Below are positions 1 to 64,000 of a stretch of DNA of 64,000 nucleotides, piece by piece. The DNA comes from Ceratothoa steindachneri (lineage: Eukaryota > Arthropoda > Malacostraca > Isopoda > Cymothoidae). The first letter of the stretch is position 1. Each line of letters opens with the position of its first letter. The DNA is taken from NCBI GenBank assembly GCA_963969495.1, contig OZ018326.1, positions 5,213,669 through 5,277,668 on the forward strand, given 5' to 3'. The notes below the pieces were generated by a model. The model was not told the origin of the DNA. It did no database searches and was given only the letters and a program-made list of their open reading frames with translations. The position numbers and the translations under genes were made by a program.

Positions 1-624
1 AAGGATTATAACGAAGTGGTTTCTGTATAATCCTCCATCAGCTGAAGTTCTAAATGTTCAATATAAGCCAGCAGTTTCCGAAAGAGCTACAAATACACCT
101 GAACTCACAAGTTTAACTCAAAACTAACCAACAACCACAGGCGCCAAAGAGACCCAAGGCTCAAACCAAATAACTGTCAATAATATGGAAATTGAACCCC
201 CAACGACTAGCATCATCGGCCCATGAAGTCATGTAAATAAAAGAAAACGAAGTGCTAGATAATGAAGTTGCAAGAAACCAATCCCCAGAGTAAAATGAAG
301 AGAGCCAGGAATTTAACTTAAGATTCTGTTCGCCCAAAGATAAGCCATTCCCCTTGAATAATACGAAAGAGATTATACAATCATAAAAATCGAGATTACA
401 AATACGAGTTTAAAGAACCATACACGGAAAAAGAATTGAATAGAATAATAATGAGCGGAAATTTGGACATACCATTAGATGTATGTTTCACAGTAACGAA
501 AGACGAATTAAAGAAAAAAGAATAGTGGCAGAACAAAATCACCTTGCGATCGAGAAATAAATAGGGCGGGGCGAAAGTCTCATAAAAAACACTAACTGAA
601 ATTAAGATGACCAAGGAAGAAAAC

Positions 625-1215
625 TAAAGATAATTAGCCATAATGTAGCAGGGTGGAGCATAAAGAGACACTCGTTATGCAATGCATATATGAAAGAAGA
701 CCCAGATGTAATATTATTGAATGAAATCAATATGACCCAGAGATTAATCAAATAAAATATATAATTACACTATCATAACAAACACTACGAAAGATATCAA
801 CTTTAAAGGGGTAGCAATAACAGTTAGGAAGGACATGTAGTTTAGTAAGTCACAACATCTCGAAGAAGCCTACTTAGCAATCAAAATAAAAACATTCACA
901 GACCCTATACTGATAATGACACGGTATTAAGCACCAACAAGTGATTTTTTATCGTTCAATATGGGCAATCTAAATGCCAGCTCTTGGTACTCCGGGAATA
1001 CTAATAATTTTAAAACATTTTAAAAAAACTGGATACAGTAAAAAGAGTACATCCAGATTTTCCAACCTTCTTTGGACCAAGAAGAGCAACCAAACCTGAT
1101 TTTGTTGTAAGTAACACCAAATTTCTGATTGAAATATTTCATTGAAAAATGTCCACCCTCCACCAGTGACCATGAAATGGTTTAATGACCACTTCGACGG
1201 AACCTATACAAGTAA
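625..1215 (+). pseudogene. Jockey-like endonuclease domain fragment
   Basis: From about 625 the frame reads KIISHNVAGW and then DPDVILLNE, the standard opening of AP-like endonucleases in non-LTR elements. Beyond about 770 the frame breaks repeatedly. The block near 1070-1100 (PRRATKPDF) and IQVKC near 1208-1222 match the end of the domain in copy B on the other strand. The enzyme would nick target DNA to prime reverse transcription. With this many stops the fragment is not functional. Confidence 0.65.
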
Positions 1216-1929
1216 AATGCACATTAAGAAAGAATTAAAAAAAAGGCGAAGGGGCGCGGTTACGCAGAGAAACTTGCAAGTTACTATGAACCAGATTTAA
1301 ATGAGGCAGCCCTAGAAGAGATCGACTCAGCTACCGACAACTTACTAAAAGCATTTGTCGCAGCAGACATAAAATACCTACCAAAAACATCATATCGGAC
1401 TCTTTCCCCCTCAACGTGCTGCTCAAATTGCTGCATTAGAAAGGGAATACAAACTACTCAGAGAGACTCATTTGAACATCATGGTGCCTTACGTTGGAAT
1501 TAAAAACTCATCCAATCAACAAGAGACGAAATAATCGGAACAATTCCAATGGAAAGAGTAGCGAGATGGGACCGGTTCGTGGAATCTATCGATGAGGAAT
1601 CAAACCCAAGCTAATTTTGGAAATAAATAAACCTAACTAGAAAAAAGATACAAACCTCTCAAATACCTTGCCATCACCTACAATGTAAATGAAACAAGAG
1701 AACCTTATCACATCGAGAAAGCACGCCGGGATAATTGGAAAGAGTTCTTTGAAATATCCCCCTAAGTAAACGATGATTTTGATCAAGCTCATTTAGAAAG
1801 GGTAGTGCAAGAACTAGAATTATACAGGCATGAAACCATATCTAACCACACAGCCTCATTCATGTCAATGGAAGAACAAGGTATCGAACCTGTGATACTT
1901 CAGGAATTAAAACAACTATCTTTGCGACG

Positions 1930-2545
1930 AAACAAAACGGAACCGGAAAATCAAGAATAACGAATGAAAAATTATTAAGAGCACCAGATATTCCTTAAGA
2001 ACCTAATCGATTTGTATAATGCTACGATTCGCGCGGGGTATTTGTCCGATGCTCTAAAGAGTGGAAAATTCATATTTTTACCTAAACCGGGCAAAGCACG
2101 AACTTTCAGACCAATAACACTCCTAGAAGATTAATCCACCACCTAGAAGAAAATGGCTTGATTCCACAACATCAACATGGATTCAGTAAAAATAGAGGAA
2201 CGGAAGCTGCCTTGGCCCTACTCTTAGAGACCATGGCTAATGCCCAATACGATAAGAACTATACAGATTCGATATTAAGTTACGTCCAGAAGGCGTTTTA
2301 CAATGTATGGAAAATAGGTCTGAAATTTAAAATCAAATGGTTAGGTCTTCCATCACTTCTAACTAAATGTCTATGTGATTATATCACTGATCGCACTGCC
2401 TACTTTTCTATAGAAGATTACCAAAGACTAAGCTTTCAGATCAATCAAGGTGTCCCGCAAGGATGATGCTTAAGTCCATTATATACCATATACCAGTGAC
2501 TTTCCAGATCCAATTTTCGAGTGCTCATTTACATTCAGAGGTTTT
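1930..2545 (+). pseudogene. Jockey-like reverse transcriptase fragment
   Basis: Near 2035-2130 the frame gives LSDALKSGK, FLPKPGKA and FRPITLLE, the RT fingers signature. At 2158-2466 a 102-codon open stretch carries QHGFSKNRGTEAAL, a KAF motif with the palm aspartate replaced (KAFYNVW where KAFDxVW is usual), and GVPQG. A TGA at 2464-2466 follows GVPQG. Downstream sequence still reads CLSP, YTIYTSDF and DP before homology ends. No YADD box is present. Dead relic. Confidence 0.8.
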
Positions 2546-2614
2546 CTCAATTTAGATAACTGGATTATACCTTAATGTTAATACCTTAAGATCTTCAAAT
2601 AAATAAGTTTGATT

Positions 2615-3015
2615 GGCTCGATTTAGTAACTTTGGAAATGGAATTAATAGATTTTCAAGAAATGGTAGTGTAGAAGAGAAAATTTATTGACCTTAATTCA
2701 AAATTTCAACAAAATGAAGTAAAACAATCAGACCATCAATCAAGTGAAACACAACTCCGTAGAAAGCATAACTGAGAACCACATTCTTGCCGAATGGAAT
2801 TCTTTGCCTAACTATTTTGCATCAATGATATTGACAATGTTTGGCTCGACTTGTTCATGTGAAGCATCGTTTTCATCCATGAATTACATAAAATCAACCA
2901 CCAGTAATCGCCTTGGTGTGGATACGAGGGGTTCCTGAGTTAAAATGAAGACAACAAAATATGAACCTGGAATTAAAGCATTGGCTGGTAAAAAGCAGCA
3001 ACAAAATTATATTGG
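2615..3015 (+). pseudogene. hAT transposase C-terminal (dimerisation) fragment
   Basis: The open stretch 2744-2938 encodes AEWNSLPNYFASM, then LTMFGSTCSCEASFSSMNYIKS and NRL. This is the hAT C-terminal dimerisation signature (small residues, CE.xFS.mn.IKs..rNRL) seen in ZBED/FAM200-type transposases. After a stop near 2938-2940 the same domain continues as KMKTTKYEPGIKAL to about 3000. Weaker coding traces (EMELIDFQE) start near 2630 in another frame. Only the C-terminus remains; the catalytic core and both element ends are missing. Confidence 0.75.
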
Positions 3016-4401
3016 TGCGTATATGTGTGACCTATTTATATTTCTAAAATTTTTAGATCTACTAAAAGTGACCCCACAACTATCAAAGGTTCGCCATCGC
3101 TGGTCTAGGTGAGGGTACTAATAGCCACCGAGACAGGATTGTTGATGTCATCTCGATGTAAGAGGATGTGCGATGATCACAATAACCGACGTTGCATGTA
3201 TATTCGTACAAGAGGGTTATACTCTGTCAAATGGCCTGTTGTGAGAAGGCAGCTATTCTTTATGACGAGCGCGCATTTTCTATGGCCTATAATAAATTAC
3301 TAATTTATTTGGGTTCATTTAGTGAGTGGACATGATCTTAGGGTAAATAATGGCTTTGAGAACTTCTTCGTCATCGTAAATTTACGTCTTATCAAAAGCA
3401 TGGGCTTCTGCATGAGATTATCGTCGAAAGGTTATAATTGATATAAAAACTCCGTAATAAAGGACCTTAGCAACAGAACCTTCTCTCACTATTCCAACTG
3501 GATAACGGTGGATAAATAATTAAAAAGAGTATCTAAGCTCTCCACTCAACAATGGTTACACACAAACGTCTATTGCCATGCCAAAAAACAGAAAATGGAC
3601 TCATACCACAACCTAAGAGGTAAAAATGAAAAAAAAAGTTAAATAGACATCAATTACCAACCAATTACAGGCAACTGATTCACTACTAGTATTAACTTTA
3701 TTATGCTAACCATTGTGAAGAATTTACGGCCATATTGCGGCGAGTCATCAAATACACATTTTATTTTGTTTACAGTACATCCGATGTTGCCTTTATATAA
3801 TTACAAATGAATTGGCAGAAATTTAAAGACATACGTATGAGTTGAAACATGTTAATCCTTAGCGTTCTAAGGCAACTATCAAGCGAAACTTGGATGGAAA
3901 ACTGACCTACACTCATATATTTGCCTGTTTCTGTTCTCTGAAATATGTGCCTCGAATCAATTTAATCCTAGAACAATAAAGATGTTTCCCTGTTCTGATT
4001 CAACTAAACATGGGTGTATCATACCCGATTTCGGAAATTAAAAAAGTCATTAATCTTAAATATATAATGAAAAGAAGCTATACACAGTTAATTCTAACAT
4101 ACCTACTTGCTTTAACATGATTATATCTTAATTACTTACAAATGAGGTTGATATTATCACGAACAAATATTTTTCTCCTAAAAATCATTTTCCACCAAAA
4201 AAAATGGCTCCGCCGATTTGGCCCAAACTGCTGCTAGCCCTTCCCACATATGTTGTTTTGACTCCCAGGGGGTTTCTATCACCTAAAGCTTCTGTAAGCT
4301 GTAGGGAAGAGAGGTAGAAGGAGGCCAATTTTTAGTATAAGAAATTCTACCCTTTTTTCCTAATATTACTTCTAAGCCTAACAAACTCACTAAATGAATA
4401 C

Positions 4402-4406
<5 letters not shown>
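3016..4406. other. No recognisable gene
   Basis: AT-rich sequence with short open frames only. A moderately GC-rich patch near 4200-4330 and another near 3090-3260 look like old repeat pieces, but I cannot assign them to a family. Confidence 0.5.

Positions 4407-4466
<60 letters not shown>
4407..4466. repeat. (TA)n microsatellite
   Basis: Uninterrupted TA dinucleotide run of about 60 bases. One of eight long TA tracts in the window. Confidence 0.98.
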
Positions 4467-4469
<3 letters not shown>

Positions 4470-4719
4470 CAAACAAAAGGTTTCAGGTATAATTCTAGGC
4501 CATTATAACTTACCCCAGGTCCAAATGCAGTCGGTGGAGGGGCGTGGGGTCTCAAGAAACACTCACTGCACAATCTGTAGGAAAACAGGCTAAAATTAAC
4601 TTTTCCCAATATAACTTCATCTTTCACAACATTTTCTCCCAAAATAACTTTTTTAGTGTATATTATCATCTTTTGTAAACAAGAATACAACGATTTATAT
4701 CAGTATTCCATGAAATTTA

Positions 4720-5875
4720 CCTTAGACACAGTGACTGCACATTGGGTAATAGTGCATCATGCAGACAGGTTGGCGGCAAGCTTGACATCTGAAGCGGGTC
4801 TTCCTGTCAGCTTTTGACTGGTACAAGGAGCATCGGACCATGGACTCCTTCTTCTCAGCTGCAGAGGGTCCGTAGCAAAAGCACCCGATAGGGAGTTTGT
4901 TGATGGAGCACACCTGGCGTATAAGCAGCTTGACCTGCTGGCGCTGCTTAGGGGCATTCATGCGCTCCTTAACTGAAGGAGTGATCAATTGCAATGCCAA
5001 CTGCTGCATGTACTTTTTCTTTTCATAATGCTGCCTCCTGCCCTCTTCGTGTTCTGTATATATGTGAAATGAATTGATAGTGGCAGCATTTAGGATTCCA
5101 AAGAATGCACACATTGGCCACCTTTTTGTCTTCCTGCGGCAGCTGTATTAGGCCCACATCATGCCAAAGGTATCAACACCTTCTTTAGTTTCATTATAAT
5201 ACTGAATCACCTCTAACATTGATGACATCAGGAGGACATTCTTCTTCGATGATCATTTGAGGGGGAAAGTGAGACACCAGCATTAATTTCTTTGTGAAGA
5301 GGAAGGCAGTGCTACCTGGCACCCGGTGGGTCTGATCTTTTATGACATTCGGCACTTTCTTCTTATTCCTCCTCACTGTTACCACAAGTGTCATGCCACA
5401 GTTATATGCCAGGTGTATGATAAGAGGTACAGAAGTGAACCAATTGTAAGTGGTTACGTTGCGGTAAGTGTTGTGGTACTTTTCTGTTAAATCTCTTTTA
5501 AACATGTGGCCCAGTTGTAGGCCACCCATTGGCCGAGTACCTTCTTTTCACAGGTAGGGAATGGCGTTTAATAGATATTTGCTTTTGACATCATTGGCCA
5601 TGAACAGTTTGATCGCATACTTTGCAGACTTATTAGGGATGTACATTCTAAATGGGCATTTACCCCTAAACCCAGCAGTTGCTCATCTACAGTGATGTTT
5701 TCATCCCTGTAGTGCATCTCACAATTGCTAATAAACTTGTCCCATACACTCCTGATGGAGGAAAATTTGTCGGTGGTTCGCCTCTCTTTCTGTGTGGTCC
5801 AGTCATCAAACCGAATGCATGATAGCAGGAACGAAAACAGAAAAGCTTTTCGAAGCAACATTTTCAACTCAGAAG
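4720..5875 (-). pseudogene. piggyBac-type transposase relic (PGBD-like), copy A
   Basis: Three adjacent minus-strand open stretches form one piggyBac transposase in shifted frames. The first (5867-5568) has FDDWTTQKERRTTDKF, VWDKFISNC and VDEQLLG. The second (5529-5194) has NVTTYNWFTSVPL and VTVRRNKKKVPNVI. The third (5114-4722) ends in a C-terminal cysteine-rich finger (RFRCQACRQPVC, CSHC). Between them 5190-5115 reads YNETKEGVDTFGMM. The first catalytic Asp (ANDVKSKY) is visible. The second is Tyr in TYNWFTS where DNWFTS is normal, and the second Asp of the GVDxxD box is Gly. At least three frameshifts and two lost catalytic residues make it dead. Neither TTAA-flanked end could be found. 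Confidence 0.85.
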
Positions 5876-5989
5876 AATAATGAGGTAGCTGGATACTCCA
5901 TACAGCCTATAGAGTTGACTGATCTTACATACATAAATGTAATGCATCTAATTCTGAGGTTAGTTATGTTCTTGATGTTTATCAAAATA

Positions 5990-6560
5990 AAGTATATAAA
6001 TAAATGTATTTCAACCACCTACATAAAACAGTATATAAAGTAACCCTGGTTATTTTTTTTTGTCATACATATTTTTAGGAAGAAGACGATGAATGGCAGC
6101 CTAGACAGAGACCTTCAGGAGATTACAACCTTCTGAGGTTTTCAAAATATAATTTGTAGTTTGTCAAAGGCGAATGTTCATCATATCTGATTGCAGCTCA
6201 CGGCAATGCCTTGTTTCATAACAAGAAACACCTACTGAGTAATAAGGTGACATCATTCACATCCTAATTGCTAATTGTATCATTAAACCCGGCTAAAATG
6301 AAAGTAAGAGTAATTAGTGATAGTATGGTTTCAGAGGCAAAGACAAAGCTCATATGTAATTTTCTGATTGGAAAAGTAGATGAAAACAACTTGCCTTTTA
6401 AAGAAACATACACATATGAAGGTGAAACTGTCCCTATACGGCAGACATCACTTACTTTCCCATATGAAGATATAAAATCTCCAGACATAAACTAGACTCA
6501 CAGACCAATACCTGTTATGGGTGCTAGTGGTAATATTTTTGTTCATGGGACATTCAGTGT
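5990..6560 (+). other. Unrecognised open frame (6268-6495) in AT-rich sequence
   Basis: A 75-codon plus-strand frame begins MLIVSLNPAKMKVRVISD and ends SPDIN. A second coding-like stretch near 6080-6170 reads EEDDEWQPRQRPSGDYNLL. Residue composition looks protein-like rather than random, but I do not recognise the family. The frame sits head-to-head with the piggyBac relic and could be another degraded transposase. The opposite-strand frame 6264-6488 is its shadow. Confidence 0.3.
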
Positions 6561-8490
6561 TCAGTAAGTACATGACAGAGGTTTTTACACCACTTGCTGC
6601 ACCATGGGGCCTGTCACGCCTTTAGCTTCGCTGTTGAATACCGAAAGATTAGGTTCAAGCGCCTACCTATGTGCTTTGCTGGAAGCCCGTTTTTCATGCA
6701 GAACGCCATCGCCGAGGTTATGAACTTCTGAGCCACCCAAACAGGTTACACGGCATAGACATAGTTGGACGACGTCTTGCCCCTTGCCCATTCTCCATCC
6801 AGCCCAGCGCAGATTTGTTTCTCTGGGTAAGGATAGTTCGATTAAATTGAATCCCTCCAAGTGCATCCGCAAGCCCTGTCCTTTTCTCACGTACCTGGCC
6901 ATTCCTGTCGATTTAATAAAAAAAGGTTGCCCTCAATAGTGTGTTGTGCCATACGATAAAAAGAGGTGATTCATACGATTGTGATAATTATGCTTCCACA
7001 AAGTGTTGGCTACGCTTAGGTGGGCCTCTTAATTTTGTCTCCCCAGTTTTTAAGATCTTCTTTATTAAGGTAATGTTATGTTTTCTACAGATCACCTGCC
7101 CCCACCCCGAAGACCTTCACCTACTGATCCCCTCCATATCAACTAAGTGAAATGGATCAAGTGGACACGTCACAAGGCATCTCCCTTGATGCTTAATGTG
7201 ACGCTTGTCTCTCACGCATATTAATCTTTGTCCAAGGGACCTCCTTGACCTTGACTAGAATAAACTTGGACCTAGCGAACATCTTTCTCTTAGAATCCCT
7301 CGCCTTGCTTCTAACTTTTATTCTCGTCCTGAACGCTCACTTTTTCTCCGACAACTTTCGCGTTGCCCCCCCCCCCCCCCGAACTCCTCTTTTGACTCAT
7401 CGACGACTCCCATGACCATTACACCAAGATATTCTGGCAGTTGACTCTCAAAGCCGCCTTTGTCAGATCCAGGAAGAACATTTCCGATAGGGTGTCCCAA
7501 ACCTACGATAACTTCATATAACCTCGCCTCTGGCTCCCTCTTAACGAGCTATATTAGGAGTAGTAGCGACCGGGACACCAAGAGAGGTTCGAGGCCGCGT
7601 TCCACCGCGACCTTCCTAACTTTCTCCGATTTGAAAGGTAGCGTCACTTATGGTAAACAAGATCCAATAATCGGATAATGAAATGCTCATAAACATTAGA
7701 TTGAGACTCAGTTGTAAGCCCGAAAGTAACAGGGCCGGTTGTCATTAAGTGGGCGTCTTGGCGTTTATTGAACACAACCCAGCGATGGTGGAGCCTTGCG
7801 TGACGCCAAGTGTCACGAAAGGGGCCCCTCCTTTTGAAAGAGAGTTTCAGAACAGAATAAATCGGGCAAATCTTGTGCAGTGAAGACGGGAAGGTAAATG
7901 CTGGCTGTTATGAATGTCTGTGAGTATGAGTATGATGATGCATCTGGGGCTATTTACACCTTGCAAAATTAGAGGACAGATCATAATGCCGCTGAAAGTT
8001 TAGTGCCATCAGTCAATCTGATAGAATCCATACCTCCACAGCACAAATCCCATCTTGCATACACTAAGCTAACGAAAGCTCTGCCATAACCATGTTTCGG
8101 ACTCGAAGTTAAACTCTCGGTCTACGATGAGTAAAAGAAGGCATCTGTAATGATTAAGGATTTGTTAGAAAACCTCGATCAAATTAATATTATATAATTA
8201 TATCACGAATGAACGAAAATAATGTCCAATTTTATGGTATATATTAAAAATTAAAAACTTATCACGATGGAAACATTTATTCGTGAACCTAACCTCAATT
8301 GCATTCTTGAACCTCATCTCATCTGTCAAAAAGTATATAAATATCACGCTTTTAAATTTCGTAAGGTTTTGATGACAATTATGAATCCAATTCGTTTTCA
8401 ACCTCTTACATTGATGTAAACCTAAGACAATCTAACTAGTTCACTACTCCACTAAATAAGTGGTAATGATAAGAAGAAAGGTAGGAGAGT
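6560..8490. other. No recognisable gene; moderately GC-rich unique-looking sequence
   Basis: 6600-6920 and 7080-7680 are richer in G and C than the surroundings and hold several overlapping short frames on both strands. None shows a domain I recognise. It may be an old untranslated part of a retroelement. Confidence 0.4.
7366..7380. repeat. Homopolymer C15
   Basis: Fifteen consecutive C residues. The length is prone to sequencing error. Confidence 0.95.
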
Positions 8491-8499
8491 ATGGAAAAT

Positions 8500-9140
8500 G
8501 AAGCATTATTTTCCAGCGAACTCCTCTGCGTCCTTTGGTCATTCGATATATGTGATGACGGGCATTATCGTAATGAGTGATGACACCCATTTCTTTTGAG
8601 CAAGGATGTCCCCTTTTGGCCCAAGGCCACTTTCAAACGACGAAGTTGTTTGCAGTAGAGATTACCATTAATGGTTTGATTGTGTTCTAACAGTTCAAAA
8701 TGGACAATTCCTTCAATATCACACAATACACTCAAATTATAATTTTTGGATGAAGTCCTCTTCATGTTTGTTAAAGAATTCTGCTTTCTCGACTGATCCT
8801 CGAACGGCAGAGTTTAAAGTATGATAACAGATCAAGTTCTTGTCACCGGTAACAAGCCTGCCCGCAAATAGTGCATGAATGTGTTCTGAGAGAAATGATT
8901 TACAGCAAGCAACAACCTGTTGCAGATAGGCCGCGGTCCTCTCGTGTGGGACCCATTTTCCAATCCCTGGAACCTTTCCAATCCTTTTCAGTCGTATGAG
9001 CTTCGTAAAAATCGTTCTGCGAGTTCCTAAAAGGTTCTAGGATTCTTTACTTTGACAACAGATTCCAACTCTTTGGAATCAAGTTCTTTTGGATGACCTT
9101 ATTTTGATCCGTCTTTTAGACTTAATTCCAGACTTCGGAA
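8500..9140 (-). pseudogene. mariner (SETMAR/Hsmar-like) transposase relic
   Basis: On the minus strand, 8765-8565 reads CDIEGIVHFELLEHNQTIN, then LYCKQLRRLK, the block between catalytic residues one and two of mariner transposases. Upstream (about 8960-8790) reads KWVPHER, then RLVTGDKNLI and later SVEKAEFFN. In the usual VTGDE box the E is K here. At about 8560 HDNA is degraded to a shifted ITIM stretch. No inverted repeats were recognised. The family differs from the two mariners at 11.6 and 25.9 kb. Confidence 0.7.
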
Positions 9141-9159
9141 ACGGGAAACCACCACATTA

Positions 9160-9925
9160 AGCTTTTTAATTCAATACATCATCCCCTTAAGTGCTCTGAA
9201 TGGATTAAGCTGCTGTACTTGCATTGACACATTCATGAAAGTCATTATGTAAAACATGTATAATTTCGTCTTTAGATAGAAGGAGATAGGTGTGAAGAAG
9301 TTTATGAAGAATATTTTAGTAATCTGAAAGAAAAGGGTATAATTTACTCCGTGTAGCACTTCCAAACGATAACAATACGCATTACTATATTAATAAACAC
9401 TAACTAAGATTTTATTTTACAAAACCATCATTACTTTTGCTCCAGCCTAAAATAGGTACTAAGAAGGGAAAGTATGCATTTCTTATCCGATGATTACAGT
9501 CGAGTGTCTGAATTTAATATATATAAAGTATAGTATTCATGAATTATGTTAAACGTATGCATTCGGTAAATAGCTCATGGAAAAAAAGAAAACTTAAATA
9601 AATAGCAGTAATAGTATTAATTTAATACTAATATTGTGTTTCACTAAAGTTTTAATTTTTTTCAACTTGTTTATCCTTATAGCTTAAGCATAATTAAATT
9701 TTATAGTTTTTGCAGTATTGAAATGGTTTTAGAGTAAAACAACGTTTTATATATTGTTTCTTAAAAATATTTGATATTAACATTTTAGAGTTAACTTCAG
9801 TTACATTTCCAACTAGTTAACGGATTCATGATTAATTGAGAACACCTCTGCCACTGCGTCATTATGGATTTATATCGAAAGGAGATTTTTTACCAATGAA
9901 TGAGAACCGATACACGATAACCTTT
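9160..9925. other. AT-rich, no recognisable gene
   Basis: Only chance open frames. Several A/T-only stretches near 9580-9760. Confidence 0.5.
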
Positions 9926-9930
9926 TTTGG

Positions 9931-10095
9931 TGTCAGGCCGCAACCCCGGTCCTGACACTAGCAGTGGCTCAGACACCGGTGCTCGCAGGAACAGCTGAAG
10001 AAATGTTGGCCAGACGGCTGGCCACCACCAGCATCCCCGGCGACGGTGACCTAACCACTAGCCTTCGTCACCGTTATGTTACTCTCAGTCTCTCG
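9931..10095. other. GC-rich island starting with a hairpin
   Basis: Begins with a 7-bp perfect inverted repeat, TGTCAGG (9931-9937) and CCTGACA (9951-9957), around a 13-base C-rich loop. Dense GC sequence with CGGTGAC/GTCACCG follows to about 10080. Compositionally foreign to its AT-rich flanks. It could be the end of the non-LTR ORF1 relic on the minus strand just downstream, or a solo terminal repeat. Confidence 0.4.
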
Positions 10096-10129
10096 TAGTG
10101 GAGTTATTCGTTCCTTGATTAATATTAAG

Positions 10130-10290
10130 GCGTATTTGAGAAAGCAAGCTTCCCTTGCTTCTGGCCTCCTTCTGTAAGGGAAGTTGTTTATTCCTGATAT
10201 TTCGTGAAGCCTGGCACAGGTCGTCGTTGATGTAGATTTCTGTGCCTTTAAGTTTTCTTGCGTTAATTAGTACTAATCTTCTTGGTAATT
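10130..10290 (-). pseudogene. Non-LTR ORF1 (RRM/CTD-like nucleic-acid-binding) scrap
   Basis: The minus strand reads, in one frame, RRLVLINARKLKGTEIYIND and then DLCQASRNIRNK and LQKEARSKG. This follows the pattern of L1-type ORF1 C-terminal domains (a strand, a kLKGT.iyInDDL block, then a basic helix with l.lqkeAR.kG). More broken coding traces extend toward 10560. No RT is attached. Assignment to the L1 ORF1 type rather than another ORF1 is inference. Confidence 0.5.
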
Positions 10291-10619
10291 TGTTCTTCTT
10301 TCTAACTTCTTAATTTGTGACTTCATATTTTCTATAGTTGTATTATTATCTTTATTTGTCTTTTTCAGCACCAACAAAGACACTGTAGTTGATTCACTTC
10401 CTCTTGCGTAAACTCAAGGTTTCCTCTGCATGGTGAATTCTTGACTTCAGTTGTTCCACAATAACATTCAAGGCAGTCTTAAAGGTTTTGTTCTGTTCCT
10501 CACGGAGCACCTAAACAGCTTCAAGGTCCATGTGAAGGGTAGTCTAGGTCCATAAACACTTGATCGTTACATTATCTGGAGCACTGCTTAGCCTCGTCTG
10601 CTGGCTACCATGTCCGGAA

Positions 10620-11566
10620 TGTTTGTTATATCTTTTAACTAATGAATGGTGATGTTAAAAATAAGGTATTTTTAATTAGTGTTAATAAAATAAATTGAAG
10701 ATATTCTAATATAAAAAATACAAAATTAAGGCGGAAATAATTCTTCAGACATTCGAAGATAATATTTTTAAATAAGATTATTTACACAATTGTTTTACTA
10801 AGATTTTTGAAAGATCCGAAAATTTTTAACAAGAGTTGAGCCGGTATTGGTTTATTTTTGCATAACTGCATTGCGTCATCAAGGTTTGAAAAACAAGATA
10901 ATTGAGCATAAGAAATTTAAAGCTATAGAAGAAAATGTACACCCTTACAAGTCCCTTTAGCACTGTGAGATAGATTGTTTTTAAATAGAAGACCTTCAGG
11001 ACCGTTACACACTTCCCACCTATGAAGCTCCGAGGAAAATATCTTGACAAGTTCGTCAACTGATGAAGAGATCGTTATCGAAGTGATCCCTGCTAACTAG
11101 AGCGGAAATGCCAGACGATCTGCGTACCAATGGGATACCAGTATCATAGAGAACAATTAACTATTAGCTCAATACACAAGTTTGAAGATCTGGATGACCA
11201 CGCAAAACGTCTTTTCTGAAGAAAGCGCACTTGATAGCATGACGGAAGTTTGTTCATTAAAACATAGGTAGCAAGAATAATTTGGGATGATTGTGCGGAA
11301 ATTCATTTCACCATGTTTGGCACCGTGATGGAACTGCCTATGATCGGAAGAAAACCATTTCCACAGTAAAGCATTGAGGCTTCAGATTTATTTTAGGGTG
11401 CTGTTTTTATTTTAAAGGGAAGAGTACTCTTTATAGAAATAATAAAAGAATAAGTGGAGCCTAGCAAGGGCAAATATTGGCCTTGGGGATGCAGGATGAC
11501 TGAATGTTTCATCAATTCAAGTGCATGAATACGACAAAAGTAAATCGTAACTGGTTCTTACAAAAC
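10620..11566. other. No recognisable gene
   Basis: AT-rich to 10820, then mixed composition. The minus frame 11059-10826 is hydrophobic with no domain and is probably chance. Confidence 0.5.
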
Positions 11567-11568
11567 TA

Positions 11569-11591
11569 CGAGGGGCGGTCAATAAGTTTTG
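11569..11591 (+). repeat. mariner left terminal inverted repeat
   Basis: Identical over 23 bases to the reverse complement of 12478-12500. The preceding TA is the target duplication. Confidence 0.95.
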
Positions 11592-11699
11592 AAATTCGGA
11601 TATAAGGAAACGAGATATAAGGAAAAGTGTTTTATTATTTTTCAATAGCCTTACCCTCTACTTCAATGCCCTTGCGCCACTTGTCCGTGGGGCTTCGAA

Positions 11700-12322
11700 T
11701 TCCCGACAACCATAAATCTCCCGACTGCTGTTCAATTCACTCCTGGACGGCAAGCTGGACTTCTTCATCATCCTCAAACCGGCGTCCACGCAGTGCAGCC
11801 TTGAGCTGGCGGAATAAAAAGTAGTCGCTAGGGGCCAGATTTGGACCTTAGGGGGGATGGTTGAGGTCCTTGAATCCGCACTCGCGCAGGGCAGCTTGTG
11901 CAGCTCTGGCCTTGTGGACTTTGACGACGTTGAAGTCGATCATGGGGCGTGAGGTTTCTAGGGACCCAACTGGCAGAGACCTTGATCATGGCCAAATTGT
12001 CGTAGATGATATTGATAACACTTCCAAGTGATATTCCAAGTTCTCGCTCGATTTCTTCGACCTTCACCTGTCGATTTTCTAGGATCATCCTCTCCACACG
12101 GGCCACATTGTCTTCGTTGGTCACCTCTGACGGGCATCCTGAACGGGGGTTATCTTCAAGGGACTCACAACTATGGCAAAACTCCCTATTCCAGCAAGCA
12201 ATGGTTGCATAGGAAGGGTCGGTATCGGTGTACACTGCAACTATGCGTTCATGGATCTCTTTTGCATTGTTGCCTTCCTTGGTAAAAAATTTGATCACTG
12301 CGCGGTGCTCAACCTTCTCCAT
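11700..12322 (-). pseudogene. mariner transposase with internal deletion
   Basis: Starts at 12322 with MEKVEHRAVIKFFTKEGNNA. The paired helix-turn-helix DNA-binding part follows (VARVERMILENRQVKVEEIE, ERELGISLGSVINII), then WVPRNLTPHD. Straight after LTPHDRLQ the DNA jumps to the KARAAQAALRECGF region that normally follows the second catalytic Asp, so about half of the catalytic domain, with the first two Asp, is deleted. The third-Asp block survives in another frame (about 11850-11820) as NLAPSDYFLF, with PN where PD is normal, then RQLKAALRGRRFEDDEE. Inactive. The family is irritans-type mariner. Confidence 0.9.
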
Positions 12323-12477
12323 TGTTGAAATATTTGTGACTGGCGATCTGCGATCAGCTACTCCTTCTTAAATAGACGAGGCAGGAGCGTTCGGCTGCAG
12401 GTTCTGACTTGTCATAACTTATCCTAGCAGCCCCACAGTCAGTAATCCCCCTTCCTCTGTTTTGCCCTACCGATTCG

Positions 12478-12500
12478 CAAAACTTATTGACCGCCCCTCG
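12478..12500 (-). repeat. mariner right terminal inverted repeat
   Basis: Perfect partner of 11569-11591. Followed by TA at 12501-12502. Confidence 0.95.
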
Positions 12501-12715
12501 TATATTCATGTTCTACCCTTGTTTAGTTCATTAATAGCCTAAGTTGAATCTGATCGAAAATTTGGGAAGTATATTGAAGGAACAAGTCTTGAAGAAGATA
12601 CTTTAAACCTCGAACAATTAAAATCAATATGTACGAAGAGCGGGAAGATATTCCAAACCAATGTTGCCATGACTTGGTCAAGTTTATATGAAACGCCTGA
12701 TATCAATTAAATATA

Positions 12716-13660
12716 CAGGGTGAGACAGATAGGACGGACGTTTTTGAAGTTGCTATTACTCAGACCCAGGGGGAGAGACATGTGTCCTACAGGTACCATT
12801 CGTTCAGTGGTGTCTATGCATTTTCTTCTTTTAAGCTAAAGAAGTTATGTACCTGTAGATAATGGAGCACCGCGCCTTCACCTATGGCAGTTTTGTGTAA
12901 AAAAAACGAGTCTGTCACTTCAGTTCAGCGAAAGTTTCATCGCTGATTCAATATTCCCTAAAATCAGGTTGTTCTTACTCGTAGCATAATCTTACTTTGG
13001 CTTGCTGCAATTCGTACAAGACATAAAATGATGAATAGCAGACAGTTTGGGGGCCCACGATCGGTTATTACCGCAGAAAATGTGGATCGCGTCAGGCAAG
13101 CTTTGCTGCGCAGTCCGAATTACTCTACTCGGAGGTTTTTTACTGAACTTGGCATCGAGAATCGTTCGGTAAGGTACAATTTTCATGGAGATCGCATTTC
13201 ATCCCTACAAAATTGGCCATTGCGCAACTGTTTAGATCAGGGGAATATTAACAGCAGCTATATTTCGCCCGTTAGATGGAAGCAACTTTTGATGCAAATG
13301 ATAATCACATATTGTTCATGAGTGAGGAAACTTATTATCATGACATGGTGAATCAACAAAATTGTCGTAATTAGGCTGTTAAAAATCCAGGAGACTGCAC
13401 AGAATTCCACTGCACAGCCCAAAAGTGACGGTTTGGTGTGCTATGGGAAAAGCCGGCGGCATTGGTCCTTACTTTTTTGAGGACCATAATGTAAATGCAG
13501 TTATTGTTAACTATGAGCTTAACATCGAGTTGATAAACTTCTTTTATCCCGAATTACGATGAAAACATATCCGACGTGTGTGTTTTCAGCAGGATGGAAT
13601 GATGGCTCGCAGCCAGAGCATCAATTGATGTTCTTCACCCTCTTTTCGGTCAGCGCCTCA
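12716..13660 (+). mobile_element. Tc/mariner-like (DDE_3 type) element relic, 3' end lost
   Basis: Begins with CAGGGTGAGACAGATAGGAC right after a TA (12714-12715 read 'ta'), a typical start for this group. Coding traces run from 13028 to about 13655. Homology stops near 13660 where GC-rich unrelated sequence begins, so the right end is missing. Confidence 0.65.
13028..13655 (+). pseudogene. Tc/mariner-like transposase relic
   Basis: Frame 13028-13321 reads SRQFGGPRSVITAENVDRVR, then QALLRSPNYSTRRF, TELGIENRSVRYN: a homeodomain-like HTH with a GRPRS-type hook. Further on, in shifting frames, come SEETYY, VNQQNCR, SPKVTVWCAMGKAGGIGPYF, FPELR, and QQDGMMA with the second Asp retained (about 13590-13603). 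Near 13650 it ends at FGQRL, before the third catalytic residue. Multiple stops. Confidence 0.75.
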
Positions 13661-14403
13661 CTGCACGTGTGTATGAATACAAGCACCGTATATTGGACGA
13701 TTTTAAGGAAGTTTTCACGTATGTGAGGAGATGCCCTCGAAGCACCAGCGTGTGGGGAATCCACCTCGGAATACCTCTTTCAGCCCTTGGCTCTAAACCA
13801 CTTCCATCTTGGTGGTTTAGAGCTATATTTGCTTTCGGGCGCTGCTTGCTCCCCCATACCCCGCGATACCAGCAAGCTCTCGCCCCCATGTTTCCCAGGC
13901 ATTTCTATTCCCCCACGAGCGCAGCCTCACTAACCACCTTCTTGCTGGAGAACTGTGCGGCCCCTCTCATCTTGGACCCCCTTCAAGACTCTCGTTCCTT
14001 CGTTTCTGAGACTCCCCTACCGAGCCGCAGAACCGTCTCGTATTTGAGATTCCATCTCTCTGGACCAGAGAAAATCTCGTTTTTCAAGAAAAAGTTCTCA
14101 AAACCCCCATCTTCAAACCCTCCTCGTTATGACTCTCCGAAGTATCTTCTCGAAGACCCGTGCCGTTGGTCTTCCCTCTTCAGATGACCACCGTGCTCCA
14201 AGGTAAAGCGATCTTGTCTTGTAATCCCCTGATTACACCCCGTCAATGGTCACCCGCATCCACTTTTGAATTGGCTTCCCACTCCATCGTAATTAATATC
14301 TCTTGTTCGGGTAACGTTAATTTTGCTCCTCCCGCTTAACTCTGTCATATTATAAATTGTCACAATTAACTATCTTTATCGAGTAATTTGTTCCCCATTT
14401 TTA

Positions 14404-14405
<2 letters not shown>
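13661..14405. other. GC-richer block with a 12-bp hairpin; no recognised gene
   Basis: A plus-strand frame (13669-14187) is open for 172 codons but has no recognisable domain; its composition (Ser/Pro/Leu-rich) suggests a chance frame in C-rich DNA. A perfect 12-bp inverted repeat, GCTCTAAACCAC (13790-13801) and its complement (13812-13823), has a 10-base loop. The block ends in an A/T-rich tail beside a (TA)n tract, like the 3' end of a retroposed sequence. Confidence 0.4.

Positions 14406-14406
<1 letters not shown>

Positions 14407-14469
<63 letters not shown>
14407..14469. repeat. (TA)n microsatellite
   Basis: About 62 bases of uninterrupted AT/TA. Open frames across it (IYIYIY) are artefacts. 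Confidence 0.98.
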
Positions 14470-14470
<1 letters not shown>

Positions 14471-14890
14471 CTCCATTTATTATATATATTAAAATTATAT
14501 TTTGGGGTCTTATTCTTATATATATCCTTTGAACTGCAACTTGGCAAGCCATTAGATAAATCCAAGTCAACCGTAAATAGCACTCTGTATAAAAAGAAGG
14601 AGGCTGTCCCCAACTCCTTTAATTGGCTTAAAGCATATTGCAGGCAGCCTATGGTCGGCTATCTGCCCGTGCTGGTATATATATGCGCTCTTGTGGCGAA
14701 CAAGTCCCTACAGGCATACATCGACAACGTGGAAGTCGACCAAATCGATATAGCTATGTTGAAATGAGAGGAGGCCAACCTTCAAGAACACCTTCAGAAA
14801 TCCATCAATCCAAACGGATGCCACATGAGGGATGTTGTTTTTCACACTTGAATTTGTCAAATGCTAATTTAATTCGAACACATTAATATC
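14470..14890 (+). other. Unrecognised 99-codon open frame (14468-14767)
   Basis: After a hydrophobic AT-driven start, the frame reads LGKPLDKSKSTVNSTLYKKK, then AVPNSFNWL and later LQAYIDNVEVDQIDIAMLK. The second half looks like real protein, perhaps part of an ORF1 or transposase. I do not recognise it, and the frame stops at 14767. Confidence 0.3.
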
Positions 14891-14902
14891 AATAAAATCA
14901 AG

Positions 14903-15145
14903 GTCGCGTGCTCTCACTTATTCTGATTTATCGCCTAACTACCTTCAAAATTTCAATTATTACCGGACTAACCTTAGGGAGGCCCTTGGCAATTATCCCA
15001 TTCGAAAAATAATATAACACCATGACTTTCAAATTCCCTTAGAATCAGCCGAATACTTACAATGTTATTACCAAAACAAAAAATAGCAAAACGGGGACCA
15101 AGAGACTGATCGACCGAGAGTGTGAGATATATAGGCGCACGCGAC
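14903..15145. mobile_element. 243-bp MITE-like repeat, deletion relative of the 34155-39324 element
   Basis: Ends are GTCGCGTGC (14903-14911) and GCACGCGAC (15137-15145), a 9-bp perfect inverted repeat. The left part (CTCACTTATTCTGATTTA...) matches 34155-34316. The right part (from AAATTC...GAATACTTAC at 15031 through GCAAAACGGGGACC) matches 39212-39324. It therefore looks like the two ends of the large element joined at a short repeat both ends carry. No coding capacity and no clear target duplication. Confidence 0.75.
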
Positions 15146-16915
15146 TAAGCGTACGCAACTAAAAATTTAAAGCTAAAATTAATGATTTGGAGAATTTTTC
15201 AAAAATTCCCTTTTTCTGCCCTAAACTGTATAAATTTTGTTTCCAAACAGCTATTTTCACCCTTATATTTGTTTTGTTTGTATAATATGAAATATATTTG
15301 AAAAATTTATTTATTGTCTTGTTAAAATATTACAAAGTACTGTTAATCAATATTAATTGAAACTATAAACAACCTTTGTGTCAAAATATTGTTTTAACTC
15401 CAAATAAGTGTGAAAATTAAAATAGATTTTAACAAAATTTAAGTAAAGGTTATTCGTTTAAACAATATATTTAATCCGAAATTTATAAATAAAGATCCTA
15501 ACTGTGAAAAGTGCTTCAGTTATCCTCTTTCATAAATGTAATTGTATCTATTTTTCTTAGATTTTCTTTTTAAATGTACACTCACTATCTGCTCTTTGAC
15601 CAGTAATTTTAATATTCTTTTAGAGATTGCTGGATGAACAAATAAAGCATGAGGATAATTCATTATGAAGGCCATTTCTCTAAAAAGGACGAGGGAAATT
15701 ATATAATTATATATTTTGATTTGATTCGCGCAGCACAAAACGAATTTAGAACAACCAAAGATTGAGGAAAGAAGGGAGACGGAGCAAGACGGTAAGTAAA
15801 TATAAATGTCTTAATACCGATGGGCTTGGAGCAATTCTCTAATCATGTTCAAGAATTTTATAAACAAACAGAGTGAAATCATGAAAAGAATTTGATTTAA
15901 TTTTCAATAAAACCACCAGGAACACCGATTATGCTCTTATAGAGAAGAGCGCAGAAAAATAAGTCAATGTGTTCCTCTTTCTCTCTTGTTTGTAGAATTT
16001 TCCTTCAAGCAGCTTCTAAACTTCCTCTATTTATCAGATTTAATGGCTCAATACAAAATTATGAAGGCAACAGCAGGTAGTTTATTAAACAAATGTACAC
16101 AGCTACTCGTTATTTATTGCCTATATAAATAAAATGGATACTAAGTAAATGAACCCTAGGATTTAGTAAATTTCCACTAGGTACCGTGCCGAAACGAATC
16201 CCACAAAACACAATAAATTATGCTGAACAAATCACGTAGAGAGAGGAGGAAGCAATAATTTTATTTTGCTCTCTTAATTTTCGGAAAATATTCATGATTC
16301 ATGATTATGTTTACAGTATATTATAAAAACGGAATATAGACGATGTGTAGCTTAAGGTTTGGTTTCAAATTTATAAATTTAACATTAATTTTCTAAATAA
16401 GAAAGACGTAATTTAATACAAAGTGAGAGTCTCTCTTTCAGTATGTATATAATTTAGAGTAATATTCTTTCCTTCTACCGATACATTGGCCATATCAGTA
16501 AAATATTGCTTAATTGTTAGTACGCACCGTTGACTCCCAATTACACATATGCATTCCACTCAACGAAACAATAGATATTAACTGGTAAGAATAGGGTGAT
16601 GGGTAGAATAACTGGTAGGGGGGACAACAACGAGGGCAGTGATATCAGATGGGTAAGAGAAGTAGCACGGAAGGTGGAGTGCAAATTATTTGTTAGGATT
16701 CAACAAAGGTTCTTTGAGTGAGAGTAGGAGGAAGGAAAAGGAAAGAAGAGGCTACGACAGAGCTGAAGGATTATATTTTTAACGAAGGAGGATGAAAAGC
16801 CCCCATTTAAATAAACTTTGCATATTCTGGCTACTTACTTGTGCTTGACTGAATATATGGATGGAGTGTTTGAATCAAATTGGATTTTCGAGAGTATGTT
16901 TCGTGCATTGTCCAG
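15146..16915. other. AT-rich, no recognisable gene
   Basis: Long stretches with few G/C. The minus frame 15738-15520 (72 codons) has no domain. Near 16590-16760 a G-rich patch reads on the plus strand IRWVREVARKVECKLFVRI, which resembles coding sequence I cannot place. Confidence 0.5.
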
Positions 16916-17020
16916 AAGTAAGTTACAAGGAGTTACAAGGAAAGAAGGTACCCTAGGAGACCTTACGGTCCATTCAAAGAGGGTACCTTTGGACTAGCAA
17001 TCGAGCGGGCACATGGCTGC

Positions 17021-19830
17021 TCAATTGTTTTGCGTCCCTAAACGGCCACTTTTCAAGACTTTGTCTAGTCTTGACTTGAACTGGTCAACAGATTCACTGT
17101 TGACAACTTCCACTGGAAGTGCGTTCCACTTACCGTAGATACTGTAAGTGAAAAAATTTCCACACAGATTGCGGTTGTAACGCTTCAGTTCAAGTTTGAA
17201 GCCGTGATAGCGCGTTATGTTCTCACTCAGTGTGAAAATATCCCGGTAGTCAACATTGTCGAACCCTCGAAGTATTTTGAAAACTTCGATGAGCTGACCA
17301 CGCAGTCTACGGGTTTCCAGCGAGAACAGATCTAATTCCCTTAGTCTATCCTCATAACTTTTATGTCGGATAGAGGCAATCAGTTTGGTTGCCCTAGCTT
17401 GTACGCATTCCAACCTTGCGATGTCCTTTCGAAACGAAGGACTCCAAAATTGTACGGCATACTCCAGGTGCGGCCGAACCAGGGAGTTGTACAGACAAAG
17501 TACTATCTCCCTGTTACGGTATCCAAACTGGCGCTTTATGTAGCCTAACATCCTTTGGGCTTTCTTCTGCCTCGATGCACTGATTCGAGAACTTGAGGTC
17601 GCTTGTGATAGCAACACCCAAGTCCTTCTCAGTGTCACTCGATTCAAGAGCAGTGCCCTTAAGGATATAATGAGATTTGGGATTTCTGTGGCCGATATGC
17701 ATTACTTTGCATTTGTTCACGTTGAAAGGCATTTGCCACGTGTCCGACCACTCCCCAATCTTCCAAAGATCTTCCTGCAGGCGGGCAGTATTTCCATCCT
17801 TTGCAACGTTCATACCAAGCTTGGTATCGTCGGCAAATTTGGAAATCTTGGCAACCATGTCACCGTCCATGTCGTTGACGTAGATGATGAATAGTAGTGA
17901 TCCCAGGACAGAACCTTGAGGCACTCCGCTAGTAACGGGCACCCACTCAGAAGCCTGTTCATTCACCACCACCCGTTGCCGTCTGCCACTTAGCCAGTTC
18001 TCGATCCAGCCGGCTACTTTTCCGTCTATGCCCAGCGCTCGCACTTTCCGGAGAAGGCGGCGGTGTGGTACCTTATCAAAGGCTTTCTGAAAGTCTAAGT
18101 AAACCACATCCGCCGCCTTGTCCCGATCGTGCTCACTGAACACAAAGTGGAAGAATTCCACAAGGTTCGTCAGGCATGACCGTTGCCTTCGGAAGCCGTG
18201 CTGGGAACTCCTCAGTAGCAGGTTTGACTCTAAATACGACGTTATTTTCTCCACCATCATGCTTTCCATGAGTTTACCGACTATTGAAGTCAGACTGATA
18301 GGTCGGTAGTTTGACGGATGGCTGGGGGCTCCTTTCTTGAAGATCGGAGTCACCTCCGCCTCACGCCAGTCTCTAGGAACGCATGCGGTCCGGATTGACA
18401 TGTTAAAGATAGCGCACAGATGTGGTGATACTTCATCGCACACTTCCTTCAACACCTTGGGTAGAAACCCGTCCGGTCCAGGGGACTTATTCGTATTTAG
18501 GTCAGCGATCTTTTTCTTTATTTCTCCTTCGGTGAAGTCCATTGCCTCCAGCTTTTCCCCCGAGTAGGAATCCGTGGGCTGGGGGTTTGGACCACACTCT
18601 TTAGTAAACACTGAGGAGAAGTAGTCATTGAGAAGGTTAGCATTTTCTACATCTGACTGAGTTAATGCACCCTCCTCGTCCACTAAGGGCCCAATCCTAC
18701 GATGGATTGGTTTACGGCTATTTACATAGCCGAAGAACTCCTTGGGATTCTCCTTGCAGAGTCTCGCCACTCGGAGTTCCTCAGTACGCTTAGCCGCCCG
18801 TATGCTGGACTTCACTCTTCTGGCTAGCCTTCGGTACTCGTCAAAGGCACCCGAGAACTTCGATCGCCGGTACGCATTTCTCTTCTCCCTAAGCAGTTGG
18901 CCGATTTCTCGATTAAACCACTTTGGTTGAACAGAAGACCGACGGAGGCATTTCAGAGGGATGCAACTTGATTGAAGACTCATGAATTTATTTTTGAAAT
19001 TGTTCCACGAATCCTCAACCTCTTCGCATACCGCTAGCCTTACATCAGTCATCCCAGCTCGAAGGCTTGCAAAGTCTGCTCTTCTCAAGTCAAGTTTCTT
19101 TGATTGACTGGCAACAGACCTTACCTTCGGGAACTTGACGGTAAATCTAACTAGCTGGTGATCACTGCCACCGAGCTCTTCGCCTACAGAGACATCCTCA
19201 ACGATATCATCCTCAGAGGTGAAGACCAAGTCGAGGATATTGTCTCCTCTCGTCGGTTCTCTGACCCATTGAGTGAGGAACTCGTTGTTGGCGAACTCCA
19301 GGAGTAGCGCGCTCTCGCCACAGGCTGCTCTGGTTTCCCAGTCAACTTGTCTGTTGAAGTCGCCCATAACGATGCACACTCTGCCTTGAACAAGCTCACC
19401 CAGCAGCTGGTACAGTTCCCTGTCCTTCTCAACGGGTTGGGAAGGGGGTCTGTAAAGCACCAGGGTCCTGTATCTGACAGGACCTATCTCTAGGTCAACG
19501 CCTAGGAGCTCGTGATCGGATATAATGTTGGAGTTCGAAGATTTGATTGTAACCTTGACATACAACATTACACCGCCACCCTCTCTGTCTGGCCTATCTT
19601 TGTGGAAGAGTTGGTAGCCAGGAACCGTGAATTCGCCTTCAAAGTCTCGGTTTGAGGTTTTTATCCACGATTCTGTTATGGCTACCATTTCGGGTTCTTC
19701 CGTCGCTACAAGGACACGGAGCTCAGGAAACTTGTTCCTGATTGACCTCGCATTAAACAGAAGAACTTTCAGGGAGTTCCCGACTGTAGGACTCCCTACG
19801 CTCTTCCGTTTCCCGGCTTGTTTGTTGGCG
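17021..19830 (-). pseudogene. CR1-like ORF2: endonuclease plus reverse transcriptase (one frameshift)
   Basis: The frame is open from about 19825, overlapping the ORF1 end; the first ATG is at 19688 but homology (SLKVLLFNARSIRNKF) starts upstream of it, so 19688 is not the true start. Numbering from 19688: endonuclease residues GDFN 109-112 and GSDH 174-177; RT fingers PGPDGFLPKVLK near 415; NYRPISLTS; HGFRRQRSC; DFQKAFDKVPH; GVPQGSVLG; active site FADD at 618-621 (17826-17837). A one-base shift near 17570-17580 moves the frame; thumb and C-terminus continue in frame 17647-17021 (QRMLGYIKRQFGYR, PHLEYAVQFWSP, KWNALP). Catalytic residues are intact; only the shift disables it. Confidence 0.93.
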
Positions 19831-21244
19831 AGGCACCCCTTTTTGCGACCTCTGAGAAGGTCGTTTCTGGAGTGACACGGGCGTACTGGCGTACGTCCGC
19901 CCTCACTCTGGGCCGGATACTCCTTTCGGTCCTCTCTACGACATCCTGGATCATGTTTGACAGAAAGGCCTTTCCTTTAAAGAAAAGATGTACCCCATCC
20001 CTTTGGTAGAGATCATTTCTACCATAAAAGGTGCGGTACGGGTCCACAAAAAAGACCCCCTCTGCCGTACACAAATATGCCAGGCGCCGGTTTAAAGACA
20101 CATTCATCGAGTGAGCGGTCCGTGTTGGACCTCTCCTCGGGAGCATCCCGACTACCACACGCTTGCGGGTTTTCAGCCCACAGTCGTCCACGGCACCCAT
20201 GACCGTGTGGAGGATTTTATCTGTAGGGCCTACCCTACCTCCTCTTAGGTAGAGGTCGTTTCCACTGACCATCAGAGCAACGACTGAGCTGTCAGAAATC
20301 TGTGATTTCTCAGCCTCTACTCTGATGTGGTGGTTACCACATCCCGGCAGGCAGCTTACCTTCACACTAGTGTTAAGGCGGGCCGCTAGCAGGGACTGCA
20401 GGCTCCGTGCTTGAGAATCACCAATAAGGGTGACTCTTGCACATTTGTCAGCAGGCGACTTATTCTTCCCCCTCGGAAGCGACTTGCCGCTTTCCTCTTG
20501 TATCTCTACATTTTTCTTTTTTTTCTTCTTCATCTTATTTTTCTTGTCTTTATTTGTTTTCTCTTCTTCCGTTTCTCTTTTCTCTTCTTTTCTTTCCACT
20601 CTTCCTTGCGCACCAGTAACGCTCGAATTCTCTACACTGGGGTGAGCAGCATTAAGGTCCTTTTTCTTCTTTTGCTTTTTCTTCTTCTCATTGGCTCCTC
20701 ATGGCAGAAGTGGGGCTGCCAATGCAGTTTCACCTCCTTGGGCTGGAGTCGCATCGGCGGAACCACCCAAGTCAGTAGGACTTTCGTCTCGAGCTTGAGC
20801 CGACTGGGCCTCTAGTTTAGAGGCTAGCTCTAGGATTTTTTCCTCGAGACGCCGAATCTGAAGCGCGTGCTGCGTTTCTAGGGTCTGTATTTTATTTTCC
20901 AGCGCCCTAGATTTTTCTTCAGAGGTTGTGAAGAGATCCTTGAGTTCATTGCAGCATGCTACTGCCTCTCGGATCTCTCCTTTAAGGATGCAGTTGGTGC
21001 ATATACTTCCCGGGTGGCATTTCAAAAAACATTCTTCCGGGAAGTCCACGCACCACTTGTCCTTCTGGCATATCGCACATGTATATTTAAGTGCAGCTGG
21101 ACCTTTTTTCCCTGTCATTTTAAACACTTTCTCTCTTTCAAAACTTTGTGACCAATCAATAGAAAAAAGGGGGTTGGTGAGTTCTCCCCGCGTGAGTCGC
21201 TCCCGCCTATCGATCGGAGACGTTTCGGATCTTTCAGAAGGCAC
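19796..21244 (-). pseudogene. CR1-like ORF1: zinc cluster, coiled coil, SGNH esterase (one stop)
   Basis: One frame from 21244 (or the ATG at 21118) to the TAG at 19796, interrupted only by a TGA at 20699-20701. Before the stop: a cysteine-rich cluster (residues 56-85: CAIC, then C65, C72, CH 76-77, CTNC 82-85) and a heptad-like segment (about 104-147, LEEKILELASKLEAQ). After it: a long Lys/Glu-rich linker and an SGNH hydrolase fold with Ser in LIGDSQARS, Asn in VSGNDLY, and Asp/His in DGVHLFFKG. CR1 ORF1 esterases are proposed to act on membrane lipids or aid RNP assembly; the catalytic set looks complete here. The stop could be a mutation or readthrough site. Confidence 0.9.
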
Positions 21245-21735
21245 GCTCCATGTGCTGCTGTTCGTCCGACCGAGTCATCAAGCCTCGGCGTGCCGTGGCT
21301 CCCAACCAAGCAGCACAGACGGTCCCCGAAGGGGCCATCGATTTGTCACCAGGTGAACAACAACGAAGCACGCCCCTTACTAAACTCCTACTAGTTCCCT
21401 TCACAACGGCCAGGATCTCGGAGCAGCGTTCAATGGATATCCCGCCCCACCAAGAGACTCGACCCAAGGCTTTTTATTGGCCTGGCAACCAACCTGGGAA
21501 CAAAGGGCCGTCACCTCGGACCGATGCTACCAGAGGCACCCGTCAACGGGCACTGGGAACGGTCAATAATTACGCGCCAGGGAAGGGGTTAACGGGGCAC
21601 TACCCTCATCCCATTCATCGTGCCCCAACGCCTAGGACACCTCTAGTCCTAGTCTCTCGCAACCAGTGAGCGTCGATTGGCGTTGTTTATAGAGGTTCCA
21701 AAGCCTCTCTTCTGACGCATGAGGTTGCTGCCAGG
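21245..21735 (-). other. CR1-like 5' leader (putative internal promoter region)
   Basis: GC-rich, non-coding on the element's strand; homogeneous with the element and sharply different from the T/A-rich DNA beyond about 21740. CR1-type elements carry internal promoters in this place, but no specific box is evident. Plus-strand frames across it (21250-21669) are shadows. Confidence 0.55.
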
Positions 21736-23480
21736 TCCTTATATGTAGATAGAGGAAGAAAAGGGAAACAGGGACATGATAGGAGTAGGCTTTTTTTTGT
21801 TTTTTTCTTTTTTTAAAAGTGGGAGAGATAGAATAAAAGTAAAAAAGGAGAAGGATAGAGTAAAAAAAAAGGAAGGAATGACGCACTTAGTCTGGAATCT
21901 CGTTTTCGACCAAATTGACAAGGGAAGCCCTACCAGGGGTACCCAGAAGAGGTACCCCCGCCGACATAGCTCGAAAAGTCAAAGGTACACACAAGCTCTC
22001 TTCCCGCGACAAGGGGGCGTCACCTCTCCCTCTACATTGAGAGAGAGAGAGAGAGAGAAGCATAACGATGAGCAAATAAACTTGAATATGATTTCTTGGC
22101 TGAAGGAGAGAGAGTAGAAGTTGTTTCTTAAATCCTGCAGTAATATTGAATGTCTATTTACCACACAAAGTTTGAGAAAGGAAATAAATGGACTTTGTTG
22201 CGGGATTCCAATAATTTAGTTGTGAGAAATAACTGTTTTTCATATTTATTAATATTGGATTTGTAGGATTAATTTCGGTATGAAGTGGGAAACATGAGTA
22301 CACCCATGTAGTCACTTCTTTGGCTCTTTGGATTATGAAAACACATTCTCACTTCTCATTACCTTAATTCTTTTTTTACGAAATCTTTGTTCAAAAAAGC
22401 TTTTGGGTGTTCTCCAGTTATACTCTTTTAATTTAATTATTCTCAAAAAAGGATTGAATCTAAAGTTATTCCTAATATATTACCTTTTCCCCAAATTACA
22501 CGATCTAATACAATTATAAATATTTATATTTTCAATAAAATAAATTAATTTACTCATTAAAATTTATACAGTGTAGAGAAATAAGTATTCGTATACCATC
22601 AAAATTCAATTTTAATAGACCTCTAACCCATTAACTTCATTAAATTTCCACAATAGATGTATATTAATGTAAAGTTAAAAGTTATGTGCACACAAAGGCC
22701 TGAAACAAAATTGATATTCAGTAAAGTTGAAATTATTGAAAATAGGTGATCAACCAACATCCAGCTCCTTCCAGACATCTTACTGCCCTCACAACTTAGG
22801 TAGCCATGCAGCGCGTTGACGAACAGAAGCCCACTCAAACCCTAACTGCGCTACATTTACCCTTGACTTTGCCACCTTAACCTGTTTTCAAACGTTCGTA
22901 CTGTGCTTACTTCTTAAATCTTCAAAAAGTTGGAAGAAAAAATTATAAAGTAAGAATAGAGTAGATAGTGAGTGTTTCTGTAAATTGATCAAAGGAAGTG
23001 AGTTGAATGGTGGTTTGGTTGCTGGATGATCAGCCATCTTTTAGGTGCTTTTTCCAGGTTATATGTTATTCCTTTTGACTCGTTATGTTTTGCCTCTCGC
23101 GCCTCTATTAAAATTTGGTGCTTATCCTTTGTATTATTTGTTGACTGTGAAGGTCATTTGTTTTGTTTTTCTCCTGCCATTTGGCTGCAATCCTTACGTC
23201 AAGGTGTAGGTTAGTGGTGGGTTTACTCTTGTTATTGTTCTTTAACTTCAGAAATTTCCCCTGTTGTTTACTCGATAATCTATGGGAATATCCAATGTCA
23301 TCTCGTATCTAATTTCTCCCATACTTTATAGAGCGGCGATTTGTCTTCCTAGCAGCCTGTCTTCTTACCTTGCTTCCTCACTTTCCATACAACTTTTCCC
23401 ACAACTTTCTCTTGTCAGCCTCTAATTTCACATGAGGGAGGAGGCAAAAACGCCCCTTCATCCCTGAGCTCCTGTATGGG
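21736..23480. other. No recognisable gene
   Basis: A-rich/T-rich strand-asymmetric stretch 21780-21890, a GC patch 21900-22035, then AT-rich DNA. Open frames are short and featureless. Confidence 0.5.
22039..22059. repeat. (GA)n microsatellite
   Basis: About ten GA units at the end of a GC-rich patch. Confidence 0.95.
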
Positions 23481-25080
23481 ATGGTAGGTCTTTAAGAAAT
23501 TGCTTCACCCCCACCTACCTTCGCCTTCTTCACATCGACTTTCTTTCTCCTTTCACTATCTATCATTTTTTACGCCTTGCTTATGCTGGAGCCGCCATGC
23601 TGATGGGCTGCTAGTCACTAGACGGGAGGAGTGGCCTCAACTAGTGGCAGCTGGTTCAGCCGGCCCCGTATTCACCCTTTGCTGAGCGTGCTACTGCGTG
23701 GGTGATGTTTATTTGCATCAGGTGCTATGAAAGGGTCACTCTTCGCAATGATGATTTTAAAATATATATTAATCCTTTTTTACTTTCCCATTGACCATCA
23801 TCGAAGCTACCCTCAGGCAGCCCCACGGAAAAAATAGAGGTCCCATACCCCCCTCTCTGTGCTTGCACAGGGGCTTATCCAAAATTCTTGTACCGGAGAG
23901 GAGTTTTACTCCTTATCTTTGCTTACGGGTGCCGGGGTGTCCCCCCTTTTGCTATCCAAGGGGACTGCCAAGAAGGAAGGCAGGCTGCCTATAACTTACC
24001 GATCCCACGATAGGGCCAACACCTTTAGGGAGGCGAGGGAAGGCAAGGCCTCTAGCCTTCACAGAACCTACGGACGCGCATACTGAGCTTAGAGGGGCTC
24101 ACCGTACGCGCAGCCCTCTCTTCCCCAAAGGAAGCCGGTTCGCTGGCCAAGAGACAAAGCGGCCAAAGGTACCTTGAATTGGATCGGTGATGTCTCGGGG
24201 GTAGGGAGGGATGGCGACATCGAGAGCCCCCTTGATATGTACATGGTCCCTGAGGTGACCCAGCCCTAGACGATAGAATCTTCCATGGGGTCAAACCAGT
24301 GCTCGGTGGCGAGACCAGAACCCGATTCCGCCCCTATGCAAGCTCCTCTTAAGATGGTTCAAGTCACCGAGGCCTCACAAGGAGAGGAGGGGTCCCCGTC
24401 CCCGGCGGGAAATGCGCGCGCTGATGAGGGTGCCAAAGAGTCTGCGAGGAATGGAGGTCCAGACCAGCGTTTCGCTCTTTCTCAGACCGATTAAATGGCA
24501 GGCATATTGGCAGATATCCGGGCTGCTGTTCAAAGAGGGGAGACGGTCGAGGGGAATCTAAATTAGCGTGCAATTGCGCTGCAACTTCTCCCATGGACCT
24601 ACCTCCCAATGCCGCGATGGCTTCAGGTTGCTTTCTGTCGTCTCTGAATTGGACACACTCGTGGGACGCACCACTATTTGATGAAGCGTTCACCTGCCCT
24701 TCATTATAAAGACTGCGTTGTCCCCCAGCCTGTTCGTTACAGTCTTCTTAAATGTGCCAGTCTGGGTGATTCCGGTAACGGGATGAGCGGGGTCACTACC
24801 GCTTGTTCCTTATACGAGGGACGAGTTCGTGCACATGGACTTATGGACTTTATGACTGGCTTCCTCCACTTGATTTTACTATTTTTGTTGTTGTTACACA
24901 TTCCTGCGCGGGGGGGAGAGGGGGCTCACCCGATGCTGGGTCGTGCTGCTTGTTTGTTGCCCATTTTCATTTTTTATTGTTATGGTTGTTTTTTGTTTTG
25001 TTTTATATATTGTTATTGTAATGTAGCCTAGTACTAGGCTGTTGCGAGTACGGCGACTTATACACAAGGTGGCAGTTGCT
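23480..25080 (+). other. GC-rich block, probable retroelement leader and ORF1 start with a 3' tail
   Basis: 23800-24880 is GC-rich against AT-rich flanks. A plus frame at 24285-24494 starts with ATG (MGSNQCSVARPEP) and is rich in Ala, Glu and Pro, like the disordered start of an ORF1/gag, but ends at a stop after 69 codons. 24880-25040 is G/T-rich (GTTGTTGTTACACATT..., TTTTGTTTTG) and looks like a 3' UTR. No enzymatic domain is present. I read it as an internally deleted element of unknown family. Confidence 0.4.
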
Positions 25081-25104
25081 AGATTGCGTCCTAAAATTTA
25101 AAAT

Positions 25105-25850
25105 TTAAATAAATTTCCCATATTTTAGTTGCCCATTTATGCGCTGTAATATTACCGATTCCAGATCTATTTTCTGGGGAAGATCCCTTTGTCTCCCTTG
25201 ATCTCTCCCTCTTATATTAGTTATTAACGAGACTCTTCTATTCTGGACTCTTTGTAGTTTAATGCCGTTGGTATTATGGAGCCTCTTTAATTGAATAGGC
25301 GGATATAGGAGAGTAGAATGGCATAAGGCGTTGTATATTTTGATCTTGTTGTGTGTCCTCAAGTTTGTAATTTGATACATCTTTACCAGGTTTACTTTGG
25401 CTAGATTTAATCTTTGGGTCAAATATTTCTTGTAGCCATTCCTGGTACTTCTCAGCCCAAAACTTTGCATTGAATTTTATTTTGGTATTTTCTTCGTTTA
25501 TTAACATAGCCCAATAGGGATTTTCACAAACTTTTCAACGTTTATGTAGATATTTCGAATTTTTTAATATTTTCAATTTCCGCTGCCGTTACCCTGGCCA
25601 TTGTTGGAGCATGTATGTATGTAGAGTCGTGATTATTGAAATGTCATTTGCGAATTGAATATATCTTGTTGTTTCGAAGATTGTGTTTGGTAGGTCTCTT
25701 GTGTAAATGTTGTACATTGTAGGACTCATGCATTCCCCTTGAGGGACTCCTTGATGAATTTCAAGCTTCCACCTTAATGTTTCTCTATGTAATTGTAAGC
25801 TGAACGGTCCGTAGTGTAGTCGCATAAGCACTTTGTCAGAACAAAAGGGA
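25105..25850 (-). pseudogene. Jockey-like RT palm and C-terminal region
   Basis: 25827-25589 reads VLMRLHYGPFSLQLH, WKLEIHQGVPQGECMSPTMY, NIYTRDLPN, then IQFANDISII. The active-site box is FAND where (Y/F)ADD is required, so the second metal-binding Asp is Asn. After a break, 25507-25105 continues NAKFWAEKYQEWL and, through shifts, LQRVQNRRVSLITN and LESVILQRING, the usual Jockey thumb-to-tail region. Confidence 0.8.
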
Positions 25851-25856
25851 GTCCTA

Positions 25857-26466
25857 CAAGGGGCGATCAATAAATCTTGCAATTCGGATATAAGGAAACG
25901 AGATATGAGGAAAAGGGTTTTATTATTTTTCAATATAACTACCCTCGACTTCAATGCACTTAGGCCACTTGTCTTTGAGGCTTCAAATTCCCGACAACAG
26001 AAATCTCCCGACTGCTGTTCAACCCCTCCTGGACGGCGAGCTGGACATCTTCATCGTCCCCAAACCAGTGTCCACGCGGTGCAGCCTTGAGCTGGCGGAA
26101 TAAAAGGTAGTCGCTAGGGGACAGATCTGGACTGTAGGGATAATGGTTGAGCTCCTAGAATTCACACTCACGCAGGGCAGCTTGCGCAACTCTGACCTTG
26201 CGGACTTTGACGATGTTGAAGTTGATCGTGGGGCGTGAGGTTTCTAGGGACCCAACGGGTCCAGACCACCTTGGTCATGGCCAAATTGTCGTGGATGATG
26301 TTAATAACACTTCCATGTGATATTCCAAGTTCTCGCTCGATTTCTTCGACCTTCACCCGTCGATTTTCGAGGATGATCCTCTCCACATGGGCCACATTGT
26401 GCTTGTTGGTTAAGTCTGACGGGCGTGCTAGACGGGGGTCATCTTCAAGGGACTCCCGACAATGGT
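25857..26466 (-). mobile_element. mariner deletion derivative, second copy, truncated
   Basis: Starts after TA (25855-25856) with CAAGGGGCGATCAATAAATC, a degraded version of the 11569 repeat, and matches 11569-12170 throughout. The transposase piece 26395-26168 has VERIILENRRVKVEEIEREL and WVPRNLTPHDQLQ joined directly to HRQSPQGQSC, the same deletion junction as in the first copy. Homology stops near 26466 and Jockey DNA resumes, so the transposase 5' end and one inverted repeat are gone. Confidence 0.9.
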
Positions 26467-26559
26467 GTTATTTCCTGTTTGTTCATTTCCAAGTCTTCTC
26501 CTATCTCGATTTAGTGCTTTCGATCAAATTCAACATTTCTTCTGGGGATATTTCGAAGA

Positions 26560-27350
26560 TTTCCCTCTAGTGATTTCGAACGTTGCTTCTATTTGTTGTG
26601 GTTCTCTCGCCTCAACTCTGTTGTACTTGATGGCAAGCTTTATTTTTGATTTTCTTATACCTCTGGTTAGAATGATTTTTTTACGACAATTTGGTTGGTT
26701 TAGTTCCTCGTCGATTACTTCTATAAATTCTTCCCATCTGCCACCTCTGTTTCTTTCAATTGTTAGGATAGCGCATTGTTTTAAAATTTCGGATGCGTTC
26801 TCTATCGCATCTTTGTGGAGCGAATAGTTCCATTGACTACTTTAGATGTTGTAAGTTCTTTTCTAGTTTGGCTAGTTGTGGCGTACGAGCGCGGGGTGGC
26901 AGTGTACGGTATGATCATCCACGAACGTGTTTTGAGTCCAATTCGCCTAATGGCTCAATTAGATTGTCCGCGGTCGTGACTCTTTCTTCTAACATTGCCT
27001 CGCTAAGGTCTGGTTGCTGGAATCTTCGCAGATCTTCGGCGTACCCACGCCAGTTCTCGTTTTTGAAGTCTTCTCTCAGCGGGCATTTTACTTGAATTGT
27101 GTCTACCAATATAGTTATTACCACAATTTCATTGTAACTGATGGATGATGGGACTTTTTCGATTATATAGTTAAACAGGAATTTATGGGATGTTGGTGCA
27201 ATGTCTGGTTTCGCTGCCCTTCTTAGTCCGGAGTAAGTCAGAAAGTCCGGACCAATTATTTCTACTATGCCTCTTTCGAAAATAATTATCTTAGTTCTTG
27301 CCGATGTTGTTGTAATTATTAGTGTATCCAGAAGCTCAGGTGAGAGCGTT
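26560..27350 (-). pseudogene. Jockey-like endonuclease end and linker
   Basis: Minus-strand frames include 27124-26915 (VDTIQVKCPLREDFKNENWR, then GYAEDLRRFQQPDLSEAM), KDAIENASEILKQCAIL and GGRWEEFIEVIDEELNQPNC, followed by KKIILTRGIRKSKIKLAIKY. These match the linker of copy A near 1200-1680 in order and spacing. The catalytic front of the endonuclease is not present. Confidence 0.7.
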
Positions 27351-27379
27351 TAGATCATTTTGACCAAAGATTTCTATAA

Positions 27380-27894
27380 AATTATGGATCGGCAGGAAAT
27401 CTCTCCTTGGGGACTGGTACCAGGTCATTAAGATTATACGGCCAGTCTATAAACACCCTCAATCCTCTGACTTGTATGGTTTAGACTTGCAGAAGTGTCA
27501 CCAGGTCCTCCTTTACATCCAGGGGAAGGACGTCATCCACATACGTGTAAGCCTGACACCTGAATTTAACAGCCAGAGCACTGAAGATTGGGGCCATGCA
27601 GGCCTGCATGAAGTAGGGCGAACCTGCGAATCACATAGGGAGGCGAGTGAACCTGTAGAAAATTCCTTGAAACTTAAGCCCAAAACACCTCCTCGCTGAC
27701 CTGTGGACTGGTATGTAGTAAAAACCATAGGCCAGATCTAACTTAACTGCCCAAGTGGATGAAGATGTCTCGGCTAGAATCGTATCTAGGTAGAGAAGGG
27801 TGAAAGAGGGAGGATCATAAAGCCCCGACTCACCAAGAGAGCTCATGTCCTTAACCACGTGGTCATCGGTCTTGTTTTTCGGTACCAGGAACAA
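27380..27894 (-). pseudogene. DIRS/Gypsy-type reverse transcriptase fragment
   Basis: Minus-strand frames give MFLVPKNKTDDHVVKDMSSL, LYLDTILAE, WAVKLDLAYGFYYIPVH, RRCFGLKFQG, FTRLPM (27894-27631) and, one frame over, the palm to TYVDDV with a complete YVDD box (27532-27543). The KxDLaxGfyxIpvh and (F/Y)RFTRLPMG patterns are those of LTR or tyrosine-recombinase (DIRS) retroelements, not non-LTR ones; DIRS is my preference but not certain. The upstream end is cut exactly where the Penelope insertion starts (27895). Confidence 0.65.
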
Positions 27895-28190
27895 GGGTGA
27901 AGTCTAAAGGGAAAGGGATTTTATTAAGTTTTAATATTAAGTAGGAACTATTTACTATATGGGAATTAGAATTGCATCCTACAAGAGGGGTAAGGTAAAA
28001 TAATAGACATTTTGACAAAACATATGAGACAGAGCCTACAGAACTGACAATGGGCCGTAAAGGATTATTAAGTTTGTCGGTCTTGAGATGACCATCAAGA
28101 TAAGGAAGAGAGGCATTCATAGATTTAAATTTTGAAATTAAGCGTACTTTTTTATGATAATGACTATTCATTTGTTCTAAAGGGTTTTTA
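27895..28190 (-). pseudogene. PLE1 RT N-terminal segment, inverted
   Basis: The 102-codon minus frame 28171-27863 reads ASLPYLDGHLKT, NPLRPIVSSVGSVSYVLSK, LTPLVG and SSYLILKLNKIPFPLDFTL. PYLYG..K.HK.....RPI.s..gs.sY.lsk is the RT fingers signature of Penelope-like elements. The last residues of this frame (past about 27895) belong to the neighbouring RT relic. See the findings for the twin-priming interpretation. Confidence 0.85.
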
Positions 28191-28193
28191 TTT

Positions 28194-29390
28194 GTTAACT
28201 TTGACGTTTGCTCCCTTTTTACTAAAGTTCAGGTTGATGATCTATTCCAGTTTCTTAAAAATAAATTGTGTAACTTTAAATTACAAAAACCTCCTTTTTT
28301 ATTCTTAGAACTTATCTTTCTCTGTACCAAAGACTGTGCATTTACTTTCAATGGTAAATTCTTTGGCCAAAAATTTGGTTTAGCTATGGGAAATTATTTA
28401 TCACCCGTCCCATCTACCATATATATTGAATTTTTTCGAAACGCTTTTCCTCCCCTCTATTATAGATTTTCCTATAATCTGTTTTCGCTATATTGATGAT
28501 ATCCTTTGCTTGTGGAAAATTCTAAAAATATTTTTGGTTTTTTGAACAAACTTAATTCATTTGTACCTTCCATCAAATTTACCTTAGAAATAGAACAGAA
28601 TGGAATTATTCCTTTCTTTGATTTAGTAATACAACGCGCGTCTTCTGGTTTCAAATTGTCTGTCTATCGGGAACCAACCAATTCTTCTTCTTATATTCAC
28701 TTTTACTCCTCTCAAGATATTAGAGTAAAAAAAAATCTATTGTTATTTCAATGTTTCTTCGTGCACTTCGTGTGGTTAGTCATGAATTCTTTGACTCTGA
28801 AGTTTCCAAAATGTTGGACATCGACTATAAACTTTGCTATTCTTTTCATTTCTTGATAAATGCCTTCAGTTAGCTAAAAAGTCTTTTTATCGTTTTAAAC
28901 CTCGCGCGCATTTTAAAAACAAGAATACTCTTTTACTTCCTTTTAATCCATCCTTTGCTTCTCTCCCTCATATTTTGAAATCTCTAGACATTTGTGTAGT
29001 ATTTACCTATAATATGACTATCTCTATACTATAGTCAAGAACGCCCCTTTCCCTATTGCTAATGTATATTGCGTAAAATGTATCGATTGCTCTAAATCTT
29101 ACTTTGGCTAATCAGGTAAATATTTAAAAAAAGGAAATTCTCGCATAGATATAATGTCCGTCGTCGCGAAGAAAGCAGCTCATTTTATGTTAATATGTCA
29201 TATCTTAATCACAATATTGATTAGAATTCTGCTAAATTCATTTGTCAAAATAACGATAAAATTTCACGTAATATCATTGAATCGACCTTTATTAGTAAAT
29301 TCCCCAATTTTAATTTAAGTCCTGGCTTATATAAACTCGATGGTTATTTTTTAAATTATATTTACAATGCACTGTCGAAACTTTTAATTT
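28194..29390 (+). pseudogene. PLE1 RT palm/thumb and GIY-YIG endonuclease
   Basis: Blocks in order: FDVCSLFTKVQVDDL (about 28203), LCTKDCAFTFNGKFFGQKFG and LAMGNYLSP (28320-28405), CFRYIDDILCLW with the catalytic YIDD at 28489-28500, IKFTLEIEQNGIIPFFD and SVYREPTNSSSYIHF (28575-28700), then after shifts YCVKCIDCSKSYFG (about 29070-29110), a GIY-YIG-type start in which the YIG is replaced by YFG, and ISRNIIES...LSPGLYKLDG near the C-terminus. At least three frame changes. The RT catalytic box itself is undamaged. Confidence 0.85.
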
Positions 29391-29906
29391 AAAATTATAT
29401 ATTTATATTAATCTTAATAAACTATTTAATTAATTTTTTTGTACATCTATGTAGCTTATGTTTATGTTTATGCATTTATTTTCGTTTGAGTCAAGTCTTT
29501 AGAACATTTGTACTTATTCTACCTTAGTTTGTCTATCCTGACCTCTGAGGTTAATCTGTCGCTGAGATTTTGTCCCTCCCTAATTGCTTAGGCGGTATTT
29601 TAATCCTCTTGTTAACCTTTAGTCTTTTGAATTTACCTGATTTAATGATCTTAGTGTGTATTTATTTCCGCTCCTCCTAAGGTTTCCATTTCATATTAAT
29701 TCATTTTGTTGATTGTTTTTGTGCTTTTTTGTGAGCCTTCCCTCTCCTCTGTATCATCTTTATAAATATTAAAATTTTAAATACTTTTTTATTTCTTGAT
29801 AAAGAACTCGAAATAAAATTCGAAATTACTTGGAATAATCGTATTAATTTTTCCTGTGGGCTTTTTGCATTAGTGCTTACTCACGCGATACTTTGTAATT
29901 TTTCCA

Positions 29907-29911
29907 CACAG

Positions 29912-29967
<56 letters not shown>
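29907..29967. repeat. (CA)n followed by (TA)n at the PLE1 3' end
   Basis: CA repeats to about 29934 run straight into TA repeats. Homology between PLE1 and the PLE3 tail (57474-57610, minus) stops right here. Confidence 0.95.
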
Positions 29968-29995
29968 CTCAAAGTAGCGCGAGAGAATGATGAAA

Positions 29996-30338
<343 letters not shown>

Positions 30339-31019
30339 ATGAAAGATATCACACTACCGTGATGTATATCTTGGTCTAAGCCAAAACCATCTCTACCACG
30401 CCTACGTTAGAAAATCTTCCAAACAAAACAGGAAACTTGCCCTTCTCTTCAAGAAAGGCCCATGGTGCACCTCATCATCTCCGAGAAAAAATACCCTGAA
30501 TCTCTTTTCCGGTAAATTAACATACGAACAACAAATTATTCTTGGATTGGACTTTCGTTCTCATTTTCTAATGGTGATTCCTTAAACCTACAACATTTAG
30601 CGTCCCTTAGTAAATGTAGTGAAAAGTTTAAGATTAATAGTGAATTTCTCAGTGGTTATATTTGCGGTGTTTTTAATTTGAATGCTAATGTGAAATATCA
30701 AAATATACCCAAATGTTACTTAGCGCTTTAAAACTTTTACAGAAAGACCAAAACATAGTAATAACAAAATCCGACCAAACTAACCAAATTATTGTCAGGG
30801 ATAAAACTCGATAATCGCACAAATTAAATGATCTAAGTGACAACACCAGCTAGGAAATTTTAAATTCTAATCCTCAGAACAACAAGATGAAATTCTTTAA
30901 TGACGCCATCCGAAAAATCTTAGGTCCCAAATCTAAATCAATCCAAAAATTTTAAACAATCAACCCGTTTCCTTCCCTACATGTACGGGTTACCCCAAAA
31001 CCCTAAAGAAGGTATCCCA

Positions 31020-31800
31020 TTACGCCCAATCATCTCTTGCATTGGCTCCCATAGTTATAAGCTATCCAAATAGCTTGCTGGAATTTGATTTAATGCGGTG
31101 GGTAGAATTTCTCACTCACACATTATCCACTCATCTGACCTTATTTCCAAAATTAAAAATCTTGACCTCAGTGGTAAAAAACTGTTAAGCTTTGACGTAA
31201 ATAGTTTGTTTACAAAAGTTCCGGTCGATGAAGCGCTTGACGTGTTATCAAAATTTCTTTCCACTTTATATATTAACCTACCCTTACCGATCCCTAAATT
31301 TATTAAATTAGTGCGCTTATGTGTAACCACTAATGTATTTTTAACTGAAGATAATATTTTTCGCCAAAAATATGGCCTAACTATGGGTAACCTCCTTTCC
31401 CCCATCGTATGCAATCTATTTATTGAAAACTATGCAATGACCATCCTTCCTAGGATCCATTCCCAACCCCTTATCTGGTTCCCATATGTAGACAACATCC
31501 TGTCGTCATTGCTCATAGACAACAACAATTTCAATTAATTTTTAAAACCTGAATTCGTTACACCCATCGATACTATTCAAAGTAGAATGAGAACAGAATA
31601 ATTCTCTACCGTTTTTAGACGTAAATATCCACCGTTTAAATAATTATATTCAGTGCTCAGTTTATCGAAAGCCTACAATTTCAAATGCTTACATACATTT
31701 TTTTTCTCACTATATGACAAATCCGTTAAGATATGTGCTATTTCTTCCCTCTTTCTCCAAGCCTATAGAACGTGTGACTCAACTTCTTTCAGGATGAAAT
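31020..31800 (+). pseudogene. PLE2 reverse transcriptase
   Basis: Frame 31098-31538 (146 codons) has SHIIHSSDLISKIKNLDL, LLSFDVNSLFTKVPVDEALD, TEDNIFRQKYGLTMGNLLSP and then FPYVDNILSSL. The catalytic box is YVDN (31485-31496) where YVDD is required, and the preceding FRY is FPY. After the frame ends, SLPFLDV and CSVYRKPTISNAYIHFFS follow near 31600-31705. Loss of the second catalytic Asp makes the RT inactive. Confidence 0.88.
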
Positions 31801-32059
31801 TAACCACCTTATCTGCAATTTAATTGAACTAAAATATCCAATTCACCTCATAAATAGATGCCAGTCCAAAGCACCGAAAAAACTTCTATGCCACCTTAAC
31901 ACCACGAAGGGACGATTTAAAAAAGAGGATTAGTTCCCGATACGCTCCAGACTTGGCTCCTCTAAAACCATTTGCTAACGGAAATAACATAAATATCACA
32001 TTTAAATATTCTAATACCATTCGAAACCCTTCACTAGACTGCGTCCAATCAATCTTGAT

Positions 32060-32394
32060 GCTGGAGTTTACAGTATACCATGCTATAATTGTAAATTAAC
32101 ATACATTGGAGAGTCAGGCCACTTTAATAAGAGGATGAAAGAACATTTAGCTGTTATCAGAAGGTGTACGAACTCTTCAAGTCTCTTTACGCACATGTAA
32201 AAGTACGAGCATAGAATTAATTTTAACCAAGCAAAAATCATTTATATTGAGAGGAGAATTGCGGAATTCATCATTATCAACAAAGTTGATAATTTCAATT
32301 TATCTGAAGGGCAATATAAATTTAACAAAGATATAATGAATAGAGTCGCCAATCGTATTTATAAACCCCCGGACGCAATGTGTATCGAGGAGTA
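32060..32394 (+). pseudogene. PLE2 GIY-YIG endonuclease
   Basis: Reads YNCKLTYIGESGHFNKRMKE, a GIY-YIG-type start (TYIGES with the following R in KRMKEH), then HLAVIRRCTNSSSLFTHM, a stop, KYEHRINFNQAKIIYIE, RRIAEFIIIN and DIMNRVANRIY, ending in a stop near 32392. This order (Tyr, Arg, then the E of ERRIAEF) is that of PLE endonucleases. One internal stop near 32199. Confidence 0.8.
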
Positions 32395-32635
32395 ACAACT
32401 CTCCAGATTGTTTCCGGTTTCATTTCATTTTGTTTAGCCTGTCATTCACGTCAATTGACTCGATTTTTTTTTCAGATTGTTTCCTGCTGTTGTATTTTGT
32501 TCAGGATGTGTCTTTCCTTATATATACTCTGCTCCTTGCCTAGTTTCTTCAGTATTAGTTGAAAATGGCATCTTGCCGAAACTAGTCCGATAGTTATAAA
32601 TAAAATCTTAATTCAAATATTGTTGTTACCATTAA

Positions 32636-32640
<5 letters not shown>

Positions 32641-32703
<63 letters not shown>
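32641..32703. repeat. (TA)n microsatellite at the PLE2 3' end
   Basis: About 62 bases of TA directly after the PLE2 3' UTR. Confidence 0.98.
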
Positions 32704-32706
<3 letters not shown>

Positions 32707-33305
32707 AGGTCACGATCAAGGCGGATGTGAAAATAATCACGTAGCAATACCACTTGCTTCTCATTGGCAAAATCTTTTATGCCATTATCATCTCCCTTGA
32801 CGAAAAACTACTACACCCTTAATAATTCCAAGAACTTTTGTTCGATAAATACTTCTTGGCCTACTTTTACGGCAAGCTTGGTGACCTTCGAGGTGGTAGC
32901 GGTGCTATGCAGCGAGAGCAAAAAAATCTACGAAACCGTAAGAAATAGATGAACTTCCCCGTATCAGTTCTACATTTCGTTTTATTCTAATACCTCTAAT
33001 GGTATCTAGAGGATTATTATGTGACCAAATACCCTTTTCATGATTAATGAAGAATCATTAATGTCCGTTCTTGCATCCTTTGGCAATCGAGGTCATAATA
33101 GAAATTTAGAATTTGATCCCTTATATATACATATGAATCGAAACATAACAGTGATTTAGATGTTAACTAGTTCTTTGTGCGTGATAGGTTCGTTTGTGTT
33201 CCGATAATAGTAAATTAAGCAGTAACAAAATATTTACAATAGGTAATAAGTATATACGATCAATTCCAAAGAACCTCCAATATTTTAAAGATACAGTTAT
33301 GTAGA
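32704..33305. other. No recognisable gene
   Basis: Mixed AT-rich sequence. The 62-codon frame at 32764-32952 shows no domain. Confidence 0.5.
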
Positions 33306-33309
33306 GCAC

Positions 33310-34150
33310 AACTTTAAACATTAATGTCTTTGGTTTCACTGAAATCAGACTAGATCCGAACCTTGTGACTCCTTATGAAATGCCAGGATAATATATGTTT
33401 AATAACTGTACAAATGTTCATGCTGGTAGTGTGGTCTTATATGTGTTAAATGACTACGACTCATCTGTTGTGAATCGCCTTACCATTTCGGATTCTTTTA
33501 TCGAAACAATTGGTGTGGAGGCGACGGTTGGAACGAAAAAGTATATATTTTTATGTATTTACCGGCCTCCAAATCTGAATGTTCATAATGTTGTTCATAC
33601 AACAATGTCTGATATTCTCTCTTCAGTGTACGAAAAGAAAGATTAGGGTATTTTTATTAAAGGGCATTTTAATCTAGACTTAATAAAATGTAATGAAACT
33701 ACTGTTCTTGAATTGATTCACTTAATGTTTTTCTTCTCACTCCAATCATATATAACAAAGCCGCCCAGAGTCACCAGCACCTCAGCCACACCTATAGATC
33801 ACATATGGGCAATCCATTCGGATTAAAGTATTGGTAACTATATAATCGAAACTGATATCTCGGACTATTATCCCACATTATCTCGGATAAAGCTTGAAAA
33901 AACTAAACAGGAACTTCAGATTATTTATAGAAGAGGTCTTACAAAGTTTTCAATGGAAAAATCTTTTAATTTTTCTGTTGTAAATTGAAATAATATAATA
34001 AATTCAAATTGTTTTGACGAAACTTACACTCTTGTTTACAAAGAGTTTAACAGACCTTTCTCAGAAGCACTTTACGTTTAAAAAATAGCGTAAATAAGAA
34101 GATAAATGCAGCCCATTTACTACTCCAGCCTTAGACCAATTCTGATGACC
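33310..34150 (+). pseudogene. Endonuclease half of a split non-LTR element
   Basis: Reads VFGFTEIRLDPNLVTPYEMP in part (33325-33390), FNNCTNVHAGSVVLYVLNDY and VEATVGTKKYIFLCIYRPPN (33395-33646), then GHFNLDL near 33663 where GDFNxDL is normal, TKPPRVTSTSATPIDHIW, and ISDYYPTLS near 33855 where SDHxP is normal. Two catalytic endonuclease residues (Asp in GDFN, His in SDH) are thus replaced. The protein stops making sense at 34150, exactly where the 5.17-kb insert begins, and its continuation is found at 39325. Confidence 0.85.
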
Positions 34151-34339
34151 AAACGTTGCGTGCTCTCACTTATTCTGATTTATGACCTTACGAACTTCAA
34201 AACTTTCAATAATTATCGGTATAACCTTGGGAAGACCTTGAAAATGATATCATTAGAAAGAGAATATAAAACAACATAAGCTTTTCGAATTTCGTTAAAA
34301 TCGGCCGAATAGTTATGAGCTTATAGACAAAACAAAATA

Positions 34340-35050
34340 ATTGGAGGGATAACATTGGGTGGTGGTGGTGTAAGTTGTGTAGGTGGTGGTGGTTGTGGTG
34401 GTGGTGTAGGTGATATAGGTGCAGGTGGTGGTGGTGGTGTAGATGGTGGTAGTATAGGTGGTAGTGGTGTAGCTGGTGTTGGTATAGGTGGTGGGGGTGT
34501 AGGTATACGTGTAGGTGGTGGTGGTCGTGTAGGTGGGAGTGGTGTAACTGGTGTAGTTGGTGGTGTTTTAGGTGGTACTATTGTAATTAGGGCTGGTGTA
34601 GGTGTTGTCTGCGGTGGTAGTGATGGTGTAGGTATAGTAGGTGGAGCGGTGTAGGCGGTGGTAGAGCTTGTTGTGGTGTAGGTGGTGAGGCTATTAGTGG
34701 TGTAAGTGGTGAGGCTGGTGTGGTGTAGGTGGTGAGGGTGGCGGTGATGTATGTTTCGGAGTAGATGGGGATGGTGGTAGTAGTGTAGGTGGTAGTTGTG
34801 TAGGTGGTTGTGTTTAGGTGGTGGTGGTTTTGATGGTAATAATGTATGTGGTGGTGTAGGAGGTGATTTAGGTGGTGCTGTTTTAGGTGTTGTGTGTGGT
34901 CGTGTTTTAGGTGGCGGTGGTGTTGTAGAAAGTTTTAGCGTAGGTGGTGGTGGTGTAGGGGGTGGTGGTGTAGGGGGTGGTGGTGTAGGTGGTGGCAGTG
35001 TAGTTAATAGTGGTTTGGGCGGAGGTGGTGTAAGGGGTGCAGGTCTGTGC
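34340..35050. repeat. GGT/GTA minisatellite, left
   Basis: Imperfect array of units such as GGTGGTGGTGTA, about 700 bases, strongly G/T on the plus strand. Gly/Val-rich open frames across it are a product of the periodicity. Confidence 0.9.
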
Positions 35051-35063
35051 TGCCGAGAAAGAG

Positions 35064-35402
35064 CACCGAATATATAAAATAATAACTTTACAGGAGAGGG
35101 GTTTAAAGTTTTCCTTTATTGCAATGTCCCCAAAATAGTATATTTTCAAGATTCTGTTAAACGTTCAATGTATTTACTCCATTATGGGCATCATCTTTCA
35201 TATTTGTACTTTCTTCTGTGCATTAATTTTATATTTTGGGCCCAGTTGCACAAAAACAGTTTTTCCTTTGGTTTGTGGATTGCTATTCACCACAAATGCA
35301 GAGGAAGGAAACCGAATATAAGTATAATCGGTGTTTTTCTTCTTGAATGACCATTAATATTAAACAATGAGACACCGATTATACCTATATTCGGTGTTTT
35401 TA
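35064..35402. repeat. Left subterminal iterons (CACCGAATAT / ATATTCGGTG)
   Basis: Copies: CACCGAATATA at 35064-35074; ACCGAATATAAGTATAATCG followed by GTGTTTTT (35311-35338); ACACCGATTATACCTATATT followed by CGGTGTTTT (35372-35400). The last two are inverted copies of each other and could form a large hairpin. Same motif family at the right side. Confidence 0.75.
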
Positions 35403-35825
35403 CTTTGTATTATTGACAACATTAGGCAATCAGACTTCATTATAAATATGGCAACCAAATTACATTACACATTCATCACTGTTTTTGTTTATTATTCGGA
35501 TTTTTAACAAGTCATTGGGAAGGTATAAACAATTCTATAAATCTATGTAATTTTTAGAGATATTTGGACCATAAAAATACAAACCAAACAGAATATTTAA
35601 AAAATGCAATGAATTTATCTTTCTATTTGCATGTTAATATTAGTTTGAAATATACTTAATTTAATAAAGAAAATAGTGAACATAAAGTCATATTTAAAAC
35701 GATCTGAGTAAAAGTATAAAACTTCACAAAAACTGTAGTTATATCCCTTTTTAAGGAAAAATGACTAAATACACAGAAGTAAATCCATTTTAAACTTAAC
35801 GGGAAATTTCATTAGACCTTGATGT

Positions 35826-37814
35826 TTAATCTAGTCTAGAATTAAAGAGATCGGAGATATTCTCACTAGTAGGGAGGTTATTTCAAAATGCTCGACGGGA
35901 CATAGGCATTCTTATAATAAGACCTGAGTGAATTTTATCCAATTTTGCTTTTTGAATTCCTCTTGGCTTTGATGAATATTTCGCCGAATAACTGCGTGGA
36001 ATAATTTCTTTCATAAATTTAACTTTAGTTCCAGAATCCTGAAATGCTTTTTTATAGATCAGTCCGTGCAGACCTTTGTCAAATCAGACATCAAATAAAT
36101 CATGTAAAAGAGGAATATTATTCTCAGAAGATGCTCTTCGGGTTGTTCTTAACCTTGACAAGTTTTCGTAGGCCTTAAAATCATAAAGTTGCATTTCTAG
36201 GACCGTTGTTCTCTTTGTTGAAAATTCCAGTCAAACGCAGAGGTCTCTCATATCATATAGATTCTTCTTTTTCCGGATTACTTGTTCAATTTTTCCATGA
36301 ACGCCATCTGCGGCTAAGAATGTGTGACCGGTGACAAGATACGAGTATTTCAACGTGATTTCTGAGGGTTCAAGATCTTCATTAACAACTTAATCAAATG
36401 CTGAATATAATGCCCAGTTTTTATTCTGAGCAACGCAATTATCTGCCCAAAATATAAACTTCTTTGGATCTCTATTTTCTTTAATTACTTTGATATAGGA
36501 TGATGCAACATCAGGAGCATTTCTACCTCGAAGACTTTTATTCAAAACTACACAATAGTGATGTTGATTTTTCTTTAAAGAAGCAAATCTTTCATTAAAC
36601 ACAACCATTCTTGACCAGAAAAAACTTTCCTTAACATTAGGCATCTTTGGCAGGAGCAAAACCTTTTGCATATCGATGGCAAATATTAGGAGTTCATCCA
36701 TTTGTTCGTATATCTCACTATCTTTATTGCATTCTTTTCTTGGTTCTTTTTTCATTTCATTGGGAAATTGAGCCTTTTCAGCACTTTCTTTATTCATATT
36801 CAATTTATAAAATAAGCATGTTGAACATTTGTCAACACAAGGTTCAGAAAAAATTATGTTCATTTTCTTTAGTATATATAATCCGAAAGGATTCATATGA
36901 ACATCGGACTGATGCGTGTTTTTCTCGAAATAGTTTGTACATTGAAGCAACAGAGAGATCTGTTGGAAGGTATCTTACATGTAAAGCATGGTCACTTCTG
37001 AAATGAGAAATAACTGGATTGAAAGATTCGATGTGATTCATTATTACTTCTCTATTAACTCGATTGGTAGGTTCACGTTTTTCTCTGTTATCTGTCACTG
37101 CAATATTTCCTAACAAATTAGTTGTGGATGAAGAAGCTGCATCAATGGAATGAAATAATAATTTTATAACCTGATCTTGACTGTACCCTAAAGTGCTGAG
37201 AAAGAATTTCTGACAGACTTTGATTGCTTGTCCTTGGGCATCGCTCAGTGTATGCACATACGATGACTTCTTCCTTGATAAATCTTCCTGAATATGCATT
37301 CTTTCTACTTCGTTCCTTGTTACTTTGCTTGACAACCATGGTCGCCTCATATCGTAGCAGTTTTTCCAATATTCTGAGTGAATGTGGTTTGGCATTTTAC
37401 CTGAAAACTTGTTGTGTCATTGATTTCTTCCTTTTTTTAACCGCAGAAGCAACAAAGGTATGATGGGAAGCCATTTGATTGTTATACACTGCTTCATGGG
37501 CATCAGAAACTCCATGAGATTGAACTTCGATAGCAGCTGCTATATTATTCTCTTAAATGCATGAAATGTCTTGCTCTTCTATCCTCAAAACACCTCTGAA
37601 AGGAGAAAAATAAACAAGTATTTATGCATTGCATTTAAGTAGAACTTACAATAATTTCGGGAATTACTACATTATCATAAGATAATCATCACCATCATCA
37701 TCTTATATTACCTCCCTCACCACAACCTTAATTAATGCTTGTTACCTTTTATACACAGCATAACTGTGCAAGTATTTTTGTGTTAACAAATGGACACACA
37801 TATATATATATATA

Positions 37815-37883
<69 letters not shown>

Positions 37884-38789
37884 AACGATATATTAAAGAT
37901 AAACGATAGTGAAAGTTAAATGTCGGTGACTCAGCAAGAGATGCAGCAGTCAGCCGGGCAGTGCCGTGAACATGGTAAACACACATAATGCACAGAAGAG
38001 AACATAATCTGGATCCAAATAAAACAAAATCCTAAATTTCCGGTTTATAGACCGACAATTCACCCATAGTGGGTCTAGCAGTCTAGGCTACCACAGAAAC
38101 AAAGAAAAAGAGGCTGGAGAAACAGATGAAGCAAAACAAGCGAAAAAGAAGATCAGCAAAAGAAAAATATGCTGGGGTCAGGAGAGCACTTAAACCTCCA
38201 GGAACAAACACACGAGGAAGTGTAAGCCTGAACCCATTTGCGGGCTCATATTTAGTTTTATATGATTTAATTTAATTAAAGATTAATTTGATACGAGAGA
38301 AAACACAAACTAATCATCTCTCACCAGCCTAGCTATTCAACTCCCCCTTGAAATCAACAATGAAAAGATTTAATGAATTCTTATTTCTTTTACATTCCAG
38401 TAATTATGACTATATTTATAATACGGGCCATATTATTAAAAAAATTAGACTTATTACAAATATAAAAAAACATTTAATTATAAATCTAAAATAAAATAAA
38501 TAGGCAAACGCATCTTTGGTAAGAAAACAAAACTAAATTCAAATTAAAGCTTAATATGTTTTATACTTACTGTTCTTTTAAAAGTTGGAAGACGTTTGAT
38601 AGTGTATTGTACATAGTTGAAAGCCATGGCTGCCAGCCCTTCTGCTTTAACGACGAGATTATCTCCGACTGAATTAAAAAGATAAAACTTGACATAGGCA
38701 GAAAAAAACTCTCTTGTCCATTTCAGTACAAACGCGTAGCTCACAATTTGTTCAGGAAAAAACAGGTTGCTGCATGAGAGGAGCGGCAA
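35826..38789 (-). pseudogene. Transposase-like D...D...D protein, spliced, of an uncharacterised family
   Basis: A first exon candidate (38789-38571, MPLLSCSNLFFPEQIVS...) ends at a canonical donor GTAAGTATAA (from 38570). An acceptor (TCCTTTCAG) at 37596-37604 opens the next coding part. 37395-36844 carries HSEYWKNCYDMRRPWLSSKV, FFLSTLGYSQDQV and ISHFRSD...RYLPTDLSVASMYKL. After a shift near 36850-36870, 36839-36393 has CVDKCSTCLFYK, FAIDMQKVLLLP (Asp at 36672-36674) and FWADNCVAQNKNWALYSAF (Asp at 36441-36443). Past a TAA at 36390-36392 it continues in frame with VTGHTFLAADGVHGKIEQVI (Asp at 36306-36308) to a stop at 35826-35828; further TGA codons at 36231, 36084 and 35883. Known relatives are unnamed proteins (DUF7869-type, from memory) with this DMQK / DNCxxQNKN / DxxHxxIE signature. 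Confidence 0.72.
37800..37880. repeat. (TA)n microsatellite
   Basis: About 80 bases of TA with one GA interruption, lying within the inferred first intron of the transposase-like gene. Confidence 0.97.
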
Positions 38790-38808
38790 TAAATTGATAG
38801 AAAGCTTG

Positions 38809-39080
38809 CATATTCGGTGTTTTACGTCTGGATATTGTGCTACATATATATGAAACAGACCGAATATTCAGTATAATTGGTGTTTAACCGCTGCATTTTG
38901 CATATTCGGTGTTTCTTCTATGTTAACCATGGTAGTGTCGCGTATATTTGGTGTGTGGACAATTTCTAACTCAAAACTAGTGAAAGATGGGCGTAAACCG
39001 ATGCCAGAAATAGAATCTACGGGTCGAATTAAATAAGAGTCAATATATAACTCAAATTTAGAAAATTTGTATATTCGGTT
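38809..39080. repeat. Right subterminal iterons (ATATTCGGTGTTT)
   Basis: Copies: CATATTCGGTGTTTTA (38810-38824), ACCGAATATTCAGTATAATT followed by GGTGTTT (38859-38885), CATATTCGGTGTTTC (38901-38915), TATATTTGGTGTG (38943-38955), TATATTCGGTTGTC (39070-39083). The second copies the composite motif at 35311-35338. Confidence 0.75.
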
Positions 39081-39094
39081 GTCTTCCTTTGCAC

Positions 39095-39165
39095 GGTAGA
39101 GATGGTGGTGGTGTAGGTGGTGATGATGTATGTAGGTGGTGTTGGTGGTGGTGGAGTAGGTGATC
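39095..39165. repeat. GGT/GTA minisatellite, right
   Basis: About 70 bases of GGTGGTGTAGGTGGTGATG-type repeat, same orientation and unit as the left array. Confidence 0.85.
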
Positions 39166-40096
39166 TAGGTGATGATTCGAAAGTGAATGCTAAACAGCAT
39201 GAGGGGTTTAAATTTCGTTAGTATCGGCTGAATAGTTACAATGTCATTACAAAAAAAAAAGCAAAACGGGGACCGACCGACATAATGAAATGTAGAGTCA
39301 CCAACGACTAGACTCGCACGCGACTAAAAGCAGCATAAGAGGAAAACATAGATTAGAAGGACTTTCAAATACATGGCCAGTAACGTATGAACCAACTTAT
39401 AAACAATATAGGAATAAACTACCATCACTGGTAAGTGAAGCGAGGAACTTTTATTACAAAACCCAACTGAATGAGAATCAAGGAAACCCATAAAACAGGT
39501 GAAAACCATAAACTGTCTTCTGGACAGAACTAATAATGTAAGAAAACATACCATTGAATTAAACCCACCAAGCACATATGTGTTAGGAAAGTTTAATGAA
39601 GACTTTATTCAAAATTATTTTACAATTAATAACTATGATTACAATTGCCTAACTTCTCCATGTACCCTAGCACCAGCTAACAAAACTGTAGTTCAAACTA
39701 TTTTTAACAATTTAAAAACAGACATTCCTGGCTATGACAACATTTCCCCGAAAATAATAAAATGCTCTTCTTCATCTATATCTACCACTCTGACTCACAT
39801 AATAAACCTACAACTAAAATCAGTAATTCCCTTATTTAAGTTACGTGAAAGGGGTGATCCAAACAATTACCGTGTCATTTATATACTTCCAGCATTTAGT
39901 AAAATATTTAGAAAAAATTTCCTTAGATTAATTAATTATCTCAAAAAGAACAACTTAATAACTGAACAGCATGGCTTTAGGCCAAAACACCACACAGAAT
40001 GAGCACTTTGTTAATGAAATGTATTCATGTTTAGAGGAAAAAATGTACGTAGTTGGAGTTTTCAGATTTATCAAAGGCTTTTGATACTGTAGACCA

Positions 40097-41158
40097 GTTT
40101 TTCAACCTTTTTTATTTCACGGCACATCAAGCCAGGGAGTAATATGGTCGAGGCACACCATCAGTATTTAGGATTATATTTAATCATATAGTAATAAATG
40201 CTAATAAATGTTCATAAGTTAGGAATGCTAATCATTTATTAAATTAGTGGCCAAACGTATTATAGTACTCACATAATTAAATTTAAAAGCCTTATCATAC
40301 ATACCTAAAACTATCAATGAGATATTTGTTCTTGGCGTTGCTTCATAATTTCCCTTATCTGATGCCGAATGTTGGGTAGGCATATCCGCAAGTCCTCCTC
40401 CAGTGTCTCAAGCCGCGACCTGTTCTTATTTTTTAGTATGTTCATTGTAGAGAAAACAACCTCACACATATATGAAGTTGAGAAAGGAAGAAGAGATTCA
40501 ATTGCTTTCTTTGTAATGGCGGGGTAATCGTCTTGAATGGAGAAAAAAAAGCAGTCATATTTGTGGATTTCTTTCTTTCTTTGCATACTATAAAGAATGT
40601 TCAAGGATTGAAATATATCAGCCAGGAATGTCACTTTATTGCAGCAGGATTCATCACTAAGTAGATCAGCCAGGTTGGACTCTTCTAATGTTAAAAATAT
40701 AATACTCACCTCCTCATTTATTAAACAATTATACATCAATTGTAAACATCATCCTTAATAACATACCTTCCTCAAATATCCCGTAGCACACTTACAGTCT
40801 CTTTAAGAATTAATCTTCTTAGATTTCTCACACTTAATAAAAAATAATATATCAACTCCTAATACCAAACTTATAAATCTTAATAGGCCTAAGAACAAAA
40901 AAATAAAATATTGGCTTGACATATTGAAAGATAGAAAAAGAAATTATTGATATTATTAAAAATCTGGCAACTATAGCTGTGGCAACTATAGCTCTGTTAC
41001 AGCAGGACACTTTATTGTGGCACAAGTACAAAAATTTTATCATACATTTGTACAGTACCGAAATTTGTTCATTGCTCTTTCTTGTTTGAGGGAGAATCAA
41101 CTTTCCTCAAATCTCCCATGGCACACCTGCAGTTCCTTTGTGGCACACTGGTCTACAG
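40097..41158 (-). mobile_element. hAT element nested in the RT
   Basis: The RT reading DTVD / VDHQ is interrupted by about 1.06 kb flanked by a direct repeat tgtagacca (40088-40096 and 41159-41167), the size expected for hAT target duplications (8 bp). The left end CAGTTTTTCAACC (from 40095) is a classic hAT end. The right end contains TGTGGCACACTG (41140-41150), whose complement starts CAGTGTGCCACA. A related end-like stretch recurs internally at 40770-40806, so one hAT end may be nested in another. Confidence 0.8.
40314..40739 (-). pseudogene. hAT transposase C-terminal domain (ZBED/SCAND3-like)
   Basis: 141 codons: NKVTFLADIFQSLNILYSMQ, DDYPAITKKAIESLLPFSTS, YMCEVVFSTMN, NKNRSRLETLEEDLRICLPN. 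This is the hAT dimerisation region (LLPFstsY.CE.vFS.m...K.k.RsRL). Begins mid-protein; DNA-binding and catalytic parts are absent in this short copy, so it cannot transpose by itself. Confidence 0.85.
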
Positions 41159-42302
41159 TGTAGACCATCAAATTTTACTTCATAAACTAGAATACTATGG
41201 AATCAGCGGTGTGCCATTCAAATTGCTTCGCAGTACCTTAGCAACAGAAAACAAAGTGGGTTTTGCAATGATATTATCTCTCGGTTTAAATATATTCTTA
41301 ATGGTATACCACAGGGTTCTGTTTTAGTTCCAATACTTTTTTATACATAAATTAATGACCTTACGAATGCTAGTAATAAGTTTGGTTTTGTAGTATATGC
41401 TGATGATACAAGCCTCTTACTTAAAGATTAAAACTTAAATTCTCTGATACAAACCTAATCTTTGAGTTAAAAAAAGTTAGGTTATGGATTAATTTTAATA
41501 AACTATTACTCAATATCTCAAAAACAATTTATCTGCCACTTCAAAATCGGCTTGTAAAAAACTCTAATCCCCAAGTAATCTTAAGTGTTGAAGTAATTAA
41601 ACAAGTTAATCATACTAAATTTGGTGTTACTTTTGATGAAAATTTAAACTGGAAGTACCATATTGAACAAACATACACAAAGCTGTCTAAAATCCTAAGA
41701 GTTCTCCACAGAATCAGACATAGCCTAACTACAGAGGCTTGGCCAACTTCCTTAAATAAGTTAACCCTTCGCAAAGTTAAGTCATGCGATTGATTTTTTT
41801 TTCTTAAAACCTATAATTTTACTGCAATGTCTACTTGATTGGAAAATTCTAATACTTACATTCATACACCAATATTTCACATTGCTGCTAATCCTTAAAA
41901 GTCGGGAAGAAGTTCAATATTCAAGGTAGTTTAAAATAGTACGAACAGCAGAAGTGATAAATTAAACCTTATTTGTCCATTCTTTCGTACAAAATTGTTT
42001 ATAAAAAGCTTAATTTGTTTTGGTCCGAAACTTTTCAACAAAATGCCTATGGATAAGAAACTTCTTCAGACTAGCAATTATAATAGGTACAAAGAAGAAA
42101 TACGAACTTATTTAATTTATCAACAAAGTTTGTAATTGTTTTCCTAGTCCCACTAAATTACCATATAGATATTTGTCTACCTTCTAAGTCCATTCATATT
42201 TTATGTAAAAGTGTGTAAATTTAGGTGAGCTTGGTATGTCTAATCTAGCTTTCATTCATTCGAATATATAAGAATCTCCATATATATTATTCAAAGTTCA
42301 TC

Positions 42303-44432
42303 GTCTGAGTCTGAAGATGATGCAATGCCAAATAGTGAAAGTTTGGAAAGACGTGCAAGATTTTCAAATATTCCTGTGCACGTAGGACCTTCGTCACTGG
42401 TTACTGATGTTTTGGGTGAATAAAATATATTCTATTCAATAGCAGCTCTCACCTATACATAATGGAGCAGATATTTGTTTGTCTGTCTGTCCGCTTTTTG
42501 CCATATATACAAACTTATGTGTGCATATACGTGTATTTAGTAATATATAGGTACCTATATATACTAGCAGATCCAGTCAAGCAGATACAGTATATAGGTA
42601 TATATAGTGTATATAATATATTATACGGTACGTATATATTATATAATAGGGCATTACCCCCAAGCTAGCAGATCGGGCCAGTAAGGCAGCATCCACTAGT
42701 TATTATAATTGATAGTAAAAAACTTTATATTATGAAAATAAGATTTATTTGTTTGTTTCGATATTTTATTCGTATACAGTTCTGAAAACTTGATTTTTTA
42801 TATATTTTACTGCTATTATTACAGCTTTTCTTTTACTATAATATTGAAATATCCTGAATTATAATTTTAGACTGATAGAATCATTCCCATGTTACTTTCA
42901 GAGAAGAAAAGAGGACGTGGAACGAATGAAAGCATTCAACGTGCTGCAACAGTAGGATGAGGAGAAATTAGGACAGTTCTCACCGGCAAGGATGGTACAC
43001 AGTGGGATATTATTGAACCAAATAAAAATGATCCAGGAAGATTTGGAGCTCAAAATATTCTTTGGGAATTACCTGGGCCTACACCACTTGCAAAAGTTCA
43101 AATTATTGAAGGTATTGTTCTGAGTTCTTTTAGTTGATGATTGATTATTTCATTATCAAGCACATACAAAACTGTACTGAAACTGAAGCTCGCAGACAAT
43201 TACAATGTGACTCTTGGACTATATCATGTGAAGAAGTTTATGCTACTATAGACATCATGATTGCACGAGGAGTTCTAGCTAAAGGACCATCAGTGGAACA
43301 CCTCTGTTCAAAACAATGGGGTGTTCTCTACTTCCGCAAATCAATGACACGAAGGCGTTTCAAACAAATCATCAAATTCATCAGATTCGATATACGACCA
43401 ACACGATCTGCTCGATTAAAAACAGATAAATTTGCAATGGTATCCCAAATTTGGGAAAGATTCATTGAGAACTGCATTGCATGCTATAACCTGAGCGGCA
43501 ATATAGCATTGGATCAGCGGTTGTTACCATGCAAGACTAGGTGCCCATTCGCACAATATATTGCCAGCAAGCCTGATAAGTTTGGTATCAAATTTTGGTT
43601 AGCAGCCGTTGTAAAGTCTAACTACTTGGTGAAGGCTTCCCGTACATTGGAAAAGATCAAGCTCGTCCTCTAAATCAACCACTCTCTGAATACGGGGTTC
43701 TCAGTTTAATAGAACCATACATGGAAAAAGGTCGAAATGTGACGCCTGATAACTTTTTCACGTCAGTAAAACTAGCTGAAAAACTACGGGCAAAATATAC
43801 GAGCATCGTAGGTACAGTAAATCGTATTAGAAGAGAAATTCCAGAGACCATTAGAAAAGCTCGTAAAAACCGGTACAATTTACACCTACTGAAGAACAAT
43901 CAATGCACATTTACAGTGTATCAAGGTAAACCTACCAAAAATGTACTCTTACTGAGCTGCATTCATAAAACTGTTGTAATTGGGGATGATAGAAAGAAAA
44001 TTCCTGAAACTGTGAAGTTTTATAACTCTACCAAATATGGTGTAGATATAGTAGATCAAATGGTTCGAAAGTACAGCACAAAATGTGCTTCGCGGAGATG
44101 GCCAGTGCAAGTTTTTCACAACATTTTGGATCTAGCTGACATCAATGTAGTAGTTCTAAACAGAGAAGTTACTGGACAAAAAATTCCCCCCTGCAGATTC
44201 TTCTTACAATTAGCTGAAGAACTGGAGATAAACTTCACAAATAGTGATGCTCAAGATAATAGTAGCGATGAGGATGAATCGTTAGACTTCTAGGAAGAGA
44301 AAACAATGCCAAGTAGGAAGTTGCAATAAAAGTAAAACATCTGAAACTTGTTACAAATGTAAGAGACCTGTATGTGGCAAATGTACAAGCAAAGTGATGA
44401 AGAAAGTACTTTGTACTAATTGTAACAATTAA
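42303..44432 (+). pseudogene. piggyBac transposase (PGBD4-like)
   Basis: First part 42303-42415 (acidic SSSESEDDAMP..., LVTDVLG), a possible intron 42416-42901 (GTGAAT donor, TTTCAG acceptor), then 42902-43110 with one TGA (42958-42960). Frame 43134-43673 has MTRRRFKQIIKFIRFD and DKFGIKFWLAAVVKSN; the first catalytic Asp is Val (GTT at 43608-43610). Frame 43721-44293 retains TPDNFFTSV (Asp 43748-43750) and YGVDIVDQMVRKYS with both Asp. A shifted C-terminal CxxC finger (CYKCKRPVCGKC, LCTNCNN) ends at a TAA at 44430-44432. Much better preserved than copy A at 4.7 kb and from a different subfamily. Confidence 0.88.
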
Positions 44433-44709
44433 ATATCTATGGAAAAATTATTTTATGTGTAAGAATGTTTGAATAATTAAGTTATTTACTTACTGTAAAT
44501 GAAAAGGAATAGCATTTCTTGAAATTAAATGAATTGCATTTAGCTTTTTATTAAATACATTTTTTCTTACTTTATAATTATGGCAATGATTTATGGAATG
44601 TATCATTAATATTTGATTCAAAATATATTATCTTCTTATCCTATATTGCATATATGACTTTGATATGTCTACAGAGATATAAATATAAGCGTATTAAAAA
44701 AAGAAGAGA

Positions 44710-44775
44710 AAGTGCGGTCAAAATGACCGCTCGGTCGTTCTAGGTGGTGCAACTTTCCGAACGTTCTAGTGTTAA
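44710..44775 (+). repeat. piggyBac right end with internal palindrome and TTAA
   Basis: GCGGTCA-AAA-TGACCGC (44714-44730) is a subterminal palindrome; CGTTCTAGTG (44762-44771) is the tip; TTAA at 44772-44775 is the target. Confidence 0.75.
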
Positions 44776-47700
44776 ATTTCATATAGAATTTGCTATCTAA
44801 GCAATTTTATCCATCACTCAATGCATTCACAAATCTTTCTTTCTTATCGCTACAACACAAAAAAATATCACAGTTTTCCCTTGTAAATTTCTATGGTACG
44901 AAACATCATTTTTGAGCTCACAAATTCAATTCCAAGCTTTGAATCCTGAGACTTGCTCTAAAGCAAGACCAAGACCACTCATAATCAAACATCAAGATTA
45001 AGAGTGGATCCCACTCAATTAATGCTATCCTACACAAACTCTTCATTCTCTTCCCTTCCATGGTTTATTTCTTCGTGCAAATTACCTTTCTTTCTCGTCC
45101 CTCTCCTTTTCCCTCATCACATATAACACTCTTCTTCCACGCATCGTTTATCTTCATTAATTGAGGTAGATTAACTGGCGTGACTGTATGGAGTACGATA
45201 AAGCCTCTTCGATCACCTGTATTTCACTTTCGTCTCGTCGCAACAAAACATTTTTGCTGCTCAGTTTCCCGGAATTTCCACTCCTATCCGAGCTCAGTCA
45301 ACTTTGTGGGAACGTCCACAAAGATCGATGAGGAAGCTTCCTCTTATATAATCAAGAGAATAAAATTAATAGCGGTAATTGATTATGTTGCTCGAAACAA
45401 ATTCATTGGTTCCCAAATTGGTTACTCTTAGTATATTATTAGAAATTGGTCTCAGACGATATTATATAACGGAAGAAATGTCTAAAATATATTGTGAAAA
45501 CTGTGCAAAATAAATGATGATAGTTATTTAGGTAGAATCCTATTTACGCTATCCATACAAAAGATTCTAAAAAATAACTTAAAAACTTTAAAGATGTTAT
45601 ATGGTTTCAAAATTGATTAAATTACGAACATTACACAAATATAAAAAAGAGGGTTTAACCTTAGTCGTGAGTGAATGAGGGGTAGATATAAATATGAAAC
45701 GGGTGAATGAGTAGAAAGTTAATTTAAATTGTTTTAAAACTTAAGAGAAGGAAGAGAGACCAAATTTTCTAAGCTTAATCAGTAATCCATCATGAAAGTA
45801 TCATAAGCCCCCCCAAAAAGGTTCGCACCAAGAGGAGTGATACTCGAAAGCGCAAACCTGTTCTTACTGTTCAAGGTTGTCCTCGTAGAAATAAGCCTGA
45901 ATTCTAAGCCAAAATGGGGTTGGTTCAGTTGAAAAGCGAAACAGCGAGATACGACGAAAGAAGCATTAGAATTATTCTCTATATCGACGCATTTACAGTT
46001 CCAAAATTAAGCGTTTCATTTTTCAAAATGTTACGGACAATGGTAAGTTAACTTGGATATAATTATTTATATCTTTTATAAGCCCTCGAATAATTTGGGA
46101 TAAAGAAAAGGTACCGAAATGTTAAGGCAAATATTTTTTTATATCGATGATTAAAAATCAAATAAATATATAAAGTTAATTAAGATGGGAAAAGGAAACT
46201 TAAAGGAAACTTTGCCAACCTTATTTTGAAGCAAAACCGTTTCAGAAGGTTTCGACACTACTGCTTGACATATCTAAATTACATAAAAAATCGCGCTAAA
46301 ATTAATTTATATATTTGGCGAGTATCCTATCTAGATTATTCATAACTACCTACACCCAAACACTATATCTCTCATGAAAAAATACCTTAAATTTTCACTC
46401 TCCGAACTAAATTGTGACAAGACTAACTTTAGCAAGTTAACTGTCCTCATCTGGATTCTCAATTAAAACAATCTATAAACAATGCAGGGAAAGAAATTAT
46501 AGTTAGCAATTTCCTATGGTAGTAAATTTCTTTTATAATTGCCTTTAATTAGTATGTCTTCCATAGAGAATAAGAACAAAGCAATCTATACACAAAGATC
46601 ATTAGTAAGTGCATATTATATATTACCCAAACAACAATAAATAATACATGATTGACTTACCTTCTTTTTACCAAAACCACCAAATATTTATATCCATAAA
46701 AAACTCAGGTTTGAAGTTTTATATTTCTAAATTATTGTTAATAATTAATTTCCCCGTCGTAGATTTCCAGATGGATAATCATCATCATTTTTATCACTAA
46801 GTCTATAATTTAAGAATGGGATTTTTTGGAGTATTATAATAATAATTTCATCTTAGTTTGGTTATGACTTATGTTTTTTTATCAAAGTTATATAAGTATC
46901 GGAATTTTATGAATTTTTCAAAACCCAAAGAATTACAAATGGTGAAGTTCTGAAAATTTATTTTTATATATCTTCTTCTATAACTATATTTTAGCAACGT
47001 GATATTTTGAAAGCGATGAAATTTAGTTTAGAGTTCCTTTTTAAAATTATTATAATTGGCGAAGTTCAGGAATAAGCAGATATTGTGAGTTGTCGGATAT
47101 AATTACTATGAATGATAATATAAATAGTTACTATGGAAATAGATATTGTAAAGGTATACCTTATTTGCAACTTTAGTTTATCATTCTATTTTTCCGTAAA
47201 ATTTTAATGTGACCAAAATTATATTATATAGCTATTTACCACCTTGACTTATTAAGTACTACTAATTTCAGTTTGAAGAATGCCACTTTAAATCGTAAAA
47301 ATGAATGAAAGAAATGAAAGAAATCATTGGCAAATTAAACATTAAAGGGCGCATCTTCATTGTCAAATATGGTAATAATAATAATATTAATTTAGGGTGC
47401 GAAGTCCCGATTTAAATTTACAATTCCTTTTTCTGAATCAGGTATCAAAATCTTACGGTAGATATGACCTTCTTAACTTTCTTCTTTCCTGCTTGGATAA
47501 AATGCATTTCTTTTCATGTAAAATGTCATCAATTTAGCTTTGTGGCTTTTCCATCTTTTTGGCACCACAATTGGCATTGACTTGCATTCATTTCTGACAC
47601 TTTCCTGGTAATGAGTGCACTTCACTTATATTATTAGAAATAGCGATAAACATAGTTGATTATCTTTATACATTTCTATAAACAGCAATCCAAAATTTTG

Positions 47701-48160
47701 TAATTAAATATCCTTTTAAATTGAGTTTCGAGATGATGCATACAGTCCTTGAGCTTTTTAACCACCGTTAACAAACAAACACCACTTGTTACGCACATGT
47801 AGGCTTAACCTTACTTTAAAATGATTCGCTAAAGGTGTTAAGTTAGTTTCTTTCTACAATCTGCTGTTCATATTATATTTAGGGCCATTGAACCTAGACT
47901 ATTGCTTTTGCAGCACTAAATTATTTCTTTGATAGTTTATTACCAGCATATGCAGACTAAATTATGTGTCTTTTTTTTGTTTCTGAAATTTGGAATATTT
48001 AATACGTGGTCGTAATAATTTTTCAAAGGAATGTAATAGCTAAATGTAGCTGTTTGTTGGCAATTTAGTTCAGACCACATTTAAGATTTTTACATGGTCT
48101 TAAAAGGTGCATTAACAACTTTTCCGATTAAGTGTTTACTTTGAAATATTTAGCGACCCC
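44776..48160. other. AT-rich, no recognisable gene
   Basis: Over 3 kb without an assignable domain on either strand. The 83-codon frame at 45180-45431 has no recognised features. Could be unique intergenic DNA or very old repeats. Confidence 0.5.
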
Positions 48161-48163
48161 TAT

Positions 48164-48240
48164 CAACCTCACGCCATTGTGGCTTATTTAGCTGGAACTA
48201 AGAAACAAGACTTGGGAAATCAGGAAGAATTCCGACCTGA
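48164..48240 (+). repeat. Candidate 5' LTR relic (internally deleted)
   Basis: Shares CAACCTCACG..CATT.T.GCTTATTTA at its start and TTCCGACCTGA at its end with 52317-52508, but is about 115 bases shorter. Confidence 0.35.
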
Positions 48241-48336
48241 AATTATAAATACATATAATATATAATTTAAGCTGGTTTAAATAACCAACACCTCCATTAC
48301 TAACCCCTCGGCCACTACACTTTTTCAAGTTTCGTT

Positions 48337-48633
48337 ATGCAACCAAACGCTGAACAGATTTCTCCACCTCCTTCTCATTACTCGTCAACAATGACTATCT
48401 TCTCCAACTTACTCCAAGAAGCACTCTATGTCCATCATCCCCACTTCGTTGACAAAAGCCAACCAATAGCGTCCTGCAGAGGTCTCAAACTCTTTACTAG
48501 CTACCCTCCTCACCACATTCCATCATCCAGAGACTTCACGGAAGTTTGCACATCCCAACTTCTCCATTCAACTGTCAATAATCCACGGGAAACAGTAACT
48601 ATATTGCACGAAGGAATACAAAACGTAACTTAA
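48337..48633 (+). pseudogene. Possible gag fragment of the Gypsy-like element
   Basis: A 98-codon frame starting with ATG (MQPNAEQISPPPSHYSS) sits where gag should be, upstream of protease-like coding. No zinc knuckle or other domain is visible, so the call depends on position only. Confidence 0.3.
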
Positions 48634-48769
48634 CATTGCTGAATTGTGATTTCCCTCTCTACTCCCGATTTTAGGCGCCATTCTCCACGATCTACTTCTT
48701 AGGTCACCTTACTCCGAGGTAGTCGATCAGCCTATCTCCTAAATCACCATAAGAGGAATACAGGGCTGA

Positions 48770-48930
48770 GAACTCTTATTCTTCATTCGGGATCCAGATA
48801 CGAGAATTAACCTCCTCATTGACAAAGACTGTAACGTCACGATTCTTTCAGCTAGCGTCAAGAAAGTCTTCGACGTTATAAAACATCTCCAATCAGCCTA
48901 TCCCGGTCTATTTTAATAAACATATATTTA
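48770..48930 (+). pseudogene. Retroviral-type protease fragment (Gypsy-like)
   Basis: Reads FIRDPDTRINLLIDKDC, then VTILSASVKKVFDVI. The pattern matches FLIDTGAxxSxLPAS of Gypsy proteases, but DTGA is replaced by DKDC, so the catalytic loop is lost. Confidence 0.55.
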
Positions 48931-49289
48931 TTCAAGGACAGTCTCTCCCTTGGCTCTCTTTAGTTACTAACGTCGGTCGACCCATCTTGCAGGCCAATTT
49001 TCTGCAACATTTCTCGCGAGTTCTAGAGGTGAAAGGGTGCGCTCTTACAGATCATCTAAATTAAGGCACTCTTTTTTCCCACTCTCCGCGGTTCACTCTT
49101 ACTGCGCATGTTCAAGGAATTGATTTTCCAAGTTCAGCAGGCCACCACAGACCTAACCACACCTCAGTTTGGTGGCGAATGGTGAAGCGCTTTACTCAAC
49201 AGTATATACACTCAAAAGGCTCCCTTGTCTAATCATGCCCGCGCCACCCACCTCCCTCCATATTTAGTCGAAAAGGAGGAGTTCTCTCT

Positions 49290-50180
49290 AATGGATAAAT
49301 AAGCCATACTTTGGAAATTGTAATCTTCCTGAGAATCTCAATTACATCTAGTTTTCAATAAACATGGGACCTATAGGTCAGTTTGCAACTTCCGTGCATT
49401 AAACAGACTCATTAAGTCTGATTCATATTCAATTACATTTCTCGGACGTTGTTGCTCAAATCGCAAGTGCACAGGAATTTTTTAACCTCTATCTGTTGAA
49501 TCCTTCCATCAAATTCTGGTATAAGTTTCGAATGTTAAAAAAAACGTGTGTAACCAGCCCATTTGGTTTTGTAAGGTTTCCTGTACGTGCCACTTGGTTT
49601 TCAATCGTCTTTGCAAACGTTTGTTTGCTTTCTTAGCGAAGTACTGGGAGATCTTTCATTCGTTTTCGCTTTTATTCACAAAATATTATTCCGATTTTCG
49701 AACCATGCGATTAAACTACATCAGGTATTCGAAAGCCTACTAGTCTATGGTGTAAAGTTGGCAACAGACAAATAATTGACTAGCTCTAAATTATGGGATA
49801 CCTCCTAACTAAAGAGGGCATCTCACCTTTGCCTGACAGTTTCAGCCATACGTTATTTTCTTGGGCTAATATTCTTTAAGGAATTTTTATGTCCATTCAA
49901 TTTATACCTGAATCATGTAAAAATGCCGACTTCATTTTAGCCCCACGCAATAACCTTTTGAAGGGTGCACACAAACGTAGCAAATCCTTATTTACTGCCT
50001 TGTATGCCTTTTACAAGGCCAAATATCCTGTTTCCTCTGCAACGAAATTATACATGCATTGCAGAACGCCACATTTCGTAGTTTGGCTGATGCAAATGGG
50101 GTGGGTGTGGGGAGTAACTCAGAACAACATAAAAAGGGAACGTGAGATCAATTCAATATTTCCTAAACTCAGTTAAAAAG
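49290..50180 (+). pseudogene. Gypsy-like RT/RNase H fragment
   Basis: Blocks in order, with shifts: LHLVFNKHGTYRSVCNFRAL and NRLIKSDSYSI (49345-49435), FFNLYLLNPSIKFWYKFRML, SPFGFVRFPV (49480-49600), the palm box reduced to FIHKIL at about 49674-49691 where Y(I/V)DDIL is normal, HQVFESLLVYGVKLATDK (ends 49775), KEGISPLPDS (about 49815), FIPESCKNADFILAPRNNLL and KGAHKRS (49900-49980). This is the connection region of Ty3/Gypsy polyproteins. Inactive. Confidence 0.7.
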
Positions 50181-50199
50181 TGTCTACGTTTGGAAGAGA

Positions 50200-51460
50200 G
50201 CTATCTGAGGGTCCAATTGGTCTAATATAACATTCTTTACTGACGCCATGGCTCGCACCATGGCATTCCTCTATTCAGAGGCTTTTTATCCTCAACTCGA
50301 GGTTCGTCGGCTGGTTTTCATTTCGTAACTTATGGACGAGCTCCCTGAGTAACAGGCCATGTATCTCACCCAGTTGACACTCTCCTCTAGTGCGTAAAAC
50401 GCTCATATTACACATGGTGAATAACTTTCGTTCTTACCTACTTTATGACGTCAGTAGGACTCATGGAAGGCATTTAACATTTTTGCACTTCTCCTCGGAA
50501 TCTGAGAGAAAATAGTGTCGTAGAGTAATTTAATTCATCGTTCAAACACTGGATGGTTTCCGGTTCCCCACTTAATCAATAATACAATAAATTAGCCCTA
50601 ATTCTTTATTCATGCCTTTCTCAACCTAAGCGGACCCTCGTACATCACTATTACTCATTTTATGGCTAATCTATTTGCCTTTCGTCCACTGTTTCGAATA
50701 CATTAGATGCTTCCATTCCCCATCTTTGAATTCGCAGTGGCCCAATAACTTACATAAGAGAATTGCAACCCGCCTCATAACGCAAATTTCCTCCCAATCA
50801 GAACGTCTAGATTTATAACGTTCTCCACAATTCCTTTAATGCGTTCATTAGAAATATGAGAAACTCTCCGAAATTCCCTAACAAATGTAGTGGCATTTTC
50901 CCTCATCTCGGGTTCTAAGAAGCACAAATGATCTAACGAACACACGAGTGTGCAATCATAATCTGGCTAGGCTTGCATCTGTAGTCAAATTAACAAGTAT
51001 ATAGACAATTTCTTAATTTTCTATAATCCATATTATAAATTCAACTCTATACATATCCCTCACGGAGATGGTTTTCTTTTATTTCCAATAGTTTATTTAT
51101 GTACGAGTATCTATTGTAAAGATCTAATATTCTTGACAGTTCCACTATATCGTTAAATTAGGTAATTTCGAAATCACTTTAAAAATAGCAAATTATTTCG
51201 TGTAGAAAATCGAACTCCAATTTTGAAGTCACATCACGTGATAACACCGGCCGATCATTAGCAATTAGCTAAAGTTTTGGCCTGCCTCATTTTGATTCAA
51301 ACAAGTTCTTGTGTTTCGTGATTTTGTTTAAAATTGTTTGGTTTAAAATTTCTACTAGTAAATTTGTATATGTCAATTCTAGTTTAAAAAAAATGAAAGT
51401 GGTTAATTTATTTTCCAATTGCAGCTCCCTACATTTGAATATACCATTCACGTGATCCTG
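50200..51460. other. No clear gene; possible remains of the Gypsy-like pol end
   Basis: 50200-50340 reads GIPLFRGFLSSTRGSSAGF in part and may belong to the element. The rest is AT-rich. Confidence 0.3.
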
Positions 51461-51464
51461 CTAT

Positions 51465-51740
51465 TATCATTTACATTCCTATTATTATTTACAATCATAT
51501 TATAATTTACAATCTACTATTAATATTTACAATCCTATTATAATCATGGGTATACCACCCAACAGACAGTGAAGTGGGACAGAGTGGAGAGACATCAGGC
51601 AGACGCAGAGCAAGGGATTGTTATTATTTACAAGTATTATTCATAATCTTATTATTATTTACATCTTATAATTAAAATTACTAACTTCTTGAATCCGACA
51701 ACCTTATTATTACTCGTATTATTACTACTATTTACCAATA
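51465..51740. repeat. Degenerate TTATTATTTACAATC repeat array
   Basis: About ten imperfect units of (TT)ATTATTTACA(AT)C spaced irregularly, interrupted at 51545-51615 by non-repeat GC-richer DNA. Not CRISPR-like: units and spacing vary. Confidence 0.7.
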
Positions 51741-52316
51741 TTTTAGGTATCATACTCTCAACCAAATTATATTTCTCGTGCATTAATTATATAAACCTTT
51801 AGATTATATTGTTCACTTCTATATTTGCTAAATGTTTTCAATAAAAAGGTTTTTATTCTTTTTATTTCGTTTATTTAATTTTACCTTATATTTCTCATCT
51901 AAACATTCGTAGAGGCCCATCCTCCATAGAAAGTTATCTTCCATTATTTTAATTTTAATCGAATTAACAGGAAAGTTATGGCGATAGAAAATTTAGTTGA
52001 TTTCATTAACGACTCTGTTAAACACCAAATCCTAAAATGACCGAAAATTCCATTCTGAATCGCGTCAGATTCCTTTTATACATGTCCTCATGACACTCAG
52101 AATTTTCCCTAATGGATTTTACCACCAAAATTCCTTCCTTCCTTGATTGGATTGGCACCTTGAATTATTGGAAAAAAAAGAATATGTTGGGGCAGCTGTC
52201 TATGTTCAGCTCATTCGAAATTTGCCCTGGGAATTTATATGTTGATGTAACTTTAAACCTGGCTGGGTGTCCTGGTGCAGCCATTGACCGTTCCAACGCA
52301 TAATGGGAACATTAGA

Positions 52317-52508
52317 CAACCTCACGTCATTATAGCTTATTTAACTGTCACTGTGAAGAAGCGAATCATTGTGTTGATATCGCATAGTCACTCGCTCAAC
52401 TCTTTTTCTCGCTCAATGCCAATTGCCTTAATCCAACATCGACCTCAAAGGCTCATCTTTAAGCGAGCTGGAGCCCCTTCCCTTATCAATAAACAAATTC
52501 CGACCTGA
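52317..52508 (+). repeat. Candidate 3' LTR relic
   Basis: Longer partner of 48164-48240; shares beginning and end only. Confidence 0.35.
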
Positions 52509-52519
52509 CCTAGTTTTTG

Positions 52520-54240
52520 GTTTGTTTACAGGGCAGTTCTGGCGCAATTACATTTCAGCCTAGTATTCAGCTACTTTAAAAATGGAAAATACCAACCAAG
52601 CAAAGCAAACAATTCAAAAACCATTCCACAGATCCAACACAGTACCACGAAACCAACACTTGTTTTTCCAGCTTTGCTTTTCTAAAAAAGGAAATCTATC
52701 CAGCATGATGAATTTATATTCGCAGTTTTGTTTGTGGCCCCTAAAATACTTTGTTTTCAAATCTAGAGAGAGCACCTATTTGTCAGGGTGTCCAGTGGAT
52801 TTTATTGAGATTTACTTTGTCCAAATTGTTTCGGTTTTATGAAAATTCCAATCGAGGTAAGAAAATACTGATGGCATCATGAAAAAAAAAAAATTAAACC
52901 AGCAATATAGCATTTTTATGTATTCCTATCCGGAATAAAAATAGTGTATTAATTGATAATTTTTCTGAATTATTTAAAGTTTATTTATCTACCACATTTC
53001 CAAAATTATCACCTCCTCAGGGCAATCTGACCGTTATGCGTTCATAGAATATCAGTACTTGTAACTTCTCTAGCTTCTGATTGAGAACCTCATAACGGTT
53101 TTCCTATTCCAGACCTAATGATTTACTATAGTACAAAACTACTAATACATATGTAATGATAATTAATTTTCAACTTAGAATTACGAGCTTAATTTTAATT
53201 TTGCCTGAATTACAAAAAAAGTTGAGTCAATGCTGGCAAAATCAGAAGACAAAGGATAAATTCCTGTAAATCCGTACATTTTTAAAAGAAAACTTCTCTT
53301 TTTTCAAGCACAAAAGACCTTCCTGAATTTCTTGAAAATGAACATCACTCTTCAATTTTGATCTAGATATTTATTTTCTTTATCTAGCGTTGATTTCCTG
53401 CGTGATCTCAGGTCATATCTAGGGGCATGTATAGTCTTCAGGCAAGAATAGCCGCTGGAGAATCTGCGGCTGTATATCTTTCCCACATTTTCGTTTTCTT
53501 CATCTTCAGCAGCAATTTTATATACCTGTCCTTAGAAACTTTCTGCCGAAAACGCCATTTTTATATTGCGATTAATTGATGCATTAAAGGAGTGCCATGA
53601 ATTAGGTCATGGCACTGTGGCGCACAATTCGGGATACTTAGATCGAAAGCGATATAATTGATTATAATCTGTTTAAAAATGTTCTAAATTAAATTCACAA
53701 TAAAGGAAGTTAACGGAAGGGAATATAATTTCGACCAAGCAATTTCTAATCTTAATCGAAGATAGCAAAAACTAAATTGGTGAAAAGGGTCGATACTATA
53801 ATTTACCGTCAAAAAGAACATATACCGAATTTCTACGAAGACCTCTTACTTAATTTTAGCCAGAGAAAGTCCCAGATTTTCAAAATTGGTGTACAAAAAT
53901 TTACAGGTATAAACAGCAAATGAATCACACTTATGCAATCTTTGATAAATTAAAAGAAAAGTTATTAGCAGATATGCAATTTAATAGAAAAATTGAGTCA
54001 AAGATGATAAAAATGAGAGCTGAACAAAATTATTTGGAAATATAATGATTAACTTATCAATTAAAAATATTTGTACCACTTTTAAGTAATTGGTATTTAG
54101 TGTGGAGGCCTTTATTCTCGATGATGCTTTGTCATCTCAGGAAATAGAAACGATCCAGCTGGTGACACTTTTAGGGAGGTAAATCTGTTCCATTTATTTT
54201 TATGAAATATTTTGGGATTTCTCAATTAAAAACTCTCTCC
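52520..54240. other. AT-rich, no recognisable gene
   Basis: The 86-codon frame at 52582-52842 has no domain. Nothing else supportable. Confidence 0.5.
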
Positions 54241-54249
54241 AAGTGTCTT

Positions 54250-54540
54250 CCAAACATTTTCATTGGTAACAGATTCAGGAATCTTTGCAGGACAGTTCAT
54301 ATGTATAAGTGATGTTCTCGCTGTCCAGAAAGGCTTTCACTGAATTGGCCGTGTGGGATGTGACGCTGTCTTGTATCAAGACAGCGGGGTGGGTCAAAGC
54401 ATGCTTTCACAAAATATCGTTGAACACTTCTGCATTCACTGTAAGCACAAGCATACAAATGGCAGAGTTACCTATGCTCAAATCACGCCCCCGTCCATGA
54501 TACTTCTTCAGCTACTCTTCACACTATTTTAGATGCATTT
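54250..54540 (-). pseudogene. Tc1-like transposase fragment
   Basis: The minus strand reads TVNAEVFNDILWKHAL, then PAVLIQDSVTSHTANSVKAF and LDSENITYTYELSCKDS. The order matches Tc1-type transposases (GTVNAexY..iL..., QDNAPcHtA..v..fL...ni, then QSPDLNP). The second catalytic block is QDSVTSH (Asp kept, Asn lost) and the third (SPDLN) is CKDS. Only this central part remains. Confidence 0.5.
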
Positions 54541-56565
54541 CACCTACAAGTTTTTTCCTGCTCTGTAATAAACAAACATTCTGCCTTCTGATCTGAACAA
54601 ATTGTACTTAGTTAGATTATCCACTCTAAATGTTATTAAGCTTTGATGAGAAATTTTTGCTTCAATCTGCTTGTTTGTATTTTTCGTAGGCAGAAACCTC
54701 TCAAACGTATTAGTTTGCTCATTTATTCCGTAAGAGAGAAATTGGTTATATCAGATCCATAAGATAAGACTAATAATATCCCTTAGTGGTATAAAAGCTA
54801 TTTTATTTATTTCCACTTCATATCACTTTCAGTCCGCATCTTTTTCTTCATTACTAAATTAAAATCTATTTTAAAGACTTTTCTGGAACAGGAAATTTAT
54901 GCGAACACTTTCGGGAATTGGATTTTGTAAAATTTGGACTACAGGGATTAGTACTTCATCAGGCTATTTTGTAAATGGGAAAACGAGGTCAGGTAAGAAA
55001 ACGCCAAAATTTCTCTGTGAATAAAAGTTACTCTCTAGCCTGGAAGTTAGGAGTTTTTCACCATTTTGGTGACTTCTTTTGAATTTTGTTCTCATTTTAC
55101 TAAAAGAATCAATTATTTTACAATTACCACTTACTTCTATATTTAAAGATTCCTAAAAAATCCAGACAAATTTTATAGATATCAGAATGTTAGTGTGGAT
55201 AAATGGGCAAAACCGTGATTTGAGATCTAAATAAGAACTGGGAAGAAACAGACCGAAAAACTTAGAAAACTTCAAATTTTCTCCCATAAATTTCTTGCGT
55301 TTGAAACTTATGGAAAACAATTTAAATGGGCTTTTTTTTGTTTACACGATCCTTCTTTGCGTTTGTTTAGCGTAAAATTTCCCCCCCTCGTAAATAAAAT
55401 CGTTCATCTCACTGGGACAGCAGAATATAATAAATAAAATTACATTAGAGTAGCGGCCAATATATTCTTTGGAAAGAGATGGATGTTTGACACATACCTA
55501 TAATCCCCTCTATAAAATTTATCTATTTTTGTTTTGGACATTGTTTTATAGTTATATTAAGAAATATTTTTTAAACATTAATTCACAATGCACTTTTAAC
55601 TTAACGCAACTATTATTAAAAGACTTGGTAACAACTTCCAAAGAATTTGGTTGACATTTAATACAGATAATGCAAAAATTTTCAACGCAAAAGATTTTAT
55701 GATCATATGAGTTGTAGGGAAACTGTGTAAGAATCGTGATAATATGAAAAAGCATGGCAATATTTTTTAAAGTCCTATTAAAATATAAGCTTTCATGTTG
55801 ATAGGTACACCAATTTTCGCAAGATGAATACGTTAGTTTTGTATTATTTATTTTCTTTGGTGGAAATAAAACTTTATTTCGTATTTCGGCCCCTTCCCTT
55901 TCCTCACGTTCTTGTCAAGTTAAATTTCTTGTTTCTATTTACCAAAGGCTCACAAAGGGAAAGTATATTTCCAACAAGCGCGTAAATACCTCAATGTGCC
56001 ACAGTAATGGACTGAGAAGACGTAAATAGAAGCAACTCTTCGTTAAAGAAACGCAAAAGAAATAAATTCAGAATAACGCACCTTAAAACATGTGGAAAAG
56101 ATGAATCACAAGTTGCAAGAGTGTAGTAGCTTCTGTTTAAACACGCAAAAAGAGGAATATGATGAAATTTTCTGATCCTTTGGAGACAAAGTCTTATTTA
56201 AAGAAGTAAGAAATAAAGGCGAAATAAAGAGGCAGAGAGATAGCATTGGCAGCAGTAGATGAATTTCATTTCTGAACTATTCAATGCCCTTCACTCACGA
56301 CTGTCAATCATTCTTTCGAGAAGCTGCTTAATATTTCACCTTCAGAATTTTGATTATCAGAGATGAATCTGAAATCGCTGTGAAAACAAATGGAAACGAG
56401 ATATCAATATTTTTCATCTCTTGCAACCAATCATCTTTATTTCAGCACAGGTTTTAATAGACTAGAGTAAATATTTGTAAGCTTGCGCTTTTTGCATAAT
56501 ATAAAGATGGTGAAACACAACACTATACAATTATGGGCTATATTTATTTCAGAACGAAAAAGAAG
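54541..56565. other. AT-rich, no recognisable gene
   Basis: Only short chance frames, including the overlapping antiparallel pair near 55470-55755. Confidence 0.5.
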
Positions 56566-56695
56566 TAACAACAACAAGGAGTAACAACAAGGAAAGAAGG
56601 TACCCTAGGAGAACTTACGGTCCATTCAAAGAGGGTACCTTTGGACTAGCAATTGAGCGGGCACAAGGCTGCCCGCTCAATTGCTAGTCCAAAGG
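56566..56695 (-). mobile_element. Truncated CR1-like 3' end with snap-back
   Basis: 56590-56670 is nearly identical to the 3' UTR of the full CR1-like element (16935-17015: GAAAGAAGGTACCCTAGGAG, CTTTGGACTAGCAAT). A related tail, AACAACAAGGAGTAACAACAAGG, precedes it. On the other side a perfect 25-bp inverted copy of 56638-56662 follows at 56671-56695 with an 8-base loop. The fragment is 5'-truncated at the fold-back. Confidence 0.9.
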
Positions 56696-56699
56696 ATAT

Positions 56700-57404
56700 T
56701 CATTAAATCCTGCAGTGATACATACATCCAACTTTGATCAGCAGGCAAAGGGGCGATCTTAGATAAATTTATTATTTGTACTTTGAATACGGTTAAATTA
56801 AGGCTAGAATTTATTAATAATATTAAAAAATCTTTGCCTTGTTATATTCTTTGCTCTATCAATAGAATTCAAAAAACCTTTAGAATAGTATACAGGATAT
56901 TTTAGTCACATTTATTATGCCTAAATATTTATATGCTATTTAATTAGTCTAACTGTTTATGATTCTATTTACAATTGTGCAAACCTAATTAAAATAATTA
57001 TTCAGAACTATAATCTATAGATATTTTAGATGTTTAGAGGGCTATCAGAATTAAATCCCTTTTTATGGAAAAATCAGTTTACTATTTAGTTTCACCTGGT
57101 ATTTGCAAAAATTGGTTTGTGTAATAACAAAGAAAAGGCTGTTTTCTGTGGACAGAGATTAAAAATAGCACTATTTGCTTTCCACAACAACTAATGGCGG
57201 GGACCTTAAATATAAACTTTATGTAGGAGTATATTTATGTTACTTTCAATGACTGCTCTAAATTGAAAATATTAAGCAAGAAATGTATAGCAATATACCT
57301 ACAGCTGAATAGCTGTAAGTTATGTATACAGTAACCTACACTCACTGTAAAAATGACTGTATAAGTGCGTTAGTGTGTGTACCTATATACCAGACATTTC
57401 TTTA

Positions 57405-57408
<4 letters not shown>
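56700..57408. other. AT-rich, no recognisable gene
   Basis: No domain or repeat recognised. Confidence 0.5.

Positions 57409-57473
<65 letters not shown>
57409..57473. repeat. (TA)n microsatellite at the PLE3 3' end
   Basis: About 64 bases of TA. Confidence 0.98.
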
Positions 57474-57476
<3 letters not shown>

Positions 57477-57650
57477 GCAAAAACGACAAAATATTCCGTG
57501 AGTAAACAATAAATGCAGCAAAGACCAAAGAGAAATAAAACGAAGATTCCAAGTACCTTCGAAATCTATTTCAAGTTCATTATCAAGGAATGACACAAAA
57601 ATGTAACATATAACCAAGCTGATGAGGATAGATAACGCCACAAACAAGAA
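57474..57650 (-). mobile_element. Penelope-like 3' end fragment (PLE3)
   Basis: The reverse complement (TTGATAATGAACTTGAAATA, GGTACTTGGAATCTTCG, TTACTCACGGAATA) aligns with the PLE1 3' region at 29800-29895 (TTGATAAAGAACTCGAAATA, TTACTTGGAATAATCG, CTTACTCACGCGATA). The homology ends at (TA)n on this side, as in PLE1. A minus frame here (57647-57402) has a hydrophobic start and FLDNELEIDFEGTW, but that is the 3' UTR region in PLE1. Confidence 0.75.
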
Positions 57651-57829
57651 ATTTTACCATCATTAAATTGATTACCTCAATATAGATTAAGAAGAGGCGG
57701 AGCGGAAGTTACGAAAAAGGCGATGTTCAATAAATACAAAATAAAATCATTAATTCCATGTTGCTCCGAATATCTAAAGCATAACAAAAGAATTGGAAAA
57801 ATCACAAAATAATTAAGGAGAAACACAAG

Positions 57830-59075
57830 ATGAAAGAGAGAGAGGATTATAGGTGGCCAGTAGTAGAAGAAATGGATACTCAGATAAGTACATATATAAA
57901 AAAATGTGAAAACATTTATAACATACATAGATTTACATATCTACATGCATATTGTGAGTCGGCTCTAAAACTTCCCCACAGGACTTTTAGTAGTCTGCCC
58001 GAGTTCTACAATCATATGATTCACTTCAAGATCTTGACACGCCTGAGGAAGAACCACCAGATTCTCCTATACGGGAAGAATACGTAATGGATTCTAAGAA
58101 AAATAAGCCACGCTTGGCTAATCCAGAAGAGTTGAAGGATACAGTTAGAGACCTAGAATTGTCAAAGGAAAAGGCAGTCGTTTGGGGATGCAGAATCCAT
58201 CGCCATAATCTTCAAATAGAAAGTATTAAAATTTCCATTTTCTCTTCGCGCCATTTTTTTCTGTGTTTTATAAGCAAGAAAATAATATTAAACTTTCTTT
58301 TCTGTACTGATTTCAACGCACTTATGCAAAATTTATGACATGACCACGTAGCTAATGAATGGAGATTGTTTATGAAACTCAAGCAATGATAGCCTTAAAG
58401 CTGTGTTCCCACATAGTGGTAACAAAAACCTCCATATCAATTGTTGGTATGAAAGAATTTTAGGAATCGATGAAACTCATTCTGAAAGGAATATATTTCT
58501 CAGTTGAGAAGTAGAATATTTCTCTTGATTTAAAGGTGAATTCCCTCCTCCTAAGAATCCAGCTAAGATATACCAAAACAAGTGTTTCTCTTGCCTATGT
58601 AAACACTGCGATTACAGCTCTCATTAGACTGTAAAAGAATGGCCTAAAGGAGATGAGAACATAGTTGGTCAGTACAATGCACATCATATGCCACGAATAG
58701 AGCTGCAAAAGCTCTTCCTTAAGCCCTTAAAATTAAACTCGACTTCATTAAAAACTTTGTAAATGAGATTATTGGCTTCCAATTCCTATGAGAACAAATT
58801 GATGCCGAGAAACTGATGTTTGATAGCAAATTCAGAGGTAAACTGAATTCATTTGAATTGGATGTATGGCTTGTACAGAAATTTCTTGGAAATCATAGAG
58901 CTTAAAACTATCCCGATGGGCATGGTGAGAAGTTACGCTAGGATATAGCTAAGATAAAATCGAGGTATCAGAGCCGGTTCAACCTAACCATGATGGATGA
59001 TTGCTGGTGGTTTCTCTAACGGGAGTCCATACGACGCATAACCGAAGAGCAAGTGTCTCAAACATTTCCTAGCTG
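57830..59075 (+). pseudogene. Unnamed repeat-encoded protein family (copy A), degraded
   Basis: 58087-58200 reads KPRLANPEELKDTVRDLELS and KEKAVVWGCRI. 58345-58440 reads ANEWRLFMK, then LKAVFPHSGNKN. 58700-59020 reads LKPLKLKLDFIKNFVNEI in part, KLNSFELDVWLVQKFLGNHR, then DIAKIKSRYQSRFN and MMDDCWWF. The blocks occur in the same order as in copy B at 62451-63640 on the other strand and in unnamed proteins common in arthropod and cnidarian genomes, which I take to be transposon-derived. The aspartate of the usual EWRLFID block is not present here (MK). Many stops; internal parts missing. Confidence 0.6.
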
Positions 59076-59079
59076 AGAA

Positions 59080-61600
59080 TATAAAAATATAATGTGATAT
59101 TCTTCTAATATAAATATATTCTGTAATATTATATCATACTATTTGCCTTGAGCATAAATATACTATATACATTACTAATAAACTAATAATATAATAATTA
59201 TTTATCTTGAAACTAAATATGCTATTAATATATATTTAGGCGTATAATTCCGTTTTTTTTCATTCGAAAAAAGCCGATTGAAAGGATATTTCATTTGAAC
59301 ATTGACATGAAAAGGAATTGTTTGAAAATACGCGGAGAGTTGTGCCAAGATTTTTTCTCAGGAACTCTGCTGTGAAATCTAGCATTACTTCAGATATAAA
59401 AGAAATGCTATACTCTAATTTAAACAGCAATTTCAAATGCTTAAATGATAGAAACCAACGAAGATAGCAGACAATTTAAATCAAATCTTCAAATACTCAT
59501 TTCACCACTGTAATATTACAACTAAAGAAAGTTGAATTATTGCATGAACAAAGTACACCACAAAAATAACTAACTGCAAACCTGGTGAAGAATAAAGAAA
59601 ATACAAGGGGATTCTAAAGGTTAGACAGCATTTCGCAATCTGATAACTTTGCTAATTCTCGAGAAATTGACCTCAAGATTTACCAACATGTTTGAAATTA
59701 CACCAAATCTTTATCTTAATATTATTTTTTATCGTTTCAGCTATAAAAATTGCAATCACTGGAAAATAAAAGCCGAACAAATTCGAACAAGTCTGTGCAG
59801 CTTCATTGGTGAGAAAATTCTTTAAAAATGACCTTGCATGTTTGGATATGCCGCGAAAATTCAAAGAGAAATGCTGTCTATGCAGGCAAAATGTTCTTAA
59901 AACCTCTAGCAAACTGCCCCTTTGAACAATCCAATGAGTCCAAATTAATCTATAAGAACGAATAAGCTCCTCCTTCATCAATTACGCACCACCTTATTGG
60001 CTACCAAAACTAGTGATAACCAGCGCAGACAAATACCACACCCAAAATTATAACTGGATATGCACAAACAGCCCGCAACTCACACTTACACGCAGAACAC
60101 TTCAGTTAAGCACTAAAAAATCTCATCCAAACCGTCACCTTAGACCAAAACTATCACCAACCAGACTCAAAGAAACTATACTCATAATTGTTTGTACCAG
60201 CATGTGTGGAATTACTTTCTCGTTCCAACCTAAACCACATCCAGTTTAACACATCTACTCTAACCTTCCATACAGAAACCGTAATATTTTTTGGTCAAAC
60301 AAACGGCTAAGATAAGTCAGTACAGGGGATAGACATAGTAATTTTAGTTCAACTTATATAAGGCCACTTTTCAACTCTGCTAAAATGAGATCAAAAACCT
60401 TGGCACATTACTTCAACTGACCAAGATTGATCCCTTCATAGAGTGAACTCAGGACATGCATGGCAAATGGGGTGACGTTCCTGCTGGCACTCCACTCGCG
60501 TAGTGAAGGTTCGGAAAAAAGTTAAGTAAGAATATTACCAAATATAAAATGGATATTGCATCCTTTATATATATATACACTTTAGACACAAAATTTTAAT
60601 GAAAAACAAATTAAAATTTAGGTTAATATAATATTATATGATAATATTTCTTTTTAGTCTTTCAGTAAAAATTAATGTACAGTGGAAAACTATAGTTGAT
60701 CATTTTGATTACTAAAATATTGACTCAAATATTAGTTACATTGTAAGTGACCGCGTTACTTTAGTCACTTTATACTAATAGTTTAGAGAAAGAAACAAAG
60801 TGACAGTAATTTTGACTAATTTCTTACTCAAAATGACTAAAACAGTTATCGCTGCCTCGTTCATCCCTCATATATATACAAGTGGTTGCAAGTAAATCTA
60901 GTCTATTTTGGATCTAAATTTGTGCATATCTTGTCAATATCAATACAATACTAGCTCTCATCCTTAACCTGATGCAGTCAAACATCACATTATTTTCTCA
61001 GTCTCACTATCTTACTCACATATATTCTTTTGCAATTACTAGTACATTAATTTACTTCTTCAATAATATAACCTTGTGTGTTTTACTGTAAGTTACTAAA
61101 AGATTTGTGGTTTCCTTTGACTTTAGGTACTACTTTTAATGCTGGATTTGCTTCGCATTGGGAATAAAATTGCTCTGTGGACAAAATATAATGTTTACAA
61201 TTTCCCCCAAAATATTAATTCTATTTTATTAAATAATAAAAAATTATCTTAATCAGCACACCAAAACTATATGTTTTAGAGTTCATTCGTCTGAAACATA
61301 AATGAACATAAGAAACACATAATTGCTTCACGCTTGAAATCTCTAATTTTCAAAAATAACCTCCGTTTTCAATTGCACACGCTAACAACATAATCTATGC
61401 TACTTCTGAAAGGCTATACAGTGAAAAATCCACAGAGACAAATCCTTTTTACGGTCAACGCGCTGCTTGCGGATTAGCACCTTAAAAATCCCAAGGTGGT
61501 TTAAGGTTGTTAGAAAAAGTTATTTTCATTAGATTTACAAAGATGTGACGGTTATATATAGGCCTGTTGTGCAAATTTTATATATTGGTAAGATTCTTGT
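59080..61600. other. AT-rich, no recognisable gene
   Basis: The longest frames (59981-59673 minus, 60013-60249 plus) show no domain. Confidence 0.5.
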
Positions 61601-61601
61601 C

Positions 61602-62445
<844 letters not shown>

Positions 62446-62450
62446 TGACT

Positions 62451-63640
62451 TTATCCCCTTGGATCAATTAATGATATAATTATTACGAGATTGAGAAGAA
62501 TGAGACGTATCTGGGCAAAGGTTTGGAATTGAGGGACCCTATTTGGCATGATGTTTGTCCTTTTGCAGACCCATACAAGATATGTATTACATATAACGAA
62601 ATAGCACTCATCTAACTTGTGCTTGTACGTGGATATAGGATCCTCCCGTTGTAGAAACCAGCAGTAGTCAACCATCATGTTTTCGTTGAAGCTGCTTTGA
62701 TACCTGCTTTCTATCATTGCGATATCTCGGTGGAACCTTTCCACATGTTCGTCACTAATATCACCTGTACTAGATGGAAATAAATCTAGATGCGAATGCA
62801 AGAAATACATCTTAAGAGACATCCAATAACCCATTCATTGGTAGGACTTTAGCATGTTGTCCACTAGTTATTCATAGTTCTCAGCCTTATGATTACCAAG
62901 GAAGTTCTGCACTACATGGACAAATGAATCCCATGCTGCCAACTCAAGTGGAGTCAGTTTATTTCTGAACTCCCTGTCACGTATCAATTATCAGATCTCC
63001 GGCCCTACAAAAATGCCAGCTTTAAGTTTAGCATCGGTTTTATTTGCACTAAATTTCTCTTTGAGATACTGGAATCCATCAGAATCATGGGTCATTCATT
63101 GCTTTAACAAAATTCGTGATAAGGACAAGTTTGATATGAAATTGTTGAAGGTAGATCTTCCGGGGGATGTACCAAAGGAATGTGCTTCACACTGTATCGG
63201 CCAACTATGTGTTCTTGTCTTTCTGGCCACTTTTTGACAATTTAATAATTTCTGTCGTCACGGCTGTTCCATAAGCATAAGAAGCACATATACTTTGTAT
63301 ATCCTAGCTGCAATCCAAGAAGAAAAGAAATTACCTTTAGATCACCACAGATATTCCACTTATGATGCGAGTAATGAACACCTTCCAAAATAAATTTCAT
63401 TGAGTCATGTGTCTCTATCATCCAAACAATAAGTGCGACAAGAAATTAAAGTTTTTTTTGTTACCATTGTGTAGCAACATAGCTTGGAGGCAAGCGGTGC
63501 TTGCATTGATGAATAATCTCCATTCATCAGGTAAATGCTCGTTTTCTAGCTGATTCATGAGGCCATTAACATCAGTACAGAAACAAGCAGCATCTTCTTC
63601 TTTATGAGAGGCAGCTAAGGCCCATGGTGTTTACGGAAAT
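62451..63640 (-). pseudogene. Unnamed repeat-encoded protein family (copy B)
   Basis: From the N-terminal side (63625 downward): EEDAACFCTDVNGLMNQL, then DEWRLFINAS (Asn where the family usually has Asp) and LQAMLLHNGNKK. Then, in shifted frames, KWNICGDLK, LGLQLGYTKYMCFLCLWNSR, KKWPERQ, FHIKLVLITNFVKAMN and, after 62880, the open frame 62834-62451: MSLKMYFLHSHLDLFPSSTG, DISDEHVERFHRDIAMIESR, YQSSFNENMMVDYCWFLQRE. The Cys pair (CFLC), the GDLK Asp and DEHxERFHxDI resemble an RNase-H-like or zinc-binding transposase core; that is inference. Confidence 0.65.
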
Positions 63641-64000
63641 TAGATATTTTCGCACCGTCCTCTAGAAGATTCCATTGCTGTAGTTTGGAACCCAACAGTT
63701 ATGAGGTCTCCTTTGACAATGATAAATCCCTCTGTGGGGAAATCCCCGAGTGGAAGATCTTTAGCAGAAAGGACTAAAGTGGTAAGCCTACCCCCCCCCC
63801 AACCTTCCACAAGGGGTAGCCTCGAATCGAGTCCCCCGCGATTCACCTTTATGTGGGCTAAAATAGCTCTGCCAGAAGATTCGAGGCCCTTCGAGAGTAG
63901 AGCTGTTTCCTGCTAACCCCCAACTCCGGGGAGAGCCTCGGATACAAATAACGCTCGACTCCCCGGAAGACACGCAGAGTTAAGAAGTCTCGCAAGAACC
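63641..64000. other. GC-rich block of unknown nature at the window end
   Basis: Sharp composition change to GC-rich DNA with a C10 run near 63790-63800. Short overlapping frames on both strands have no recognised domain. May be the leader of a retroelement cut off by the window edge. Confidence 0.35.

Follow-up and report, generated by a model that had tools for sequence, protein, structure and literature searches.

Evidence for a DNA transposon carrying a DUF7869 transposase gene, nested in a short repeat within a LINE of Ceratothoa steindachneri

Positions 35045 to 39099 of the window (the whole 64,000-nt stretch of DNA that was analysed) are very probably one dead copy of a multicopy DNA transposon of the cut-and-paste type, which encodes a DUF7869 transposase and is nested in an outer repeat. 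The copy is 4055 bp long, with its transposase on the minus strand. It was delimited by comparison with 20 copies fetched from the same genome, 16 of which have both ends. An earlier, sequence-only reading had taken a larger block, 34155–39324, to be a single transposon; those limits are the limits of a separate short repeat.

Copies, ends and target duplications

The genome (3.93 Gb) was queried with the 585-bp ORF of the gene. Of 321 first-look candidates 40 were scored, and the ORF has 41 matches among them, at 91–93% identity, the window itself excepted. Twenty loci (L031–L050) were fetched with wide flanks from these matches. As they were selected by the gene, finding it at every one of them is not independent evidence. 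Contiguous homology like that of the window is confined to 35037–39104 in all 20, and the flanks of the copies place the ends at 35045 (CTGCCG...) and 39099 (...CGGTAG). Both ends are retained at 16 loci, and one recognisable end is missing at the other four (L036, L040, L046 and L048). The copies are 3419–4898 bp long (median 3978) and 94.7% identical to one another on average; identity to the majority sequence is 95.5–98.3% (over about 1 kb, for 19 of the 20 fetched copies and the window). An early clue to the inner ends, obtained before any copies were read, came from iterons and a TGC(N11)ACCGAATATA motif and indicated ends near 35051 and 39093; the copies replaced these with 35045 and 39099.

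The ends are inverted repeats of about 34 nt. In the copy alignment, the left one (35045–35078, plus strand) has the family majority sequence CTGCCGTGCAGAGAAAGAGCACCGAATATACAAA, from which the window copy has diverged somewhat, and the right one (39066–39099, minus strand) has the majority CTACCGTGCAAAGGAAGAACACCGAATATACAAA, read inwards. The two majority sequences match at 30 of 34 positions. Inside these ends lie subterminal iterons. Those on the left, of the ACACCGAATATA and ATAATCGGTGT types, occupy 35061–35400 in both orientations; those on the right, of the ATATTCGGTG type, occupy 38810–39079. The window holds 27 ATATTCGGT motifs (with at most one mismatch), 12 of them within the 4055-bp element and 15 in the other 59945 bp. 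At the left end of the element, facing iterons build an imperfect palindrome (35295–35411), which may serve as a binding unit of its own or be the leftover of a nested short copy.

Insertion of the element duplicates 4 bp of the target. The 4-bp flanks of the 16 two-ended copies are identical in 10 cases, differ at one position in five and at two in one (L038). When partners were shuffled in 10,000 trials, identical flanks averaged 1.0 and never exceeded 6. The 10 identical duplications are ATAT, GTCT, ATTT, GACC, AGTT, ATGT, AAAT, ACAT, AAAT and ATAC; seven fit ANNT and four fit AWWT strictly. The flanks of the window copy are non-identical, the presumed duplications being AGGT on the left (35041–35044) and AGAT on the right (39100–39103), with one mismatch between them and the register set by the 16 copies. 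Two of the loci, L031 and L034 (C11, at 163.1 and 165.3 Mb), have a left flank in common, and L034 contains a second, partial copy, which suggests a later regional duplication and not an independent insertion.

The sequence-only reading had proposed an alignment of copies for the ends and the target duplication, and a search for empty sites. The first gave the boundaries above. The second was done with one copy, L035, which sits in a LINE, and gave a clear and abundant answer: its flanks, joined with a single ATTT, are found at 777 places in the genome (at most two mismatches; the best of those listed have one), and the reversed control has no matches. The joined sequence translates to VPGHLGITGNE followed by RADE, which we take, by eye, to be the RNase H motif of LINEs of this kind. 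Inverted ends shared by 16 of 20 loci, terminal repeats agreeing at 30 of 34 bases, a target duplication of constant length and, for one copy, an empty site are together the marks of a DDE/D cut-and-paste transposon with terminal inverted repeats (TIRs).

The transposase would bind the inverted ends and the iterons, excise the element and transfer its strands into target cuts staggered by 4 bp, and so produce the 4-bp duplications, which appear to favour A in first and T in last position.

A short repeat and a LINE around the element

The block proposed as one transposon does interrupt a non-LTR element. The LINE was tested over 33820–34133 on the left and, where it resumes, over 39326–39900 on the right, both on the plus strand. 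The left flank has 40 matches in the genome, the window among them, and 30 of the other 39 stop at 34127–34133. A right-flank match (from about 39326) on the same strand lies within 10 bp in 29 of the 39 and within 60 bp in 33. The right flank itself has 47 matches, 35 of which begin at query base 1–7 (39325–39331). An example of the unbroken LINE is C10:55208220–55208536, continued at C10:55208537. Five such sites were read (L054–L058) and the LINE is uninterrupted in each; the insertion point lies within an A-run, so that a target duplication of whatever entered the LINE is not readable.

What entered the LINE is a short repeat, broken into two arms. The left arm (34134–34349) holds the GTTGCGTGC end at 34155–34163, and the right arm (39172–39325) holds the GCACGCGAC end at 39316–39324, so the inverted ends of the earlier proposal exist and belong to another repeat. 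The window has a separate second copy of this repeat at 14899–15149, which is without a DUF7869 gene and is likewise bounded by GTCGCGTGC and GCACGCGAC. Positions 34152–34337 of the left arm match 14900–15081 at 77% identity (E 1e-31), and positions 39175–39274 of the right arm match 15000–15099 at 76%; the left arm was also aligned with three short-repeat loci whose letters were read (L051–L053). Placed on the short repeat, the two arms overlap, and they are partly direct repeats of one another. Between the arms and the inner element lies a minisatellite of the GGTGGTGTA type, at 34350–35040 on the left, where it is part of the outer unit, and at 39104–39171 on the right (39103–39171 against 34360–34421, 80% identity). 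An internal part of the short repeat is in tandem at L041, and the outer unit is therefore read as a short repeat whose interior has expanded, in this case into the GGTGGTGTA minisatellite.

The short repeat is numerous. Forty of the 4501 first-look candidates from a genome query were scored. Among these 40 matches (the window's included), 36 run from query base 15 or before to base 254 or beyond, of 256, as one match of about 250 bp, so at these places the repeat has no insert. More generally it is a repeat of about 250–270 bp with ends GTCGCGTGC...GCACGCGACTAA, its interior at times in tandem or of the GGTGGTGTA minisatellite kind; SINE, MITE and Helitron-like element are the candidate types.

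That 34155–39324 is a single transposon, with GTTGCGTGC and GCACGCGAC as its ends and the DDD gene as its transposase, is hardly credible in view of these results. It accounts for the interruption of the LINE and for the inverted ends, but the same ends recur some 250 bp apart around the gene-less copy and the short repeat is mostly free of insert among the scored genome matches. Its arms are present in the window's arrangement at none of the 20 fetched loci of the gene's element, 16 of which have the corrected ends instead. The iterons noticed earlier on both sides are present, but they stop at 35061 and 39079 and none lies in the outer arms. The inner element at L037 also sits in a short-repeat copy, but not at the same position, and with GACC duplicated, which separates the two repeats once more. 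It is the copies ending at 35045 and 39099 that refute the single-transposon model, and its symmetric layout was that of nested repeats mistaken for one. A short repeat would first have inserted in the LINE, and the window copy of the DUF7869 element would then have landed in the GGTGGTGTA minisatellite of that repeat; this nesting made the block look like one element of 5.17 kb.

A further observation concerns the neighbouring DNA. On the minus strand at 40314–40748 is an open frame of 144 aa whose match to the hAT dimerisation domain, PF05699, stays below the threshold (E 0.067; 13.4 bits, cut-off 21.4).

The transposase gene and its protein

The gene (35829–37552, minus strand) is broken by at least one frameshift and by in-frame stops. 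Read through these, the protein of the window belongs to DUF7869 (PF25273), scoring 28.6 bits (E 1.2e-6) against a gathering cut-off of 26. The 194-aa ORF by itself has no Pfam match, scans of single ORFs of the gene are likewise empty, and the other ORFs tested within the element match no family. Three Asp codons, at 36672–36674, 36441–36443 and 36306–36308 on the minus strand, were placed by alignment. They are those singled out earlier, correspond to the conserved Asp of the relatives and are invariant in an alignment of 11 sequences (four bacterial and seven others, three of which are named insect proteins).

The predicted fold is an RNase H fold with the three acidic residues, as expected of a DDE/D cut-and-paste transposon with TIRs. 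The gene product is thus modelled as a DUF7869 transposase with an N-terminal part containing conserved Cys, followed by an RNase-H-fold D-D-D catalytic core. Foldseek against the PDB returned nothing below E 0.001 (best 0.012), and a second look at the structures with VIA-align gave a coherent set of integrases and transposases. The Tc1/mariner proteins (Mos1, SETMAR/Metnase) and the retroviral integrases share only 6–12% of aligned residues with the DUF7869 protein, which differs from them in having Asp as its third residue and in its DNC..QNKN and GHT signatures.

The transposase-like character of the gene therefore stands, for a gene no longer intact. The 16 two-ended copies contain no intact reading frame, the longest stop-free stretch being 354 aa. 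A broken gene without an intact frame is also what might be seen if it had been domesticated by the host, or were a passenger, and were not the element's own transposase. This is very improbable, since the gene is flanked by the same pair of ends in all 16 two-ended copies (at loci chosen by the gene), its product has a transposase fold, the other ORFs tested have no family match and bacterial relatives too lie between inverted repeats, at seven of 10 loci.

Bacterial relatives and a place in Sola

The 10 bacterial loci (L059–L068) came from 42 pattern matches in a scan of genome contigs with an alignment of the family; viral contigs scanned contained no relatives. The hosts are Deltaproteobacteria/Desulfobacterales, Thiomargarita, Verrucomicrobia, Nitrospirales and a Legionellales MAG. 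Three of the loci have ORFs of 628–659 aa, and these three together with the shorter L061 score 57.5–79.8 bits against PF25273. The inverted repeats around the gene at seven loci score 28–30 of 30 (background 20–22), have arms of 39–61 nt and span 2046–2719 bp; no such pair was found at L060, L062 and L067. Beside the ends, which are of the GGG/CCC type, the 4-mers of the seven elements, read by eye, are identical in three (AAAT in L059, ATTT in L061, AATT in L063), differ once in three (L065, L066 and L068) and twice in one (L064). The bacterial loci point to a group of insertion-sequence-like elements. Two bacterial genomes were examined for the number of DUF7869 matches, and each has one.

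The family is large. A profile search with the family alignment, in which 7993 candidates were scored, found at least 1469 proteins at E ≤ 1e-3. The best 120 of these 1469 all carry PF25273, and many are on contigs of about 2–3 kb; the readable names among them are ‘hypothetical protein’ and, once, ‘chaperonin’. The last is a protein of Candidatus Magnetoglobus multicellularis (P0082), so labelled in its source, probably as a misnomer.

The element is rather likely to be a family of the Sola superfamily, and Sola2-like, a placement made from published descriptions. Sola has a DDD transposase, a 4-bp duplication, an element mostly of 2–9 kb and members in bacteria and metazoans (PMC10741241); Sola1–3 are subgroups of one superfamily in Repbase (PMC4455052); and Sola2 of two amoebozoans has A/T-rich AWWT duplications of 4 bp and short TIRs of 12–21 bp (PMC3627910). 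A DDD transposase and a 4-bp duplication are both found here. The likeness to Sola and Sola2, as described there, extends to the often A/T-rich duplication, the short TIRs, the size and the presence of bacterial and metazoan members. The unlikeness to Sola2 of the same accounts is in the duplication, which here fits ANNT in seven of 10 cases and AWWT strictly in four, and in the TIRs, which are about 34 nt against 12–21 bp in the amoebozoans. The earlier description of the element as an undescribed kind is therefore doubtful and probably wrong, a DDD transposase with a 4-bp duplication being the published profile of Sola. Judged from these descriptions, the element of the source genome probably represents a new family within a superfamily already known.

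Other superfamilies were considered and rejected. The target duplication of piggyBac and Kolobok is TTAA (PMC9587614), which occurs on either side of none of the 16 copies. That of Tc1/mariner is TA (PMC10741241), and here it is 4 bp.

Unlikely, if conceivable, is that the DUF7869 elements of animals and bacteria form a separate, unnamed transposase superfamily outside Sola. The papers searched nowhere contain the names DUF7869 or PF25273, Pfam still labels the domain as one of unknown function, and the duplications are looser than AWWT. The DDD residues, the 4-bp duplication, the size and the bacterial presence nevertheless all fit the written accounts of Sola, and a second superfamily sharing that profile is less likely. 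Rather improbable, too, is a DUF7869 superfamily in its own right, distinct from Sola and ranging from bacterial insertion-sequence-like elements to eukaryotic, probably animal, transposons with TIRs. The bacterial elements are of about 2–2.7 kb, with ends that start in GGG or GG and mostly A/T 4-bp flanks, and the eukaryotic ones of 3.4–4.9 kb.

The main gain is that DUF7869 is tied to delimited elements in the source genome and, on less complete testing, in bacteria. Pfam assigns no function to PF25273; the present results link it to element ends and a target duplication, and a widespread domain gains a concrete role, that of a transposase. The corrected boundaries mean that later annotation avoids fusing two unrelated repeats. 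If the link to Sola is true, all DUF7869 elements could be annotated by one profile.
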